This document shows, one piece after another, positions 1 through 64,000 of a DNA stretch of 64,000 bases. The translations under genes and the position numbers were made by a program. The stretch's first letter is position 1, and each line of letters opens with the position of its first letter. Source of the stretch: Micropruina sonneratiae (GTDB lineage Bacteria; Actinomycetota; Actinomycetes; Propionibacteriales; Propionibacteriaceae). The notes below the pieces were generated by a model that saw only the letters and a list, made by a program, of their open reading frames with translations, had not been told where the DNA came from and did no database searches. The stretch lies in contig NZ_JAPDHX010000005.1 of NCBI RefSeq assembly GCF_025972045.1, forward strand, positions 124,001-188,000, written 5' to 3'.

Positions 1-1
1 G

Positions 2-670
2 CTGCGCGACATCGGCGCCTTCGTCGAACTGCACGTCGAACAGGGCCGTTGGCTCGCCGACGGGTCCGCCGCGGTCGGGGTGGCCTCGGCGATCTGGCCG
101 CACGGCAGGTACCGGTTCGACTTCACCGGCCAGGGCAACCACGCCGGCACCACGGCGATGGGCGACCGGCGCGACCCGATGCTCGGCTACGCCGCGACGG
201 TGCTGGCCGCCGCGAGCCTCGCCGAACGGACGGGTCAACGCGCGACGTTCGGGCGCGTCCAGGTGCTGCCCGGCAGCACCAACGCCATTCCGTCGGCGGT
301 CCGGGCATGGCTGGACGCTCGCGCCGACAGCGAACCCGCCCTCGACTCACTGGTGGCGGCGATCCTCACCGAAGCCGAGCAGGCGGCAGCACGGCACGGC
401 ACCGGCGTGGTGTTCACCTCAGAGTCGGTCACCGCCGCGGTGGCCTTCGACGAGGTCCTGCGCGACCGGCTCGCAGGGCTGCTGGAGGCCCCGGTGCTGC
501 CCACCGGCGCGGGTCACGACGCCGGCATCCTGTCGGCGCACGTGCCGACCGCGATGCTGTTCGTCCGCAACCCGACCGGCATCTCGCACGCACCCGAGGA
601 GTTCGCCGACGAGGCGGACTGCACCGCCGGGGTGGACGCCCTGGTGCGGGTCGTCGAGGAGTTGGCGTGA
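2..670 (+). CDS. M20-family N-carbamoyl/allantoate amidohydrolase-type enzyme, 5' truncated by window
   Basis: Only the C-terminal about 222 residues are present, because the reading frame is open from base 2. The fragment shows the HVEQG motif, a GNHAGTT segment in the lid/dimerisation domain, and a GAGHDAG motif near the C terminus, all typical of the AllC/HyuC branch of peptidase family M20, which hydrolyses N-carbamoyl or N-formyl-type amides using two metal ions. The stop codon overlaps the GTG start of the next gene, HutF, so the two are translationally coupled. Family knowledge: such AllC-like enzymes beside hutF in actinobacteria are proposed as alternative N-formylglutamate deformylases, the last step of histidine breakdown. 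Allantoate or ureidopropionate as substrate cannot be excluded from sequence alone. Confidence 0.85.
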   Translation: MRDIGAFVELHVEQGRWLADGSAAVGVASAIWPHGRYRFDFTGQGNHAGTTAMGDRRDPMLGYAATVLAAASLAERTGQRATFGRVQVLPGSTNAIPSAVRAWLDARADSEPALDSLVAAILTEAEQAAARHGTGVVFTSESVTAAVAFDEVLRDRLAGLLEAPVLPTGAGHDAGILSAHVPTAMLFVRNPTGISHAPEEFADEADCTAGVDALVRVVEELA

Positions 671-1791
671 GCACGCATCCCGGGTTCGCGAACTGCCACT
701 CGCACCTGTTCCACCGAGCCTTGCGTGGCCGTCTCGCCGGCGGCAGCACCTTCTGGGGCTGGCGCGACGGCATGTACGCGGTGGCCGGCGTGCTCGACCC
801 CGAGCTGTGGTTCCGGCTCGCCCGGGCCACGTTCGCCGAGATGCGGCTGGCCGGCTATACCAGCGTCGGGGAGTTCCACTATCTGCACCACGCCCCGGGC
901 GGCGTGGGCTACGACGACGGCAACGCGCTCGGCTCCGCCGCGATCGAGGCGGCCAGGTCGGTGGGGCTGCGGATCTGCCTGCTGGACGCCTGCTACCTGC
1001 GGACCGGACTGGCCGGCGAGCAGCCGTCGCCGGTGCAGCAGCGCTTCTTCGACCCCGACGCCGAGGTCTGGGCGGCCCGGCTGCACGACCTCGCTGCCCG
1101 CTACGCGGGCGATGCCGGCGTGGTGGTCGGGGCTGCGATCCATTCGGTGCGGGCCGTCGACCCCGACTCGCTGGCCACGGTGGCGTCGGCCCTGCCGCGG
1201 GCGCCGCTGCACGTGCACGTCTCCGAGCAGCCCGCCGAGAACGAGGCGTGCCTGGCGGCCACCGGCCGCACCCCGGTCGCGCTGCTCGCCGACGCGGGGG
1301 TGTGGACGCCACGCACGACCGCCGTGCACGCCACCCACCTGACCGGCGACGACATCGCCACCCTCGGCGCCGCGGGGGCGTTCGTCTGCTTCTGCCCCAC
1401 GACCGAGGCAGAGCTCGCCGACGGCATCGGCCCCAGCGTCGCGCTGCGCGAGGCCGGCGCGCGGATCACCCTCGGGTCGGACTCCAACACCGTCATCGAC
1501 GGCTTCGCCGAGGCCCGCGGCCTGGCCATGAACGAACGGCTGGCCACCGGCACCCGCGACGGCTGGACGCCCGCGCAGCTGTGGCGGGCGGCGTCCGCCG
1601 ACGGCACCGCGTCGCTCGGCTTCACCGACCCCGGCACGTTCACCCTGGTGGAATCGGTGCGCACGGCCGGTGCGCCCGAACCGCTGTGGGCGGCATCCGC
1701 CGCCGACGTGTTGCCGCCGGACGGCCTCGACCCCGATCAGGTGCGCGCCGAGTTGGCCGCCGCGGTCGACGAGGTGTGGGCCAGGGTCTGA
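667..1791 (+). CDS. hutF: Formimidoylglutamate deiminase HutF, unusually short
   Basis: This amidohydrolase-superfamily enzyme converts N-formimidoyl-L-glutamate to N-formylglutamate and ammonia in histidine degradation. The GTG start overlaps the preceding stop (GTGA). The 374-residue product has the metal-binding HSH at residues 11-13, the HutF-typical FHYLHH segment, HVSEQ and HATHL histidine motifs, and a GSDSN aspartate motif. Known HutF proteins are about 450 residues with roughly 50 residues before HSH. Here almost nothing precedes HSH, and near the C terminus the usual strand region after SAADV also appears to be missing, so both halves of the composite beta-sandwich look lost. No usable upstream start exists: the same frame upstream reads as a low-complexity shadow of the M20 gene. 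Function is likely but not assured. Confidence 0.85.
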   Translation: MSTHPGFANCHSHLFHRALRGRLAGGSTFWGWRDGMYAVAGVLDPELWFRLARATFAEMRLAGYTSVGEFHYLHHAPGGVGYDDGNALGSAAIEAARSVGLRICLLDACYLRTGLAGEQPSPVQQRFFDPDAEVWAARLHDLAARYAGDAGVVVGAAIHSVRAVDPDSLATVASALPRAPLHVHVSEQPAENEACLAATGRTPVALLADAGVWTPRTTAVHATHLTGDDIATLGAAGAFVCFCPTTEAELADGIGPSVALREAGARITLGSDSNTVIDGFAEARGLAMNERLATGTRDGWTPAQLWRAASADGTASLGFTDPGTFTLVESVRTAGAPEPLWAASAADVLPPDGLDPDQVRAELAAAVDEVWARV

Positions 1792-1827
1792 GCACAAACT
1801 GTCGGACCCGGCGTCGATGATGGGGCG

Positions 1828-2565
1828 ATGACCACCTATTCGGGCACGAAGGAGTTCGAAGGAGCAACCTTCGAACGCGTCAGTTTCCAGGGCGCCACGA
1901 TGCGCTTCTCCGACGTCAGCGGCGTGACGATGCGCAGCGTCGACGTCGGCGGCCTCGACATCGACAGCCACGACCTGTTCTTCGGCAGCCTGTTCGTCAA
2001 CGGGGTCGACGTCGTCCCGCTGGTCGACGCCGAACTGAACCGGCTGTTCCCGGGGCGCGAGCTGCAGAAGGCGCAGACGCCCGAGGGCCTGCGCGAGGGC
2101 TGGGTGGCGGTGCAGGCCGCCTGGCAGGTCACCGTCGACGACACGCCCCGAGAGCTGGTCGCCGCCCACGTCCCCGACGAGTGGTCGCTGGCGCAGACGC
2201 TGCGGCACCTCATCCTCGCCACCGACGCCTGGCTGCGCGGGGGCATCCTGGGCATCGAGCAGCCGTTGCACGAGATCGGCCTGATCTTCACCGGTGCCGA
2301 CCGGATGGGGTTCGACATGTCGATCTTCCGCGTCGACGATCCTGGCTACGACGAGGTGCTGGCCGTCCGGGCGCAGCGGCAGCAACTCGTGACCGACTTC
2401 CTGGCCACCGTCACCCCCGACCAGCTCGCCGAAGAACGGCGCAACCCGTGGGGCGGCGGCGGCGACGACTGGCGGCCCACGGTCGGCGACTGCCTCCGCG
2501 TCATCCTCGAAGAGGAGTGGGCCCACCTGCGCTACATCCGTCGCGACCTGGCCCTGCTGCGCTGA
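1828..2565 (+). CDS. DinB-fold protein with pentapeptide-like N terminus
   Basis: The 245-residue protein begins with about 60 residues of pentapeptide-like sequence (alternating EGATF, QGATM, SGVTM units), followed from about residue 70 by a DinB_2 four-helix bundle. The EWSLAQTLRHL motif and the C-terminal EEEWAHLRY motif supply the histidines that bind metal in this superfamily. DinB-like proteins include thiol-dependent S-transferases (mycothiol, bacillithiol) and many uncharacterised members, and the substrate here cannot be named. It stands alone on the plus strand between the hut genes and the copper operon, with its own ATG 37 bp after hutF. Presence of the two-part architecture is seen directly; any link to mycothiol is inference. 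Confidence 0.75.
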   Translation: MTTYSGTKEFEGATFERVSFQGATMRFSDVSGVTMRSVDVGGLDIDSHDLFFGSLFVNGVDVVPLVDAELNRLFPGRELQKAQTPEGLREGWVAVQAAWQVTVDDTPRELVAAHVPDEWSLAQTLRHLILATDAWLRGGILGIEQPLHEIGLIFTGADRMGFDMSIFRVDDPGYDEVLAVRAQRQQLVTDFLATVTPDQLAEERRNPWGGGGDDWRPTVGDCLRVILEEEWAHLRYIRRDLALLR

Positions 2566-2623
2566 CGGTCCGGGGCGGACGGCCCTGCCCGGCCCGCGGG
2601 CAGGGCCTAGGCTGACAAGCGTC

Positions 2624-4621
2624 ATGATCAGCGACCTCCAAACGCGGCCGGCCCGCTACGCGCCGCCCACCCGTGCGTGGGTGGCGACCGTCGCGCTGTG
2701 CCTCGCGTTGGCCCTCGCCCAGACCGCCGCCTACACGGCCGTTCTGGCCGGTCTGCCGGCGTTGCCCGGGCGCCCCACCGCCGACCTGGCCACCGGCGTC
2801 GCCTCGCTGGTCGGCGGCCTGGTCGGACGCCTCGCGAGCGCCGCCGCGCTCGGCCTGCTGGCGGCCTTCGTCGCCTTCATGCCCCGCGGCGACGCCCCGG
2901 TGGACGCCGGCGCGGCCCTGATGCGCTGGACGGTCCGGGCGGGCCAGTGGTGGCTGGTCGCGGCCGTGCTGATGACCTTCGCCAGCCCCACCTTCGTGGC
3001 CGGAGTGCCGATCGGGCTGGCGTTCGGCCCGGCGGCCTGGTGGACCTTCGTCGCGAGCACCCCGACCGCGTTGGCCTGGCTGGCCTCCGCGGCGTCCGCC
3101 CTGCTGACCCTGGTGGTCGCCTACCGCGGCGGTGGTCGCGGTGCGGCGGCCGCCGCCTGGCTGGCCGGCGCCGGGGCCACCGTGTTCGTGGCCGTGACCG
3201 GCAACGTGTCGGTCGGCCTCGACCACGACTGGGCGACCGACGCGATGAGCCTGGCGAGCATCGCCGGCGCGCTGGTCGGCTCGGCCGCGATCGGCGTCCT
3301 CGCGGCCACGCTGGCCGGCGTCGAACCGGACGCCGGGCTGGCCCGCTACCGGCGGACCGGCGGCCTGCTGGCCGTGCTGGTCGTCGGCTACCTGGTGGTC
3401 GCCTGGCAGCAGCTGGCGGGGACCTCCCCATTCGACGTCGCCTTCGGGCTTCCCGTGCTGATCGGCGTCGGCAGCCTCGCGGCGCTGGTTGTGTCGGCGG
3501 TCGTGCGGGCCGTCGTCCGCCCGGTCCGGCTGCGGCTGGTGACCGTGCTGCTCGACGTGGCGCTGCTGATCGTCGCCGTCACCAGCCTGAACGCCGCCGA
3601 GCACCTGCCGCCCCCGCGGTTCTCGGTGCCGCAGTCGATCCAGATCAACTACCTCGGCTACGAGGTGATCGATCCGCCAACGGCGGCACGGGTTGCCGGC
3701 CTGGGCCGCCCCAATCTCCTGTGGGTGACGATCGTGGTGACCGGGCTGGCGCTGTACGCGATCGGCGTCCTGCGGGCCCGCCGGCTCGGCACCCGCTGGC
3801 CGGTCGGCCGGATCGCCTTCGTCGTCGCCGGTCTGGGGCTCACCGGCTACCTGGCCGTCAGCGGCCTGTGGGAGTACAGCACGGCGGCGTTCAGCTGGCA
3901 CATGCTCGTGCACATGACGATCAACATGCTCATCCCGCTGCTGTGCGTGTTGGGCGCACCGATCGCGTTGCTGCGGGCGGCGTCCCGGCCGCGCGCCGCC
4001 GACGAACTGGCCGGGCCGGCCCACCTGCTCGACGACCTCGCGAGCGCCCCGCTGGTGCGGGTGCTGACCAGCGCCCCGGCGGTCTGGGCGTTGTACGTGT
4101 TCTCGCTGTTCCTGGTGTACTTCAGCCCGCTCTTCCCGTGGCTGATGCGGTACCACTGGGGCCATCAGGCGATGTTGCTGTACTTCATGGGCACAGGCTT
4201 CGCGTTCTTCAACATGCTGCTGTCGCCCGCCGAACACGGCGGCCGGCTGCCGTACGTGCTCCGGTTCGCGCTGCTGATCAGCGTGATGCCGTTCCACGCC
4301 ATGTTCGCCGTCGGCATCATGATGAGCGCCGGGGTGATCGGTGAGCAGTTCTACGGCACGCTGGCGATGCCGTGGGTGCCCGACCTGCTCGCCGACCAGA
4401 ACATCGCCGGGCAGATCACCTGGTTCACCGGCGAGGTGCCCGCGTTCATCGCGGTGGTGATGCTGGCCGCGCAGTGGTTCCGGTCGGACAGCCGGGCCGC
4501 CGCCGCCGCGGACCGGCGGGCCGAGGTCGAGGGCGACGACGAACTCTCCGCCTACAACGACATGCTGGCCGAACTGGCGGCCCGGGACGCCTCGCCCCAC
4601 AGGTGGCGCGATGTCGACTGA
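2624..4621 (+). CDS. CopD-CtaG fusion: copper import / cytochrome oxidase assembly membrane protein
   Basis: This 665-residue polytopic membrane protein has an N-terminal CopD-like copper-resistance domain (roughly residues 1-330, eight or nine hydrophobic segments) and a C-terminal CtaG_2 (Caa3_CtaG) domain with conserved His/Met-bearing helices such as FSWHMLVHMTINML. CopD proteins move copper into the cytoplasm and CtaG-type proteins assist delivery of copper to terminal oxidase; actinobacteria commonly fuse them. The first ATG gives a hydrophobic segment starting near residue 18. The last 11 bases overlap the copA start, making a tight operon with the copper ATPase and the DUF5134 gene. 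No copper-box is visible upstream in the short gap after the DinB gene. Confidence 0.88.
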   Translation: MISDLQTRPARYAPPTRAWVATVALCLALALAQTAAYTAVLAGLPALPGRPTADLATGVASLVGGLVGRLASAAALGLLAAFVAFMPRGDAPVDAGAALMRWTVRAGQWWLVAAVLMTFASPTFVAGVPIGLAFGPAAWWTFVASTPTALAWLASAASALLTLVVAYRGGGRGAAAAAWLAGAGATVFVAVTGNVSVGLDHDWATDAMSLASIAGALVGSAAIGVLAATLAGVEPDAGLARYRRTGGLLAVLVVGYLVVAWQQLAGTSPFDVAFGLPVLIGVGSLAALVVSAVVRAVVRPVRLRLVTVLLDVALLIVAVTSLNAAEHLPPPRFSVPQSIQINYLGYEVIDPPTAARVAGLGRPNLLWVTIVVTGLALYAIGVLRARRLGTRWPVGRIAFVVAGLGLTGYLAVSGLWEYSTAAFSWHMLVHMTINMLIPLLCVLGAPIALLRAASRPRAADELAGPAHLLDDLASAPLVRVLTSAPAVWALYVFSLFLVYFSPLFPWLMRYHWGHQAMLLYFMGTGFAFFNMLLSPAEHGGRLPYVLRFALLISVMPFHAMFAVGIMMSAGVIGEQFYGTLAMPWVPDLLADQNIAGQITWFTGEVPAFIAVVMLAAQWFRSDSRAAAAADRRAEVEGDDELSAYNDMLAELAARDASPHRWRDVD

Positions 4622-6896
4622 GACCAGGCCGCCGGCCCAGTCGGCCGGCCAGCCGGACGCGCTCGGCGAACGGGTCGAGCTCGACGTCGCCGGCATGACC
4701 TGCGCCGCCTGCGCCAACCGGATCGAACGCAAACTGAACAAGCTGGACGGCGCGCGTGCCACCGTCAACTACGCCACCGAGCGCGCCATCGTGCTGGGCT
4801 GGCCACCGCAACGGGCCGGCGAGCTGATCGAGACGGTCCGCGCGGCCGGCTACGACGCCAGCGAGGTGCGCCCGGACGCCGACGACCAGCCCGACGGACG
4901 CGCCGACCGGGTCCGGATGCTGCGCAACCGGTTGATCGTGGCGGCGCTGATCACCGTCCCGCTCGGGGACGCCGCGCTGGTGCTGGCGCTGGCGCCGCAG
5001 CTGCGCTTCCCCGGCTGGGAGTGGGTGCTGATCGTCGGTGCGCTACCGGTGGTGCTGTGGTGCGCGTGGCCGTTCCACAAGGCGGCATGGCGCAACCTGC
5101 GACACGGCACCACCAGCATGGACACGCTGGTCTCGCTGGGGGTGCTGGCCTCGTTCACCTGGTCGGTAATCGCCACGGTGTTGAGCGTGCCTGGCGAGCC
5201 GTCGTTCTGGCTGGGCTACGGCACCGCGCCGGGTGGCGCGGACAGTCTCTACCTCGAGGCGGCGGCGGCCGTCACGACCTTCCTGCTGGCCGGACGGTAC
5301 GTCGAGGCCCGCTCGAAACGTTCCGCCCGCGGCGTGCTCGACGCGATCGGACGCCTCGCCCCCAGCACCGTGCGGGTGCTGCGCGACGGCGTCGAAACCG
5401 AGCTGCCGGTCGGTGAGCTCGCCAAGGGCGACCGCTTCGTGGTGCGGCCCGGTGAGCGGATCGCCACCGACGGCGTCGTCGTGGCCGGGGCGTCCGCGAT
5501 CGACAGCGCGGCCATGACCGGCGAGGCAGAACCGGTCGAGGTGACCGCCGGCAGCAGGGTGCTGGCCGGCACCACCAACACCACCGGCGCTCTGGTGGTC
5601 GAGGCGCAACGGATCGGTGCGCACACCCAGCTCGCGCAACTCGCCGTGCTCGCCGAGCAGGCGCAGGCCCGCAAGGCGTCCGTGCAGACGCTGGTCGACA
5701 AGGCGGTGGCGGTGTTCGTGCCGGCCGTGCTGGTGATCGCCGCGGCCACCCTGACCGGCTGGCTGGTGGCCGGCGGCGGCTTCCGGCACGCGTTCGGCGC
5801 GGCCATGTCGGTGCTGATCATCGCCTGCCCGTGCGCGCTCGGCCTGGCCACCCCGACCGCGCTGCTGGTCGGGGTGGGACGCGGCGGCCAGCTCGGCATC
5901 CTGATCAAGGGACCGGACGCGCTGGAGGCGTCCGGCCGCATCGACACCGTCGTGCTGGACAAGACGGGCACGCTCACCACAGGCCGGCTGAGGCTCGTGG
6001 AGGCTGTCGGCGTCGACGGGGAGGCGCCCGACCGGCTGCTGCGTCTGGCCGCAGCGGTCGAGACCGACTCCGAACACCCGGTCGCTGCTGCGGTGGTGGC
6101 CGCGGCCGACGAGCGGGGACTGGCGCGGCCCCGTCCCGACGACGTCCGGGCGCTGCCCGGCGGCGGGGTCGAGGGCACCGTCACCGACGACGGCCGCACC
6201 CATCGGGTGCTGATCGGCACCCCCGAACTGCTCCGCGAGCGGCTCGGCGAGGTGCCGCCGGACGCCGTCACGGCCGTCGAGGCGGCCGCCCAGCAGGGCC
6301 TCGGCGCCGTCCTGGTCGCGGTCGACGGCGTCGTGCGTGGCCGGCTGGAACTGGCCGACACGCTCAAGGCCTCGGCCGGCGGCGCCGTCCAGCGGCTGCG
6401 CCGGCTGGGGTTGCGCACCGTGCTGCTCAGCGGCGACCGGCAGGCCGTGGCCGACCGGGTCGGCGAGCAGGTGGGCGTCGACGAGGTGATCGCCGGGGTG
6501 CTGCCGGCGGCGAAGGCCGAGGCGATCGAGGCGCTGCAGGCCCAGGGCCGGCGGGTCGCCATGGTGGGCGACGGCATCAACGACGCCGCGGCGCTGGCGA
6601 CCGCGAACCTGGGCCTGGCCGTGGTCAACGGCACCGACGTGGCGCTGAAGTCGGCCGATATCATCCTCGTGCGTCGCAGCCTGGACGCGGTGCCCGACGC
6701 GATCCAGCTCAGCCGGCGCACCCTGGGCACGATCCGCGGCAACCTGGTGTGGGCGTTCGGCTACAACGTGGCGGCGATCCCGTTGGCCGCGGCCGGGCTG
6801 CTGAACCCGCTGATCGCCGGGCTGGCGATGTCGCTGTCCAGCGTGTTCGTGGTGGGCAACTCGATGCGGTTGCGGCGGTTCCGCCCGGGCGGCTGA
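4611..6896 (+). CDS. copA: Copper-translocating P1B-type ATPase
   Basis: The 761-residue ATPase exports Cu(I) from the cytoplasm. It has one N-terminal heavy-metal-associated domain with MTCAAC (Cys31 and Cys34), paired membrane helices, an actuator TGE loop, the ion-channel CPC at residues 406-408, the phosphorylation motif DKTGTLT with Asp450, an HP motif (SEHPVA), and the hinge GDGINDAA. Length and order match CopA. The start lies inside the upstream CopD-CtaG gene, implying translational coupling, and a DUF5134 gene follows after 64 bp. A second copper ATPase is encoded on the minus strand at 56888-59116 with its own CsoR, so this copy probably serves oxidase metallation or periplasmic copper supply rather than bulk detoxification; that split is inference. 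Confidence 0.93.
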   Translation: MSTETRPPAQSAGQPDALGERVELDVAGMTCAACANRIERKLNKLDGARATVNYATERAIVLGWPPQRAGELIETVRAAGYDASEVRPDADDQPDGRADRVRMLRNRLIVAALITVPLGDAALVLALAPQLRFPGWEWVLIVGALPVVLWCAWPFHKAAWRNLRHGTTSMDTLVSLGVLASFTWSVIATVLSVPGEPSFWLGYGTAPGGADSLYLEAAAAVTTFLLAGRYVEARSKRSARGVLDAIGRLAPSTVRVLRDGVETELPVGELAKGDRFVVRPGERIATDGVVVAGASAIDSAAMTGEAEPVEVTAGSRVLAGTTNTTGALVVEAQRIGAHTQLAQLAVLAEQAQARKASVQTLVDKAVAVFVPAVLVIAAATLTGWLVAGGGFRHAFGAAMSVLIIACPCALGLATPTALLVGVGRGGQLGILIKGPDALEASGRIDTVVLDKTGTLTTGRLRLVEAVGVDGEAPDRLLRLAAAVETDSEHPVAAAVVAAADERGLARPRPDDVRALPGGGVEGTVTDDGRTHRVLIGTPELLRERLGEVPPDAVTAVEAAAQQGLGAVLVAVDGVVRGRLELADTLKASAGGAVQRLRRLGLRTVLLSGDRQAVADRVGEQVGVDEVIAGVLPAAKAEAIEALQAQGRRVAMVGDGINDAAALATANLGLAVVNGTDVALKSADIILVRRSLDAVPDAIQLSRRTLGTIRGNLVWAFGYNVAAIPLAAAGLLNPLIAGLAMSLSSVFVVGNSMRLRRFRPGG

Positions 6897-6960
6897 CCCG
6901 GCGTCGCGGCCGCCGGCCGCGGCGGTTAGTCTGCCGGCAGACGACTCGAGAAAGCGGCTG

Positions 6961-7812
6961 ATGTTCACCTTCGTCGACACCCCGGTGAAGTTCCTCGGGC
7001 TGCTGGTGCTGTTCGCCTGGTGCACCGTGTGGTGCTGCTACGAGCTGACCCGGCCACAGAACCTCCGGCAACGCATCTCGAACGTGCTGCACCTGGTGAT
7101 GGCGGTGGTGATGCTGCTGATGGTGGCCGGGCCGACCTGGCGGCTGCTGGTCGCGGTCGTGGACGACACCTGGCTGGCCATCGGCTTCGGCGCGGCGACG
7201 GCGTGGTTCTGCTGGCTCGCCGCCCGCGCGTTCACCGGCGGCGACCGGTCGGGCGGATGGCACGGGTTGGGACACGCGGCCATGTTCGGGGCGATGACGT
7301 GGCACCTGGCGGCGATGGCGACCATGTCGTCCGCGATGTCGGGGATGAGTGGGCACGGCGGCATGGGCGGTGGCATGGACATGGCGTCCTGGATGGCGGC
7401 GCAGAGCCGTCCCGGTGGAACGTTGTGGCTGTTCGCCCTGGTCGGTCTGCCGTTCATGGCCTATTTGCTGGCCTCGTCGCTGTACGCGCTGTGGCAGGTG
7501 AGCCGTCCTCCGCTGGTGGTGGCTGCGCCGTGCGCCTGCGGGCCTGCCTGCACCTGCGGCCCCGACTGCGCCTGCGGGACGAGCCACCCCGCGGTCGAGG
7601 CCCGCCAGCTGGTCACACCCGACGGCGTGGCGCTCACCGCCCAGCCCCCGCCCGCGGCCTTGGCGTACAACTGCCACGAGGTGCGCCCGCAGGGCAGCGG
7701 GTCGTTCCGGCTGGCGAACCTGGCCGACTTCGCGATGAACGCCGGCATGTTCTGGATGAGCACCGGGCTGCTGGTGCCGATCCTGCCGTTCCTGGCCGAG
7801 CTGGCGTTCTGA
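6961..7812 (+). CDS. DUF5134 membrane protein with Met/His-rich and Cys-rich motifs
   Basis: The 283-residue protein has about six hydrophobic segments, beginning near residue 10, and matches the pattern of DUF5134 proteins. Two features point to metal handling. A loop near residues 123-142 is rich in Met, Gly and His (SGMSGHGGMGGGMDM). A soluble segment at residues 191-205 carries six cysteines as CACGPACTCGPDCAC. Two further Cys clusters occur in the first helix (WCTVWCC). It follows copA by 64 bp on the same strand, with an AAAG-type weak ribosome site. DUF5134 has no assigned function that I know of; copper binding is inferred from the ligands and the neighbours. The Cys-rich tract could also be a lineage-specific insertion. 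Confidence 0.8.
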   Translation: MFTFVDTPVKFLGLLVLFAWCTVWCCYELTRPQNLRQRISNVLHLVMAVVMLLMVAGPTWRLLVAVVDDTWLAIGFGAATAWFCWLAARAFTGGDRSGGWHGLGHAAMFGAMTWHLAAMATMSSAMSGMSGHGGMGGGMDMASWMAAQSRPGGTLWLFALVGLPFMAYLLASSLYALWQVSRPPLVVAAPCACGPACTCGPDCACGTSHPAVEARQLVTPDGVALTAQPPPAALAYNCHEVRPQGSGSFRLANLADFAMNAGMFWMSTGLLVPILPFLAELAF

Positions 7813-8079
7813 ACCGGAAGGCGGAGATGGTTCGTCGGACCCGGCCGCACCTGCAGGCCGCCCCCGCCCGCACTACGCAGTGTGAGCCCAGACATTGAGT
7901 TCAATGTCCAGCCTCACTCTGTCTTCGGCGGGTAGGTCTTGCCGCCGACCAGGACCAGCAGGCAGAGCACCGGGTAGGCCGGGCGACCACCGTGGCCCGA
8001 GCGCCGCCGCGATCGACCCCGAACATGACGAAAGGCCCTACGACTAGGTGTTCACCCGGCCGTCGAGCCTTGTCTTACG
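7813..8079. other. Intergenic region between copper operon and tRNA-Leu
   Basis: No gene is supported here. It contains an 18-bp perfect palindrome within a longer hairpin (7879-7920). It also holds a minus-strand open stretch of about 28 codons (roughly 7915-7985) reading GGRPAYPVLCLLVLVGGKTY, which could be the eroded C terminus of a membrane protein but is too short to identify. The remainder shows nothing recognisable. Confidence 0.4.
7879..7920. terminator. Probable terminator hairpin of the copper operon
   Basis: Positions 7891-7908 read GACATTGAGTTCAATGTC, a perfect dyad with a two-base centre. Outer arms (7879-7888 and 7911-7920) extend the pairing with two or three mismatches. It lies about 70 bp beyond the DUF5134 stop. 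There is no clear U tract, so a role as a protein-binding site is the alternative. Confidence 0.4.
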
Positions 8080-8162
8080 TGCGCGAGAGAGGAGTTGAAC
8101 CTCCACGTCCTTTCGGACACACGGACCTGAACCGTGCGCGTCTGCCATTCCGCCACTCGCGC
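8080..8162 (-). tRNA. tRNA-Leu(CAG)
   Basis: On the minus strand the sequence folds as a class II tRNA. The acceptor stem GCGCGAG pairs with CTCGCGC, followed by a D arm, an anticodon stem CACGG/CCGTG with loop TTCAGGT (anticodon CAG, Leu), a long variable arm with a GTCC-GAAA-GGAC hairpin, and a T arm containing GGTTCAACTCC. The discriminator base is A and CCA is not encoded. It stands alone between the copper operon and the fhaA promoter region and is transcribed away from fhaA. Confidence 0.95.
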
Positions 8163-8321
8163 GTACCGCCCGAAGGCGACCCGAAGAACTTTAGCACAGC
8201 ACGCCGGGTGCCCCTGACCACGCCGGCACCCCCCGAGCCCCCGCTGCAGCCCTCGACACGTGGTCCAGACCACTGCCCGCCACCAAGCCGCGCCGACAAC
8301 CGTTCCACTACTCTGGGGCGC

Positions 8322-9029
8322 ATGGGAGTCTTCGATCGCGTTGAGAAAAAGCTTGAGGGCGCGGTGAACGGCGTCTTCGCGCGCGCGTTCAAGGGCGACG
8401 TGCAGCCCGTCGAGATCACCGCCCGGCTGCAGCGCGAACTCGACTCCGAGGCGAAGCTGCTCACCCGCGAGCGCCGCTTGGTGCCCAACGACTTCACCGT
8501 CCAGTTGTCCTCGCACGACTATGACCGGCTCGCCCCGTACAGCAAGATGCTCAACTCCGAGGTGATCCCGCAGCTCAACGAATACGCCTCCAACAAGGGC
8601 TACATCTTCAACGGCCCGGTCACCATCGACTACGAGCTGGACGAGTCGCTGCCGACCGGCCGGTTCACCGTCTCGAGCGCCGCCGTCGCAGGGGTGGACG
8701 CCTCGGCGTCCTCGACCCAGATCCGGCGGGCCAGCCTGGTGGTCGAGGTGAACGGCATCCGGCACCCGCTGAACCCGCCCGGCCTGGTGATCGGGCGAGG
8801 CACCGAGGCCGACCTGCGGATCAACGATCCCGGCGTCTCGCGCAAGCACGCCCGGATCAACGTCTCGGGTGAGGGTGACCGGCTGCGCCTCGCCATCGAG
8901 GATCTGGGCTCGACCAACGGCATCGTGGTCGACGGCCAGCGCGTCCGGCACGCCGAGGTCTCTGCCGGCAGCCGGATCGAGATCGGCTCCACCCGGCTGA
9001 CGATCACCTCCCCCGGCCACGACGTCTGA
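8322..9029 (+). CDS. fhaA: FhaA: DUF3662 and FHA domain protein
   Basis: The 235-residue protein has an N-terminal DUF3662 domain (about residues 1-115) and a C-terminal forkhead-associated domain (about 145-232) with the phosphothreonine-binding signature GRG...SRKHA...DLGSTNG. In mycobacteria FhaA binds phosphorylated MviN/MurJ and PbpA and tunes peptidoglycan synthesis. I chose the ATG giving MGVFDRVEKKLEG, the conserved family start, rather than upstream in-frame codons that run through the tRNA. It opens the six-gene operon fhaA-fhaB-pstP-rodA-pbpA-pknB. The 159 bp upstream of the start, after the divergent tRNA, must hold the promoter, though no clear -10/-35 pair stands out. Confidence 0.95.
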   Translation: MGVFDRVEKKLEGAVNGVFARAFKGDVQPVEITARLQRELDSEAKLLTRERRLVPNDFTVQLSSHDYDRLAPYSKMLNSEVIPQLNEYASNKGYIFNGPVTIDYELDESLPTGRFTVSSAAVAGVDASASSTQIRRASLVVEVNGIRHPLNPPGLVIGRGTEADLRINDPGVSRKHARINVSGEGDRLRLAIEDLGSTNGIVVDGQRVRHAEVSAGSRIEIGSTRLTITSPGHDV

Positions 9030-9036
9030 GGCCGCG

Positions 9037-9516
9037 ATGTCAGACCTCGTCGTCCTCGCCCTCAAGCTGCTGTTCCTCGCCCTGTTGTGGCTGTTCGTGC
9101 TCTTCGTCGGCAACGTCATCCGCACCGACATGTTCGGCCGCAAGTTCGCCACCAACGAGGTCGGCGAGTTGCAGCCGGTGGCGGAACTGAAGAAGCAGAA
9201 GCGGCGCGGCACCCGGCCCGCGAAGAAGGTGCCCAGCACCCTGCGGATCACCCGCGGCAAGCAGGAGGGGCTGACCCTCCCGCTCGGCGAGGGGATCAAG
9301 ATCGGCCGGGCCGCCGACTGCCAGCTCGTGCTCGACGACGACTACGTCTCGACCCGGCACGCCCAGATCGTGCGCACCGACAACGGTTACGTGGTCGAGG
9401 ATCTCGGCTCCACCAACGGCACCTACGTCAACAACGAGCGGATCAGCGTCTCCACTCCGTTCGGCACCGCGGACACCCTGCGGATCGGCCGCACCCTGAT
9501 GGTCGTGGAGAAGTAG
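9037..9516 (+). CDS. fhaB: FhaB/FipA: membrane-anchored FHA domain protein
   Basis: The 159-residue protein has one N-terminal transmembrane helix (about residues 5-28), a basic linker (KKQKRRGTRPAKK) and a C-terminal FHA domain with GRAADCQL, STRHA and DLGSTNGTYV, the residues that contact phosphothreonine. Its mycobacterial counterpart (FipA) binds FtsZ and FtsQ after PknA phosphorylation. It begins 7 bp after fhaA and ends 3 bp before pstP, so it belongs to the same transcript. Confidence 0.95.
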   Translation: MSDLVVLALKLLFLALLWLFVLFVGNVIRTDMFGRKFATNEVGELQPVAELKKQKRRGTRPAKKVPSTLRITRGKQEGLTLPLGEGIKIGRAADCQLVLDDDYVSTRHAQIVRTDNGYVVEDLGSTNGTYVNNERISVSTPFGTADTLRIGRTLMVVEK

Positions 9517-9519
9517 CCG

Positions 9520-10911
9520 ATGGCGCTCACATTGGCCTACGTCGCCCGGTCCGAGATCGGCTTGGTGCGCAAGAACAACCAGGACTCCGCCTACGTGTCG
9601 CCGTCGATGCTGATGGTGGCCGACGGTATGGGCGGCGCCGCGGCGGGCGATCTGGCGTCCGCGGTGGCGATCGACGAGCTGCGTGAGACCGACGGCGACT
9701 TCGCGGGCTCCGACATGCTCGAGGTGGTGGGCGGCGCGATCGCCCGGGCCAACGACCGGATCCGTGACCTGGTCGCGCTCGACCCAGCCCTGGACGGCAT
9801 GGGCACCACGGTGTGCGGCGTCCTGTTCGACGGTGAGCAGCTGGCCGTGGCGAACATCGGCGACTCTCGCGCCTACCGGCTGCGCGACGGCGTCTTCGAG
9901 CGGATCACCCGCGACCACTCGTGGGTGCAGACCCTGGTCGACGACGGGCGGATCACCGAGGCCGAGGCGCTGGTGCATCCGCACCGCTCGTTGATCCTCA
10001 AGGTGCTCAACGGACAGCCGACCCACTCCCCCGACCTCGAACTCGCCGACATCGCCGAGGGCGACCGCTACCTGATCTGCTCCGACGGGTTGTGTGGCAT
10101 GGTCACCGACGACGCGATCGAGGCCGTCATCGGCGGTGAGGACCGCGAGCAGGTCATCGACCAGTTGGTGAAGATCGCCTACGACGAGGGCGGTCTGGAC
10201 AACGTCACGATCATCCTCGCCGACGTGGTCGCCGACGCCGAGCCCGGGCCCACCATGCTGCTCGGCGCCGCAACCGAGATCGATGTGGACGCCCCGCTGC
10301 AGGAGGCCGAGGACACCCGCCCACTGCCGGTCGACGGCAGCGCCGCCGAACTCTCCGCCGAGGACGCCGAACGCGCGCGCTACCAGCCCACCACCAAGGG
10401 CCGGGCCAAGGCGTGGGTGAAGGTGGTGCTGGGCATCGTGCTGCCGCTGATGGTGATCGGCGGCGGCCTGTTCGGCTGGTACTCCTTCGTCCAGACCAAG
10501 TACTACGTGGGCGACAACAACGACCTGGTCACCGTCTTCCGCGGCGTCCCCGACAAGGTGCTCGGGATCAGCCTCAGTAGCGTGCTGGAGGTGCACAACA
10601 CCAAGGTGAGCGACCTGCCGCTCTACTACCAGGACCAGGTCCGCAACGCGATCGTGGTGCCCGACCTCGAGGCGGCGGCCAGTACGACCGAGCACCTGCA
10701 CGACCTCGCGGTGCGCTGTATCCAACAGCGCGAGGAGCGCGCCAACGCGAGCACCACACCCTCACCGACCCCGAGCGCCAGCAGGTCCGGCAGCACGGCG
10801 TCCGGCACCCCGACCGCGTCGGGCACGATCACGACCTCGCCCACCGGCAGCCCCAGCGGAACCCCGACACCGACCGCCGACACCACGCCCAAGGCGCCCG
10901 AGGACTGTTGA
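9520..10911 (+). CDS. pstP: PstP: PP2C-family Ser/Thr phosphatase
   Basis: The 463-residue membrane phosphatase reverses PknB-type phosphorylation. Its catalytic PPM domain (residues 1-235) has the metal-binding motifs VADGMGG and NIGDSRAY, a late SDGLCG, and DNVT. A single transmembrane helix lies near residues 302-325, followed by an extracytoplasmic domain and a Ser/Thr/Pro-rich C-terminal tail (after about residue 410) that resembles a cell-wall-spanning linker. The start ATG lies 3 bp after fhaB. The stop is 2 bp before the rodA ATG used here. Confidence 0.95.
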   Translation: MALTLAYVARSEIGLVRKNNQDSAYVSPSMLMVADGMGGAAAGDLASAVAIDELRETDGDFAGSDMLEVVGGAIARANDRIRDLVALDPALDGMGTTVCGVLFDGEQLAVANIGDSRAYRLRDGVFERITRDHSWVQTLVDDGRITEAEALVHPHRSLILKVLNGQPTHSPDLELADIAEGDRYLICSDGLCGMVTDDAIEAVIGGEDREQVIDQLVKIAYDEGGLDNVTIILADVVADAEPGPTMLLGAATEIDVDAPLQEAEDTRPLPVDGSAAELSAEDAERARYQPTTKGRAKAWVKVVLGIVLPLMVIGGGLFGWYSFVQTKYYVGDNNDLVTVFRGVPDKVLGISLSSVLEVHNTKVSDLPLYYQDQVRNAIVVPDLEAAASTTEHLHDLAVRCIQQREERANASTTPSPTPSASRSGSTASGTPTASGTITTSPTGSPSGTPTPTADTTPKAPEDC

Positions 10912-10913
10912 CG

Positions 10914-12569
10914 ATGGGCGAAGTGGTCGTCTTCCGTAAGCGGCGCGGGGTCGAACTGGTGATGCTCATCATGGGGATGGGCCTCGCCGTCGCGGGCTAC
11001 GCGCTGGTGAGCCTGAACGTCGACGGCGAACTCCCCGGCGACTTCTACTGGGGCGTCGGGCTCTACGTGGCGATCGGGCTGGCCGCGCATGTGGTGATCC
11101 GGCTGCGGGCGCCCTACGCCGACCCGTTGCTGTTCCCGCTGGTGTACACGCTCAACGGCTTCGGGCTGGCGATGATCTACCGGCTCGACCTGGGCGGCTC
11201 GAAGCGGATGCACTCGGCCGAACTGCAGCTGACCTGGACGGCCATCTCGGTGGCGGTGTTCATCGCCGTGCTGTTCCTGCTGAAGGACCATCGCAAGCTG
11301 CAGCGCTTCCCGTACCTCATGTTCCTGGCCGGCATGGCAATCCTGATGATGCCGCTGCTGCCCGTGATCGGGTTCGAGAACCACGGCGCCCGGATCTGGA
11401 TCAAGCTCGGCCCCTACAGCTTCCAGCCCGCCGAGCTGGCCAAGATCGTGCTGACCGTCGCGTTCGCGTCCTACCTGGTGGAGAAGAAGGACGTGCTGGC
11501 CCTGGCCGGCGCACGCTTCCTCGGCATCGACCTGCCCCGACCGCGCGACCTCGGGCCGATCATCGTCATGTGGCTGTCCAGCCTGGCCGTGCTGATCTTC
11601 CAGAAGGACCTGGGCACCTCGCTGCTGTTCTTCGGCCTGTTCGTGATGATGCTCTACGTCGCCACCGAACGGCCGAGCTGGCCGATCCTGGGCACCCTGC
11701 TGTTCCTGGGTGGCGCCTTCGTCGGCTGGCTGACCTACGGCCACGTCCAGACCCGGGTGTCGGCCTGGTTGAACCCGTTCGCCAACTGGGACCAGAACTA
11801 CCAGATCATCCAGGGCCAGTTCGGGATGGCCTGGGGCGGTCTGTTCGGCACCGGCTGGGGGCTGGGACGCCCCAACCTGACCCCGTTGGCCAAGAACGAC
11901 TTCATCGCCGCGGCGCTGGGTGAGGAACTCGGCGTGGCCGGGCTGATGGCGATCATCGTGATCTACGGGGTGATCGTGATGCGCGGCCTGCGCACGGCAC
12001 TCACCGCTCGGGAACCCTTCAGCAAGCTGCTCGCCGCCGGTTTGTCGTTCGTGTTCGCACTGCAGGTGTTCGCCATCATCGGCGGCGTCACCAGGCTGTT
12101 GCCGCTGACCGGCCTGACCACCCCGTTCGTCTCCCAGGGCGGCTCGTCGCTGGTCGCCAACTACGCAATGATCGCGCTGCTGCTGGTCGTCACCCACCGG
12201 GTGCGGCGTCCACGGACGGCGGCTGAGGAGCCGCAGCAGTCGCTGGCCCACGACACCACCCAGGTGATCGCGGTGCCCAGCCGGGCGGCCCAGCCGCGTC
12301 CCGAACCGACGTTCGGCGACACCCCGCTGAGCGCCGACGACCCGCTGCCCGACCAGCAGGACGCCGAACCCACCGCCGCGATCCCGGCACCCGGCGGCGC
12401 CGACGAGCCGACCACCGCCCTACCGACCGGAACCGGGGCGGGTGCGGGTGCGGGTGCGGACGAACCGACTACGGCCCTGCCGACCGGAGCCGACCCGAAC
12501 GAGCCGACCACCGCCCTGCCGACCCGGTCGGCACCCGGCGACGACCGGCCCCTGTGGAGGCAGCCGTGA
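10914..12569 (+). CDS. rodA: RodA/FtsW-family SEDS peptidoglycan polymerase with repeated Thr-rich tail
   Basis: This 551-residue SEDS glycosyltransferase polymerises lipid II and pairs with the class B PBP encoded next. About ten transmembrane helices occupy residues 15-425, including the conserved GARIWIKLGPYSFQPAELAK region and the late GITxLLPLTG-like segment with FVSQGGSS. Beyond residue 430 a disordered cytoplasmic tail carries three copies of EPTTALPT (codons at 12405, 12462 and 12501) separated by Gly/Ala-rich linkers. I chose the ATG at 10914; a TTG at 10908 overlapping the pstP stop is an alternative. The stop overlaps the pbpA GTG. The tail is longer than usual and could be a substrate of the adjacent kinase (inference). 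Confidence 0.93.
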   Translation: MGEVVVFRKRRGVELVMLIMGMGLAVAGYALVSLNVDGELPGDFYWGVGLYVAIGLAAHVVIRLRAPYADPLLFPLVYTLNGFGLAMIYRLDLGGSKRMHSAELQLTWTAISVAVFIAVLFLLKDHRKLQRFPYLMFLAGMAILMMPLLPVIGFENHGARIWIKLGPYSFQPAELAKIVLTVAFASYLVEKKDVLALAGARFLGIDLPRPRDLGPIIVMWLSSLAVLIFQKDLGTSLLFFGLFVMMLYVATERPSWPILGTLLFLGGAFVGWLTYGHVQTRVSAWLNPFANWDQNYQIIQGQFGMAWGGLFGTGWGLGRPNLTPLAKNDFIAAALGEELGVAGLMAIIVIYGVIVMRGLRTALTAREPFSKLLAAGLSFVFALQVFAIIGGVTRLLPLTGLTTPFVSQGGSSLVANYAMIALLLVVTHRVRRPRTAAEEPQQSLAHDTTQVIAVPSRAAQPRPEPTFGDTPLSADDPLPDQQDAEPTAAIPAPGGADEPTTALPTGTGAGAGAGADEPTTALPTGADPNEPTTALPTRSAPGDDRPLWRQP

Positions 12570-13981
12570 ACCGCCCGATCCGACGCGTCGCCTTCGTCGC
12601 CATGCTGATGACCCTGGCGTTGCTGGTCAACGTGTGTGTCAGCTACCTCGTCCGCCAGGACTCGCTGAACGCGAACGCGCAGAACCGCAGGGTCACCGAC
12701 GCCGCCTTCGCCCAGGACCGCGGCGCGATCATGGTCGGCAACACCGCGGTCGCCGAAACCGTCCAGAGCAAGGACCAGTTCAAGTTCCAGCGCACCTATC
12801 CCGGCGGCGAGCTGTACGCGCCCGTCACCGGCTACTTCAGCTACCTGTTCGGTTCGTCCGAACTCGAGCAGACCTACGGCGCGCAGCTGTCCGGCAACGA
12901 CGACTCCCAGTTCGTGAACCGGCTGATCGCGCTGGCCACCGGCGCCAAGCCCAAGGGTGCGAGCGTGCAGACCACCCTCAACGCCAAGGCGCAGCGGGCC
13001 GCCGCCCAGGCCCTCGGCGACCTCAAGGGCGCCGTCGTCGCGCTCGACCCCAGCACCGGCGCGATCAAGGCGATGGTCTCCTCGCCGTCCTTCGATCCCA
13101 GCGACCTGGCCACGCACGACCTGTCCGACTCGCAGAAGGCGTGGAAGAAGCTCAACGCCGACGACGACAAGCCGCTGTCGAACCGGGCCACCCGGGAGAT
13201 CTTCCCGCCCGGCTCCACGTTCAAGGTGATCGTGTCGGCGGCCGCGCTCGACGCCGGTTACGAGCCGGACAGCCAGCTGGACACCTCGTCGTACAAGCTG
13301 CCCGGCACCAACACCACGATCTCGACCACCTGCGGCGACAGCCAGACCCTGAAGCGCGCGCTCGAGCTGTCCTGCAACTCCGCCTTCGCCCGGCTGGGCG
13401 TCAAGCTCGGTGCGGACGCCCTGCGCGACCAGGCGGAGAAGTTCGGCTTCGGCACCAAGCCGCTGTCCGACATCGGCTCGGTGGCCAGCCGGTTCCCGGA
13501 CGAGATCGACACCCCCCAGACCGGCCTGGCCGCGATCGGCGGCTACGACGTGGCGGCCACCCCGCTGCAGATGGCGATGGTGGCCGCGGCGGTCGCCAAC
13601 GACGGCGTGGTGATGCAGCCCTATCTGGTCGAGTCGGTGCGTTCGGCCGACCTGCAGGTGCTCAGCCAGACCCGCCCGTCCCAGCTCCGGGTGGCGACCA
13701 GCTCGGCCGACGCCGCCAAGCTGAAGCAGATGATGATCGGCGTCGTGCAGAACGGCACCGGCTGGCGGGCGCAGATCTCCGGGGTGACGGTCGGCGGCAA
13801 GACCGGCACCGCCAACTCCGACAACGTGCGGACGCCGTACGCCTGGTTCATCGCCTGGGCCGAGGACCCGAGCGTCGCCGTGGCCGTGTTCGTCCAGGAT
13901 GCGGAGATGCCCAACACCGACGTGGCCGGTGGCCGGGTCGCGGCCCCCATCGCCAAGGCCGTGATCGAGGCACTGCGATGA
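12566..13981 (+). CDS. pbpA: PbpA: class B penicillin-binding protein (transpeptidase)
   Basis: The 471-residue D,D-transpeptidase crosslinks peptidoglycan alongside RodA. One N-terminal signal-anchor helix (about residues 9-30) precedes a short dimerisation-type domain and the transpeptidase domain. Active-site motifs are STFK (Ser217, Lys220), SCN (269-271) and KTG (412-414). The GTG at 12566 overlaps the rodA stop as GTGA; an in-frame GTG four codons earlier is less likely. Length and motifs match mycobacterial PbpA. It is followed after 51 bp by the kinase gene. Confidence 0.95.
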   Translation: MNRPIRRVAFVAMLMTLALLVNVCVSYLVRQDSLNANAQNRRVTDAAFAQDRGAIMVGNTAVAETVQSKDQFKFQRTYPGGELYAPVTGYFSYLFGSSELEQTYGAQLSGNDDSQFVNRLIALATGAKPKGASVQTTLNAKAQRAAAQALGDLKGAVVALDPSTGAIKAMVSSPSFDPSDLATHDLSDSQKAWKKLNADDDKPLSNRATREIFPPGSTFKVIVSAAALDAGYEPDSQLDTSSYKLPGTNTTISTTCGDSQTLKRALELSCNSAFARLGVKLGADALRDQAEKFGFGTKPLSDIGSVASRFPDEIDTPQTGLAAIGGYDVAATPLQMAMVAAAVANDGVVMQPYLVESVRSADLQVLSQTRPSQLRVATSSADAAKLKQMMIGVVQNGTGWRAQISGVTVGGKTGTANSDNVRTPYAWFIAWAEDPSVAVAVFVQDAEMPNTDVAGGRVAAPIAKAVIEALR

Positions 13982-14032
13982 CCGACCGGACGCCATCGGC
14001 CACAATGGACGCTTCGAGGAAGGGACGACCGC

Positions 14033-15829
14033 ATGGGTGACGAACCCAGGGTGCTCGGGGGCCGCTACGAATTGGGTAGTCCGCTGGGCCGAGGGGGCAT
14101 GGCGCAGGTGCGCCGCGCCCGCGACACCAGGCTGGGCCGGCAGGTGGCGGTGAAGCTGCTGCGCACCGACCTGGCCGGCGACCCCACCTTCCAGGCCCGG
14201 TTCCGGCGCGAGGCGCAGGCCTCGGCCGGGCTCAACCACCCCAACATCGTCGCCGTCTACGACACCGGCGAGGAGACCGACTCCGAGACCGGGGTCTCGG
14301 TGCCGTACATCGTGATGGAGCTCGTCGAGGGGCACACGCTGCGCGAGCTGCTGCGCGACGGGCGCAAGATCCTGCCCGACCGCGCCCTGGAGTTCACCGC
14401 CGGGGTGCTGGACGCCCTGGCCTACTCGCACCGGGCCGGCATCGTGCACCGCGACATCAAGCCGGCCAACGTGATGCTGACCAACAGCGGCCGGGTCAAG
14501 GTGATGGACTTCGGCATCGCCCGCGCGGTGGCCGACACCTCCGCCACCATGACGCAGACCGCCGCGGTGATCGGCACCGCGCAGTACCTCTCCCCCGAGC
14601 AGGCCCGCGGCGAGACGGTCGATGCCCGCTCGGACATCTACTCGGCCGGCTGCCTGCTGTACGAACTGCTGGTCGGGCATCCGCCGTTCCGCGGCGATTC
14701 GCCGGTCTCGGTGGCCTACCAGCACGTCCGGGAGAATCCGGTGCCGCCTGGCCAACTCGACCCGATGGTGTCCGACGACATGGACGCCATCGTGCTGAAG
14801 GCGCTGGCCAAGGACCCCGCTGACCGGTACCAGTCGGCGTCCGAGATGCGCGACGACATCAACCGGCTGCTGAACGGGCAGGCCGTGCACGCCGTCACTC
14901 CGACGGCCGCGACCGTGCCCGCGTCCGCCGCGGCCGCCACCCGGGTGCTGCCCAGCGCACCCGTCCAGCCTGCCACTGCCGCGACCGGGACCCTCGAGGA
15001 GACCGGGTCGACGACGCCGCAGCGGGCGGTGGAGGATCCCTCCTCTGCGAAACGCCGGGGCTGGGTGTGGGGACTGGTCGCCTTCCTGGTCGTGGTCGCG
15101 CTGGGGGTGGGCACCTACCTGGTGATGAACCCCGGCACCCGGGTCGAGACGGTTGCCGTCCCGAACGTGACCGACCGCAGCCGCGACCTGGCCGAGTCGA
15201 TGCTCACCGAGGCCGGCCTGCTGGTCGATGTCGAAGAGGTCGCCGGCCCCGACGACGCCACCGTCGGCAAGGTGATCGGTCAGGACCCGATCGCCGGGGT
15301 GAACGTCGAGAAGGGCTCCACGGTCAGCATCCAGGTCAACGTCGGCCCCAAGAAGGCGACGATTCCCACCGATCTGGTCGGCAAGACCGCCAAGGCCGCC
15401 GAGACCGCCCTGACGGACCTCGGGTTCACCAACATCGACCGCGAGGAGGACCCACGGGCCACCTCGGCCAAGGCGAACTCGGTGACCAGCGTCAACCCGA
15501 CCGGCGGGGTCACGGTGCCGCTGGACACCCAGATCACGATCTTCTACGCCCCGGGCACCGGAACCGTCCCCAACTTCTACGGCCAGACGAAGGCGGCCGC
15601 CCAGGCGCAGGCCGAGCGGGCCGGCTTCACCGAGGTGACGTTCTCCGAGGAGGAGACCACCGAACTACCGGCCGGTCAGGTGTTCAAGCAGTCGCCGGCC
15701 TCGGGGGAGACCGCCAAGTTCAGCGCCACGATCAAGCTGGTGCTGGCCAAGGCCCCCGAGCCCGACCCGACGCCCACACCGACGCCGACCGAGACCTCCG
15801 AGTCGCCCGAGCCCGAACCGACAGGCTGA
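14033..15829 (+). CDS. pknB: PknB: PASTA-domain Ser/Thr protein kinase
   Basis: The 598-residue receptor kinase senses muropeptides or lipid II. The kinase domain covers residues 12-275, with the glycine loop GRGGMAQV, catalytic Lys41, HRDIKPAN (Asp141), DFG (Asp159), an activation loop with several Thr (TSATMTQT), and SPEQARG. A juxtamembrane Thr/Ala-rich linker leads to one transmembrane helix near 343-364. Three PASTA repeats follow outside, then a Pro/Glu/Thr tail. An AGGAAGGGA ribosome site precedes the ATG. It is the last gene of the wall operon, and no separate PknA-type kinase accompanies it, unlike the mycobacterial arrangement. Confidence 0.95.
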   Translation: MGDEPRVLGGRYELGSPLGRGGMAQVRRARDTRLGRQVAVKLLRTDLAGDPTFQARFRREAQASAGLNHPNIVAVYDTGEETDSETGVSVPYIVMELVEGHTLRELLRDGRKILPDRALEFTAGVLDALAYSHRAGIVHRDIKPANVMLTNSGRVKVMDFGIARAVADTSATMTQTAAVIGTAQYLSPEQARGETVDARSDIYSAGCLLYELLVGHPPFRGDSPVSVAYQHVRENPVPPGQLDPMVSDDMDAIVLKALAKDPADRYQSASEMRDDINRLLNGQAVHAVTPTAATVPASAAAATRVLPSAPVQPATAATGTLEETGSTTPQRAVEDPSSAKRRGWVWGLVAFLVVVALGVGTYLVMNPGTRVETVAVPNVTDRSRDLAESMLTEAGLLVDVEEVAGPDDATVGKVIGQDPIAGVNVEKGSTVSIQVNVGPKKATIPTDLVGKTAKAAETALTDLGFTNIDREEDPRATSAKANSVTSVNPTGGVTVPLDTQITIFYAPGTGTVPNFYGQTKAAAQAQAERAGFTEVTFSEEETTELPAGQVFKQSPASGETAKFSATIKLVLAKAPEPDPTPTPTPTETSESPEPEPTG

Positions 15830-15886
15830 CCCTCAGGCTGATTCGTGCCGGCCGGCAGCGCGTTCCGGGGTGTACCTGGTGGGGAA

Positions 15887-16014
15887 GGCGTCCGGTCTGC
15901 TGGTCTTGTCCGGCCTCGGTGGTTTCCGGGGGGCGGCCGATCTCGACATCGGCGTCCGGTCTGCTGGTCTTGGCCGGCCTCGGTGGTTTCCGGGGGGCGG
16001 CCGATCTCGACATC
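15887..16014. repeat. Tandem duplication of a 64-bp unit
   Basis: Units 15887-15950 and 15951-16014 are nearly identical (one clear difference: TTGTCCGG against TTGGCCGG), and a partial third unit begins at 16015. Each unit ends in the dyad CCGATCTCGACATCGG, whose ends CCGAT/ATCGG pair. The same dyad core recurs at 16091 and, half-preserved, at 17334, and a variant occurs in the 74-bp repeats on the far side of the neighbouring gene. Confidence 0.9.
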
Positions 16015-16190
16015 GGCGTCCGTTGGGGACAAACCGCTACCGATGCGGAGTCACAGCACGAAATCCGACACCCAACCGTCCACTTGGCGGCGATCTCGAC
16101 ATCGGTTCGCGTCGACGGCCGCGTCCGACACCACCACTGACACCACCTGTGGGGTTCACGACAACAACCGTCATCACAGCCGACCGAAGG

Positions 16191-16199
16191 TTATCCACA
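16191..16199 (+). promoter_or_regulatory. DnaA-box-like nonamer
   Basis: The sequence TTATCCACA matches the perfect bacterial DnaA box. It is a single copy here, 52 bp upstream of the AbiEi-like start, so it could be incidental, a titration site, or a trace of origin-proximal architecture. Confidence 0.4.
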
Positions 16200-16250
16200 G
16201 GCGGACGACTGTGCCTGGCCCACTGACGATCCACGCCGCATGATGTGGCG

Positions 16251-17123
16251 ATGTTGCCGCAGGAACTGCTCACCCTTCCGCTGTTCACCACCGTCGAGGC
16301 GCACCGGGTGGGGGTCTCGGACGCCGACCTGCGGGTCGCGCTCAAGGGCCAGGCGATCCGCCGGCTGAAACGGGGCTGGTACACGGCCCAGCCGATCAAC
16401 TGGCCCGAGGACCGTCACCGGCTCATGGTGCAGGTGGAACTCCGGGAACGGACGGGCGTCGTGCCGAGCCACTACTCCGCAGCGGTGCACCTGCAGCTTC
16501 CGGTGCACCGGGTGCACTGGGGCGTCGTCCACCTGATGCGGACGACGCCCGGGCCTGGGCAGCACCGGGCCGGGTTGTCACTCCACAAGAAGGTGGGTGA
16601 CTACACCAGCCTCGATCCCGCGCTGGCGATCGCGCAGACGGCCCTGCTCTCGGCGGAGTCCGGGTTGATGGCCTACGACGCCGCACTGCGCCGCGGGCTG
16701 CTGGTTCCCGATGACCTGGAACAGGCGCTGCACGCCTTGCGGACGTGGCCCGGATACGGCCGGGCCGAGCAGGTGCGACGACTCGGGGATGGCCGGCGCG
16801 AGTCACCGCTGGAATCGCGCACCGCGCTCACCTTCGACCGGTGGGGCTGGCATCTCATCCCACAGTTCACCGTGCCCGGAACCCGCTACCGCGCCGACGG
16901 CCTGATCGAGGGCACCAGCGTGCTCATCGAGACCGACGGCCGCGCGAAATACGACGAGGACGGGGCACTGATCAACGAGAAGGTCAGGGAGGACGACCTG
17001 CGCAATCTCGGCTGGGAGGTGGTTCGGGTCACCGACGAGTTGCTCGGCACGCTCAAGGTGCTGCATGCACGGGTGACAGCCGCCCTGAATCGCGCGGTGC
17101 GACGAGGGGCATCGGCCGCCTGA
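16251..17123 (+). CDS. AbiEi-antitoxin-like / DUF559 endonuclease-fold protein
   Basis: The 290-residue protein joins an N-terminal winged-helix segment of the AbiEi/type IV antitoxin kind (residues 1-60, ending RLKRGWYTAQ) to a C-terminal DUF559 domain. The latter resembles Vsr-type endonuclease folds, with YRADGLI, an IETDG strand and a downstream KVREDDLRNLGW helix giving a D...ExD...K pattern. Such single-gene proteins are very common in actinobacterial genomes, and no AbiEii toxin gene lies beside it. ATG at 16251 is preferred; a GTG at 16245 is an alternative, and neither has a strong ribosome site. It interrupts the usual pknB-trpG neighbourhood and is bracketed by repeats on both sides, suggesting an acquired segment. 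Confidence 0.7.
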   Translation: MLPQELLTLPLFTTVEAHRVGVSDADLRVALKGQAIRRLKRGWYTAQPINWPEDRHRLMVQVELRERTGVVPSHYSAAVHLQLPVHRVHWGVVHLMRTTPGPGQHRAGLSLHKKVGDYTSLDPALAIAQTALLSAESGLMAYDAALRRGLLVPDDLEQALHALRTWPGYGRAEQVRRLGDGRRESPLESRTALTFDRWGWHLIPQFTVPGTRYRADGLIEGTSVLIETDGRAKYDEDGALINEKVREDDLRNLGWEVVRVTDELLGTLKVLHARVTAALNRAVRRGASAA

Positions 17124-17424
17124 GCGGATTCGGCGCCGAGTCCCGGCCCGGGCGGCGTACCGGTCTCGACAACGGCGTCCGATGAAGGGAAACCCTCCCC
17201 CATGCAGGGTTACAGCGCCCGTGTCCCGCCCCGGGCGGCGTACCGGTCTCGACAACGGCGTCCGATGAAGGGAAACCCTCCCCCATGCAGGGTTACAACC
17301 CGAAAGCCAACAGCCGACCCATCGGCCGGCACCGATCTCGACATCCCGGGCGCCACAAATCGTTCGAACCCTACAGGCCCCACTGGTGTGCGGACGGCGT
17401 CGGCGACACCACCGGCAGGCGACC
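17124..17424. other. Repeat-bearing intergenic region before trpG/pabA
   Basis: No gene is supported. It holds the two 74-bp direct repeats (17141-17297) and a partial copy of the dyad core at 17334-17344. The remainder, to the stop of the convergent glutaminase gene, shows no recognisable signal. Confidence 0.5.
17141..17297. repeat. Direct repeat of a 74-bp unit with 9-bp spacer
   Basis: Units 17141-17214 and 17224-17297 differ at about one position (CCCGGCCCGGG against CCCGCCCCGGG). Each includes GTCTCGACAACGGCGTCCG, a variant of the core in the 64-bp repeats before the AbiEi-like gene, and an internal hairpin GGGAAACCCTCCCCCATGCA that may fold. Confidence 0.9.
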
Positions 17425-18057
17425 TCAGCGCAGCGCCATCAGGGGCGTGAGCCCCTTCGCCCGCTCGGGGGCGCCGGCGTCCCCGCAGGTGGCGAGCCAG
17501 TTGGCGAGCATCTGGTAGCCGCCCTCGGTCAGTACCGACTCGGGGTGGAACTGCACCGACTCGACCTTCAGGGTGCGGTGCCGCACCGCCATGATCACCC
17601 CGGACGCGGTGGTCGCCGTCACCTCGAGCTCGTCGGGCACGGTGTCGGGGTCGAGGGCGAGCGAGTGATACCGGGTGGTGGTGATCGGGCTGGGCAGGCC
17701 GGCGAACACGCCCTGCCCGGAGTGGAACACCTCCGAGGTCTTGCCGTGCAGCAACTCGGGCGCACGGTTCACCACGCCGCCGTAGGCGACCGAGATGGAC
17801 TGCAAGCCGAGGCACACCCCGAAGATGGGCACCCTGCCGCCGTGGCTGCGCACCACGTCGATGCACACCCCGGCAGACTCGGGCGTCCCGGGCCCGGGCG
17901 AGATCAGCACCCCGTCATAGCCGTCGGCCCAGCGCTCGTCGGCGAACCGCGGGTCGTCGTTGCGCCACACCTCGACCTCGGCGCCCAACTGAGCCAGGTA
18001 CTGGACCAGGTTGTAGACGAACGAGTCGTAGTTGTCGATCACCAGGATGCGGGCCAT
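17425..18057 (-). CDS. trpG: Glutamine amidotransferase of anthranilate / aminodeoxychorismate synthase
   Basis: The 210-residue class I glutaminase supplies ammonia to a chorismate-using partner. It has the N-terminal ILVIDNYDSFVYNL, the nucleophile in GVCLGLQS, and the catalytic His and Glu in VQFHPES. TrpG (tryptophan) and PabA (folate) cannot be told apart from sequence alone; the partner synthase is not in this window. I chose the internal ATG (MARILV) because GGGGGAG lies about ten bases upstream of it, whereas the ATG at 18066 is too close. The position next to pknB and a DUF881 gene matches the Mycobacterium trpG location near oriC. Confidence 0.92.
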   Translation of the reverse strand: MARILVIDNYDSFVYNLVQYLAQLGAEVEVWRNDDPRFADERWADGYDGVLISPGPGTPESAGVCIDVVRSHGGRVPIFGVCLGLQSISVAYGGVVNRAPELLHGKTSEVFHSGQGVFAGLPSPITTTRYHSLALDPDTVPDELEVTATTASGVIMAVRHRTLKVESVQFHPESVLTEGGYQMLANWLATCGDAGAPERAKGLTPLMALR

Positions 18058-18091
18058 GCCGCACATTCTCCCCCATCGACGACGGCCGGTC

Positions 18092-18853
18092 TCAGCCGAT
18101 CCGTTTCGCCTCGATGTCGAGGCTGCCGAGGTAGGCGGGCATGGTCACCGACACCTCCCGGCGCTGGTCGTAGCCCAGGCCGTAGGCGGTCACGTACTGC
18201 CGGTAGACCTGCACCGCACGCGAGTCGGCCAGCGCCTGCTCGAGCCTGTCCTGGTCGCCGATCGCGGCGATCTCGTACGGCGGGGCGTAGGGGACGCCGT
18301 GCAGCACCACCGAGTTGCCGACGCACTTCACCCCGGTGCGCGACGTGACCCGCTGGCCCTGAATGGTCATCGCCTCGGCGCCGCCGCTCCACAGCGCGTT
18401 CACGACCGACTGGATGTCCTGCTGGTGCACCACCAGCAGCTCGGCGTCGACCCCCGGGGGCTGGACGCCGCTGGGCGCGTCGTCCAGCGTCACCACCACC
18501 GCCGGCCCCTTCACGGATGTCTGCCCGGCCACCTCGGCGGCGGCCCCCAGGGCGGCCTGGTCGACACCGGCGTCGTCCGTCCTGGCCAGGGCGTCCACCT
18601 CGCCGCGCAGCTGCGCGACCCGTTGCGCCAACTCGGCGTTGCGTTCGGTCTCGGAGCGGATCAGCCCGGCCAGGTCGGTGTTCCGGTCGGGGCGCAGATC
18701 ACCGCCGCCGGCGTTGATGGCGCTGGTGGCGATCATGAAGCCGGCCAGCACGCACACGCCGACGCTGACCGCGCGGCGTCCGATCCGCACCTCGCGGGAC
18801 CGGCCGGACGCGCGGCGCAGCCGGTGCCGGGCCCGTGCCAGCCGTCGCTTCAT
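18092..18853 (-). CDS. DUF881 membrane-anchored protein
   Basis: The 253-residue protein has a basic N terminus, one transmembrane helix (about residues 26-48), a coiled-coil stretch (TERNAELAQRVAQLRGEVDAL) and a C-terminal DUF881 domain with LLVVHQQDIQSVVNALW and VLHGVPYAPPYEIAAIGD. DUF881 members lie beside crgA and trpG in many actinobacteria and resemble division-associated proteins, but their role is unproven. The ATG at 18853 gives the conserved length; an open frame continues upstream across the crgA promoter and is spurious. It is divergent from crgA, 70 bp apart, so the two share a promoter region. Confidence 0.88.
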   Translation of the reverse strand: MKRRLARARHRLRRASGRSREVRIGRRAVSVGVCVLAGFMIATSAINAGGGDLRPDRNTDLAGLIRSETERNAELAQRVAQLRGEVDALARTDDAGVDQAALGAAAEVAGQTSVKGPAVVVTLDDAPSGVQPPGVDAELLVVHQQDIQSVVNALWSGGAEAMTIQGQRVTSRTGVKCVGNSVVLHGVPYAPPYEIAAIGDQDRLEQALADSRAVQVYRQYVTAYGLGYDQRREVSVTMPAYLGSLDIEAKRIG

Positions 18854-18923
18854 GCAGGTGAGTCTAGGAGGCGTCCCGCTGCCGGTTGGGCCACACCCGA
18901 CGGCGCCCGGTAAGCTGTCCGCC

Positions 18924-19214
18924 ATGCCGGAGTCCAGCATCCGCAAGAAGGCCGCGGAGAAAAAAAAGCAGACGAGTGCCGAAACGGCGGCCGAGGCGCG
19001 CAAGGAGCGCCAGCGCAGGGTGGCCGCACCGGGCAGCCGTCGCTGGGTTCCGCCCACGTTCATCACCGTCGGCCTGCTCGGCGTGCTGTGGCTGGTCGTC
19101 TACTACATCGCCGGTCACCGCATTCCGTTCATGAGTGACCTGGGCGGCTGGAACGTGCTGGTCGGCATGGGGTGCATGGCGGCCGCCTTCGGCATCGCGA
19201 CCCTCTGGAAGTAG
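18924..19214 (+). CDS. crgA: CrgA cell division inhibitor/scaffold protein
   Basis: The 96-residue protein has a charged N terminus (RKKAAEKKKQ) and two transmembrane helices (about residues 45-64 and 74-93) around the conserved WVPPTF and DLGGWNVLVGMG motifs. CrgA coordinates septal PBPs with FtsZ in Streptomyces and Mycobacterium. A run of eight A (18960-18967) in the Lys-rich coding segment is striking in such GC-rich DNA. Divergent to DUF881. Confidence 0.95.
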   Translation: MPESSIRKKAAEKKKQTSAETAAEARKERQRRVAAPGSRRWVPPTFITVGLLGVLWLVVYYIAGHRIPFMSDLGGWNVLVGMGCMAAAFGIATLWK

Positions 19215-19266
19215 CCGTCCCCCGGCGCGCTCACGGGCTGCCGCCCGGCCGCGCCCGTACGGTGTC

Positions 19267-21030
19267 ATGGTGAGCTCCGCAAACCCCGGAAAGAGTCCGA
19301 CCGCCCGGCGGCGTGGGCGACGCACCCCCGCCCTGGTGGCGGTGGCCCTGGGTTTGTCGGTGACGCTGGTCGCCTGCTCGGGCAGTGACCCGATCAGCGT
19401 CGGTGATCGTCCCAACGCCGGGCATCCCCCGGGCACGGTTGTCACCCAGCGGTCCAGCGTCCCGCTGACCAGCCTGCCCGGCTACCAGGCGCCGGCCGCC
19501 CTCGGTGACGGCGGCTTCTGGCGTCCGATGATCGGGGCGAGCGGCGACATCACCTGGCGGGTGTACGACCAGGACAGCACCGTGATCGACGGCTACGACC
19601 CCAAACGTGAGGTGGCCTGGGGTTCGGGCAGCGAGTACACCGAGATTCCCGGGGTGTTGGCCTGGCGCGGCAACAACGCGCGCTCGGCACCCTCGTACGG
19701 CACGGCCCAGATCACCGACAAGAAGCTCGAGATCGCCTGGACCCACGACGTGGGCGTCGTCACCGCCGACGGCTACTCGTTCCCGGGTGCCGGCTGGACC
19801 GGCCAGCCGCTGCTGGTGAAGTGGCCCGAACAGACCAAGAAGGCGATGGGCCTGAGCGCGGCACAGATCGCCGACCAGAACTTCGTCGAGGTCATCTACC
19901 CGGTCTTCGACGGCCACGTGTACCGGCTCAGCCTCGCCGACGGCAGCACCACGAAGGATCCGATCGACGCCGGCTGGGGCTTCAAGGGCACCGGCTCGGT
20001 CGACCCGCGCGGCTACCCGTTGCTGTACGCCGGGCAGGGGCTGAACGAGAACGGCACCGAGACCGACGGCCCCTGGGAGTACCGGATCTTCGACCTGATC
20101 AAGAACACGCAGGTCGCCTCGATCAGCGGCACCGACGAGGTGTCGCACCGCAAGGATCCCGAGGGGTGGGGGGCGTTCGACTCCTCCGCGCTGGTCGACC
20201 GCCACTCCGACACCCTGATCGAGCCGGGCGAGAACGGCATCATCTACAAGGCCAAGCTGAACGCCGAATACGACCCCGACAAGGGCACCGTCTCGGTCGA
20301 CCCGAAACTGACCAAGATGACCTACCGGACGCCGGTGAGCCGGCAGTACGGCATCGAATCGTCCGCGGTGGCCTGGAAGAACCTGATGTGGGCCACCGAC
20401 AACGACGGCAACCTGATCTGCTGGGACGCCCGGACGCTCGAGGTGGTGTGGGCGCACGCCCTGGTCGACAACACCGACTCAACCCCGGTGCTGGACGACT
20501 CGACCGGGCGTCCGTACCTGTACACCGGCAACACGGTGGGCTGGCGTGGCGACGACCGGCGCAACCAGGTGACGAACCTGCGCAAGGTCGACGGGCTGAC
20601 CGGGGAGGTGATGTGGGAGTACGACGTCCCCGCCTACTTCGACTTTCACGTCAAGGGTGGGCTACTGTCCACCCCGCTGCTCGGCCAGGGTGAGGCGTCC
20701 GATCTGGTGATCTTCAACGTCGGCAAGACCACCGCACCCTCGGAGGGCACCATGGTCGCCCTGGACCGGCAGACGGGCCAGGTGGTGTGGCAACGCAACC
20801 TGGAGCACTACTCGTGGAGTTCGCCGGTGCTGATCCACGGCGCGGACGGGCACGAGTACGGCGTCTTCGGCGACTCGGCCGGGCTGCTGCACCTGTTCGA
20901 CCCCACCACCGGTCGCGACTACACGTCGATCTCGCTGGGGGCCAACGTCGAGGCGTCGGTGGCGGCCTTCGACAACATGATCGTGGTCGCCAGCTACGAC
21001 CAGAAAATCTTCGGGGTCAAGGTGAGTTGA
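19267..21030 (+). CDS. PQQ-like beta-propeller lipoprotein
   Basis: The 587-residue protein has a basic N terminus, a hydrophobic signal segment (about residues 20-36) and a lipobox LVAC with Cys37, so it should be exported and lipid-anchored. The mature part contains repeated propeller blades with Trp-rich motifs such as GNLICWDARTLEVVWAH, VDGLTGEVMWEYDV and LDRQTGQVVWQRNL. PQQ-like propellers act as quinoprotein enzymes or as scaffolds such as BamB; no catalytic Ca/PQQ disulfide pair (adjacent Cys-Cys) is seen, so a scaffold or sensor role is more likely. The start was chosen for the signal peptide. The membrane protein that follows starts 1 bp after the stop. Confidence 0.85.
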   Translation: MVSSANPGKSPTARRRGRRTPALVAVALGLSVTLVACSGSDPISVGDRPNAGHPPGTVVTQRSSVPLTSLPGYQAPAALGDGGFWRPMIGASGDITWRVYDQDSTVIDGYDPKREVAWGSGSEYTEIPGVLAWRGNNARSAPSYGTAQITDKKLEIAWTHDVGVVTADGYSFPGAGWTGQPLLVKWPEQTKKAMGLSAAQIADQNFVEVIYPVFDGHVYRLSLADGSTTKDPIDAGWGFKGTGSVDPRGYPLLYAGQGLNENGTETDGPWEYRIFDLIKNTQVASISGTDEVSHRKDPEGWGAFDSSALVDRHSDTLIEPGENGIIYKAKLNAEYDPDKGTVSVDPKLTKMTYRTPVSRQYGIESSAVAWKNLMWATDNDGNLICWDARTLEVVWAHALVDNTDSTPVLDDSTGRPYLYTGNTVGWRGDDRRNQVTNLRKVDGLTGEVMWEYDVPAYFDFHVKGGLLSTPLLGQGEASDLVIFNVGKTTAPSEGTMVALDRQTGQVVWQRNLEHYSWSSPVLIHGADGHEYGVFGDSAGLLHLFDPTTGRDYTSISLGANVEASVAAFDNMIVVASYDQKIFGVKVS

Positions 21031-21031
21031 G

Positions 21032-22246
21032 GTGAGCACCGTGGCTGTCGTCATCGCCTGCCTGCTGGCGCTCGGGGTCTCGGCGGGCTTGCTGCTGTGG
21101 GCCTCCCGGCAGCGGAGTTCCCGGCCGCTGGCCGTCTCGGGGCTGGCCCTGCTGCTGGGTGCGGGAGTCGGCGTGACCACCCTGTGGGGCTTCGGCGCAG
21201 CCACCAGCCTGGTGCTGATCGTGATGCTGCCGGCGACCCTGCTGGCCCTGGCCGAGGCCGCGCTGTCGGTGCGCGGCGTGCACTGGGTCTGGCGGCTGCT
21301 GGTGCAGGGCGTGGTGATCTTCGCGACGATGGTGTTCGAGTGGCGCCGGGGCGACCTGTTCGCGTCCGGGGCGGTGATGGCCACCGTGGTCGGCGTCCTG
21401 GGGTTCAACATCGTCGTGTTCGCCGTCGGCGCCGCGCAGCGCTCCGGGGCGCACCGGACGCCGATCGTGCTGGGCGTGCTGGGCTCGCTGTACCTGCTGC
21501 TGATCGCGTCCGGCCTACCGAACCCGGGTCTGCAGACCCTGCTGCTGGTGCTGGTCGCGGCGTTGCTGCCGTTGCTGGTCTGGACGCCGCCGGCGGGACT
21601 CGTCGACCGGCTGCTCGGCCCGATGCTCGCCGCGCTGGCCTGCGCGGTCGGCTACTACGCCTGGCTGGCCAACGCCTCGCCGGCGATGGTGATCGCGCCC
21701 CTGCTCGTGGTGGGCGTCGACGTCGGCTGGACGCTGGTGGCGCGGCTGGCCGGTCGCGACGGCCGGAGCCGGCTCGCCGCCGCCGGCGGCTGGTGGCGAG
21801 GGGTGGACGCCTGGGCGACGCCCGCCGACGACCTGGTGGCGCAGCGCGCGGCGGCGTCCGGCTCGGTCAGGTCGGCGGCGCTGTGGTTGGTCGGCGCCAC
21901 CGTCGTGGTGCTGGCGATCAGCCTGCTGCAGTGGTGGCGACTCGGCGGTTCGTGGCTGCTGGCTCTTGCCCCGCTCGCGGTGGTCGCCCTGGGCTGGCTG
22001 GCGCTGCAACTGCCCTGGGTCCGGACATCGCTGCGCAACCTGCTGATCGCGCTGGCCGCGGTGGCCGTCGTGGCGCTGCTGGGGGCCGCGGCGTCCTATC
22101 GGCTCGACGGCCGGCTGGTGGTCGCGGCGCTGCCGGTGCTGGCCGGCCTGGTGGTCGCGGCCGCGGCCGGCGTGCGGGTGTTGAGGCCGTACCTGCCCCC
22201 GCTGCCGCCGCTGATCACCCGGAAGCAGCCAGAGCCGCTGCCCTGA
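21032..22246 (+). CDS. Polytopic membrane protein of unknown function
   Basis: I do not recognise this 404-residue protein. It shows roughly eleven or twelve hydrophobic segments, few charged loops, one longer polar loop near residues 245-285 (GRDGRSRLAAAGGWW...TPADDLVAQ), and a Pro-rich C terminus (LPPLPPLITRKQPEPLP). The GTG start is one base after the preceding lipoprotein stop, so the pair is almost surely co-transcribed and may form one envelope complex. Membrane glycosyltransferase or transporter roles are possible, but no motif decides. Confidence 0.75.
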   Translation: MSTVAVVIACLLALGVSAGLLLWASRQRSSRPLAVSGLALLLGAGVGVTTLWGFGAATSLVLIVMLPATLLALAEAALSVRGVHWVWRLLVQGVVIFATMVFEWRRGDLFASGAVMATVVGVLGFNIVVFAVGAAQRSGAHRTPIVLGVLGSLYLLLIASGLPNPGLQTLLLVLVAALLPLLVWTPPAGLVDRLLGPMLAALACAVGYYAWLANASPAMVIAPLLVVGVDVGWTLVARLAGRDGRSRLAAAGGWWRGVDAWATPADDLVAQRAAASGSVRSAALWLVGATVVVLAISLLQWWRLGGSWLLALAPLAVVALGWLALQLPWVRTSLRNLLIALAAVAVVALLGAAASYRLDGRLVVAALPVLAGLVVAAAAGVRVLRPYLPPLPPLITRKQPEPLP

Positions 22247-22315
22247 GCGGTCCGGCACCGGTCATCGCAGCCCTCGTATCGCGGTCCCGTCACCCCGGGG
22301 CGTCATCGCCGCCTC

Positions 22316-22340
22316 GTCATCCCGGCGGACGCCGGGATCT
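22316..22340 (+). repeat. REP-like palindrome, copy A
   Basis: A 25-bp element beginning GTCATCCCGGCGGACGCCGG. Its dyad CCCGGCG/CGCCGGG surrounds a two- to three-base centre. An exact inverted copy lies at 31416-31440. It sits between the convergent membrane-protein and lysS stops, a typical site for REP-like elements. Confidence 0.85.
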
Positions 22341-22362
22341 CTCCACCGGCCGAACGCCCGGC

Positions 22363-23868
22363 TCAGCCGTGCGGCTTGAGCAGCGGGAACAGGATCGTCT
22401 CGCGGATGCCGGCGCCGGTGAACAGCATGATCGTCCGGTCGATGCCCAATCCCATGCCACCCATCGGCGGGGCGCCGAACTCGAGTGCGCGCAGGAAGTC
22501 CTCGTCGAGCTGCATCGCCTCGGGGTCGCCGGCCGCGGCCTTGAGCGACTGGGCGACGAGCACGTCGCGCTGGATCACCGGGTCGATGAGTTCGGAGAAC
22601 CCGGTGCCGCGCTCGACACCGCCGATGATCAGGTCCCAGGCCTCGACCAGTCGCGGGTCGTCGGGGTTGTTGCGGGCCAGCGGCTGCGCGATCGCCGGGT
22701 AGCCGTTGACGAAGGTGGGCTGCACCAGGGTGGGCTCGACGATCTCGCCGAACAGCTCCATCACCAGCTTCTGGTCGCTCCAGGCCGGGTCGTACTCGAT
22801 GCTCCGGGCGTCCGCGAGGGCGCGCAGCCGCTCCAGTGGGGTGTCGGGGGTGATCTGCTCGCCCACGGCGTCCGACAAGGCGGGATAGACGCTCAGCCAC
22901 GTCCATTCTCCGGTCAGGTACACCTCGCCGGCCGGGGTCTGCACCGACTCGATGCCGAGGGCGTCGGCGGCGTTGACGATCAGGTCGCGGGTCATCGCGG
23001 CGATCGTGAACTGGTCGCCCCACGCCTGGTAGGCCTCGAGCATGGTGAACTCGGCCGAGTGCGAGGAGTCGATGCCCTCATTGCGGAAGATCCGGCCCAT
23101 CTCGTAGACCCGGTCGGCCCCGCCCACCATCGCCCGCTTCAGGTACAGCTCGATCGCGATCCGCAGCGTCATCGGAATGTCGAAGGCGTTGAGGTGGGTG
23201 TTGAACGGACGCGCCGCCGCCCCGCCGTGCACCAACTGCAGGATCGGCGTCTCGACCTCCAGGTAGCCCTGGTCGTGCAGGGTCTCCCGGATGGAGCGCA
23301 CGATGGTGGCCCGGGTGCGCACCATGTCGCGGGCCTCCTGACGCGCGACCAGGTCGGCGTAGCGCTGCCTCACCCGGGTCTCCTCACCGAGCTCCTTGTG
23401 CAGGGTGGGCAGCGGCCGCAGCGCCTTGGACGCCAACCGCCACTCGCTGGCCAGCACCGACAACTCGCCGCGCTTGGAGGAGATCACCCGGCCCTTGACG
23501 AAGACGAAGTCGCCCAGGTCGACGTCGGCCTTCCAGTCCGCCAGCCGCTGCTCGCCGACCTCGGCCAGGGACAGCATCACCTGCAACCTGGTGCCCGAGT
23601 CGTGCTCGGTGAACCCGTCCTGGATGGTGGCGAAGCACAGCTTTCCGGTGTTGCGGATGAACACCACGCGACCGCCGACGCCGACCACGTCGGTGGTTTC
23701 CTCGCCGGCGCTCAGGTGTCCCCACCCGGCGTGCACCTGGGCGGCAGAGTGCGTGCGGCCGACGCTGATCGGGTACGGGTCGGTGCCCGCCTCGAGCAGC
23801 CGAGCGCGCTTGTCGCGGCGCAGGCGGAGCTGTTCGGGCAGGTCGGAGTCGGTGGAGGGCGTGGTCAC
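22363..23868 (-). CDS. lysS: Lysyl-tRNA synthetase, class II
   Basis: The 501-residue enzyme charges tRNA-Lys. An N-terminal OB-fold anticodon-binding domain (about residues 50-150) precedes the class II catalytic domain, with motif 2 (GRIFRNEGIDSSHSAEFTMLE) and motif 3 (GMGLGIDRTIML). The GTG giving VTTPSTDSDLPEQLRLRRDK is the sensible start; the frame stays open far upstream only as a shadow of the ABC-F gene. The REP-like copy A lies just beyond its stop. Confidence 0.96.
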   Translation of the reverse strand: MTTPSTDSDLPEQLRLRRDKRARLLEAGTDPYPISVGRTHSAAQVHAGWGHLSAGEETTDVVGVGGRVVFIRNTGKLCFATIQDGFTEHDSGTRLQVMLSLAEVGEQRLADWKADVDLGDFVFVKGRVISSKRGELSVLASEWRLASKALRPLPTLHKELGEETRVRQRYADLVARQEARDMVRTRATIVRSIRETLHDQGYLEVETPILQLVHGGAAARPFNTHLNAFDIPMTLRIAIELYLKRAMVGGADRVYEMGRIFRNEGIDSSHSAEFTMLEAYQAWGDQFTIAAMTRDLIVNAADALGIESVQTPAGEVYLTGEWTWLSVYPALSDAVGEQITPDTPLERLRALADARSIEYDPAWSDQKLVMELFGEIVEPTLVQPTFVNGYPAIAQPLARNNPDDPRLVEAWDLIIGGVERGTGFSELIDPVIQRDVLVAQSLKAAAGDPEAMQLDEDFLRALEFGAPPMGGMGLGIDRTIMLFTGAGIRETILFPLLKPHG

Positions 23869-24068
23869 CGGGCGATTGTATCGGCGGCCCGCGGAGGGTC
23901 TCGCCGCGTACGTGGGGCGCGGGCGGCCCGGGATGATGACAGTGACGTGATCGCAGCCGTCACCGGGCTGAGCCGCTCCGCTGTCCGTCGGCTGCAGGCG
24001 TCCACAGGAGCGGTGCGGTACTGAGGGTGGCTTGAAATGAAACCGTCCCCATTTCAGGCCACGAGTCC
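23869..24068. other. lysS upstream region
   Basis: About 200 bp between the lysS start and the ABC-F stop on the same strand. It contains the REP-like element R1 next to the ABC-F stop. No small gene or leader structure that I can support. Confidence 0.5.
24029..24060 (-). repeat. 32-bp REP-like palindrome, copy R1
   Basis: The sequence begins GGCTTGAAATG and ends CATTTCAGGCC, an 11-bp inverted repeat with one mismatch around AAACCGTCCC. It belongs to the family R1-R5 in this window (consensus arms GGCCTGAAA/TTTCAGGCC, asymmetric centre GGGGACGGTTCC). It lies 9 bp beyond the ABC-F stop. Confidence 0.9.
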
Positions 24069-25721
<1,653 letters not shown>

Positions 25722-25809
25722 GAAGGACCTCGATCGCTGGCGTTGGGCAGGGCGAGAGGTCAGTTCCACATGCCCCCAGCTTGCGTGAGCCTGGCGCCCA
25801 CAGTCAAAT

Positions 25810-25841
25810 GGCCTGAAATGGGGACGGTTCCTTTTCAGGCC
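25810..25841 (+). repeat. 32-bp REP-like palindrome, copy R2
   Basis: A perfect 9-bp inverted repeat GGCCTGAAA / TTTCAGGCC encloses TGGGGACGGTTCCT. It is in inverted orientation to R1 (24029) and R3 (25966) and lies 88 bp upstream of the ABC-F start. Confidence 0.9.
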
Positions 25842-25965
25842 GATCACGGCCGGCCGGTCAATCCCAGGTGTGCGCGTGCGCGGCGAAGTAGCCGGGTCGC
25901 TCTGCACCGCGACGACGCAGAACTCCAGCCCACCGGGATCGACCAACACGGCGTAGCCGTCGTAT
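25842..25965 (-). pseudogene. C-terminal remnant of a VOC (glyoxalase/bleomycin resistance fold) gene
   Basis: The minus strand reads YDGYAVLVDPGGLEFCVVAV, the last strands typical of VOC-superfamily proteins (DPxGxEFCV), followed by a short tail. No upstream half exists, because the reading frame runs into repeat copy R3. The fragment sits exactly between R3 and R2, so the rest of the gene was probably removed by a repeat-associated deletion. No start or ribosome site is evident. Confidence 0.65.
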
Positions 25966-25986
25966 GGAACCGTCCCATTTCAGACC
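25966..25986 (-). repeat. Partial REP-like element, copy R3
   Basis: Reads GGAACCGTCCCATTTCAGAC plus one base, matching one arm and the centre of the R1/R5 orientation, with one C missing from the CCCC centre and one arm substitution. The opposite arm is absent. Confidence 0.75.
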
Positions 25987-26016
25987 GCGCGCCCCGCGAG
26001 AGTCGACCGCACTTGA

Positions 26017-26036
26017 ATGAGTGAGTACTCACTCAT
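26017..26036. promoter_or_regulatory. TetR-type operator palindrome
   Basis: ATGAGTGAGTACTCACTCAT is a perfect 20-bp inverted repeat, 31 bp upstream of the chosen TetR start. TGAGTGAGT-type dyads are commonly bound by TetR regulators of ABC exporters. It also contains an in-frame ATG, which is therefore unlikely to be the real start. Confidence 0.8.
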
Positions 26037-26067
26037 ATACTCGCTCGACGTGGGCAGAGCACATCCT

Positions 26068-26649
26068 ATGAGTCCCGACGAGCGTCGGCGGGCACTGATC
26101 GAGGCGACCCGGCCGCTGCTGCTCGAGCACGGCCTGAGCATCACCACCCGGCAGATCGCCGAGTGCGCCGACGTCGCCGAGGGCACCATCTTTCGCGCCT
26201 TCGGCACCAAACAGTCCCTGATCGAGGCTGTCGTCGACGACTGCCTGGCACCGGGTCCCGTCATCGAGGCCATCGACTCGGTCCCCGCCGAGCTGTCGCT
26301 CGAGGACGCCGTGACCTGGATGATCCAGGTCCTGCAGGCCCGCATCCAGCAGGTCCGGGCGCTGATGAGCGCCATCGCAGGAGAACGCCCGCACGGCGGC
26401 CCGCCGCCCAAGCCCCACCGCGACTTCCATCTCGCCGTCGACGCCGCCATGACCCGGGTGCTCACCCGTTACGACGACCAGCTCACCGTCGGCACCCCGA
26501 CCGCCTGCTGGGCGATCTCGGCGATGGCGTTCGCCGCCGTCATGCCAATGGCCGGCCACCCCGATGCCGCCGAGCCGCGGCAGATCGCCCGACTCATCCT
26601 GGGCGGCATCGCCGCCCCCTCCCCCACCACCGAGGACGCCACATGCTGA
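26068..26649 (+). CDS. TetR-family transcriptional repressor
   Basis: The 193-residue regulator has an N-terminal helix-turn-helix (ITTRQIAECADVAEGTIFRAF, about residues 27-48 from this start) and a variable ligand domain. ATG at 26068 is chosen so that the 20-bp palindrome stays in the promoter; starting at the ATG inside the palindrome would add 17 residues. Its stop overlaps the start of the first ABC gene, so the repressor probably autoregulates an operon with the exporter genes. The inducer is unknown and likely a substrate of the exporter. Confidence 0.92.
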   Translation: MSPDERRRALIEATRPLLLEHGLSITTRQIAECADVAEGTIFRAFGTKQSLIEAVVDDCLAPGPVIEAIDSVPAELSLEDAVTWMIQVLQARIQQVRALMSAIAGERPHGGPPPKPHRDFHLAVDAAMTRVLTRYDDQLTVGTPTACWAISAMAFAAVMPMAGHPDAAEPRQIARLILGGIAAPSPTTEDATC

Positions 26650-28379
26650 TCCGCATCCTGCGCGAGTACCTGCGCCCGTACTACGGCCAGCTCGCCCTGG
26701 TCGTGCTGCTCCAACTGGTCGCCAACGGCGCCGCCCTCTACCTGCCCACGCTGAACGCCCGCATCGTCGACGAGGGCATCGCCACCGGCAACACCGGACT
26801 GATCCTCAGCCTCGGCGCCATCATGCTGGGCGTCACCGTCGTCCAGATGGCCGCCCAGTTCAGCGCCGTCTGGTTCGGCGCCCGCTCGGCCATGGCGTTC
26901 GGTCGCGACCTGCGCGCCGCCATCTTCGACCAGACCCTGAGCTTCTCCGCCCGCGAGGTCGCCCACTTCGGCGCCCCCAGCCTGATCACCCGCACCACCA
27001 ACGACGTCCAGCAGATCCAGCAGCTGGTGATGATGACCGCGTTCATGATCGTCGCCGCCCCGATCATGATGGTCGGCGGGGTGATCATGGCCTTCCGTGA
27101 GGACCCGGGCCTGACCTGGACGATCGCCGTTGCCGTGGCCATCCTGGCCGCGGTCATCGGCTGGATCGTCAGCCAGATGATGCCGTTGTTCGCCACCCAG
27201 CAGACGCGCATCGACACCATCAACCGGGTGCTGCGCGAACAGATCACCGGCCTGCGGGTGATCCGGGCCTTCACCGCCGAACCGCGCGAGACCGAGCGCT
27301 TCGCGGTCGCGAACGCCGAACTCACCGACACCGCCACCAGGGTCGGCCGCCGGATGATGACCCTGTTCCCGACCGTGTTCTTCGTGATGAACGTGTCCAC
27401 CATCGGCGTCACCTGGTTCGGCGCCTTCCGGGTCGCCGAGGGCGCCATGCAGACCGGCCAGCTGTTGGCCTTCATCCAGTACCTCACCACCATCCTGATG
27501 AGCGTGATGATGGCGACGATGATGCTGATGATCGCCCCGCGGGCCGCGGTCAGCGCCGGCCGGATCGCCGAAGTGCTCGACACCCGCTCGTCGGTCGTGC
27601 CGCCGGCCCAGCCGGTCACCGAGGTCGCCGCGCGTGGCCTGGTCGAGCTGCGCGACGTCGAGTTCCGCTACCCGGGCGCGGCCCACCCGGTGCTGCACCA
27701 CATCGACCTGACCGTGCGCCCCGGCGAAACCACCGCCATCATCGGCTCGACCGGCGCGGGCAAGAGCACCCTGGTCAACCTGATCCCACGGCTGTTCGAC
27801 GCCACCGGCGGTCAGGTCCTGGTGGACGGCGTCGACGTCCGCGACCTCGAACCGGACGTGCTCTGGTCGCGGATCGGGCTTGTGCCCCAGCGGCCGTACC
27901 TGTTCACCGGCACGGTGGCGTCCAACCTGCGCTACGGCAAGCCGGACGCCACCGACGACGAACTGTGGGCGGCGTTGACCACCGCCCAGGCCGCCGACTT
28001 CGTCCGGGCCATGCCGGGACAGTTGGACGCCCCGATCAGCCAGGGCGGCACCAACGTGTCCGGCGGCCAGCGGCAGCGGCTCTCGATCGCCCGTGCCCTG
28101 GTCAAGAAGCCCGACATCTACGTCTTCGACGACTCGTTCTCGGCTCTCGACGTCGTGACCGACGCCCGGCTGCGGGCCGCGCTCGACCGCGAGACGTCGC
28201 AGGCCGGCGTCCTGATCGTGGCGCAGCGCGTCTCGACCATCAGGGACGCCGAGACGATCGTCGTCCTGGACGACGGCCGCGTCGAGGGGGTCGGCACCCA
28301 TGAGGACCTGCTGGCCACCTGCCCCACCTACGCCGAGATCGTGGCGTCCCAGTTCAAGGCCGAGGAGGCCGCAGCATGA
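26643..28379 (+). CDS. ABC exporter half-transporter, subunit 1
   Basis: The 578-residue protein fuses a six-helix membrane domain (residues 1-320) to an ATPase domain with Walker A GSTGAGKST, signature NVSGGQRQRLSIARAL and Walker B VFDDSFSALD. The Asp after Walker B stands where catalytic Glu normally is (FDDS), suggesting a degenerate nucleotide site, as in heterodimeric exporters such as BmrCD/TM287-288. It overlaps TetR by 7 bp and the second subunit by 4 bp (ATGA). Confidence 0.93.
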   Translation: MLIRILREYLRPYYGQLALVVLLQLVANGAALYLPTLNARIVDEGIATGNTGLILSLGAIMLGVTVVQMAAQFSAVWFGARSAMAFGRDLRAAIFDQTLSFSAREVAHFGAPSLITRTTNDVQQIQQLVMMTAFMIVAAPIMMVGGVIMAFREDPGLTWTIAVAVAILAAVIGWIVSQMMPLFATQQTRIDTINRVLREQITGLRVIRAFTAEPRETERFAVANAELTDTATRVGRRMMTLFPTVFFVMNVSTIGVTWFGAFRVAEGAMQTGQLLAFIQYLTTILMSVMMATMMLMIAPRAAVSAGRIAEVLDTRSSVVPPAQPVTEVAARGLVELRDVEFRYPGAAHPVLHHIDLTVRPGETTAIIGSTGAGKSTLVNLIPRLFDATGGQVLVDGVDVRDLEPDVLWSRIGLVPQRPYLFTGTVASNLRYGKPDATDDELWAALTTAQAADFVRAMPGQLDAPISQGGTNVSGGQRQRLSIARALVKKPDIYVFDDSFSALDVVTDARLRAALDRETSQAGVLIVAQRVSTIRDAETIVVLDDGRVEGVGTHEDLLATCPTYAEIVASQFKAEEAAA

Positions 28380-30277
28380 GTGACAACCAGCAGAACGCCG
28401 CTGCCGCCGCGACGAAGGCGAACCCGCGCTCCCCCGACGCGAAGCACCAGCAGCGCGGCATGGGCCACGGGCCGATGCAGGGCATGGGCAGCACCGAGAA
28501 GGCGGTCAGCTTCGGTCCGTCGGCCAAGCGGCTGCTGCGGATGATGCGCCCCGAGCGCAACCTGATCGTGTTCGTGGTGGTGATCTCCGCGCTCGCCACC
28601 CTGGGCAACGCGATCGGCCCGGTCATCCTGGCCCGCGGCACCGACCTGATCTTCGACGGCGCCACCGGTGATGGCGGGATCGACTTCGGCGCCCTGGCGT
28701 CGGTCATCCTGGAGGCGCTGGCGGTCTACGTGGTGTCCGGCGTGGTGTTGTGGTTCGCGAGTTTCCTGATCAACGACATCGTGCAGCGCACCGTCTACCG
28801 GATGCGCGAACTGGTCGCAGGCAAGCTGCATCGACTGCCGATCACCTACTTCGACGGCCAACCCCGCGGTGAACTGCTGAGCCGGGTGACCAACGACATC
28901 GACAACATCGCCCAGTCGTTGCAGCAGACCCTGGCGCAGATGCTGAACAACATCTTCACCGTCATCGGCGTGCTGGCACTGATGTTCTGGCTGTCGCCGC
29001 CGCTGGCCCTGGTGGTGCTGCTGTCGGTGCCGCTGACCGCGCTGGTCACGGCGCAGGTGATGAAACGGTCGCAGCGCCGGTTCGCCGACATGTGGCGGTC
29101 CACCGGCGAGCTCAACGCCCACGTCGAGGAGGCGTTCACCGGGCATTCGCTGGTGAAGGTGTTCGGTCGCCAGCGCGAGGTCGCGGCGGTGTTCGCGGCC
29201 CGCAACGGCGAGATGTACGAGTCGTCGTTCAAGGCGCAGTTCATCAGCGGCATCATCATGCCCTCGGTGTTCTTCATCGGGAACCTCAGCTACGTGGCCA
29301 TCGCGGTGCTTGGCGGCATCTGGGTCGCGGCCGGGTCGATGACCCTGGGCGCGGTGCAGGCGTTCATCCAGTACGCCCGGATGTTCACCCAGCCGATCAC
29401 CCAGCTGGCCTCGATGACGAACCTGCTGCAGTCCGGTGTCGCCTCGGCCGAGCGGGTCTTCGAGGTGCTGGACGCCGACGACCAGAGCGCCGATTCCGGA
29501 CAGCACCTGCCCAGGCCGGTGCAGGGACGGGTCGCGTTCGAGCACGTGTCGTTCAGCTACGACCCGGACAAGCCGCTGATCACCGACCTGTCGCTGGTCG
29601 CCGAACCGGGCGCCACGGTGGCCATTGTCGGACCCACCGGGGCGGGCAAGACGACCCTGGTCAACCTGCTGATGCGGTTCTACGACGTGGACGCCGGCCG
29701 GATCACCATCGACGGTGTCGACATCGCGTCGGTGCCGCGGCGCGAGCTGCGCTCCGAGATCGGCATGGTGCTGCAGGACGCCTGGCTGTTCGGCGGCACG
29801 ATCCGCGACAACATCGCCTACGGCCGGCCGGACGCCTCCGACACCGAGATCCGCGCCGCCGCCGAGGCGACCTTCGTGGACCGATTCGTGCATTCACTGC
29901 CCGACGGCTACGACACGGTGATCGACGACGAGGGCAACAACGTGTCGGCCGGTGAGAAGCAGCTGATCACCATCGCCCGGGCGTTCCTGTCCGACCCCGC
30001 GATCCTGGTGCTGGACGAGGCGACCTCATCGGTGGATACCCGCACCGAACTGTTGGTGCAGAACGCGATGAACGCGCTGCGTGGGGGGCGGACCTCGTTC
30101 GTCATCGCCCACCGGCTGTCGACCATCCGCGACGCCGACACCATTCTGGTGATGGAGGACGGCGCGATCGTCGAGCAGGGTTCGCACGACCAGCTCATCG
30201 AGCACGGCGGCGCCTACCAGCGGCTGTACCGGTCGCAGTTCGCGGGCGGCCTGGACGCCGACGACGAGGCCGCCTGA
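28376..30277 (+). CDS. ABC exporter half-transporter, subunit 2
   Basis: The 633-residue partner has a polar, Met/Gln-rich N-terminal extension (about 45 residues, HQQRGMGHGPMQGMG), a six-helix membrane domain and an ATPase domain with GPTGAGKTT, an NVSAGEKQLITIARAF signature (SAGE rather than SGGQ) and Walker B LVLDEATSSVD carrying the catalytic Glu. One canonical and one degenerate site across the pair is the usual heterodimer layout. Substrate is not predictable; TetR control suggests drugs or amphipathic metabolites. Confidence 0.93.
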   Translation: MSDNQQNAAAAATKANPRSPDAKHQQRGMGHGPMQGMGSTEKAVSFGPSAKRLLRMMRPERNLIVFVVVISALATLGNAIGPVILARGTDLIFDGATGDGGIDFGALASVILEALAVYVVSGVVLWFASFLINDIVQRTVYRMRELVAGKLHRLPITYFDGQPRGELLSRVTNDIDNIAQSLQQTLAQMLNNIFTVIGVLALMFWLSPPLALVVLLSVPLTALVTAQVMKRSQRRFADMWRSTGELNAHVEEAFTGHSLVKVFGRQREVAAVFAARNGEMYESSFKAQFISGIIMPSVFFIGNLSYVAIAVLGGIWVAAGSMTLGAVQAFIQYARMFTQPITQLASMTNLLQSGVASAERVFEVLDADDQSADSGQHLPRPVQGRVAFEHVSFSYDPDKPLITDLSLVAEPGATVAIVGPTGAGKTTLVNLLMRFYDVDAGRITIDGVDIASVPRRELRSEIGMVLQDAWLFGGTIRDNIAYGRPDASDTEIRAAAEATFVDRFVHSLPDGYDTVIDDEGNNVSAGEKQLITIARAFLSDPAILVLDEATSSVDTRTELLVQNAMNALRGGRTSFVIAHRLSTIRDADTILVMEDGAIVEQGSHDQLIEHGGAYQRLYRSQFAGGLDADDEAA

Positions 30278-30293
30278 CCGGTACCGTTCCAGG

Positions 30294-31439
30294 GTGATCG
30301 AGGTCGTCGGCGCCGCCATCGTCCGGCACGGCCGGGTGTTGGCGGCCCGCCGCGGCCGCCCTGCGGCCGAGGCGGGCCGGTGGGAGTTTCCGGGCGGCAA
30401 GGTCGACCCCGGCGAGACCGCCGATCGGGCGTTGGCCAGGGAGATCGCCGAGGAACTCTCCTGCCGGATCGAGGTGGTCGAGTGGCTGCCCGAGCTGGGC
30501 CTGGGCGTCGATCGGGGCCGCGAGCTGGAGTTGCGGGTCGCGCTGTGCCGGCTCGTCGAGGGTGAACCGGTCGGCAGCGAGCACGACGCCCTGCGCTGGC
30601 TCGGCCCCGAGGAACTGGCCGACGTCGACTGGCTCGAACCCGACCGGCCGTTCCTGGACTCCCTGGGCCGCCGGCTGCTGGAGGGCGAACGGCTGCCGGG
30701 CGGCAACGTCGGCGGTGCGGTGCGGATCGGGACGACGGTGCGGCGCCCGGTCGGGCCGTGGACGCCGGCGGTGCACGCGGTGCTGCGGCACCTGGCCGAT
30801 CGCGGGCTGGCCGCGGTGCCGCGGGTGCACGGCCTCGACGCCCGCGGGCGCGAGATCCTCGACCACCTGCCCGGTGAGGTGATCGACGTGGACTCCGAGC
30901 AGCTCAGCGCGGCCCGGCTGGCCAACCTGGGCCACTGGCTACGGTCGTTGCACGAGGCCATGGCCGACTTCAAGCACCCGGGGCCGTGGCGGTTCTTCGG
31001 CGTCGAGGCACCCACCCTGATCACCCACAACGACGTCGCGCCGTACAACGTGGCCTTCGACGGCGACGCGGTGGCGGGCGTCTTCGATTGGGACCTGGCC
31101 GGGCCGTCGGGGCCGGTGTGGGATCTGGCCCACACCGCGTGGACCGCGATCCCGCTGTTCCGCCCCATCCCGGACGCTGAGGCCGCTGCCCGGTTGGCGC
31201 TGTTCGCCGGCGGTTACGGCACCGACCCGCTGACCGTGCTGGACGCCGTCCAGCCGCGGGTGCAGCTGGCGATCGACGGCATCCGCGAGGCGGTTCGGCG
31301 CGGCGACGAGGGCATGACCAACCTGGCCGCCAGCGGTGAACCGGAGGCCACCGAACGCCGGCTGGCCGGTTTCCTGGCCCGCCGCGAGGGCATCCGGCGC
31401 GCCGTGTCCGGGACCAGATCCCGGCGTCCGCCGGGATGA
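30294..31439 (+). CDS. Nudix hydrolase - aminoglycoside-phosphotransferase-fold fusion
   Basis: The 381-residue protein has an N-terminal MutT-like Nudix domain (about residues 1-130). The Nudix box is GKVDPGETADRALAREIAEE, starting at Gly35, with Ser56 where the late Gly is usual. The C-terminal domain (about 140-350) has the APH/choline-kinase signature ITHNDVAPYNV (Asp247) and VFDWDLAG. The GTG start is 16 bp after the ABC gene. The final residues, SGTRSRRPPG, and the stop codon are encoded by the REP-like copy B. The two domains could be a nucleotide-sanitising enzyme plus a small-molecule kinase; substrates are unknown. Confidence 0.85.
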   Translation: MIEVVGAAIVRHGRVLAARRGRPAAEAGRWEFPGGKVDPGETADRALAREIAEELSCRIEVVEWLPELGLGVDRGRELELRVALCRLVEGEPVGSEHDALRWLGPEELADVDWLEPDRPFLDSLGRRLLEGERLPGGNVGGAVRIGTTVRRPVGPWTPAVHAVLRHLADRGLAAVPRVHGLDARGREILDHLPGEVIDVDSEQLSAARLANLGHWLRSLHEAMADFKHPGPWRFFGVEAPTLITHNDVAPYNVAFDGDAVAGVFDWDLAGPSGPVWDLAHTAWTAIPLFRPIPDAEAAARLALFAGGYGTDPLTVLDAVQPRVQLAIDGIREAVRRGDEGMTNLAASGEPEATERRLAGFLARREGIRRAVSGTRSRRPPG

Positions 31440-31440
31440 C
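31416..31440 (-). repeat. REP-like palindrome, copy B, overlapping a stop codon
   Basis: Exact reverse complement of copy A (22316-22340) over all 25 bases. It supplies the last codons and TGA of the Nudix-APH gene. Looser GTCATTCC/GTCATCC modules follow at 31452, 31477 and 31501, suggesting a decayed cluster. Confidence 0.85.
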
Positions 31441-31546
31441 GAAACACCTGTCATTCCGGTGTTGACCCGCCGACTGTCATCCGGGGCTGACCGTCGACCG
31501 TCATTCCGAGGCGCGACCCGGATCTGGGGTAAGAAGGAGCGGCCCC

Positions 31547-32530
31547 TCAGGCGGTCGGGGCCACCAGTTCCAGACTGCGCACCGACGCCCGCCGTTCGGA
31601 CGCCGAACTGACCAGGATGAGTTCGTCGGCGTCGGCGTGGGCGGCGAACCGGCGCAGCCACCCATGTACCTGTTCGCCGGTGCCGACGCCGGTGTAGCGC
31701 AGCATGTGGTCGACCTGGGCGCCGCCCGGCCCTTCGAGCAGCAGCTCGACGTCGTCGTCGGACAGTTCCCGGCCGCGGGCCAGGAAACGTCGGACGCGTT
31801 CCCGCCGGGTCGCCTGGAACAACTGCTGCGCCTCCGGCTCGTCGTCGGCCGCGATCACCCCGGCACCGGCGATAACGTACGGCTCGGCGAGCTGCGCCGA
31901 GGGCCGGAAGTCGCGCCGGTAGGTGGCGACGGCCGCCTCGAGGGCGTCCGGGGCGAAGTGCGAGGCGAACGCGTACGGCAGGCCCAGTGCCGCGGCCAAC
32001 TGGGCGCCGAACAGCGACGAGCCGAGAATGTACAGCGGCACGTTGGTGCCCTTGCCGGGGGTCGCCGACACCCCGGGGATCACCGATTCGGTGAGGAAGC
32101 CCTGCAGTTCCTGGACGTCGGCGGGGAAGGTGTCGGCGGCGTTCGGGTCGCGACGCAGCGCCCGCACCGTCACCTGATCGGTGCCGGGTGCGCGGCCCAG
32201 GCCGAGGTCGATCCGGCCCGGGTGCAGCTCGGCCAGCGTCCCGAACTGCTCGGCGATCACCAGCGGCGCGTGGTTGGGCAGCATCACCCCGCCGGCGCCG
32301 AGCCGGATCGTCGAGGTGTGCGACGCCACGTGCCCGATCAGCACCGCCGTCGCCGACGACGCGATGCTCGGCATGTTGTGGTGCTCGGCGTACCAGATCC
32401 GGCGGTATCCCCAGCCTTCCGCGCGCTGCGCCAGCGACACGGTCGCCGCCAGCCCGTCCGCGACGGATTCACCGGGCAGCACCTGGGCCAGGTCGAGGAT
32501 GGACAGCGGCACGTCACGTTCGTCGGTCAC
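31547..32530 (-). CDS. Luciferase-like (LLM) flavin-dependent monooxygenase family protein
   Basis: The protein of about 327 residues has the bacterial-luciferase TIM-barrel signatures of the MsnO8/YhbW subgroup: [10 protein letters not shown] at the start, [39 protein letters not shown] and [12 protein letters not shown]. Such enzymes use FMNH2 from a separate reductase; the substrate is unknown. GTG at 32530 is chosen because family members begin just before PLSxLDL. ATG at 32563 and GTG at 32587 are alternatives, and none has a well-spaced ribosome site. It converges on the Nudix-APH gene. Confidence 0.88.
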
Positions 32531-32685
32531 GTCCTTGCTCAACCGCCACGGGACGGCTGCCATTCCCCCCAATGACCTGCGCACCACCGCTCGACCTGGA
32601 GCGCGCTCACCGACTTCCCGTTACGGTCGTCGATCACCTGCCGAAGGCCCGTGACCGCGGGGCGGGCAATCCCTAGGGTTGGGCC

Positions 32686-33444
32686 ATGCCGTCCATCGAC
32701 CTCAACGCCGACCTGGGCGAGTCCTTCGGCTCCTGGCGGCTGGGCGACGACGAGGCCATGCTCGAGCTCGTCACCAGCGCCAACGTGGCCTGCGGCTTCC
32801 ACGCCGGCGACCCGCTCACCCTGCAGCGCACCTGCGCGCTCGCCGCAGCCCGCGGCGTCCGGGTCGGGGCGCAGGTGTCCTACCGCGACCTGGCCGGATT
32901 CGGACGCCGCTTCCTCGACTGCTCCGTCGACGAGTTGCGCGCCGACGTTCTCTACCAGATCGGGGCGCTGCAGGCGATGTGCCTGGCGGCCGGGACGTCG
33001 GTGGCCTACGTCAAGCCGCACGGCGCCCTGTACAACACGGTGGTGCACCACGAGCAGCACGCTCGGGCGGTCGTGGCCGCGGTCACCGACTTCGACCCGG
33101 GCCTGCCGATCCTCGGACTGCCCGGCGCCGTGGTGCTCGGGGTGGCCGCCGAGGCGGGGCTGCGCACGGTCACCGAGGCGTTCGTCGACCGCGGCTACAC
33201 CCCGCAGGGCACGCTGGTGAAGCGCGGGACGCCGGGCGACCTGATCCACGACGCCGAGGTGGCCGCTACCCGGGTGCTGCGGATGGTGACCGACGGCGTG
33301 GTCACCGCCATCGACGGTAGTGAGGTGCCGATGCGGGCCGAGTCGCTGTGCACCCACGGCGATTCGCCGGGTGCGGTGGCGATGGCGGCCCGGGTGCGCG
33401 AGGTGTTGCTCGGCGCCGGCGTCGAGCTGCGGGCGTTCAGCTGA
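32686..33444 (+). CDS. pxpA: 5-oxoprolinase subunit A (LamB/YcsF family)
   Basis: The 252-residue protein carries the LamB/YcsF motifs [22 protein letters not shown] and [10 protein letters not shown]. PxpA with PxpB and PxpC forms the ATP-dependent prokaryotic 5-oxoprolinase, which opens 5-oxoproline (pyroglutamate) to glutamate. Its stop overlaps the next gene's start (TGATG), so production is coupled to PxpBC. Confidence 0.95.
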
Positions 33445-35051
33445 TGGAGGGCAGGCTGCTGCCCTGCGGCGAGGCCGCGGTGCTGGTCGAGCTCGACTCC
33501 CTGGACGCCGTGCTCACGCTGCAGTCGGCGCTCGCCGAGGCGTCCGACGAGCCGGGGTGGTCGGCCGTGATCGACGTCGTGCCGGCGGCGACGACGGTGC
33601 TGGTCGGCGTCGACGACCCGGCGGCGCTGACGGCTCTGCGTGAGCGGTTGACGCAGCTGCTGACCCGGCTCGACGTCGCACTCGTCGGCGAGACCGGTGG
33701 CGAGCTGGTCGAGATCGACGTCGTCTACGACGGCGAGGACCTCGACGAGGTGGCCCGGCTGACCGGGCTCTCGGCCCGCGAGGTGATCGAGGCGCACACC
33801 GGCTCCGATTGGACGGTCGCCTTCGGCGGCTTCGCACCCGGCTTCAGCTATCTCGTCGGCGGCGACCCTCGGCTCGAGGTGCCCCGCCGTGCGGAGCCGC
33901 GCACCAGCGTCCCGGCCGGCTCGGTCGGCCTCGCGGGCAGCTTCAGCGGCATCTACCCGCGCTCGTCCCCCGGCGGCTGGCAGTTGATCGGGCGCACCGA
34001 CGCGGTCCTGTTCGACGTCGACCGTGATCCGCCGGCCCTGCTGCGGCCCGGACGCCGGGTGCGGTTCCGGGCGGTCGACGCCGGGGTGGCGGAAGGCGTG
34101 GCCTGTAAGGGGGACGGTTCCATCACAGGCCAGACCCCCACAACCGCCGTGGCCCAAAAAGGAACCGTCCCCATTTCAGGCCGGGAAGCCCTCACCGTCA
34201 CCGCGACCGGGCCGCTGGTGATCGTCGTGGACGCCGGACGCCCGGGCCTGGCGTCCACGGGAGTGAGCCGGTCGGGGGCCGCCGACCGGGGCGCCTACGC
34301 ACTGGCGAACCGGCTGGTCGGCAATCCCGCCGGCACCCCCGCCCTCGAGGTCGTCTTCGGCGGGTTGGGCGTCCGTGCGGACAGCACCTGCCTCGTCGCC
34401 GTCACCGGTGCCGACTGCGCCCCGCTGATCGACGGGCGTCCCGCCACCCACAACGGGCCGGTGTACCTGCGCGAGGGCCAGGAGCTCACCCTGTCGACCC
34501 CCGCCGCTGGGCTGCGCAGCTACGTGGCCGTCGCGGGCGGGCTGGACGTCGGCGCCACCCTGGGCTCGGCGTCCACCGACACCCTCTCCGGGCTGGGTCC
34601 GGCGAAGCTCCGCCCCGGCGACCGGATCGGCCTGCACAGCCCGCGGGCGCCGCGGTTCGCCGACGTCGACCTCGTCCCGGCCGGCCCGCTCGCCGGCGCC
34701 GTCCTCACCCTCGACGTGCTGCCCGGCCCGCGCACCGGCTGGCTCGCCGACCCCGACGCGCTGACCCGCACCACCTGGAAGGTGGCGGCGCAGAGCGACC
34801 GGGTCGGCGTCCGGCTCGAGGGCGACCCGCTGGCCCGGCACGCCGACGTCGCCGAGCGCGAACTGCCCTCGGAACCGATGGTCCGCGGCTCGATCCAGGT
34901 GCCGCCGGACGGGCGTCCGGTGATCTTCGGGGCCGACCATCCGGTGACTGGCGGCTACCCAGTGGTCGGGGTGCTGACCGAGGCCGCCAGCGACGCCCTG
35001 GCGCAGGCCCGGCCCGGCCAGCAGATCGTGCTTCGCCCGGCCGGCCGCTGA
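33444..35051 (+). CDS. 5-oxoprolinase subunits B and C fused (KipI-KipA type), with REP-derived linker
   Basis: The 535-residue protein joins a PxpB/KipI-like domain (residues 1-215, with [14 protein letters not shown] and PAGSVGLAG) to a PxpC/KipA-like domain (about 247-535, with [19 protein letters not shown]). Both are needed with PxpA for ATP-dependent cleavage of 5-oxoproline. Fusions of B and C are known as urea-amidolyase-like proteins. The linker between domains (codons from about 34100 to 34182) is made by two inverted copies of the 32-bp REP-like element, translated without a stop as [20 protein letters not shown] and following residues. This appears tolerated because it falls at a domain boundary. 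Confidence 0.93.
34100..34182. repeat. Inverted pair of 32-bp REP-like elements (R4, R5) inside pxpBC
   Basis: R4 (34100-34131) has arms GGCCTGT/ACAGGCC and centre GGGGACGGTTCC. R5 (34151-34182) is in opposite orientation with GGAACCGTCCCC and the arm TTTCAGGCC. A 19-bp spacer separates them. The whole stretch stays in frame within the coding sequence. Confidence 0.9.
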
Positions 35052-35083
35052 CCCGCCGCGTCACCGCTGCCCGGCGCGGCCGC

Positions 35084-36211
35084 TCAGCCCTGGTAGGTGA
35101 CGGTGTCCCAGACGCCGAGCAGGTACTGGATGCCCAGCGCCCGGTCGTAGAGGCCGTAGCCCGGGCGCGGCTTGTTGGTGGTGTTCTCGTTCCACAGGTG
35201 CCGGCCGTGGTCGGGCCGGATGTAGCCGGCGTAGCCGGCCTCGGCGTAGGCCTTCATCACGCCCACGGTGTCGACGTCGCCCTCGCACGCGCGGTGACCG
35301 ACCTCGGTGAAGTCGCCGTTGGGGAAGTGCTTGACGTTGCGGACGTGGCTGAAGTGGATGCGGTCCAGGTAGGTCCGCACCGCCTCGACGGCGCGGGGCG
35401 CCTGCGTGGCGTTGGCTGAGAACGACCCCAGGCACAGGGTGAGCCCGTTGTAGGGGCTGTCGTTGAGCGACAGCACGGTGCCGAGATCCTCCATGGTGGA
35501 GACCACCCGCGGCCAGCCGAACAGGTCGAACGGCGGGTCGTCGGGGTGCACGCCCAGCTTCACGTCGTACTCCTCGCAGGTGGGGATGACGGCGTCCAGG
35601 AAGTACTTGTAGGTGCGGTACATGTCGGCGTGGGTGACGCCCTCGTAGGCGGCGTTGAGTTCGCTGAAGCTGGCCAGCCGCTCCGGCTCCCAGCCGGGCA
35701 GGGTCAGCCCGCCCGAGTTGGCCTCCATGTCGGCGATCAGCTTCTCGGGGGTCAGCTGGTCGACCACCGCCTTCTCGAAGTAGAGCGCTGTCGAGCCGTC
35801 CGGCTGCGGGTGCCACAGGTCGGTGCGCAGCCAGTCGAAGACCGGCATGAAGTTGTAGCAGATCACCTTCACCCCGACCCGGCCGAGCCGTTCGATGGTG
35901 GTGATGTAGTTGGCGATCGCCTCGTCGCGGCTCACCCCCAGCACCGTGCGGCCGAGCTTGATCGACTCGTGCACGTTCACCGACTCGACCACCTCGGCGT
36001 CCAGCCGCTTGGTCACGCCGCGTGCGGCCGCCTCGTCGGAGATGCCGGCGATCCGGGCCACTTCGGCCTCGAGCTCGTCGACCTCCCAGACCTCGCCGGC
36101 CTGCTTGTGGTGCAGGCTCCACACCACCGTCTCGACCCCCGGAATCTGCCGGATGTCGTCGAGCGAGACGGTGTCGTTGCCTTCGCCGTACCAGCGGAAG
36201 CCGATCTTCAT
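35084..36211 (-). CDS. uxuA: D-mannonate dehydratase
   Basis: The 375-residue TIM-barrel enzyme dehydrates D-mannonate to 2-keto-3-deoxygluconate in glucuronate breakdown. UxuA hallmarks are visible: MKIGFRWYGEGN, VICYNFMPVFDWLRTDL, GVHPDDPPFDLFGWPR, the CLGSFSA loop, and the HFSHVRNV and IRPDHGR metal/substrate motifs. ATG at 36211 is chosen because GAAGGAG lies eight bases upstream; a GTG three codons earlier is inside that site. It follows the LacI-type gene by 31 bp on the same strand. Confidence 0.95.
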   Translation of the reverse strand: MKIGFRWYGEGNDTVSLDDIRQIPGVETVVWSLHHKQAGEVWEVDELEAEVARIAGISDEAAARGVTKRLDAEVVESVNVHESIKLGRTVLGVSRDEAIANYITTIERLGRVGVKVICYNFMPVFDWLRTDLWHPQPDGSTALYFEKAVVDQLTPEKLIADMEANSGGLTLPGWEPERLASFSELNAAYEGVTHADMYRTYKYFLDAVIPTCEEYDVKLGVHPDDPPFDLFGWPRVVSTMEDLGTVLSLNDSPYNGLTLCLGSFSANATQAPRAVEAVRTYLDRIHFSHVRNVKHFPNGDFTEVGHRACEGDVDTVGVMKAYAEAGYAGYIRPDHGRHLWNENTTNKPRPGYGLYDRALGIQYLLGVWDTVTYQG

Positions 36212-36242
36212 TGCGTGCACTCCTTCGTTGGGGTTGCGGGGG

Positions 36243-37256
36243 TCAGGACCCCGAGCCGTAGCCGGCGGGAAGCCGCGCCCTCAGCGGCGCGGTCGAATCG
36301 CGCACCACGAGCCGGGCGGGCAGCAGGTGGGGCACGGCGGCCCGCACCGGACGCCCCGGCAGGACGCCGAGCAGCAGGTCGGTGGCGCGCCGGCCGAGGG
36401 TTTCCAGGTCGCCGTGGACGGTGGTCAGCGCGGGGGTGACCAGGTCGGCGAGGAAGGTGTTGTCGAACCCGACCACCGACAGTTCGTGCGGCACCCTCAC
36501 ACCCATCCGATGCAGCCGGCGGATCAGGCCCACCGCCACGATGTCGTTGAAGGCGATCACCGCGGTGACCTCGGCGGCGATCACCTCGCCGGCGGCGGAG
36601 TCGCCGCCCTGCACGGTCGCCTCGTGCTCGCCGAGGTCGACGATCTGCACACCGGCCAGTTCGGGCGCGTGCGCGGCCAGCGCCGCCCGGCGCCGACGGT
36701 CGGACCACGAGCCCGACGGCCCGCCCACGTAACCGATGCGACGGTGGCCCAGCGCGTACAGGTGGCGCAGCGCTTCACGGATGCCGTGCCGATCGTCGAC
36801 GGAGATGGACTGCGCGCCGGGCAGTTCGTTGTTGATCAGCACCAGCGGACGCGGACCGATCACGCCCCGGTCGTCGTGCACCGCCCGCGGCGAGCACAGC
36901 ACGACTCCGTCGGTCTGCCGGACGAGCCCGCGCAGGATCTCGACCTCGGCGGCGGGATCCTCGCGCGATTCGGTGACGAACACCGAGACGCCCTCATCGG
37001 TGGCCTGGGCCGTCACCCCTCGGGCCACTCCCGAGAAGTACGGGTTGGTGAGGTCGGGCACCAGCAGTCCGATGGTGTTGGTCCGGCCCGCCCGCAGGCC
37101 GCTGGCGGCCCGGTTGGGGGTGTACCCCAGCGTGTCGATGGCGCTCAGGACGCGGTCGCGGGTGCCGGCAGCGACCTTGTCCGGGTCGGCCAGGGCGCGC
37201 GACACCGTGGCGATCGAGACGCCGGCGGCGGCGGCGACCTCACGGATGGTGACCAC
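36243..37256 (-). CDS. LacI-family repressor of the uronate cluster
   Basis: The 337-residue regulator has the N-terminal LacI helix-turn-helix (TIREVAAAAGVSIATVSRAL), the hinge region (YTPNRAASGLR), and a periplasmic-binding-like ligand domain. The GTG start follows a strong GGAGGAGAA site. Divergent from the sugar symporter gene, with two TGTAAACGTT sites in the 206-bp gap, so it most likely represses both directions until a uronate or pathway intermediate binds. Confidence 0.94.
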   Translation of the reverse strand: MVTIREVAAAAGVSIATVSRALADPDKVAAGTRDRVLSAIDTLGYTPNRAASGLRAGRTNTIGLLVPDLTNPYFSGVARGVTAQATDEGVSVFVTESREDPAAEVEILRGLVRQTDGVVLCSPRAVHDDRGVIGPRPLVLINNELPGAQSISVDDRHGIREALRHLYALGHRRIGYVGGPSGSWSDRRRRAALAAHAPELAGVQIVDLGEHEATVQGGDSAAGEVIAAEVTAVIAFNDIVAVGLIRRLHRMGVRVPHELSVVGFDNTFLADLVTPALTTVHGDLETLGRRATDLLLGVLPGRPVRAAVPHLLPARLVVRDSTAPLRARLPAGYGSGS

Positions 37257-37280
37257 GGTTCTCCTCCCTGGAACGATTGA

Positions 37281-37294
37281 TGTAAACGTTACCT
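37281..37294. promoter_or_regulatory. Putative LacI-type operator 1
   Basis: TGTAAACGTTACCT contains the AACGTT core typical of LacI/GalR operators. It lies 25 bp upstream of the repressor gene start. The left half TGTAAACGTT is identical to operator 2, exactly 90 bp away. Confidence 0.65.
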
Positions 37295-37370
37295 ATCGTG
37301 TCAACCCCTCGTCGACCAGCAGGTGCAGGCAGCGACTGGACAACGATGAGAACAAGCGTATGCTCCCAAA

Positions 37371-37384
37371 TGTAAACGTTCGCA
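37371..37384. promoter_or_regulatory. Putative LacI-type operator 2
   Basis: TGTAAACGTTCGCA repeats the ten-base TGTAAACGTT of operator 1 in the same orientation, about 80 bp upstream of the symporter start. Two sites spaced by 90 bp could allow looping by a tetramer or separate control of each promoter. Confidence 0.65.
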
Positions 37385-37462
37385 TCAGCGGTTGATGCGA
37401 CCGCATCCCCGCCGAGGCGTCCCGCCACCGCGCCGGGTCCGCAGCAGGAAAGGCACAACGAC

Positions 37463-38950
37463 GTGAGCACACCGACCGACTACTCCGACCGGCGGGTCTA
37501 CACCCCCAAACCGATCACCCTGGCCCGCAGTATCGGCTTCGGCGTCCTCGACCTGATGGGCGGCGGCTGGAACACCATCATCAGCGGCCTGATGCTGTAC
37601 TTCTTCACCACCTACGGCAACGTCAGCGCCGTCGAGGCGGGCACCATCCTGTTCGTCGCACGCATCGTGGACGCGGTGATCAGCCTGCTGATCGGCCCGC
37701 TGACCGACAACTTCTACCGCAACAAGCTGGGCCAGAAGTACGGACGCCGGCACTTCTTCCTGCTGATCGGCGCACCCGCGCTGCTGCTGGTCTTCCCGCT
37801 GCTGTGGGTGTCGCACCAGGGCTTCTGGTACTACCTGCTGGTCTACCTCGCCATCGAGATCATCATGGCGGTGATCCTGATCCCGTGGGAGACGCTGCCC
37901 ACCGAGATGACCGACAACTACACCTCGCGCACCAAGCTCAGTTCGGCGCGGATGTTCCTGTCCGCGACCGGCACCTTCCTGGTGTTCTTCATTCCGGCCC
38001 AGATCAAGGCGACGAACGACCCCAATGCCTACCTGTACACGGGCCTGATCTTCTCGGTGCTGTTCGCCGCGGCCGTCGCGACCACGTACTTCACCACCTG
38101 GGAGCGCACGCTCACTCCCGAGTTCGTCGCCGAACTCGAGTCGCGGCCCAAGCTGCCGCTGGGTGAACTGATCAAGCAGAACCTCAAAGACTTCGGCTCC
38201 ACCTTCACCAACAACAGCTTCGTCAAACTGCTCACCATCTACCTGTGCTCGTTCACCGGCAAGGACATCTTCGCCACCGCGCTGACCTTCTTCGTGGTGT
38301 ATTCCCTGCAGGGCAGCGAGTCGTTCGGCCTGACGCTGCAGGCGCTGTCCATCGTCGGCCTGCCGGTCACCATCGCCGCCGGCTTCATGATGGTCCGCAA
38401 GGGTCCGAAGTTCCTGTGGGGGCTGTCCTTCACGATCATCATCGCCAGCCTGCTGTCGCTGGGCGCCATCTACCTGTTCAAGCCGGCCTCGACGGTCGTG
38501 CTGCTGATCATCGTCGGCACCGCCTACCAGACCTTCACCCGCAAGTCCACCGGCGCGGTCGCGACGCTGATCGTGTCGTGGCTGCTCGACCTGGGCGGCT
38601 TCATCAAACCGGGCACCGCCGGCGGCGTCCCGATCAACCCCTCCTGCACCGCCGACTGCCCGCTGGTGCAGACCGAACTGGCCCAGCACACCATCACCAA
38701 CGTCGTGGTGTTCCTGCCGATGGCGCTGATCCTGATCGCCCTGATCACCTCGCGCTTCTTCCACCTCAACGCCCGCACCCACGAGGTGCTGCGCAGCGAA
38801 CTCGACCGGTTGACCGCCGGCGGCGCCAAGGCCGACGTCACCCCCGAGACCCGCGAGGTCGTCGAGAAACTGACCGGTCACTCCTACGATCACGTCTGGC
38901 CAGACCTGATCGACAAGGCCGTCCCCACCATCAAGTCCACCGATGTCTGA
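37463..38950 (+). CDS. GPH-family (MelB-like) sugar/uronide cation symporter
   Basis: The 495-residue membrane protein has about twelve helices and GPH signatures: the GFGVLDLMGGGWNTI start region, RIVDAVISLLIGPLTDN after the second helix, and YGRRHFFLLIGAP. A Cys-bearing polar loop lies between helices near residues 388-412. GPH transporters bring in glycosides, pentosides or hexuronides with Na+ or H+. GTG start after an AGGAAAGG site. Its last bases overlap an upstream in-frame ATG of uxaC. Context makes glucuronate or a glucuronide the likely substrate. Confidence 0.9.
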   Translation: MSTPTDYSDRRVYTPKPITLARSIGFGVLDLMGGGWNTIISGLMLYFFTTYGNVSAVEAGTILFVARIVDAVISLLIGPLTDNFYRNKLGQKYGRRHFFLLIGAPALLLVFPLLWVSHQGFWYYLLVYLAIEIIMAVILIPWETLPTEMTDNYTSRTKLSSARMFLSATGTFLVFFIPAQIKATNDPNAYLYTGLIFSVLFAAAVATTYFTTWERTLTPEFVAELESRPKLPLGELIKQNLKDFGSTFTNNSFVKLLTIYLCSFTGKDIFATALTFFVVYSLQGSESFGLTLQALSIVGLPVTIAAGFMMVRKGPKFLWGLSFTIIIASLLSLGAIYLFKPASTVVLLIIVGTAYQTFTRKSTGAVATLIVSWLLDLGGFIKPGTAGGVPINPSCTADCPLVQTELAQHTITNVVVFLPMALILIALITSRFFHLNARTHEVLRSELDRLTAGGAKADVTPETREVVEKLTGHSYDHVWPDLIDKAVPTIKSTDV

Positions 38951-38969
38951 CCTCGAGGAGACCGTCGCC

Positions 38970-40418
38970 ATGACTGCCAGCCCCACCACCGAGCCGTGGA
39001 CGCTGAACCCCGACCGGGCACTGCCCGCCGATCCGGTCATCCGCGAAATCGCGCGCGAACTGTACGCCACCACCCGCGACCTGCCGATCGTCTCGATGCA
39101 CGGCCACGTTCCGGTCGAGTGGTTCGCGCAGGACACCCACTTCGGTGACCCCGCCCAGCTGCTGGTGGTGCCCGACCACTACCTGCTGCGGATGCTGGTC
39201 AGCCAGGGCGTATCGCTGCCCGAGCTCGGCGTGGGATCGCTGGAGGGCTCGCTGCCGGCCGAGGCCGACCCACGGGCGATCTGGCGCCGGTTCTGCGCCG
39301 GCTGGAAGCACTTCCGCGGCACCCCGACCCGGTTCTGGATGGAGACCGTGCTGGTGGAGATCTTCGGGGTCACGCAGCGTCCCGGCCCTGACACCGCCGA
39401 CGCCATCTACGACCAGGTGCAGAGCGCCATCGACGATCCCGCGTTCCGGCCGCGTGCCCTGCTGGACCGCTTCGGCATCGAGGTGATCGCCACCACCGAC
39501 CCCGCCTGGGCGTCGCTGGAGTACCACGAACTGCTGGCCCGAGAAGGCTTCGCCGGTCGCATCCTGCCTACCTTCCGGCCCGACCCGGTCTACACCCTGG
39601 ACTCGCCCACCTTCGCCGCCGACGTCCGGCGCACCGCCGAGGCGGCCGGCGTGGAGGCGACCGGCTACGCCGGCTACCTCGACGCCCTGCGCACCCAGCG
39701 GCAGCGCTTCGCCGCCGCCGGCGGCACCGCCACCGACCACGGCCCGTACCTGCCCGACACCACCCCGCTGCCGGACGCCGACGCGGCCCGCCTGTTCGCC
39801 AAGGCCCTGCGGGCCGACGCCGACGACCCGGTCACCCCCGCCGAGGCGGCGGCGTTCACCGCGCACATGCTGTTCCAGACCGCGGCGATGGCGGCCGAGG
39901 ACCACCTCGTGATGCAGCTGCACCCCGGCGTCGCACGCGGTCACGCCACCCGGATGACGGCGTTGTTCGGCCCCGACAAGGGCTACGACATCCCGGTCGC
40001 GGTCGAGTACACCCGAGCCCTGCGGCCGATGCTGGACGCTTTCGGCCACCACCCGGGCTTCCGGTTCGTCGCCTTCACCATCGACGAGGACGTCTACTCC
40101 CGCGAGCTCGCCCCGATGGCCGGCGTGTACCCGGCGATGAAGCTGGGGGCACCGTGGTGGTTCCTGGATTCGCCCGAGGCGATGCGCCGGTTCCGCGAGG
40201 ACGTCACCGAGACGGCCGGCTTCTCCAACATGTCCGGCTTCGTCGACGACACCCGGGCGTTCTGCTCGATCCCGGCCCGGCACGACCTGGCCCGGCGGAT
40301 CGACGCCGGCTATCTGGCCCGGTTGGTCGCCGAGCACCGGCTCGACCTCGACGAGGCGCTCGAGGTGGCCGCCGACCTGGCCTACCGCAACGCGGTCGAG
40401 AGCTATCGAGCCCGCTGA
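38970..40418 (+). CDS. uxaC: Glucuronate/uronate isomerase
   Basis: The 482-residue amidohydrolase-fold isomerase interconverts D-glucuronate and D-fructuronate. It has an N-terminal SMHGHVPVEWF metal site (HxH), the RFWMETVL region, VIATTDPAW, and the late FSNMSGFVDDTRAFCSIPARHD. ATG at 38970 is preferred because GAGGAG lies nine bases upstream; the earlier ATG at 38943 overlaps the symporter stop. Uronate isomerase and UxuA are here, but the fructuronate reductase (UxuB) that links them is not in the window. Confidence 0.92.
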   Translation: MTASPTTEPWTLNPDRALPADPVIREIARELYATTRDLPIVSMHGHVPVEWFAQDTHFGDPAQLLVVPDHYLLRMLVSQGVSLPELGVGSLEGSLPAEADPRAIWRRFCAGWKHFRGTPTRFWMETVLVEIFGVTQRPGPDTADAIYDQVQSAIDDPAFRPRALLDRFGIEVIATTDPAWASLEYHELLAREGFAGRILPTFRPDPVYTLDSPTFAADVRRTAEAAGVEATGYAGYLDALRTQRQRFAAAGGTATDHGPYLPDTTPLPDADAARLFAKALRADADDPVTPAEAAAFTAHMLFQTAAMAAEDHLVMQLHPGVARGHATRMTALFGPDKGYDIPVAVEYTRALRPMLDAFGHHPGFRFVAFTIDEDVYSRELAPMAGVYPAMKLGAPWWFLDSPEAMRRFREDVTETAGFSNMSGFVDDTRAFCSIPARHDLARRIDAGYLARLVAEHRLDLDEALEVAADLAYRNAVESYRAR

Positions 40419-40419
40419 C

Positions 40420-40438
40420 GGGGGGCCGGCGCACCCCC
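40420..40438. terminator. GC hairpin between convergent uxaC and blaI-like genes
   Basis: GGGGGG and CCCCC arms flank an eight- to nine-base loop between two convergent stops. Without a U tract it is only a weak bidirectional terminator candidate. Confidence 0.3.
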
Positions 40439-40443
40439 GAGAC

Positions 40444-40758
40444 TCAGCCGACCCGGTCGCGGACGGCGTCCAGCACCTGGCGGCGCTGGTCGGCGGGACC
40501 GGACTGCAGCAGCGTCATGATCTCGTCGGCGGCGAGCTCGGCCCAGGACTGGCTCGGCTGGTAGCGCCAGGCCCGGCCGTCCAGGTCGCGCCGCAGCTGG
40601 CCCTTCTTGGCGAGCCGGTCCATCACGGTCATCACGGTGGTGTAGGCGAACTCGCGGTCGCGGGCCAGGGCACCCTGCACTTCGCGCACGGACAGAGCCG
40701 CGGGACTCGACCACAGCACGTCCATCACGGCCTGTTCCAGTTCGCCGAACACGGGCAC
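40444..40758 (-). CDS. BlaI/MecI/CopY-family repressor
   Basis: The 104-residue protein is almost entirely a BlaI-type winged helix: FGELEQAVMDVLW, LSVREVQGALARD, YTTVMTVMDRLAKKG. It is shorter than BlaI (about 120-130), with a reduced C-terminal dimerisation helix. No M56 sensor peptidase (BlaR1 type) is next to it. The GTG start is divergent from cydA, 56 bp between starts, and an imperfect TAC-rich dyad lies between, so control of the cytochrome bd operon is plausible. Confidence 0.9.
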   Translation of the reverse strand: MPVFGELEQAVMDVLWSSPAALSVREVQGALARDREFAYTTVMTVMDRLAKKGQLRRDLDGRAWRYQPSQSWAELAADEIMTLLQSGPADQRRQVLDAVRDRVG

Positions 40759-40787
40759 GGACCGATCCTAAGCCTTGATTGCCCCTC

Positions 40788-40804
40788 TACGACACCCAGT
40801 AGTA
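40788..40804. promoter_or_regulatory. BlaI-like dyad upstream of cydA
   Basis: TACGAC-ACCCA-GTAGTA is an inverted repeat with 5 of 6 positions paired. BlaI/MecI operators have TACTA/TAGTA-like arms. It ends 10 bp before the cydA ATG, where repressor binding would block transcription of cydA and perhaps of the repressor gene itself. Confidence 0.5.
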
Positions 40805-40814
40805 CATTGCCCGC

Positions 40815-42383
40815 ATGGATCCGGTCTCCCTCGCCCGGTGGCAGTTCGGCATCACGACGGTCTACCACTGGTTCTTCGTGCCGGTCACCCTGGCCCTGTC
40901 GATCATCGTGGCGATCTTCCAAACGCTCTGGTTCCGCTCCGGTGACGACAAGTACCTGCGGCTGACCAAGTTCTACGGAAAGCTCTTCCTGATCAACTTC
41001 GCCATGGGTGTGGTGACCGGGATCGTGCAGGAGTTCCAGTTCGGGATGAACTGGAGCGAATACTCCCGCTTCGTCGGTGACGTGTTCGGGGCCCCGCTGG
41101 CCTTCGAGGCACTGCTGGCCTTCTTCCTCGAGTCGACCTTCCTCGGCCTGTGGATCTTCGGCTGGGACCGATTGCCCAAGAAGATCCACCTGCTCGCCAT
41201 CTGGCTCGCCGCGATCGGCAGCAACATCAGCGCGATCTTCATCCTGGCGGCCAACTCGTTCATGCAGAACCCGCAGGGTGCGGTCTACAACGCGGTCACC
41301 GACCGGGCCGAGATGGCCGACTTCGGCGCGGTGCTCACCAACCCGGTGCTGCTGTGGGCCCTGCCGCACACGCTGATGGCCTCGTGGCTGACGGCGTCCG
41401 CCCTGGTGCTGGCCGTCTCCGGCTGGCACCTGGCCAAGCTGAACCGGGCCGACCGGGCCGCGGACGCCGTGGCGGAGTCCACCGCCGAGGACGCGGCGGC
41501 CACCGACGCGACGACAAGCGACCCCGCCCCGGCCAAGCCCGACAACACCCTGGCCGCGCACCGCTTCGCAGCCGTCTTCGCCGCGGTGGCCATGATGGTC
41601 TCCGGCGTCGGCCTCGTGCTCACCGGCGACGAGTCGGGCAAGATCATGACGCAGGTGCAGCCGATGAAGATGGCTGCCGCGGAGGCGCTGTACGAGACCG
41701 CGGGCGGGGACGGCTCCGGCGCACCGTTCTCGATCCTCACCATCGGCACCCTCGACGGATCGCGGCCGATCTTCGTGATCGAGGTTCCCCACCTGCTGTC
41801 GTTCCTGGCCACCGGCACCTGGGACGGCAAGGTGCAGGGCATCAACGAACTCAAGGCCGCCTACGCCGACGGCCAGCTGGTCGACCCCGACAACAAGCTA
41901 CAGCAGGCCTACGCCGAGCACATGCGCGCCTGGGGCGTCGATACCCACACTCCGATCATCCCGGTCACCTACTGGAGTTTCCGGTTGATGATCGGCCTGG
42001 GGATGGCCTCGATCGCCGTGGCCCTGCTGGCGCTGTGGTTCCTGCGCAAGGACGGTTTGCCGCCGAACCGGCGGTGGTGGACGTGGCTGATGGTGCTCAC
42101 CCCACTGGGTCCGCTGTTCGCGAACTCGTTCGGCTGGATCTTCACCGAGATGGGCCGGCAGCCCTGGATCGTCTCCGGCACCCTGCCGGTCTCGGCGGCG
42201 GTGTCGCCGGGGGTGAGTGCCGCGGAAGTCCTGATCAGCCTGATCGGCTACACCCTGGTCTACGGCGCGCTGGCCGTGATCGAGGTGCGGCTGTTGCTGA
42301 AGTACATCCGGCTGGGCCTGCCCGACGTCGAGCCCGTCGAGCAGGTCACCGATGACGACGACGTGCTGTCCTTCGCGTACTGA
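40815..42383 (+). CDS. cydA: Cytochrome bd ubiquinol/menaquinol oxidase subunit I
   Basis: The 522-residue subunit holds the haems of cytochrome bd, a high-affinity terminal oxidase. Visible features are the N-terminal ARWQFGITTVYHWFFVP, the helix with NFAMGVVTGIVQEFQFGMNW, and GRQPWIV near the C terminus. About nine helices. A polar, Ala/Thr/Asp-rich stretch near residues 210-245 extends the loop before the quinol-binding segment. The ribosome site is weak. First gene of cydAB-D, then C after an antisense gene. Confidence 0.95.
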   Translation: MDPVSLARWQFGITTVYHWFFVPVTLALSIIVAIFQTLWFRSGDDKYLRLTKFYGKLFLINFAMGVVTGIVQEFQFGMNWSEYSRFVGDVFGAPLAFEALLAFFLESTFLGLWIFGWDRLPKKIHLLAIWLAAIGSNISAIFILAANSFMQNPQGAVYNAVTDRAEMADFGAVLTNPVLLWALPHTLMASWLTASALVLAVSGWHLAKLNRADRAADAVAESTAEDAAATDATTSDPAPAKPDNTLAAHRFAAVFAAVAMMVSGVGLVLTGDESGKIMTQVQPMKMAAAEALYETAGGDGSGAPFSILTIGTLDGSRPIFVIEVPHLLSFLATGTWDGKVQGINELKAAYADGQLVDPDNKLQQAYAEHMRAWGVDTHTPIIPVTYWSFRLMIGLGMASIAVALLALWFLRKDGLPPNRRWWTWLMVLTPLGPLFANSFGWIFTEMGRQPWIVSGTLPVSAAVSPGVSAAEVLISLIGYTLVYGALAVIEVRLLLKYIRLGLPDVEPVEQVTDDDDVLSFAY

Positions 42384-42399
42384 GAGAGGGTGAGCTTCG

Positions 42400-43461
42400 A
42401 TGACTGTTGAACCCACCACCCTGCAGCTGGTCTGGTTCGGGCTGATCGCCGTGCTGTGGATCGGCTACCTCGTGCTCGAGGGTTTCGACTACGGGGTCGG
42501 CATGCTGATCCCCTACCTGGGCCGCAACGACAAGGAGCGTCGCGTCCTGGTCAACACCATCGGCCCGGTCTGGGACGGTAACGAGGTGTGGCTGCTGACC
42601 GCCGGCGGCGCGACGTTCGCGGCGTTCCCCGGCTGGTACGCCACCTTGTTCTCGGCCCTCTACCTGCCGTTGTTCCTGATCCTGATCGCCCTGATCGTGC
42701 GCGGCCTCGCCTTCGAGTACCGGGCGAAGCGGCCCGAGCAGTCGTGGAAGTACGGCTGGGACCGGGGCGCCTCGATCGGGTCGTTCGTGGTGTCGCTGGT
42801 GTTCGGCGTCGGCTTCTCGAACTTCGTCATCGGCCTGCCGGTGCAGGTGGCCGACGGACGCCAGGGCGTGCACGTCTTCACCGGCGGCTTCTGGTCGTTG
42901 TTCAGCCCGTTCGCGCTGCTCGGCGGTGTGGTACTGGTGGCGCTGTTCCTGTTCCACGGCGCGATCTTCATCGCGCTGAAGACCCGCGGGGAGATCCACC
43001 AGCGAGCCAAGGCGTTCGCCGAGAAGATCGGCCTGGGCGTGATCGGCGCCGGCGGCGCCTGGCTGCTGTGGTCGAACCTGGCCTACGGAACCGGAGTGCC
43101 GGGCTGGATCCTGCTGGTGGTCGCCGCCGGCGGGCTGGTGATGGCCTGGTACATGGTGCGCGCCGACCGCGACGGCTGGGCGTTCATCGGCACCGCGGTC
43201 TCGACGGCGGTGATCGCCATCGGCATCTTCCTGCGGATGTACCCCGACCTGGGCTTCGACAACTCCTCGACGATGGACGCCCCGCTGAACATCGTCACGG
43301 CGTCCGCCAGCCCGCTGACGCTGACCATCATGACCTGGGCGGCCGTGGTCTTCGTGCCGATCGTGCTCGGCTACCAGGCCTGGTCGTACTGGGTGTTCCG
43401 GCGCCGGCTGAGCACCGCGAACATTCCCGACGACAGCCCGCAGCGCGAACCCATCCCGTGA
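42400..43461 (+). CDS. cydB: Cytochrome bd oxidase subunit II
   Basis: The 353-residue membrane protein has the CydB start LQLVWFGLIAVLWIGYLVLEGFDYGVGML and the GPVWDGNEVWLLTAGGA motif. Eight or so helices. It begins 16 bp after cydA with a GAGAGGGTGAG ribosome site, and its stop overlaps the GTG of cydD, so all three are coupled. Confidence 0.96.
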   Translation: MTVEPTTLQLVWFGLIAVLWIGYLVLEGFDYGVGMLIPYLGRNDKERRVLVNTIGPVWDGNEVWLLTAGGATFAAFPGWYATLFSALYLPLFLILIALIVRGLAFEYRAKRPEQSWKYGWDRGASIGSFVVSLVFGVGFSNFVIGLPVQVADGRQGVHVFTGGFWSLFSPFALLGGVVLVALFLFHGAIFIALKTRGEIHQRAKAFAEKIGLGVIGAGGAWLLWSNLAYGTGVPGWILLVVAAGGLVMAWYMVRADRDGWAFIGTAVSTAVIAIGIFLRMYPDLGFDNSSTMDAPLNIVTASASPLTLTIMTWAAVVFVPIVLGYQAWSYWVFRRRLSTANIPDDSPQREPIP

Positions 43462-45125
43462 CCCTTGCCGCCGAGGGGGCACGCCGGGGTCCGCTCGATC
43501 CGCGCCTGCTGCGGCGCGGCCGGGCGACGCTGGCCTACCTGGTCGCCGGGGTGGCGGTCGGATCGCTGACGGCGGTGCTGACCATCGTCCAGGCCTGGGC
43601 GCTGGCCTCGGCGCTCGGCACCATCTTCGAGACCCACACCCTCGGCGTGCTGGGCTGGGCCGTCCCGACCCTCGTCGCGGTGTTCACCGGCAAGGCGGTG
43701 CTGGCCTGGCTGAACCAGTGGCTGGCCCACCGCGCGGCGGCGGCGGTCAAATCCCGGCTGCGTCGTGACGTGCTGGCAGCCCGGCTCGCCGACCCGGTCG
43801 CCGCGGAGCCGTCGACCGCGTCGGTGGTGACGCTGCTGACCCAGGGCCTGGACGCCCTGGACGGGTACTACTCCAAGTACCTGCCGCAACTGGTGCTGGC
43901 CTTCACCGTGCCACTGATCATCGGGGTGGCGATCCTCACCGCCGACTTCACCTCGGCGCTGATCGTCGCGTGCACGGTGCCGCTGATCCCGGTGTTCATG
44001 GCCCTGGTCGGCTGGACGACCGAGGCCCGCACCCGCAAGCGCTGGCGGGTGCAGACTCGGCTGGCGGGCCATTTCGCCGACCTGATCACCGGCCTGCCCA
44101 CACTGCAGGTGTTCGGCCGGGCCCGGGCGCAGGCCCAGGGCCTGCAACGCTCCGAGGCGGCGCACCGCCGCGAGACGATGGGCACGCTGCGGGTCTCGTT
44201 CCTGTCGGCGCTGATCCTCGAGTTGCTGGCCAGCCTGTCGGTGGCGATCGTCGCGGTCGCGATCGGCTTCCGGGTGGTCTTCCACGAGCTCGACCTGACC
44301 ACCGCCTTCTTCGTGCTGATCCTGGCGCCGGAGGTGTACCTGCCGGTGCGTCAGGTCGGCGTCCACTACCACGACGCCGCCGACGGCATGGCGGCCGCCG
44401 AGTCGGCCTTCGCGATCATCGAGGGGGCTGCGCCGGCTGGGCGGGAGCCCGTCGTGCCCGTCGAGCCACCCGCCGCCGGCGTCCGACCTGGACAGCCGGA
44501 CCTGCTGCGCATCGACGGCCTCACCGTGGCCTACCCCGGCAGTGCCGCACCGGTGCTCGACGACGTGTCCGTGCAGGTGCGGCGCGGCGAGTTGGCCGTG
44601 TTGACCGGAACCTCCGGGGTGGGCAAGACCACCCTGCTGCATGCGCTGATGGGGTTCGTCCCGGCCGGCGCCGGACGGTTCCTGCTCGAGGGCCGCGAGG
44701 CGAACGCCGGCCAGCGGCGCGGACGGATCGCCTGGGTGGGCCAGAACCCGGGCATGGTCAACGGCACGATCGCCGACAACGTCCGGCTCGGGGACGCCGC
44801 AGCGCCGGACGACGAGGTGCGGCACTGCCTCGACCTGGCCGGCGGCAGCAGCCTCGACCCCCGGCGCGAGGTGGGCGACGACGGCGAGGGCCTGTCAGCG
44901 GGCGAACGGCGCCGGGTCGCCGTCGCCCGGGCGGCACTGCGGGTGCGCAGCGGACGCGCCGACCTGCTGGTTCTGGACGAGCCCACCGCCGGGCTGGACG
45001 GCGCCACCGAGGCGTCCGTCCTGGACGCGTTGAGCGGGCTCGGCGCGACGGTGCTGGCGGTGTCGCACCGGCCGGCCGTGATCGCCCGGGCCGACCGGCT
45101 GATCCCGCTCAGCCCGGCCGGCTGA
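43458..45125 (+). CDS. cydD: Thiol reductant ABC exporter subunit CydD
   Basis: The 555-residue half-transporter joins six membrane helices to an ATPase domain with Walker A GTSGVGKTT, signature LSAGERRRVAVARA (SAGE in place of SGGQ) and Walker B LLVLDEPTAGLD. CydDC exports cysteine/glutathione-type thiols, or haem-linked reductant, and is needed to assemble cytochrome bd. GTG start overlaps the cydB stop. The partner CydC lies further on, beyond an antisense gene, an unusual split. Confidence 0.93.
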   Translation: MTLAAEGARRGPLDPRLLRRGRATLAYLVAGVAVGSLTAVLTIVQAWALASALGTIFETHTLGVLGWAVPTLVAVFTGKAVLAWLNQWLAHRAAAAVKSRLRRDVLAARLADPVAAEPSTASVVTLLTQGLDALDGYYSKYLPQLVLAFTVPLIIGVAILTADFTSALIVACTVPLIPVFMALVGWTTEARTRKRWRVQTRLAGHFADLITGLPTLQVFGRARAQAQGLQRSEAAHRRETMGTLRVSFLSALILELLASLSVAIVAVAIGFRVVFHELDLTTAFFVLILAPEVYLPVRQVGVHYHDAADGMAAAESAFAIIEGAAPAGREPVVPVEPPAAGVRPGQPDLLRIDGLTVAYPGSAAPVLDDVSVQVRRGELAVLTGTSGVGKTTLLHALMGFVPAGAGRFLLEGREANAGQRRGRIAWVGQNPGMVNGTIADNVRLGDAAAPDDEVRHCLDLAGGSSLDPRREVGDDGEGLSAGERRRVAVARAALRVRSGRADLLVLDEPTAGLDGATEASVLDALSGLGATVLAVSHRPAVIARADRLIPLSPAG

Positions 45126-45128
45126 GGA

Positions 45129-46232
45129 TCAGTCCGCGGACCACCAGTCGAGCAGCTTCTCGGCGTCGTCACCCTCGGAGACGGCCTCGATGTAGAACAG
45201 CTGCTTGCTGAACGTCCAGGCGATCCGGCCGGTGCCGTCCTTGGCGTCCGCGGAACCGAGCTTGCCCCGGATCGTCTTCGGCGAATCGTTGTACCACCAG
45301 TTGGTGTGGGCCGGCGGGTTCTTCCAGTTGCTGCCGATCCTGCTCTTGGCGACCCCGGCCCGGGAGAAGAAGTCGGTCATCAGCGCGGTCAGGTCCTTGT
45401 TGCTGCTCGCCCAACGCATGGTGACCGTCGCGGTGCCGTCCAGGGTGCCGCGCGGGTTCGCCCTGCAGCTGAAGGCGCTGCGGGCGGTGTCGCTGCTGTC
45501 CGGCCGGCAGCTGTCGATCACCAGGAACTTGGCCAGGTACTCCGCCCACTGGCACTGCACCGTGGTCAGCTCGTCGCTGCATTCGGACGCCGCACTGCCC
45601 GAGGGCCCGGCGCTGGGGCTGCGGCTGCCGGTCGACGCGCTCGGCAGGCCGGACGCCGTGGGCGAGGAGGTGGGGGTGATCAGCACCGACGGCGGTGCGA
45701 CACTGGGCGAAGCCGTGCCGGCCGGTGTCGTCGCCACGCTGGGGGTCGGGGTGGCGGTGCCGGCCGGACGCAGGAACATCCACCAGGCCACCAGGCCGAG
45801 GACCATCACACCGGCGACGATGCCGATGATCACGGGCAGCGGATTACGGCCCCCGCCACCGGCCCCGGGCGGGGCGGGCGGCGGTGTGGGCGGGGCGCCG
45901 AAACCACCGGCACCCGGCGGGCCGTACTGGCCGGGCGGGCCGTACTGGTCGGGCGGGCCGTACTGGCCGGGCGGGCCGTACTGGCCGGCAGTGCCGTACT
46001 GGCCGCCCGCGCCGTAGCCGGTTTGGCCGCCGGCCTGCGGGGTCTGTCCCCAGCCGTCGGGGTTCTGCCCCTGCGCCGGCATCGGCCGGGTGGGCGGGTA
46101 CTGCTGGCCCGCCGGCAACTGCTGGGTGGGGTCGGTCTGCCAACCGGGTCTGGCGGCGTCATCGCCCTGCGGCGTCCACCCGCCGGGCTGCTGCGGCGAG
46201 CCTCCGCTGGGCGGATTGGGCGGCTGAGTCAT
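45129..46232 (-). CDS. Pro/Gly/Gln-rich single-pass membrane protein with extracytoplasmic Cys-containing domain
   Basis: Unrecognised family. The 367-residue protein has a disordered cytoplasmic N terminus with four to five GQYGPP-type repeats (about residues 65-100), one transmembrane helix (about 126-147, PVIIGIVAGVMVLGLVAWWM), a Thr/Ser/Pro-rich stalk, and a C-terminal globular domain from about residue 215 with four cysteines (ECSD, QCQW, SCRP, SCRAN) that could form two disulfides. The domain includes WASSNKDLTALMTDFF. It lies antisense between cydD and cydC, 3 bp from the cydD stop. Such proteins resemble serine/threonine-kinase-type or envelope stress sensor tails, but no function can be named. 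Confidence 0.75.
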   Translation of the reverse strand: MTQPPNPPSGGSPQQPGGWTPQGDDAARPGWQTDPTQQLPAGQQYPPTRPMPAQGQNPDGWGQTPQAGGQTGYGAGGQYGTAGQYGPPGQYGPPDQYGPPGQYGPPGAGGFGAPPTPPPAPPGAGGGGRNPLPVIIGIVAGVMVLGLVAWWMFLRPAGTATPTPSVATTPAGTASPSVAPPSVLITPTSSPTASGLPSASTGSRSPSAGPSGSAASECSDELTTVQCQWAEYLAKFLVIDSCRPDSSDTARSAFSCRANPRGTLDGTATVTMRWASSNKDLTALMTDFFSRAGVAKSRIGSNWKNPPAHTNWWYNDSPKTIRGKLGSADAKDGTGRIAWTFSKQLFYIEAVSEGDDAEKLLDWWSAD

Positions 46233-46333
46233 CGCTGTCCTCTCCCGGAGCTCCCCTCGCGCCGGTTGCCGGCAAGGGTACTGCGCAACGTGCAGCCGCA
46301 GCACGACCCTGGCCGCTCGCCTATCCTGCTGCC

Positions 46334-47947
46334 ATGACGGTGGCGCGGGCGGCGAGCGGCGGCCCGGGCTGGCGGTGGCTGTTCGCCCCGGTGCCGGGCG
46401 CGGTCGGCCGCACCGCGCTGGCCACCCTGCTGGCGTTCGGCGCCGGCGCCTCCTCGGTGGCCCTTATGGCGGTCTCGGCCTGGTTGCTCTCGCGGGCGGC
46501 CGAACACCCGCCGGTGCTGTACCTGCAGGTTGCGGCGATCGGCGTGCGGGTCTTCGGCATCAGCCGCGGCCTGTTCCGCTATCTGGAGCGGCTGGTCGGT
46601 CACGACGTCGCACTGCGGCTGCAGAGCGCCCTGCGGCTCGACACCTACACCCACCTCGCCCGCACCACCCTGCTCGGCACCAGGCGCGGCGACCTGCTGG
46701 CCCGGGTGATCAGCGACGTCGAGGCCGTACAGGACCTGGTGGTCCGCTTCCTGGTGCCGGGGGTGTCGGCGTCGCTGGTGATCGTGGCCACCTCCGCCGC
46801 ATTCGCGGTGCTCTCGCCGGCCACCGCGGTGGTGCTGGTGGGGTCGGCGCTGGTCGGCGGGGCGCTGGTGCCCGCCCTGGCGCAGCGCGTGTCGCGGCGT
46901 TGGGACGCCGCCACGGCCCCCACCCGCGGCGAACTGGCGGCCGGCGTCCACGAGCTGGCCCGCACCGCCCCGGACCTGGTCGCCTACGGCGCCGCCGACA
47001 CCCAGCTGGAGCGGGTGCTGGCGGTGGACGACCGGCTGCGCCGGCTGGACGAACGCGGCGCCTGGGTGCGCGGGGTGGCGTCGGGCTGCCAGGTGCTCGC
47101 CGCCGCGGTGGCGGTCATCGCCGCGCTGCTGATCGGCGGCCCACAGGTGGCGGCAGGCACCCTGCAGCCGGTGATGCTGGCGGTGCTGGTGCTCACCCCG
47201 CTGGCGTTGCACGAGGTGCTGGCCACCCTCACCCAGGCGGGCCAAAGTGCGACCCGGGCGCTGGCGGCGTTGCGCCGCGTCCGCGAGGTGCTGGACGCCG
47301 AACCGGTCGGCGCCGGCGATCGCGAACTGCCCACGGGCGCCCTCGTGCCGGGCCCGATCGTGCTCGACGGCCTGGCGATCGGCTGGCCGGGCGGTCCGGT
47401 CCTGCACGACGGGATCGACCTGGTCGTCGAGCCGGGCGAGAGCGTGGCGGTCGTCGGCCCCTCGGGTACCGGCAAGACCACCCTGGCCGCCACCGTGTTG
47501 GGCCTCATCCCGCCGAAGGCGGGCGGCGTCCGGGTGACCGGACGGGTCGGCTACCTCGCCCAGGACGCGCACATCTTCGCCACCTCGATCGCCGAGAACG
47601 TCCGGATCGGCAACCGCGACGCCGACGATGCCGCCATCGCCGAGGCCCTCGCCGCCGCCGGGCTCGGCCTGGACCCCGCCCGTGTGGTCGGCGAGCAGGG
47701 CGCCACCCTGTCCGGCGGCGAGGCCCGAAGGCTGGCACTGTCGCGGTTGTTCGCCGGCGACTTCCAGGCGATCGTCCTCGACGAGCCCTCGGAGCACCTG
47801 GACGCGGTCACCGCCGAGGCGCTGCTCGACGACGTGTTCAGCTCGATGGGACGGCTGCCGCTGCTGGTGATCACCCACGACCCGGACGTCATCGCCCGCT
47901 GTGACCGGCAACTGGAATTGGGGGTGGGCGCGGTCACCTATCGTTGA
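46334..47947 (+). CDS. cydC: Thiol reductant ABC exporter subunit CydC
   Basis: The 537-residue half-transporter has six helices and an ATPase domain with Walker A GPSGTGKTT, signature LSGGEARRLALSRL, Walker B IVLDEPSEHLD and switch His in VITHDP. It forms the heterodimer with CydD. Being separated from cydD by the antisense gene, it needs its own promoter, probably in the 101 bp divergent gap. A GCTGCC stretch rather than a clear ribosome site precedes the ATG. Confidence 0.92.
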   Translation: MTVARAASGGPGWRWLFAPVPGAVGRTALATLLAFGAGASSVALMAVSAWLLSRAAEHPPVLYLQVAAIGVRVFGISRGLFRYLERLVGHDVALRLQSALRLDTYTHLARTTLLGTRRGDLLARVISDVEAVQDLVVRFLVPGVSASLVIVATSAAFAVLSPATAVVLVGSALVGGALVPALAQRVSRRWDAATAPTRGELAAGVHELARTAPDLVAYGAADTQLERVLAVDDRLRRLDERGAWVRGVASGCQVLAAAVAVIAALLIGGPQVAAGTLQPVMLAVLVLTPLALHEVLATLTQAGQSATRALAALRRVREVLDAEPVGAGDRELPTGALVPGPIVLDGLAIGWPGGPVLHDGIDLVVEPGESVAVVGPSGTGKTTLAATVLGLIPPKAGGVRVTGRVGYLAQDAHIFATSIAENVRIGNRDADDAAIAEALAAAGLGLDPARVVGEQGATLSGGEARRLALSRLFAGDFQAIVLDEPSEHLDAVTAEALLDDVFSSMGRLPLLVITHDPDVIARCDRQLELGVGAVTYR

Positions 47948-47950
47948 GCC

Positions 47951-48910
47951 GTGACCGACCCGCTGCACCGAGGCGACGGCTGGGACGCCGCCCACCGCCT
48001 TCCGGCCAGCTTCGGTTCCGGCCCGGCGACCAGGGCGGGTGTTCCGGTCGGGTCCTCGCACTTCCAGCCGCTGCCGGCGGCGCGCCGGCGGCGCGCGCCC
48101 GGGCTGGGCGGCTTCCTGTTGGTGCTCGCACTGGCGTTGACCGTCACGCTGGCGGGCCTACAGCAGTGGTTCCCGCTGTCCGCCGCCGAGCCGACGGCGT
48201 CCGGCACCGGGAGGGGCCGGCCCACCGCCGGCCCGCAACCCTCCGGCACGTCGACGACCGGCGATCCGCTGACCGACAACCCGCTGTACGACCTGTCGCC
48301 GACCGGCCGCTGCCCCAGCGTGGAGGAGCCGAAGACCAGGCCGGAATACACCGAGCAGGTGGCCGACCTGCTGACCTGCCTGGCCGTCATCTACCGGCCG
48401 CTGGTCGAGAGCGCCGGCGGCGAGTTCACCGAGGTCGAGCACGTCTTCTACGACGAGCACGTCGACTCCAGCTGCGGCACCCAGACCGACGCCTACGCCT
48501 TCTACTGCGAGGGCGATCAGACCATCTACCTCTCCGACCAGGTGTACCGCGACCGGATCTACGGGCGACTCGTGGTGGCCGACGTGGTGATCCACGAGTA
48601 CTCCCACCACGTCCAGGGCATGGTGGGCATCCTGGACGCCTCCCGCGGCCTGAGCGAGAGAGACGCGGTGATCACCCGGCGCATCGAGCTGCAGGTGTTC
48701 TGCATGACGTACTACCTGTTCGTGTCGGTCCCCAGCTTCGCGCTGACGGTCGACGACCACAGCTACTTCCGCGAAGTGTGGGGCAGCACCGACGATCCGG
48801 TCGGGCACGGTTCGGTGAAGGCGCAGAAGTACTGGGGAGCGCAGGGCCTGGCGGCGTCCGAACTGGGCGCCTGCAACACCTGGTCGGTGCCGGCCGACAG
48901 AGTCCGGTAG
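47951..48910 (+). CDS. YpfJ-type neutral zinc metallopeptidase, membrane-anchored
   Basis: The 319-residue protein has a transmembrane segment near residues 55-76, a Thr/Gly/Pro-rich linker and a zinc-peptidase domain with HEYSHH (residues 215-220) in VIHEYSHHVQGMVG, followed by the family's ERDAVITRRIELQ helix. The N-terminal side carries CxxQTDAYAFYCEGDQTIYL. PF04228-type proteases are secreted or membrane-bound with unknown substrates. GTG start 3 bp after cydC, so it may be co-transcribed, though a functional link is not evident. Confidence 0.85.
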   Translation: MTDPLHRGDGWDAAHRLPASFGSGPATRAGVPVGSSHFQPLPAARRRRAPGLGGFLLVLALALTVTLAGLQQWFPLSAAEPTASGTGRGRPTAGPQPSGTSTTGDPLTDNPLYDLSPTGRCPSVEEPKTRPEYTEQVADLLTCLAVIYRPLVESAGGEFTEVEHVFYDEHVDSSCGTQTDAYAFYCEGDQTIYLSDQVYRDRIYGRLVVADVVIHEYSHHVQGMVGILDASRGLSERDAVITRRIELQVFCMTYYLFVSVPSFALTVDDHSYFREVWGSTDDPVGHGSVKAQKYWGAQGLAASELGACNTWSVPADRVR

Positions 48911-48986
48911 CAGCCTGCCGAACCGCCTGTGCGGCGGGTGTTGCGGGCGTAGCGTGAAGGGCGTAACTCACCGTTGAGAGGACGCC

Positions 48987-50623
48987 ATGAGCGAGCCCCT
49001 GCGCCTCGACATGACCCACCTGCCCGACCTGGCCGAGTCGGTCGGCCGGGTCGGCCCCATCCGCACCCGGATGCCGGTCTACGTCGACCTGCTGCCACCG
49101 TGCAACAACGCCTGCCCTGCCGGTGAGAACATCCAGGAGTGGCTGCGGCTCGTCAAGGCCGGTGACGACGAGGCGGCCTGGCGGGAGCTGACCCGCAACA
49201 ACCCCTTCCCGGCGATCCACGGCCGGGTGTGCTACCACCCGTGCGAGTCGGCCTGCAACCGCATCGAGCTCGACGGGGCGGTGTCGATCCATTCGGTGGA
49301 GCGCTATCTGGGCGACCTGGCGATCGAGCGCGGCTGGCGGTTCAGCGCCCACCGCCCACCGACCTCACGCCGGGTGCTGGTGGTGGGCGCCGGGCCGTCG
49401 GGGCTGTCGGCGGCCTACCAGCTCGCAATGCTCGGCCACGCGGTGGAGATCCGGGACGCCTCGGCCGCGCCCGGGGGGATGATGCGCTACGGCATCCCGG
49501 AGTACCGGCTGCCGCGGGCCGTACTGGACGCCGAGGTCGCCCGGCTGGTCGACCTCGGCGTCCGGATAGTCACCGACCACCGGGTCACCGACCTGCTCGC
49601 CGAGCAGGCGCAGGGCGGCTTCGACGCGGTCTTCGTGGCGATCGGCGCGCACCTGTCGAAGCGGGTCGACATTCCCACCCGGGACGCCTCGCGGATCGTC
49701 GACGCGGTCAGCTTCCTGCGCGACGTGGCCAGTGGCGGGCGTCCGGTGATCGGCCGCCGGGTCGCCGTCTACGGCGGCGGCAACACGGCCATGGACGCCG
49801 CCCGGGTGGCCCGCCGGCTGGGTGCCGAGGAGTCGATCGTGGTGTACCGGCGCACCGCCGAGCAGATGCCGGCCCACGTCTCCGAACGCGAGGAGGCCCA
49901 GGCCGAGGGCGTCACGATGAACTGGCTGCGCACCATCTCGTCGGTCGACGAGGGCGACGCGATGACCGTCGAGATCATGGAACTCGACGACGACGGGCGC
50001 GCGGTCGGCACCGGCCGGTTCGAGACGCTGCAGGCCGACACGGTGATCCTCGCCCTCGGCCAGGAGGCCGACTCGGGCTTCCTGAAAGCCATCCCCGGCA
50101 TCCGCTTCGACCGCGACGTCGTGCAGGTCGATCCACGCACCCTGATGACCGACGTGCCGGGCATCTTCGCCGGCGGTGACGCGGTGCCCTCGGAACGCAC
50201 CGTGACGGTCGGCGTCGGGCACGGCAAGCGCGCCGCGCGGACCATCGACGCCTGGCTGGCCAGCCGGGTGCTGGACGACGCCGACAAGCATCCGCTGGCC
50301 GCGTTCGAGACGCTCAACCTGTGGTACTTCGGCGACAACCGGCGCAGCACCCAGCCCGAGCTCGACCCGGCCAACCGGGTCACCGACTTCGACGAGATCC
50401 ACGGCGGGCTCGGTGTCGAGCAGGCCCACGTCGAGGCGGCCCGCTGCCTGTCCTGCGGCAACTGCTTCGAGTGCGACGGCTGCCTCGGGTCGTGCCCCGA
50501 GGACGCCATCGTCAAGCTCGGCAAGGGCCACCGCTACCGCTTCGACTACGCCAAATGCACCGGCTGCGCCACCTGCTTCGAGCAGTGCCCGGTGCACGCC
50601 ATCGAGATGATCCCGGAGCCGAA

Positions 50624-50627
<4 letters not shown>
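48987..50627 (+). CDS. GltD-like FAD/NAD(P) oxidoreductase with C-terminal 2x[4Fe-4S] ferredoxin domain
   Basis: The 546-residue protein is built as a glutamate-synthase small-subunit-like module. An N-terminal Cys-rich cluster domain (PPCNNACPAGENIQ, CYHPCESACNR) is followed by an FAD site (VVGAGPSGLSAAYQL, about residues 131-146), an NAD(P) site (VYGGGNTAMDAARVA, about 262) and GIFAGGDAV. The C terminus adds two ferredoxin clusters (CLSCGNCFECDGCLGSCPED and CTGCATCFEQCPVH). Its stop overlaps the nifJ start (ATGA). It most likely passes electrons between ferredoxin reduced by NifJ and NAD(P)H. Confidence 0.88.
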
Positions 50628-54340
<3,713 letters not shown>

Positions 54341-54360
54341 GGCCGGCGGGAAGGGGCGTC

Positions 54361-55377
54361 ATGGACCTGCACACGGACTATCTGGGGCTGGCTTTGCGCA
54401 GCCCGCTGGTCGCCTCGGCCGGGCCGCTGTCGACCGGTGTCGACGGCGTCCGGGAGCTGGCCGGAGCCGGGGTGGGGGCGGTCGTGCTGTACTCGCTGTT
54501 CGAGGAGCAGGTGCGGGCCGAACAGGCCCGCGACGCCGCCCTCGAAGAGCAGCACGACGAGTCGTTCGCCGAGGCGTTGAGCTACTTCCCGGGGGTGGAC
54601 GACACCGAGCGCGGTGTGGCCGACGCCTACCTGCGGCATCTGGAGGCGTCCGCCTCGGCGGTGGACGTGCCGGTGATCGCCAGCCTGAACGGCGCCAGCA
54701 TGGGCGGCTGGACCGCCATCGCCCGGCAGCTGGCGGACGCCGGCGCCGCCGCGCTCGAGCTGAACATCTACTTCGTGCCCGGCGACCTGACCATGTCGGG
54801 CGAAGCCGTGGAGCAGCGGCACGTCGACATCGTGTCCGCGGTGTGCGAGTCGGTGCGGCTGCCGGTGGCGGTGAAGCTGAGCCCGTACTTCTCCTCGCCG
54901 GGCAACCTGGCGTTGCGGCTGGTCGAGGCCGGGGCGTCCGGGCTGGTGCTGTTCAACCGCTTCCTGCAACCCGAGGTCGACGTCGAGGTGATGGCGGTGC
55001 GTCCGTCGGTGGCGTTGTCGTCGCGGTTCGAGGGACGGCTGCCGCGCACCTGGATAGCGGCGTTGTCGCGGCACACCGACGCGTCACTGGCCGCCAGTTC
55101 GGGGGTCGAGGAGGCATCCGACCTGGTCCGGTACCTGCTGGTCGGTGCCGATGTGGTGATGTCCACCTCGGCCCTGGTGCGGCACGGCGCCGGCTACGCC
55201 GCGGTGCTGCTGGAGGGGTTGGCGGAGTGGATGTCGCGGCGCGGCTTCCACTCCCTGGACGACTTCCGCGGCCTGCTGGCGGTGCCGACGGACGCCGACG
55301 GCACGTCGCAGGCCCGGGCCGGCTACGTCGCGGCGCTCGAGAACGCCCGGCGCACCTACGGCTCGCTGCACCGGTAG
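54361..55377 (+). CDS. Dihydroorotate dehydrogenase-like flavoprotein
   Basis: The 338-residue FMN TIM-barrel protein has DHOD-family features (YLGLALRSPLVASAGPLS, VIASLNGASMGGWT, LELNIY, VKLSPYFSS, GLVLFNRF) but differs from PyrD: the catalytic base region is not obviously conserved. Homologues commonly sit beside nifJ in anaerobes and are annotated as DHOD-like. It starts 20 bp after nifJ with a GGGAAGGGG ribosome site. A flavin electron-transfer or amino-acid/uracil reductase role is more likely than de novo pyrimidine synthesis. Confidence 0.85.
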   Translation: MDLHTDYLGLALRSPLVASAGPLSTGVDGVRELAGAGVGAVVLYSLFEEQVRAEQARDAALEEQHDESFAEALSYFPGVDDTERGVADAYLRHLEASASAVDVPVIASLNGASMGGWTAIARQLADAGAAALELNIYFVPGDLTMSGEAVEQRHVDIVSAVCESVRLPVAVKLSPYFSSPGNLALRLVEAGASGLVLFNRFLQPEVDVEVMAVRPSVALSSRFEGRLPRTWIAALSRHTDASLAASSGVEEASDLVRYLLVGADVVMSTSALVRHGAGYAAVLLEGLAEWMSRRGFHSLDDFRGLLAVPTDADGTSQARAGYVAALENARRTYGSLHR

Positions 55378-55416
55378 CGGCCGGGCCCGCCGGGCGACGG
55401 CGATAACCTGTCGGGC

Positions 55417-56826
55417 ATGGCCGACGATCAGCCCGCCCAGCCGGACGCCGACAACCCGATGACCTTCGAATTCCCCCGGGTCACCGTCGACGCCGGCACC
55501 AACGCACCCACAGCCGCCGGGCGTCCGCTGACGGTCGCGCAGTTCACCGACAACTACGGCCCGGCGCACTCGGGGCTGCTGTACGCGGTGCAGTTCCTGG
55601 AGTCGCAGGTGCTGGCCGCCGGGCACCGGGTGCTGCTGGTGGCCCCCGAGGCGAAGGGTCCCAACCCGCTGGCCGGCAACCCGCACCGCCGGGAGATCCG
55701 GATGCCGTCGGTGCCGATCCCGGGGGCCGGCATCCGGCTGTCGCTGGGCAAGGACCTGGAGTTCCGGCTGGCGCAGCTGGTGGCCGATCCGCCCGACATC
55801 GTGCATGTGCACGGCCTGGGCGGGGTGGGTTTGCTGGGCATGTGGGTAGCGCAGCGCGCCAACCGGCCGCTGGTGGTCACCTGGCACACCGACCTGGAGG
55901 CCTACGCCGAGCACTACTGGCACCTCGGACCGTTCCTGAACGCCGCCTACCGCCTGTTCGCCGCCCGGGCCGAATCCAAGCCGTGGGAGAAGCTGCGCAA
56001 GCTGCGGCTGAAGCGCCCGCGGCGCGGCGGCGCGCAGTTGGAGCTGCTGCAGGCGGCGTCCGACATGCTGGCGACCGCCGACCTGGTGACCACGCCGTCG
56101 GACAAGACCGGCAAACGGGTGCTCGAGTTGTCGCCGGGCGCCAAGGTGAGGGTGGTGCCCAACGGCGCCGACCCGCTGCCGGCGCGCGCACCGTTGCCGC
56201 CGGGACGGGGGCCACGGCTGCTGTACGTGGGCCGGGTGTCGCCCGAGAAGGGGCTGGAGCTGCTGCTGGACGCCTTCGAGCTGGTCCGCGACTTCGAACC
56301 GAACGCGGAACTGATGATCGTCGGTGACTTCCACGAGACCACCCAGTCGTTGCGGCGTCGGATGCTGCGGGCGTCCCGCGGTGGCGGGGTGCGGCTGGTG
56401 GGCCGGGTGCCGCACGAGGAGCTGGCCGCCTACTACGCCGGCTCGGACGTGTTCGTCTTCCCGTCGCTGACCGACACCCAGGCGCTGGTGCTGCACGAGG
56501 CGGCGCTGTGCGGACTGCCGCTGGTGGTGGTCGACCCGGAGCTGAACCTGGTCGTCGACCCGGGCGTGAACGCGCTGGTGGCCCGGCAGAACATGGTGTC
56601 GTTGAGCCAGGCGATCATGTCGATGCTGCGGCAGTTGAAGGATCCGGCCTTCGCCACCCGCGCAGCCGACCGCAGCCGTGAGCTGGCGGGCCGCTGGACG
56701 ATCGAGCGGCAGGCGTCGGAGATGCTGGGCATCTACACCGACCTGATGGCCGGACGCCCGGTCGCGGTCAGCGCCCACCTGAAGCCCGACCTGGGCCGGC
56801 CACGGCTCGGCGGGCGGCTGCACTAG
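55417..56826 (+). CDS. GT4-family glycosyltransferase
   Basis: The 469-residue protein is a GT-B-fold retaining glycosyltransferase: an N-terminal acceptor domain (VAQFTDNYGPAHSG, VHVHGLGGVG, VTWHTDL) and a C-terminal nucleotide-sugar domain (YVGRVSPEKGLELLLDAF, VGDF, FVFPSLTDTQALVLHEAA, the EX7E region). Relatives include mannosyl- or glucosyltransferases for phosphatidylinositol lipids (PimB-like) and diglucosyl diacylglycerol synthases. A basic insertion (KLRKLRLKRPRR) near residues 190-205 may contact membrane. Donor and acceptor are not predictable. Confidence 0.88.
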   Translation: MADDQPAQPDADNPMTFEFPRVTVDAGTNAPTAAGRPLTVAQFTDNYGPAHSGLLYAVQFLESQVLAAGHRVLLVAPEAKGPNPLAGNPHRREIRMPSVPIPGAGIRLSLGKDLEFRLAQLVADPPDIVHVHGLGGVGLLGMWVAQRANRPLVVTWHTDLEAYAEHYWHLGPFLNAAYRLFAARAESKPWEKLRKLRLKRPRRGGAQLELLQAASDMLATADLVTTPSDKTGKRVLELSPGAKVRVVPNGADPLPARAPLPPGRGPRLLYVGRVSPEKGLELLLDAFELVRDFEPNAELMIVGDFHETTQSLRRRMLRASRGGGVRLVGRVPHEELAAYYAGSDVFVFPSLTDTQALVLHEAALCGLPLVVVDPELNLVVDPGVNALVARQNMVSLSQAIMSMLRQLKDPAFATRAADRSRELAGRWTIERQASEMLGIYTDLMAGRPVAVSAHLKPDLGRPRLGGRLH

Positions 56827-56887
56827 CCCACGCAGGTCGGGCCTGTCGAGGCCCACCCTCGGCGTCCGGAGTTGACCGATGGGGACC

Positions 56888-59116
56888 TCAGCCCCGCCGC
56901 GCGAACCGGCGCAGGCGCAGGCTGTTCAGCACCACGAACACCGACGACAGCGCCATCGCCGCGCCGGCGATCATCGGGTTGAGGAAGCCCAGGGCGGCCA
57001 ATGGGATCGCGGCCACGTTGTAGGCGAACGCCCAGAACAGGTTGCCCTTGATGGTGGCCAGGGTGGCCCGGGAGAGGCGGATCGCGGTGCCGGCCAGCCG
57101 CAGGTCGCCCTGCATCACCGTCAGGTCGGACGCCGCGATGGCGGCGTCGGTGCCGGTGCCCATGGCGATGCCCAGGTCGGCCTGGGCGAGCGCGGCCGAA
57201 TCGTTGACCCCGTCGCCCACCATCGCCACCCGGTGGCCCTGCGACTGCAGCCGGCGGATCTCGGCCAGCTTGTCCGCGGGCAGCACCTCGGCGATGACCC
57301 GCTCGATGCCGACCTCGGCGGCCACGGCGTCCGCGACCCGGCGGGCGTCGCCGGTGAGCAGCACCGGAGTGAGCCCGAGCTGCTTCAGCCCGGCCACGGC
57401 GTCCGCCGAGGTGTCCTTGACGGCGTCCGCGACGGCGACCAGGCCGCGCACCTCGCCGTCGATCGCCACCAGGACGGCGGTTCGGCCCTGCGCCTGCGCG
57501 CCGACGAAGGCGTCGAGCGCAGCCTGTGCGGGGCCCGGGGCGTCGACGTCCAGCCCGACCAGGGCGGGGGTGCCGACGAGCACCTCGTGGCCCTCCACCG
57601 TGGCGCGGACGCCGCGTCCGGGCAGGTTCTCGAAGTCGGTGACCGCCGCGTCCGAGCCGACGTGGGCGGCGATCGCCCGGGCGATCGGGTGCTCGGACGC
57701 CGACTCGGCCGCCCCGGCCAGCCGCAGCCACTCCTGACCCTCCCCCGGTTCCGCTCGCCCGACGGTGTCGACGACGGTCATGGTGCCGGTGGTGACGGTG
57801 CCGGTCTTGTCCAGCACGACGGTGTCGACATCGCGGGTGCGTTCCAGGATCTCGGGACCCTTGATCACGATGCCGAGCTGGGCGCCGCGGCCGGTGCCGA
57901 CCAGCAGCGCGGTCGGGGTGGCCAGGCCCAACGCGCACGGGCAGGCGATGATCAGCACCGCGACCGCGGCCGAGGCCGCGAAGCCGAAGCCGGCCCCGGC
58001 CAGCAGCCAGCCCAGCAGGGTCAGCCCGGACAGGCCGATGACGACCGGCACGAACACCGCGCTGATCCGGTCGGCCAGGCGTTGCACGTTGGCCTTGCCG
58101 GTCTGGGCGAGTTCGACCAGCCGGGCGATGTGGGCCAGCTGGGTGTCGGCGCCGACCCGGGTGGCCTTCACCAGCAGGCGTCCGTTGGCGTTCACGGTGG
58201 CGCCGGTCACCGCGTCCCCGACGGTGACGTCGACCGGAACCGATTCGCCGGTCACCATCGAGGCGTCCACGGCCGAGGAGCCCTCGACGACCTCGCCGTC
58301 GGTCGCGATCTTCTCGCCGGGCCGGACGACGAACACGTCACCCGGCTTGAGGAAGTCCACCGGCACCCGGGTTTCGACGCCGCCGCGGAGCAGCGTGGCC
58401 TCGGTGGCGCCGAGCGTCAGCAGCGCCCGGACGGCCTCGCCGGCTCGCTGCTTCGAGCGGGCCTCGAACCAGCGTCCGAGCAGCAGGAAGGTGACGATGG
58501 CCACGACGGCCTCGAAGTAGATGCTGTCGCCGCCCGAGCCACGGTCGAGGACGAACTCGAAGCCGTGGGTGAAGCCGATCATGCCGGCGTGGGTGAACAG
58601 CAGCGCGTAGAGCGACCAGCCGAAGGCGGCGGTGGTGCCGAGGCTGATCAGGGTGTCCATCGTGGTGGCACCGTGCCTGGCGTTGACCAGTGCCGAGCGG
58701 TGGAACGGCAGCGCCGCCCAGCCGTAGACCGGCACGGTCAGCAGCAGCGACAACCACTGCCAGCCCGGGAACTGCCAGGCCGGCACCATGGCCAGGGCGA
58801 TCACCGGCACGGCCAGGACGGCGCTCACGATCACCCGAGAGCGCAGTTCGGCGGCGTGATCGACCTCGGGCCTGGCCGGATCGGGCAGGGCCGCGTGGTA
58901 GCCGGCGTTCTCGACCACGGCGATCAGGTCGCCGACCGGGATCGGTGCCTCGGCGAGCACCTTCGCCTTCTCGGTGGCGTAGTTGACCGAGGCGGTCACG
59001 CCGTCCACCTTGTTGAGCTTCTTCTCGATCCGGGCCGCGCACGAGGCGCAGGTCATCCCGTCGATGTCGAGCTCGATCGTGGTGTGGCCGGTGCTTGTGG
59101 TGTCGCTGATGGTCAT
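56888..59116 (-). CDS. copA: Copper-translocating P1B-type ATPase, CsoR-linked
   Basis: The 742-residue ATPase has an N-terminal metal-binding domain MTCASC (Cys23, Cys26), eight membrane helices, the channel CPC motif ([15 protein letters not shown]), DKTGTVT with Asp436, an SEHPIAR HP motif and [10 protein letters not shown]. Part of csoR-copZ-copA on the minus strand, which is the classic copper-efflux set. It is clearly diverged from the copA at 4611-6896, for example in the first membrane loop, so the two are not a recent duplication. Confidence 0.95.
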
Positions 59117-59189
59117 GGCTTCGTTCTTCGACGTGGTGGTCTGGGGCGGCGCCGCCCGACCGCTCGCGCCGGGATCGGCCCGTGCGGGG

Positions 59190-59393
59190 TCAGGCGACGG
59201 TGTAGTCGCCGGCTTCGGCGACGGCCTCGACGATCCTGTCGAAGTCGACCGGGGCGTCCGAGGTGACGGTGAGGCGTCCGCCCTCGAGGACGACGTCGAC
59301 GTCGGTGACGCCGGGGATGGCCTTGACCTCCTCGGTCACGGCGGCGACGCAGTGGCCGCAGGTCATGCCCTCGACGGTGTAGGTGTTCTGCAC
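59190..59393 (-). CDS. copZ: CopZ-type copper chaperone
   Basis: The 67-residue heavy-metal-associated domain has the copper-binding GMTCGHC (Cys12, Cys15) and the usual beta-alpha-beta-beta-alpha-beta pattern. It hands Cu(I) to the ATPase or to CsoR. It lies between csoR (15 bp upstream) and copA. Confidence 0.95.
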
Positions 59394-59408
59394 GATTTCT
59401 CCTTCGGT

Positions 59409-59753
59409 TCAGGAACGGACGAGCCGGGCGATGGCCGCCCGTGCTTCGGTGAGTTTGGTCTCTGCCTCTTCGCCGCCGGCCTTCGCGGCCCGGACGACGC
59501 AGTGCCGCAGGTGGTCGTCGAGAAGTTCCAGGGCGAGCGATTCCAGCGCCCTGGTGGTGGCCGAGACCTGGGTGAGGATGTCGATGCAGTAGCGCTCGTC
59601 GGCCACCATGCGCGACAGTCCGCCGACCTGGCCCTCGATCCGCCGCAGCCGCTTCAGGTAATCGTCCTTGCTGCTCAGATAGCCGTGCGAGACTTCTGCT
59701 GAGACGTCAGCATTGCCACTGGGGGAGAGGGCGTCGTGGGACGTCTGTGACAT
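59409..59753 (-). CDS. csoR: CsoR copper-sensing repressor
   Basis: The 114-residue all-helical repressor has Cys56, His81 and Cys85, spaced exactly as the Cu(I) ligands of Mycobacterium CsoR. A 30-residue N-terminal extension with no domain precedes the conserved DYLKRLRRIEGQVGGL. Cu(I) binding releases it from DNA. A dyad matching CsoR sites lies just upstream, so the operon is autoregulated. Confidence 0.95.
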   Translation of the reverse strand: MSQTSHDALSPSGNADVSAEVSHGYLSSKDDYLKRLRRIEGQVGGLSRMVADERYCIDILTQVSATTRALESLALELLDDHLRHCVVRAAKAGGEEAETKLTEARAAIARLVRS

Positions 59754-59798
59754 TTGATCTCCCGTGGTGAAAGGCGCTTCTCATCGACCCTTGTCACT

Positions 59799-59815
59799 AT
59801 ACCCCCTACGGGTAT
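59799..59815. promoter_or_regulatory. CsoR operator
   Basis: ATACCCCCTACGGGTAT is a 17-bp dyad with ATACCC/GGGTAT arms, the pattern of CsoR boxes. It begins 46 bp upstream of the csoR start. Confidence 0.8.
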
Positions 59816-59833
59816 GCGGCGGCTGCGACACAG

Positions 59834-60077
59834 TGTGGACAACCTGGGTGCAGCCGGCGCCACACCCCTCACCGGGTTCGTTGTCAAGTGGACCCGACAG
59901 ACTCCTACTCAGCGTCCATTAAGGTGAAACTCACATGAATGACATGTTAAATACCCTAGTCAATGGCTTGTTCTGGGGACCATCGAGTTTTCATCCACCG
60001 CAGCTTCGGCGCGTCGTACACAGGCTGCACGGCGTGCCTCCACAGAATCCACAACGAAAAGTCGTTCCTGTGGATAA
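59834..60077. promoter_or_regulatory. Cluster of DnaA-box-like nonamers upstream of dnaB
   Basis: TGTGGACAA at 59834-59842 is the reverse complement of TTGTCCACA, and TGTGGATAA at 60069-60077 that of TTATCCACA; both are exact consensus boxes. Seven-of-nine matches occur at 59990-59998 (TCATCCACC), 60014-60022 (TCGTACACA) and 60045-60053 (GAATCCACA). The stretch between contains AT-rich sequence (ATGTTAAATACC). Confidence 0.45.
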
Positions 60078-60280
60078 CCCCCGTTGGACGCTGGCCCGAG
60101 GGCGGGTCTATCGTCGGCTTCTACCGCCGCGCAGATCGGACTGGGTGGCGGTCATGAGCAGTACCACTATCGAACTTTTGTACGACCAAACGCAGAGCTG
60201 TCGCCGGTACTCAACCGGTTCTGTCAGCGTGCACGGCTAACGTGCCCGCTGTAGGGATGGTTCGCGCTCCAGGGAGGGAA

Positions 60281-61645
60281 ATGTCAGTCGCGTCGCTCCC
60301 CCCGTACGAGGACGATCCGCGCGAGTTCAGTCAGGTCGACCGGACGCCGCCGCAGGACGTCCAGGCCGAGCAGTCGGTGCTCGGGGCGATGCTGCTGAGC
60401 AAGGACGCCATCGGCGACGTCGCCGAGATCGTCCGCGGTCGCGATTTCTACCTGCCCAAGCACGAGCAGATCTTCGACGCGATCATCGACCTGTACGGAC
60501 GCGGCGAACCGGCCGACACGATCCTGGTCGCCGATGAGCTGACCAAGCGCGGTGAGATCGGCAAGGTCGGCGGTCACATCTACCTCCACGACCTGCTGCA
60601 GAGCGTGTCGATCGCCTCGAACGCGTCGTTCTACGCCGACATCGTCAAGGAGAAGGCGGTGCTGCGCCGGCTGGTCGAGGCGTCGATCAAGATCAGCCAG
60701 ATGGGCTACACCGGCGGTGGCGAGGTGTCCGACATCGTCGACCGGGCGCAGCAGGCGATCTTCGAGGTGGCCGACGGCAAGACGTCCGACGACTACGAGC
60801 CGCTGAGCGCGCTGATGGAGCGCACCCTCGACGAGATCGAATCGCTGAGCCAGCACGGCGTGATGTCGGGGGTGCCGACGGGGTTCGCCGACCTCGACGA
60901 GCTGACCAACGGCCTGCACGCCGGGCAGATGATCATCGTCGCCGCCCGCCCCGGCATGGGTAAGTCGACGCTGGGGCTCGATTTCGCCCGTGCGGCATCC
61001 ATCAAGAACAAGCTGACCAGCTGCTTCTTCTCACTCGAGATGGGCAAGTCCGAGATCGTGCAGCGACTGATCTCGGCCGAGGCGGGGGTGGCGCTGAACC
61101 ACATCCGCAAGGGGCAGCTCTCCGACGACGACTGGCAGCGGATCGCGCGCAAGACCGGCGAGGTGTCGAGCGCGCCGCTGTTCATCGACGACAGCCCGAA
61201 CCTGACGATGATGGAGATCCGGGCCAAGGCGAGGCGGCTCAAGCAGCGCAACGATCTCAAGCTGGTGATCGTCGACTACATGCAGCTGATGACCTCGGGC
61301 AAGAAGGTCGAATCCCGACAGCTCGAGGTGTCGGAGTTCAGCCGGCAGATGAAGCTGCTCGCCAAGGAGCTCGAGGTGCCGGTGGTCGCACTGTCACAGC
61401 TCAACCGTGGCCCCGAGCAGCGCACCGACAAGAAGCCGATGCTGTCCGACCTGCGCGAATCCGGCTCGCTCGAGCAGGACGCCGACATGGTGATCCTGCT
61501 GCACCGCGCGGACGCCTACGACCGCGACTCCGACCGGGTCGGCGAGGCCGACTTCATCGTCGCCAAGCACCGCAACGGGCCGACCGCGACCATTCAGACC
61601 GTGTTCCAGGGCCACTACAGCCGCTTCGTCGACATGCAGCAGTGA
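60281..61645 (+). CDS. dnaB: Replicative DNA helicase DnaB
   Basis: The 454-residue hexameric helicase unwinds DNA at the replication fork. An N-terminal domain (PPQDVQAEQSVLGAMLL) precedes a RecA-like motor with Walker A ARPGMGKST (near residue 226), SLEMGKSEI, Walker B VIVDYMQLM, and QLNRGPEQR. No intein interrupts it. The ATG follows an AGGGAGGGA site; an upstream GTG at 60242 is less suitable. Usual neighbours rpsF-ssb-rpsR-rplI are absent. Confidence 0.96.
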   Translation: MSVASLPPYEDDPREFSQVDRTPPQDVQAEQSVLGAMLLSKDAIGDVAEIVRGRDFYLPKHEQIFDAIIDLYGRGEPADTILVADELTKRGEIGKVGGHIYLHDLLQSVSIASNASFYADIVKEKAVLRRLVEASIKISQMGYTGGGEVSDIVDRAQQAIFEVADGKTSDDYEPLSALMERTLDEIESLSQHGVMSGVPTGFADLDELTNGLHAGQMIIVAARPGMGKSTLGLDFARAASIKNKLTSCFFSLEMGKSEIVQRLISAEAGVALNHIRKGQLSDDDWQRIARKTGEVSSAPLFIDDSPNLTMMEIRAKARRLKQRNDLKLVIVDYMQLMTSGKKVESRQLEVSEFSRQMKLLAKELEVPVVALSQLNRGPEQRTDKKPMLSDLRESGSLEQDADMVILLHRADAYDRDSDRVGEADFIVAKHRNGPTATIQTVFQGHYSRFVDMQQ

Positions 61646-62203
61646 CCGTCGTCGTCGAGGTACTGATCGGTGCGAGGGATCTCGACCCGAACGTCGAAAG
61701 GTCGGTCAGCCTCTCCGCGGCGGCGCTGGGCGAGCTCGAGGGCGACGGCTGCGCCGATGCGGTGTCCGGGGGTCAGCTCCGGCCAACCGGTGAAGCGTCC
61801 TTCGGTACGGAGGGCCGGCTGTACGTGGTCCCCGGGCATCGCCCGGTACGAAGACGCCTTCGGGTCGAGTGTGGCGTTCGCCCGCGGCCTGACCCGCAGC
61901 GCCTCCTACGACGTGGTCGTGGCGGCGCTGTACGACCAGGTGGGGAAGGTGAAGTACGCCGGCTCACTGACGGTGACCAGCTTCGACAAGGGCGGTTACC
62001 GGCTGATCACGCAGAGCTCGCCGGGCGTTCCCGGCAGCCCGAAGGCACATGCCAGGTTCGGCAGCTCGATCGGCGTCCGCAGCGACAGCGCCCGCACCAG
62101 TGCGCTGTTGGTGTCGACCTGCGGATTCGACCGTCCGGACAGCGATGACTGCGGTGTCGTGCAGGCACGTTCAACCAGGCTCGATTCGTGGAGCAGCCTG
62201 TGA
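61642..62203 (+). pseudogene. Disrupted FG-GAP (integrin-like) repeat protein gene
   Basis: Two reading frames together show FG-GAP repeats. In the first frame (from GTG 61642), ELEGDGCADAVSGG and GRLYVVPG appear. Then, after a shift near 61835-61847, the second frame continues with YEDAFGSSVAFARG, ITQSSPGVPGSPKAHARFGS and SIGV to a stop at 62203. FG-GAP proteins are normally secreted beta-propellers with calcium-binding DxDGDGxxD loops; a signal peptide and several blades are missing here. I read it as a broken, partial gene right after dnaB. A sequencing indel is the alternative. Confidence 0.6.
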
Positions 62204-62259
62204 CCCAGCACGACAGGTTTCGTCCACTGGGGCGGCAGCATCGTCGGTTAGTCGGCCGG

Positions 62260-63393
62260 TCACCGGGTCGCGCCCAGCCGGTACAGCCGCAGTGCGGTGG
62301 CGACCGCACGCTCGAGGTTCGCCGGGCCGTCGGCCAGCGCCGTGGCCAGATCGCACGGACCGGTGGTGATCGACACCACGGCGGCGAAGCCGTTGCCCAC
62401 CAGTTCCTCGGCACCCTCGCCGAGCCGTCCGGCGAAGGCGATCACCGGCGCCCCGGACGCCGCGGCCACCTCGGCCACGCCCGCCGGGGTCTTGCCCGCC
62501 AGCGTCTGCGAGTCGATCGAACCCTCGCCGGTGAGCACCAGGTCGACGCCGGCGACGTGCCGGGCCAGGCCCGCGGCCTCGGCGACCACCTCGACGCCCC
62601 TGCGGCGGCGTCCGCCCAGCGACAGGAACGCCGCCCCGAGCCCGCCGGCCGCGCCGGCACCGGGCACCTCACGTACGTCGGCACGTCCGGCCGCGACCAG
62701 GGCGTCGGCGATCCTGGTCAGGACGCCGTCCAGCACCGGCACCTGCTCGGGGCTCGCCCCCTTCTGCGGTCCGAACACGGCGGCGGAGCCCGACGGCCCC
62801 AGCAGCGGGTTGGTCACGTCGCAGGCGAGTTCGATCTCCACCCGCTCCAGTCGCGGGTCGAGACCGGTCAGGTCGACCCGGTCGAGCCGGGTCAGCGCCT
62901 CGGGGTGGGCCGCCAGCGCGACGCCGTCGGCGTCCAGCCAGACCGCACCCAGCCCCGCCAGCAGGCCGGCGCCGCCGTCGGTGGTGGCTGACCCGCCCAG
63001 TCCGACGATGACGTGCGTGGCGCCCGCGTCCAGGGCGTCGCGGACCAGGTCGGCCACCCCGGCCGACGAGGAGGCCATCACCTCCCGCTCGGCGGGCGGG
63101 ATCAGGCCGATGCCGACAGCGGCGGCCACCTCGATGACGGCCAGGCCGTCGGGCGTGAGCCCATAGCGGGCGGTGATCGGACGACCCAGCGCGTCGACTG
63201 TGGCGACCTCGCGCCACTGTCCGCCCAGGGCGTCCACCAGCGCCTCGGCGGTGCCCTCACCGCCGTCGGCCATCGGCACCTCGACGCACTCGGCATCGGC
63301 GTACACCGCCCGGACGCCGCGCGCCATCGCCGCGGCCGCCTCGGCGGCCGACATCGACTCCTTGAACGAATCCGGTGCGAGCACGACCTTCAT
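62260..63393 (-). CDS. glxK: Glycerate kinase (GlxK/GarK family)
   Basis: The 377-residue enzyme phosphorylates D-glycerate, giving 2-phosphoglycerate in this family. Features: the start KVVLAPDSFKESMSAAEAA, PMADGGEGT, IVGLGGSATTDGGAG, NPLLGPSGSAAVFGPQKGA, and LVLTGEGSIDSQT. The ATG follows a strong AAGGAGG. It stands alone, reverse to its neighbours, so its pathway (glyoxylate, serine or uronate-derived glycerate) is open. Confidence 0.93.
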   Translation of the reverse strand: MKVVLAPDSFKESMSAAEAAAAMARGVRAVYADAECVEVPMADGGEGTAEALVDALGGQWREVATVDALGRPITARYGLTPDGLAVIEVAAAVGIGLIPPAEREVMASSSAGVADLVRDALDAGATHVIVGLGGSATTDGGAGLLAGLGAVWLDADGVALAAHPEALTRLDRVDLTGLDPRLERVEIELACDVTNPLLGPSGSAAVFGPQKGASPEQVPVLDGVLTRIADALVAAGRADVREVPGAGAAGGLGAAFLSLGGRRRRGVEVVAEAAGLARHVAGVDLVLTGEGSIDSQTLAGKTPAGVAEVAAASGAPVIAFAGRLGEGAEELVGNGFAAVVSITTGPCDLATALADGPANLERAVATALRLYRLGATR

Positions 63394-63588
63394 CGGATGC
63401 CTCCTTCGCTGCTGACGACGGTACGGGCTCAACCTGATCCACCCGTCCGGAAACGGTTGTCAGGTGGCCTCGAGGTGGTCCTCCTTCCGTCGGCTCCGGT
63501 CGGAACAGCCTCGCGCGACCGTTGCTCGTGGGCGCACACTACTGTCGTCGTGCCGCCCCTCGCACGAGCCCGACGACAGGAGAGCGCC

Positions 63589-63720
63589 ATGGAATCGGTC
63601 ACCCTCACCGAGGACGAACTGGCCACCGTCGCGGCCCTGGATCTGGGCGCCAGCCAGTTCTTCGATCACCGCGACCCGGACATGACGTTGCGGCTGAGCT
63701 CCTCGCGCATCCACGACTGA
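63589..63720 (+). CDS. Small 43-residue protein of unknown function
   Basis: The ORF starts at an ATG with AGGAG about seven bases upstream and encodes MESVTLTEDELATVAALDLG followed by a polar C-terminal half ending SSSRIHD. It is acidic at the N terminus, has no signal peptide, membrane segment or cysteine, and shows the G/C third positions typical of genes here. It could be a regulatory peptide or a RiPP-like precursor (leader-like LTEDEL start), but no processing enzymes are adjacent. It lies divergent to glycerate kinase, 195 bp away. Confidence 0.55.
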   Translation: MESVTLTEDELATVAALDLGASQFFDHRDPDMTLRLSSSRIHD

Positions 63721-63971
63721 ATAGCATTGCTGACGATTTACGCAAAACAACTCTCACACATTTGTCAGGTGGTTTGCGTCAAACGACGCATATCCCTCAT
63801 GCCGGTTTCACACCTTGTCAACAGCCTGTTAGTCCATCCTGAACCAGATTTACGAAAAATCGATTTCGTCTCTTTGAATGGCACTTAGGTAAGGCTAACA
63901 GTGCTTGGCACGGCCAATTGCCGCGACTATTTTGAGGTCATACCGAACGTCGAGAGCGATCCAAGGAGACC
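63721..63971. other. AT-rich intergenic region with hairpin and iron box
   Basis: About 250 bp with markedly lower GC than the rest. A hairpin TGCGTC-AAAC-GACGCA lies at 63775-63790; it may terminate the small ORF's transcript. Further right are the DtxR-like box and the start of a truncated gene. No other coding sequence is supported. Confidence 0.55.
63885..63903. promoter_or_regulatory. DtxR/IdeR iron box
   Basis: TTAGGTAAGGCTAACAGTG matches 13 or 14 of 19 positions of the DtxR/IdeR consensus (TTAGGTTAGGCTAACCTAA), with the left half and GGCTAA core intact. It lies 68 bp before the start of the partial gene, where an iron-loaded repressor would control that gene. Confidence 0.75.
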
Positions 63972-64000
63972 ATGATGAGCACCCTCGTCCAGACCTGCAG
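63972..64000 (+). CDS. Start of an iron-regulated gene, cut by window end
   Basis: An AAGGAG site precedes ATGATG. The visible residues MMSTLVQTC (or MSTLVQTC from 63975) are too few to identify a family. The upstream DtxR-type box suggests iron uptake, siderophore or haem metabolism. Confidence 0.55.

Follow-up and report, generated by a model that had tools for sequence, protein, structure and literature searches.

Two inverted 32-bp palindromes lie in frame within the 5-oxoprolinase gene pxpBC of Micropruina sonneratiae, at the joint between the two domains of the encoded protein. This raises the question of what kind of element the palindromes belong to, and whether they made the joint or entered one that already existed. 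We addressed it in a stretch of 64,000 nucleotides (contig NZ_JAPDHX010000005.1, positions 124,001 to 188,000), here called the window, to which plain positions refer, in the genome from which it comes and in the genomes of relatives.

Results

A REP pair within the pxpBC coding sequence

The pxpBC fusion gene occupies positions 33444..35051 of the forward strand and encodes 535 residues from an ATG at 33444. This start was set within an open frame that the ORF listing places at 33348-35051 of the same strand, and it overlaps the stop codon of the pxpA-like gene (LamB_YcsF; 32686..33444, forward strand), which lies directly 5′ with a one-base overlap. The frame runs stop-free through both palindromes, R4 on the forward strand (34100..34131; 27/32 identities to the family consensus) and R5 on the reverse strand (34151..34182; 30/32), and through the spacer at 34132..34150, whose counterparts in other pairs differ in length and sequence. 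Pfam assigned residues 4-200 to a PxpB-like CT_C_D domain and residues 273-530 to a PxpC-like CT_A_B domain, and R4 and R5 are read in frame between the two. The codons that they contribute (34098..34181, forward strand; 84 nt) specify 28 linker residues, 219-246. A sequence-only reading of the window had described just this: a REP-like pair of inverted 32-bp elements, in frame in pxpBC at the PxpB/PxpC domain boundary, adding about 28 residues without a stop. Since the strict pair measures 83 bp, an insertion that kept the frame must have taken in at least one further base. No target-site duplication was seen by eye at the pair.

The two 33-nt arms of the pair (34100-34132 and 34150-34182) form an inverted repeat with 79% complementarity and a gap of 17 nt. 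When 34099-34182 was folded as single-stranded DNA, a z-score of −5.7 was obtained, and none of 200 shuffles did as well. An AlphaFold2 model of PxpBC, computed from an alignment of 44 fused proteins (that of the window and those of 43 of the 68 listed loci), reached a mean pLDDT of 90.5, with values below 50 at residues 224-235 and a coil at 211-248; a second, weaker loop was found at 401-420 (pLDDT 66). As modelled, the linker is disordered between two confident domains.

The palindrome family and its chance controls

Aligned copies gave GGCCTGAAATGGGGACGGTTCC(T/A)TTTCAGGCC as the consensus of the 32-bp element, which begins and ends with GGCC. The window contains 7 instances of the core GGGGACGGTTCC with at most one mismatch, where 0.93 would be expected; 0 of 100 shuffles reached 7. 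Across the 3.5-Mb genome, exact matches to the 11-base core GGGACGGTTCC number 54, and those to its reversed control 0. A BLAST query of 83 bases, made up of the pair with R4 replaced by the consensus, returned 95 matches, palindromes being counted on both strands. A scan of 51 sources, namely the window and 50 stretches around core or BLAST matches, yielded 49 copies with at least 22 of 32 identities; some of the 54 genomic cores lack the arms and fall outside these 49. The motif thus recurs in the stretches examined. GGGGACGGTTC is present in 35 of the 49 copies, and 6 carry the variant GGGGAC(T/A)GTCCCC.

A perfect consensus copy lies in the window at 25810..25841 (forward strand), where the test described below shows no open coding frame, and 125 bases downstream of it a degenerate core, TGGGACGGTTCC (25966..25977, reverse strand), may be its partner. 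Another copy, with 29/32 identities (24029..24060, reverse strand), begins 11 nt after the end of a coding-like frame on its own strand. The core at 15560 was left out of the family, its palindromic arms being absent by eye.

Copies were scored as intragenic when the frame was open and coding by codon usage on both sides; the codon-usage score was derived from 28 ORFs in the window and applied without gene calls. By this test 46 of the 49 copies failed; the three that passed are R4, R5 and a variant copy at C13:217908. Among 16 neighbouring pairs at most 120 bp apart, 12 are arranged + then −, 2 − then + and 2 − then −. The family therefore resembles REPINs, as an extract of PMC3116915 describes them, in being a dispersed short palindrome mostly outside genes and in forming inverted doublets able to fold into a long hairpin (12 of the 16 pairs, with the z of the window pair given above).

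Association of the core with Y1 transposase genes

A search of the window's genome for Y1_Tnp (PF01797) found none, and the same search was positive in 5 of 14 control genomes. Among 197 genomes of the bacterial family, AATGGGGACGGTTCC is present in 18, which belong to 2 of the 29 genera, and 19 contain Y1_Tnp; both occur in 14, the core alone in 4 and Y1 alone in 5. The Fisher p for this co-occurrence is 3e-14, uncorrected for common descent, and a single genus (g9) accounts for 14 of the 18 genomes with the core. Weighing against a link with RAYTs are the core-bearing genomes in which Y1 was not found (G000, which is that of the window, G001, G133 and G140) and the 5 with Y1 and no core.

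Cores also cluster at the Y1 genes. Exact cores number 50 in 13 of 30 Y1 loci (96 kb). The reversed core has 0 matches in these loci, and a control set of 80 loci (736 kb) contains 0 exact cores. When one mismatch was allowed, 94 cores were found in 20 of the 30 loci, against 1 for the reversed core and 11 in 11 of the 80 control loci. The reversed core is the better control, since the 736 kb come mostly from other bacterial families. At several Y1 loci, cores stand on both sides of the gene in opposite orientation, so that in relatives the core, with other arms than in the window, flanks putative RAYT genes. The exact core is absent from 17 of the 30 loci, and the arms around it vary among loci and differ from those in the window. 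The genes were called by Y1_Tnp and may be RAYTs or of IS200 type.

On these grounds the element is best read as being of RAYT/REPIN type, and it was probably moved by a RAYT that the genome would since have lost. It shares with the REPIN/RAYT systems of the PMC3116915 extract the clustering of its core around Y1 transposase genes, here in relatives, and differs from those described there in its core GGGGACGGTTCC, in its actinobacterial host, in having a copy that is intragenic and in frame, and in that no RAYT was found in the host genome.

Different repeats in orthologous linkers

The nearest PxpBC orthologues are 65-70% identical, and no strain-level empty site for the insert was found at that distance; a wider contig scan for relatives, which may omit records near the window's genome, gave at most 54% identity. 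In all five other genus members searched pxpB and pxpC are fused, with linkers that differ from the window's; the G002 sequence has ambiguous bases and a very short linker. Linkers cut from 91 fused loci, a few of them fetched twice, vary greatly in length and sequence, and the core is present in one of the 91, the window's own. Among these loci no distant orthologue carries the window's linker. Some fused orthologues have repeat-free linkers; contrary to the proposal of the sequence-only reading, the palindrome thus did not give rise to the linker but enlarged or partly replaced one.

Dispersed repeats of other kinds were newly seen in the same PxpBC linker of G003, G004, G019 and, as a weaker case, G005. 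Searched against its own genome, the G003 linker on contig C197 gave 62 matches, and the G019 linker likewise gave 48; both counts include the linker itself. For G004 a joined search gave 58 matches, at least 41 of them non-self rows within the range of its own linker. The G005 linker gave 37 matches; at least 8 non-self rows, with identities of 75-89%, lie within the range of this linker, which makes it the weaker case. Among the matches listed, the G001 linker has one weak match in its own range and the G032 linker matches only itself in its own genome. Twelve further family linkers, not picked for repeats, all match only themselves in their own genomes, and two weak extra rows match the linkers of other genomes. 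Dispersed repeats are thus present in 5 of 19 family linkers tested (G000, G003-C197, G004, G005 and G019), which is not an unbiased rate because the linkers beyond the unpicked 12 were chosen partly for their repeat-like look. In the window's genus, with G002 and a second G001 copy left out, 4 of 6 linkers bear repeats, from 4 of 5 genomes. Three linkers were hand-picked outside the family: L124 has 52 matches in its own genome, including itself and at least 3 to another linker, L141 is marginal with two short matches, and L104 has 3 matches, none in its own range among the matches listed.

The linker repeats of G003, G019 and the window are plainly different sequences, and by eye the G004 repeat seems akin to that of G005. 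Under codon shuffling, the longest perfect inverted repeat of the window linker and of the G003 linker was reached by 0 of 100 shuffles. Folding energies under the same shuffling failed to split repeat-bearing linkers from the others (z of −1.9 for the window, −1.6 for G003 and +1.6 for G019).

By eye, the G003 repeat begins CCGTCATCCCGG. That linker (L089) also holds four tandem PPDSSR units beside the palindrome, so that tandem and palindromic repeats occur together. Repeats of the G003-linker type have 48 matches in the window's genome, and of 13 loci examined 1 passes the coding-frame test. A palindrome of this type, followed by tandem DGESG-type residues, was also observed inside a kinase-like ORF (L226:858-2036; G000:C1:664727), between HADLHGGN and DFDD motifs; motifs and kinship were judged by eye.

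Reading frame and stop codons of the elements

For R4 and R5 alike the reading offset is 1, the frame in which the consensus element contains TGA. At this offset 12 of 49 copies are open in the forward and 16 of 49 in the reverse reading, and each of the other four readings is open in 42 to 47; a typical copy would therefore have truncated PxpBC. Where the consensus has TGA, R4 reads TGT and R5 reads CAA, both of them sense codons. Either the arms arrived stop-free, or the TGA was lost later.

Conceivably, the pair originally stood between two unfused genes, pxpB and pxpC, or its TGA stops interrupted an existing fusion, and the genes were joined when TGT and CAA replaced these stops. It is in the spirit of such a history that the frame used is the one with TGA, that R5 departs from the consensus at two positions, both inside the would-be TGA codon, and that R4 departs there too. 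Family copies can indeed end genes, as the TGA of the first arm is the stop codon of ORFs at C13:346339 and C12:195977 (L083:110-1546 and L073:1503-2432), and split pxpB and pxpC genes are present elsewhere in the family and order. We nevertheless consider this course of events unlikely. The fused orthologues of the five other genus members make the fusion probably older than the insert, and stop-free arms are also present in copies outside genes. One arm at C1:1007541 reads GGCCCA like that of R5, so a stop-free arrival is possible.

A second alternative is that the linker was recruited for a function in domain spacing, in translational pausing or as an mRNA hairpin. The strong hairpin that the 84 nt form as single-stranded DNA (z of −5.7) would suit such a role, as would a complementary change in both arms of R4, A to T at position 7 with T to A at position 26. 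The orthologous linkers, however, vary greatly, the segment is modelled as disordered, and the tests run here gave no sign of constraint, which leaves recruitment very improbable. Finally, chance resemblance or an assembly artefact, to which the divergence of one member of the pair (27/32) might point, can be dismissed almost entirely in view of the shuffle and reversed-pattern controls, the open frame with coding score on both sides of the pair and the two intact flanking domains.

A second intragenic copy in LigD

The variant copy at C13:217908 (L081:1509) is the sole other intragenic copy among the 49. It is read in frame within the gene of a LigD-like protein, between the LigD_Prim-Pol domain (41-299) and the 3′-phosphoesterase domain (363-440), numbered from the stop-to-stop ORF. 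With the LigD of the window's genome, the orthologues in G001 and G005 share 85% identity, the one in G002 75% and the one in G004 80-86% in two pieces; in G003 the search gave distant matches only. None of the LigD linkers of G001, G002, G004 and G005 contains the element. The repeat in the G005 PxpBC linker has a copy inside the G005 LigD match (G005:C1:2775109-2775142), and a row of the G004 linker repeat (G004:C174:37444-37504) adjoins the G004 LigD match, each seen as a single row. Together these observations suggest that the uptake of repeats by linkers is more general in the window's genus.

The LigD linkers of G004 (L217) and G005 (L214) themselves look repeat-rich, with residues of the VSTSST and PVELVE type, again with single rows as support.

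Discussion

With a probability of roughly 0.8, we conclude that pxpB and pxpC were already fused through a flexible linker when a REPIN entered that linker, stayed in frame and came to supply 28 residues modelled as disordered. In this explanation the REPIN, two inverted REP palindromes, would have reached the linker in this lineage through a RAYT-type Y1 transposase acting in trans. The insert would have persisted because it introduced neither a stop nor a frameshift and because additional residues are tolerated in the linker. The linker is presumably translated in the cell, and the 28 added residues probably have little effect on catalysis. Since some relatives hold quite different repeats at the same joint, the joint looks like a tolerated landing place, and the PxpBC linker may be permissive for mobile DNA.

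Such insertions have precedents. The sections of PMC3733652 consulted report intragenic REPs in several bacterial species, so that the earlier description of the phenomenon as rare outside Rickettsia was too strong. According to the same sections, REP dimers inside ORFs encode 20-30 residues, some REPs supply stop codons, different REPs occur at about the same recB site in two Xanthomonas species, and flexible linkers are proposed as tolerant sites. The present family shares with these GTAG/CGTC REPs the dimers within ORFs, the supply of stops, a proposed tolerance in flexible linkers and the occurrence of different repeats at about one site. It differs, as far as those sections go, in that the host is a metabolic fusion enzyme and in that four further genomes of the bacterial family carry other repeats at the same linker. 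Measured against these precedents, the pxpBC pair is a known kind of event, and what is unusual is its clear repetition at one linker.

The likeness to Rickettsia palindromic elements (RPEs) drawn in the sequence-only reading holds in part. As with RPEs, which PMC3733652 also mentions, a palindrome lies in frame in an ORF and adds residues. Unlike RPEs, nearly all copies here lie outside open coding frames and an association with Y1 genes is seen. We do not file the pair as an RPE; with its core clustering at Y1 genes, the element type is corrected to RAYT/REPIN. No paper was found for the core string. A search on REPs with in-frame insertion and linkers gave nothing relevant by title or opening of the abstract among the best 12 of 101 matches, and one on RAYTs in actinobacteria returned unrelated work only.

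The proposal in the consulted sections of PMC3733652, that REPs in genes survive by landing in flexible linkers, thereby gains a concrete and testable case. One orthologous linker that holds different repeats in different lineages amounts to a natural experiment on how mobile DNA becomes a source of new peptide sequence within proteins. It is possible, and we put it forward tentatively, that in this actinobacterial genus flexible linkers between the domains of multidomain proteins, PxpBC and LigD among them, have repeatedly been rebuilt from unrelated mobile palindromes, and that their turnover may proceed largely by the insertion of repeats rather than by point mutation.
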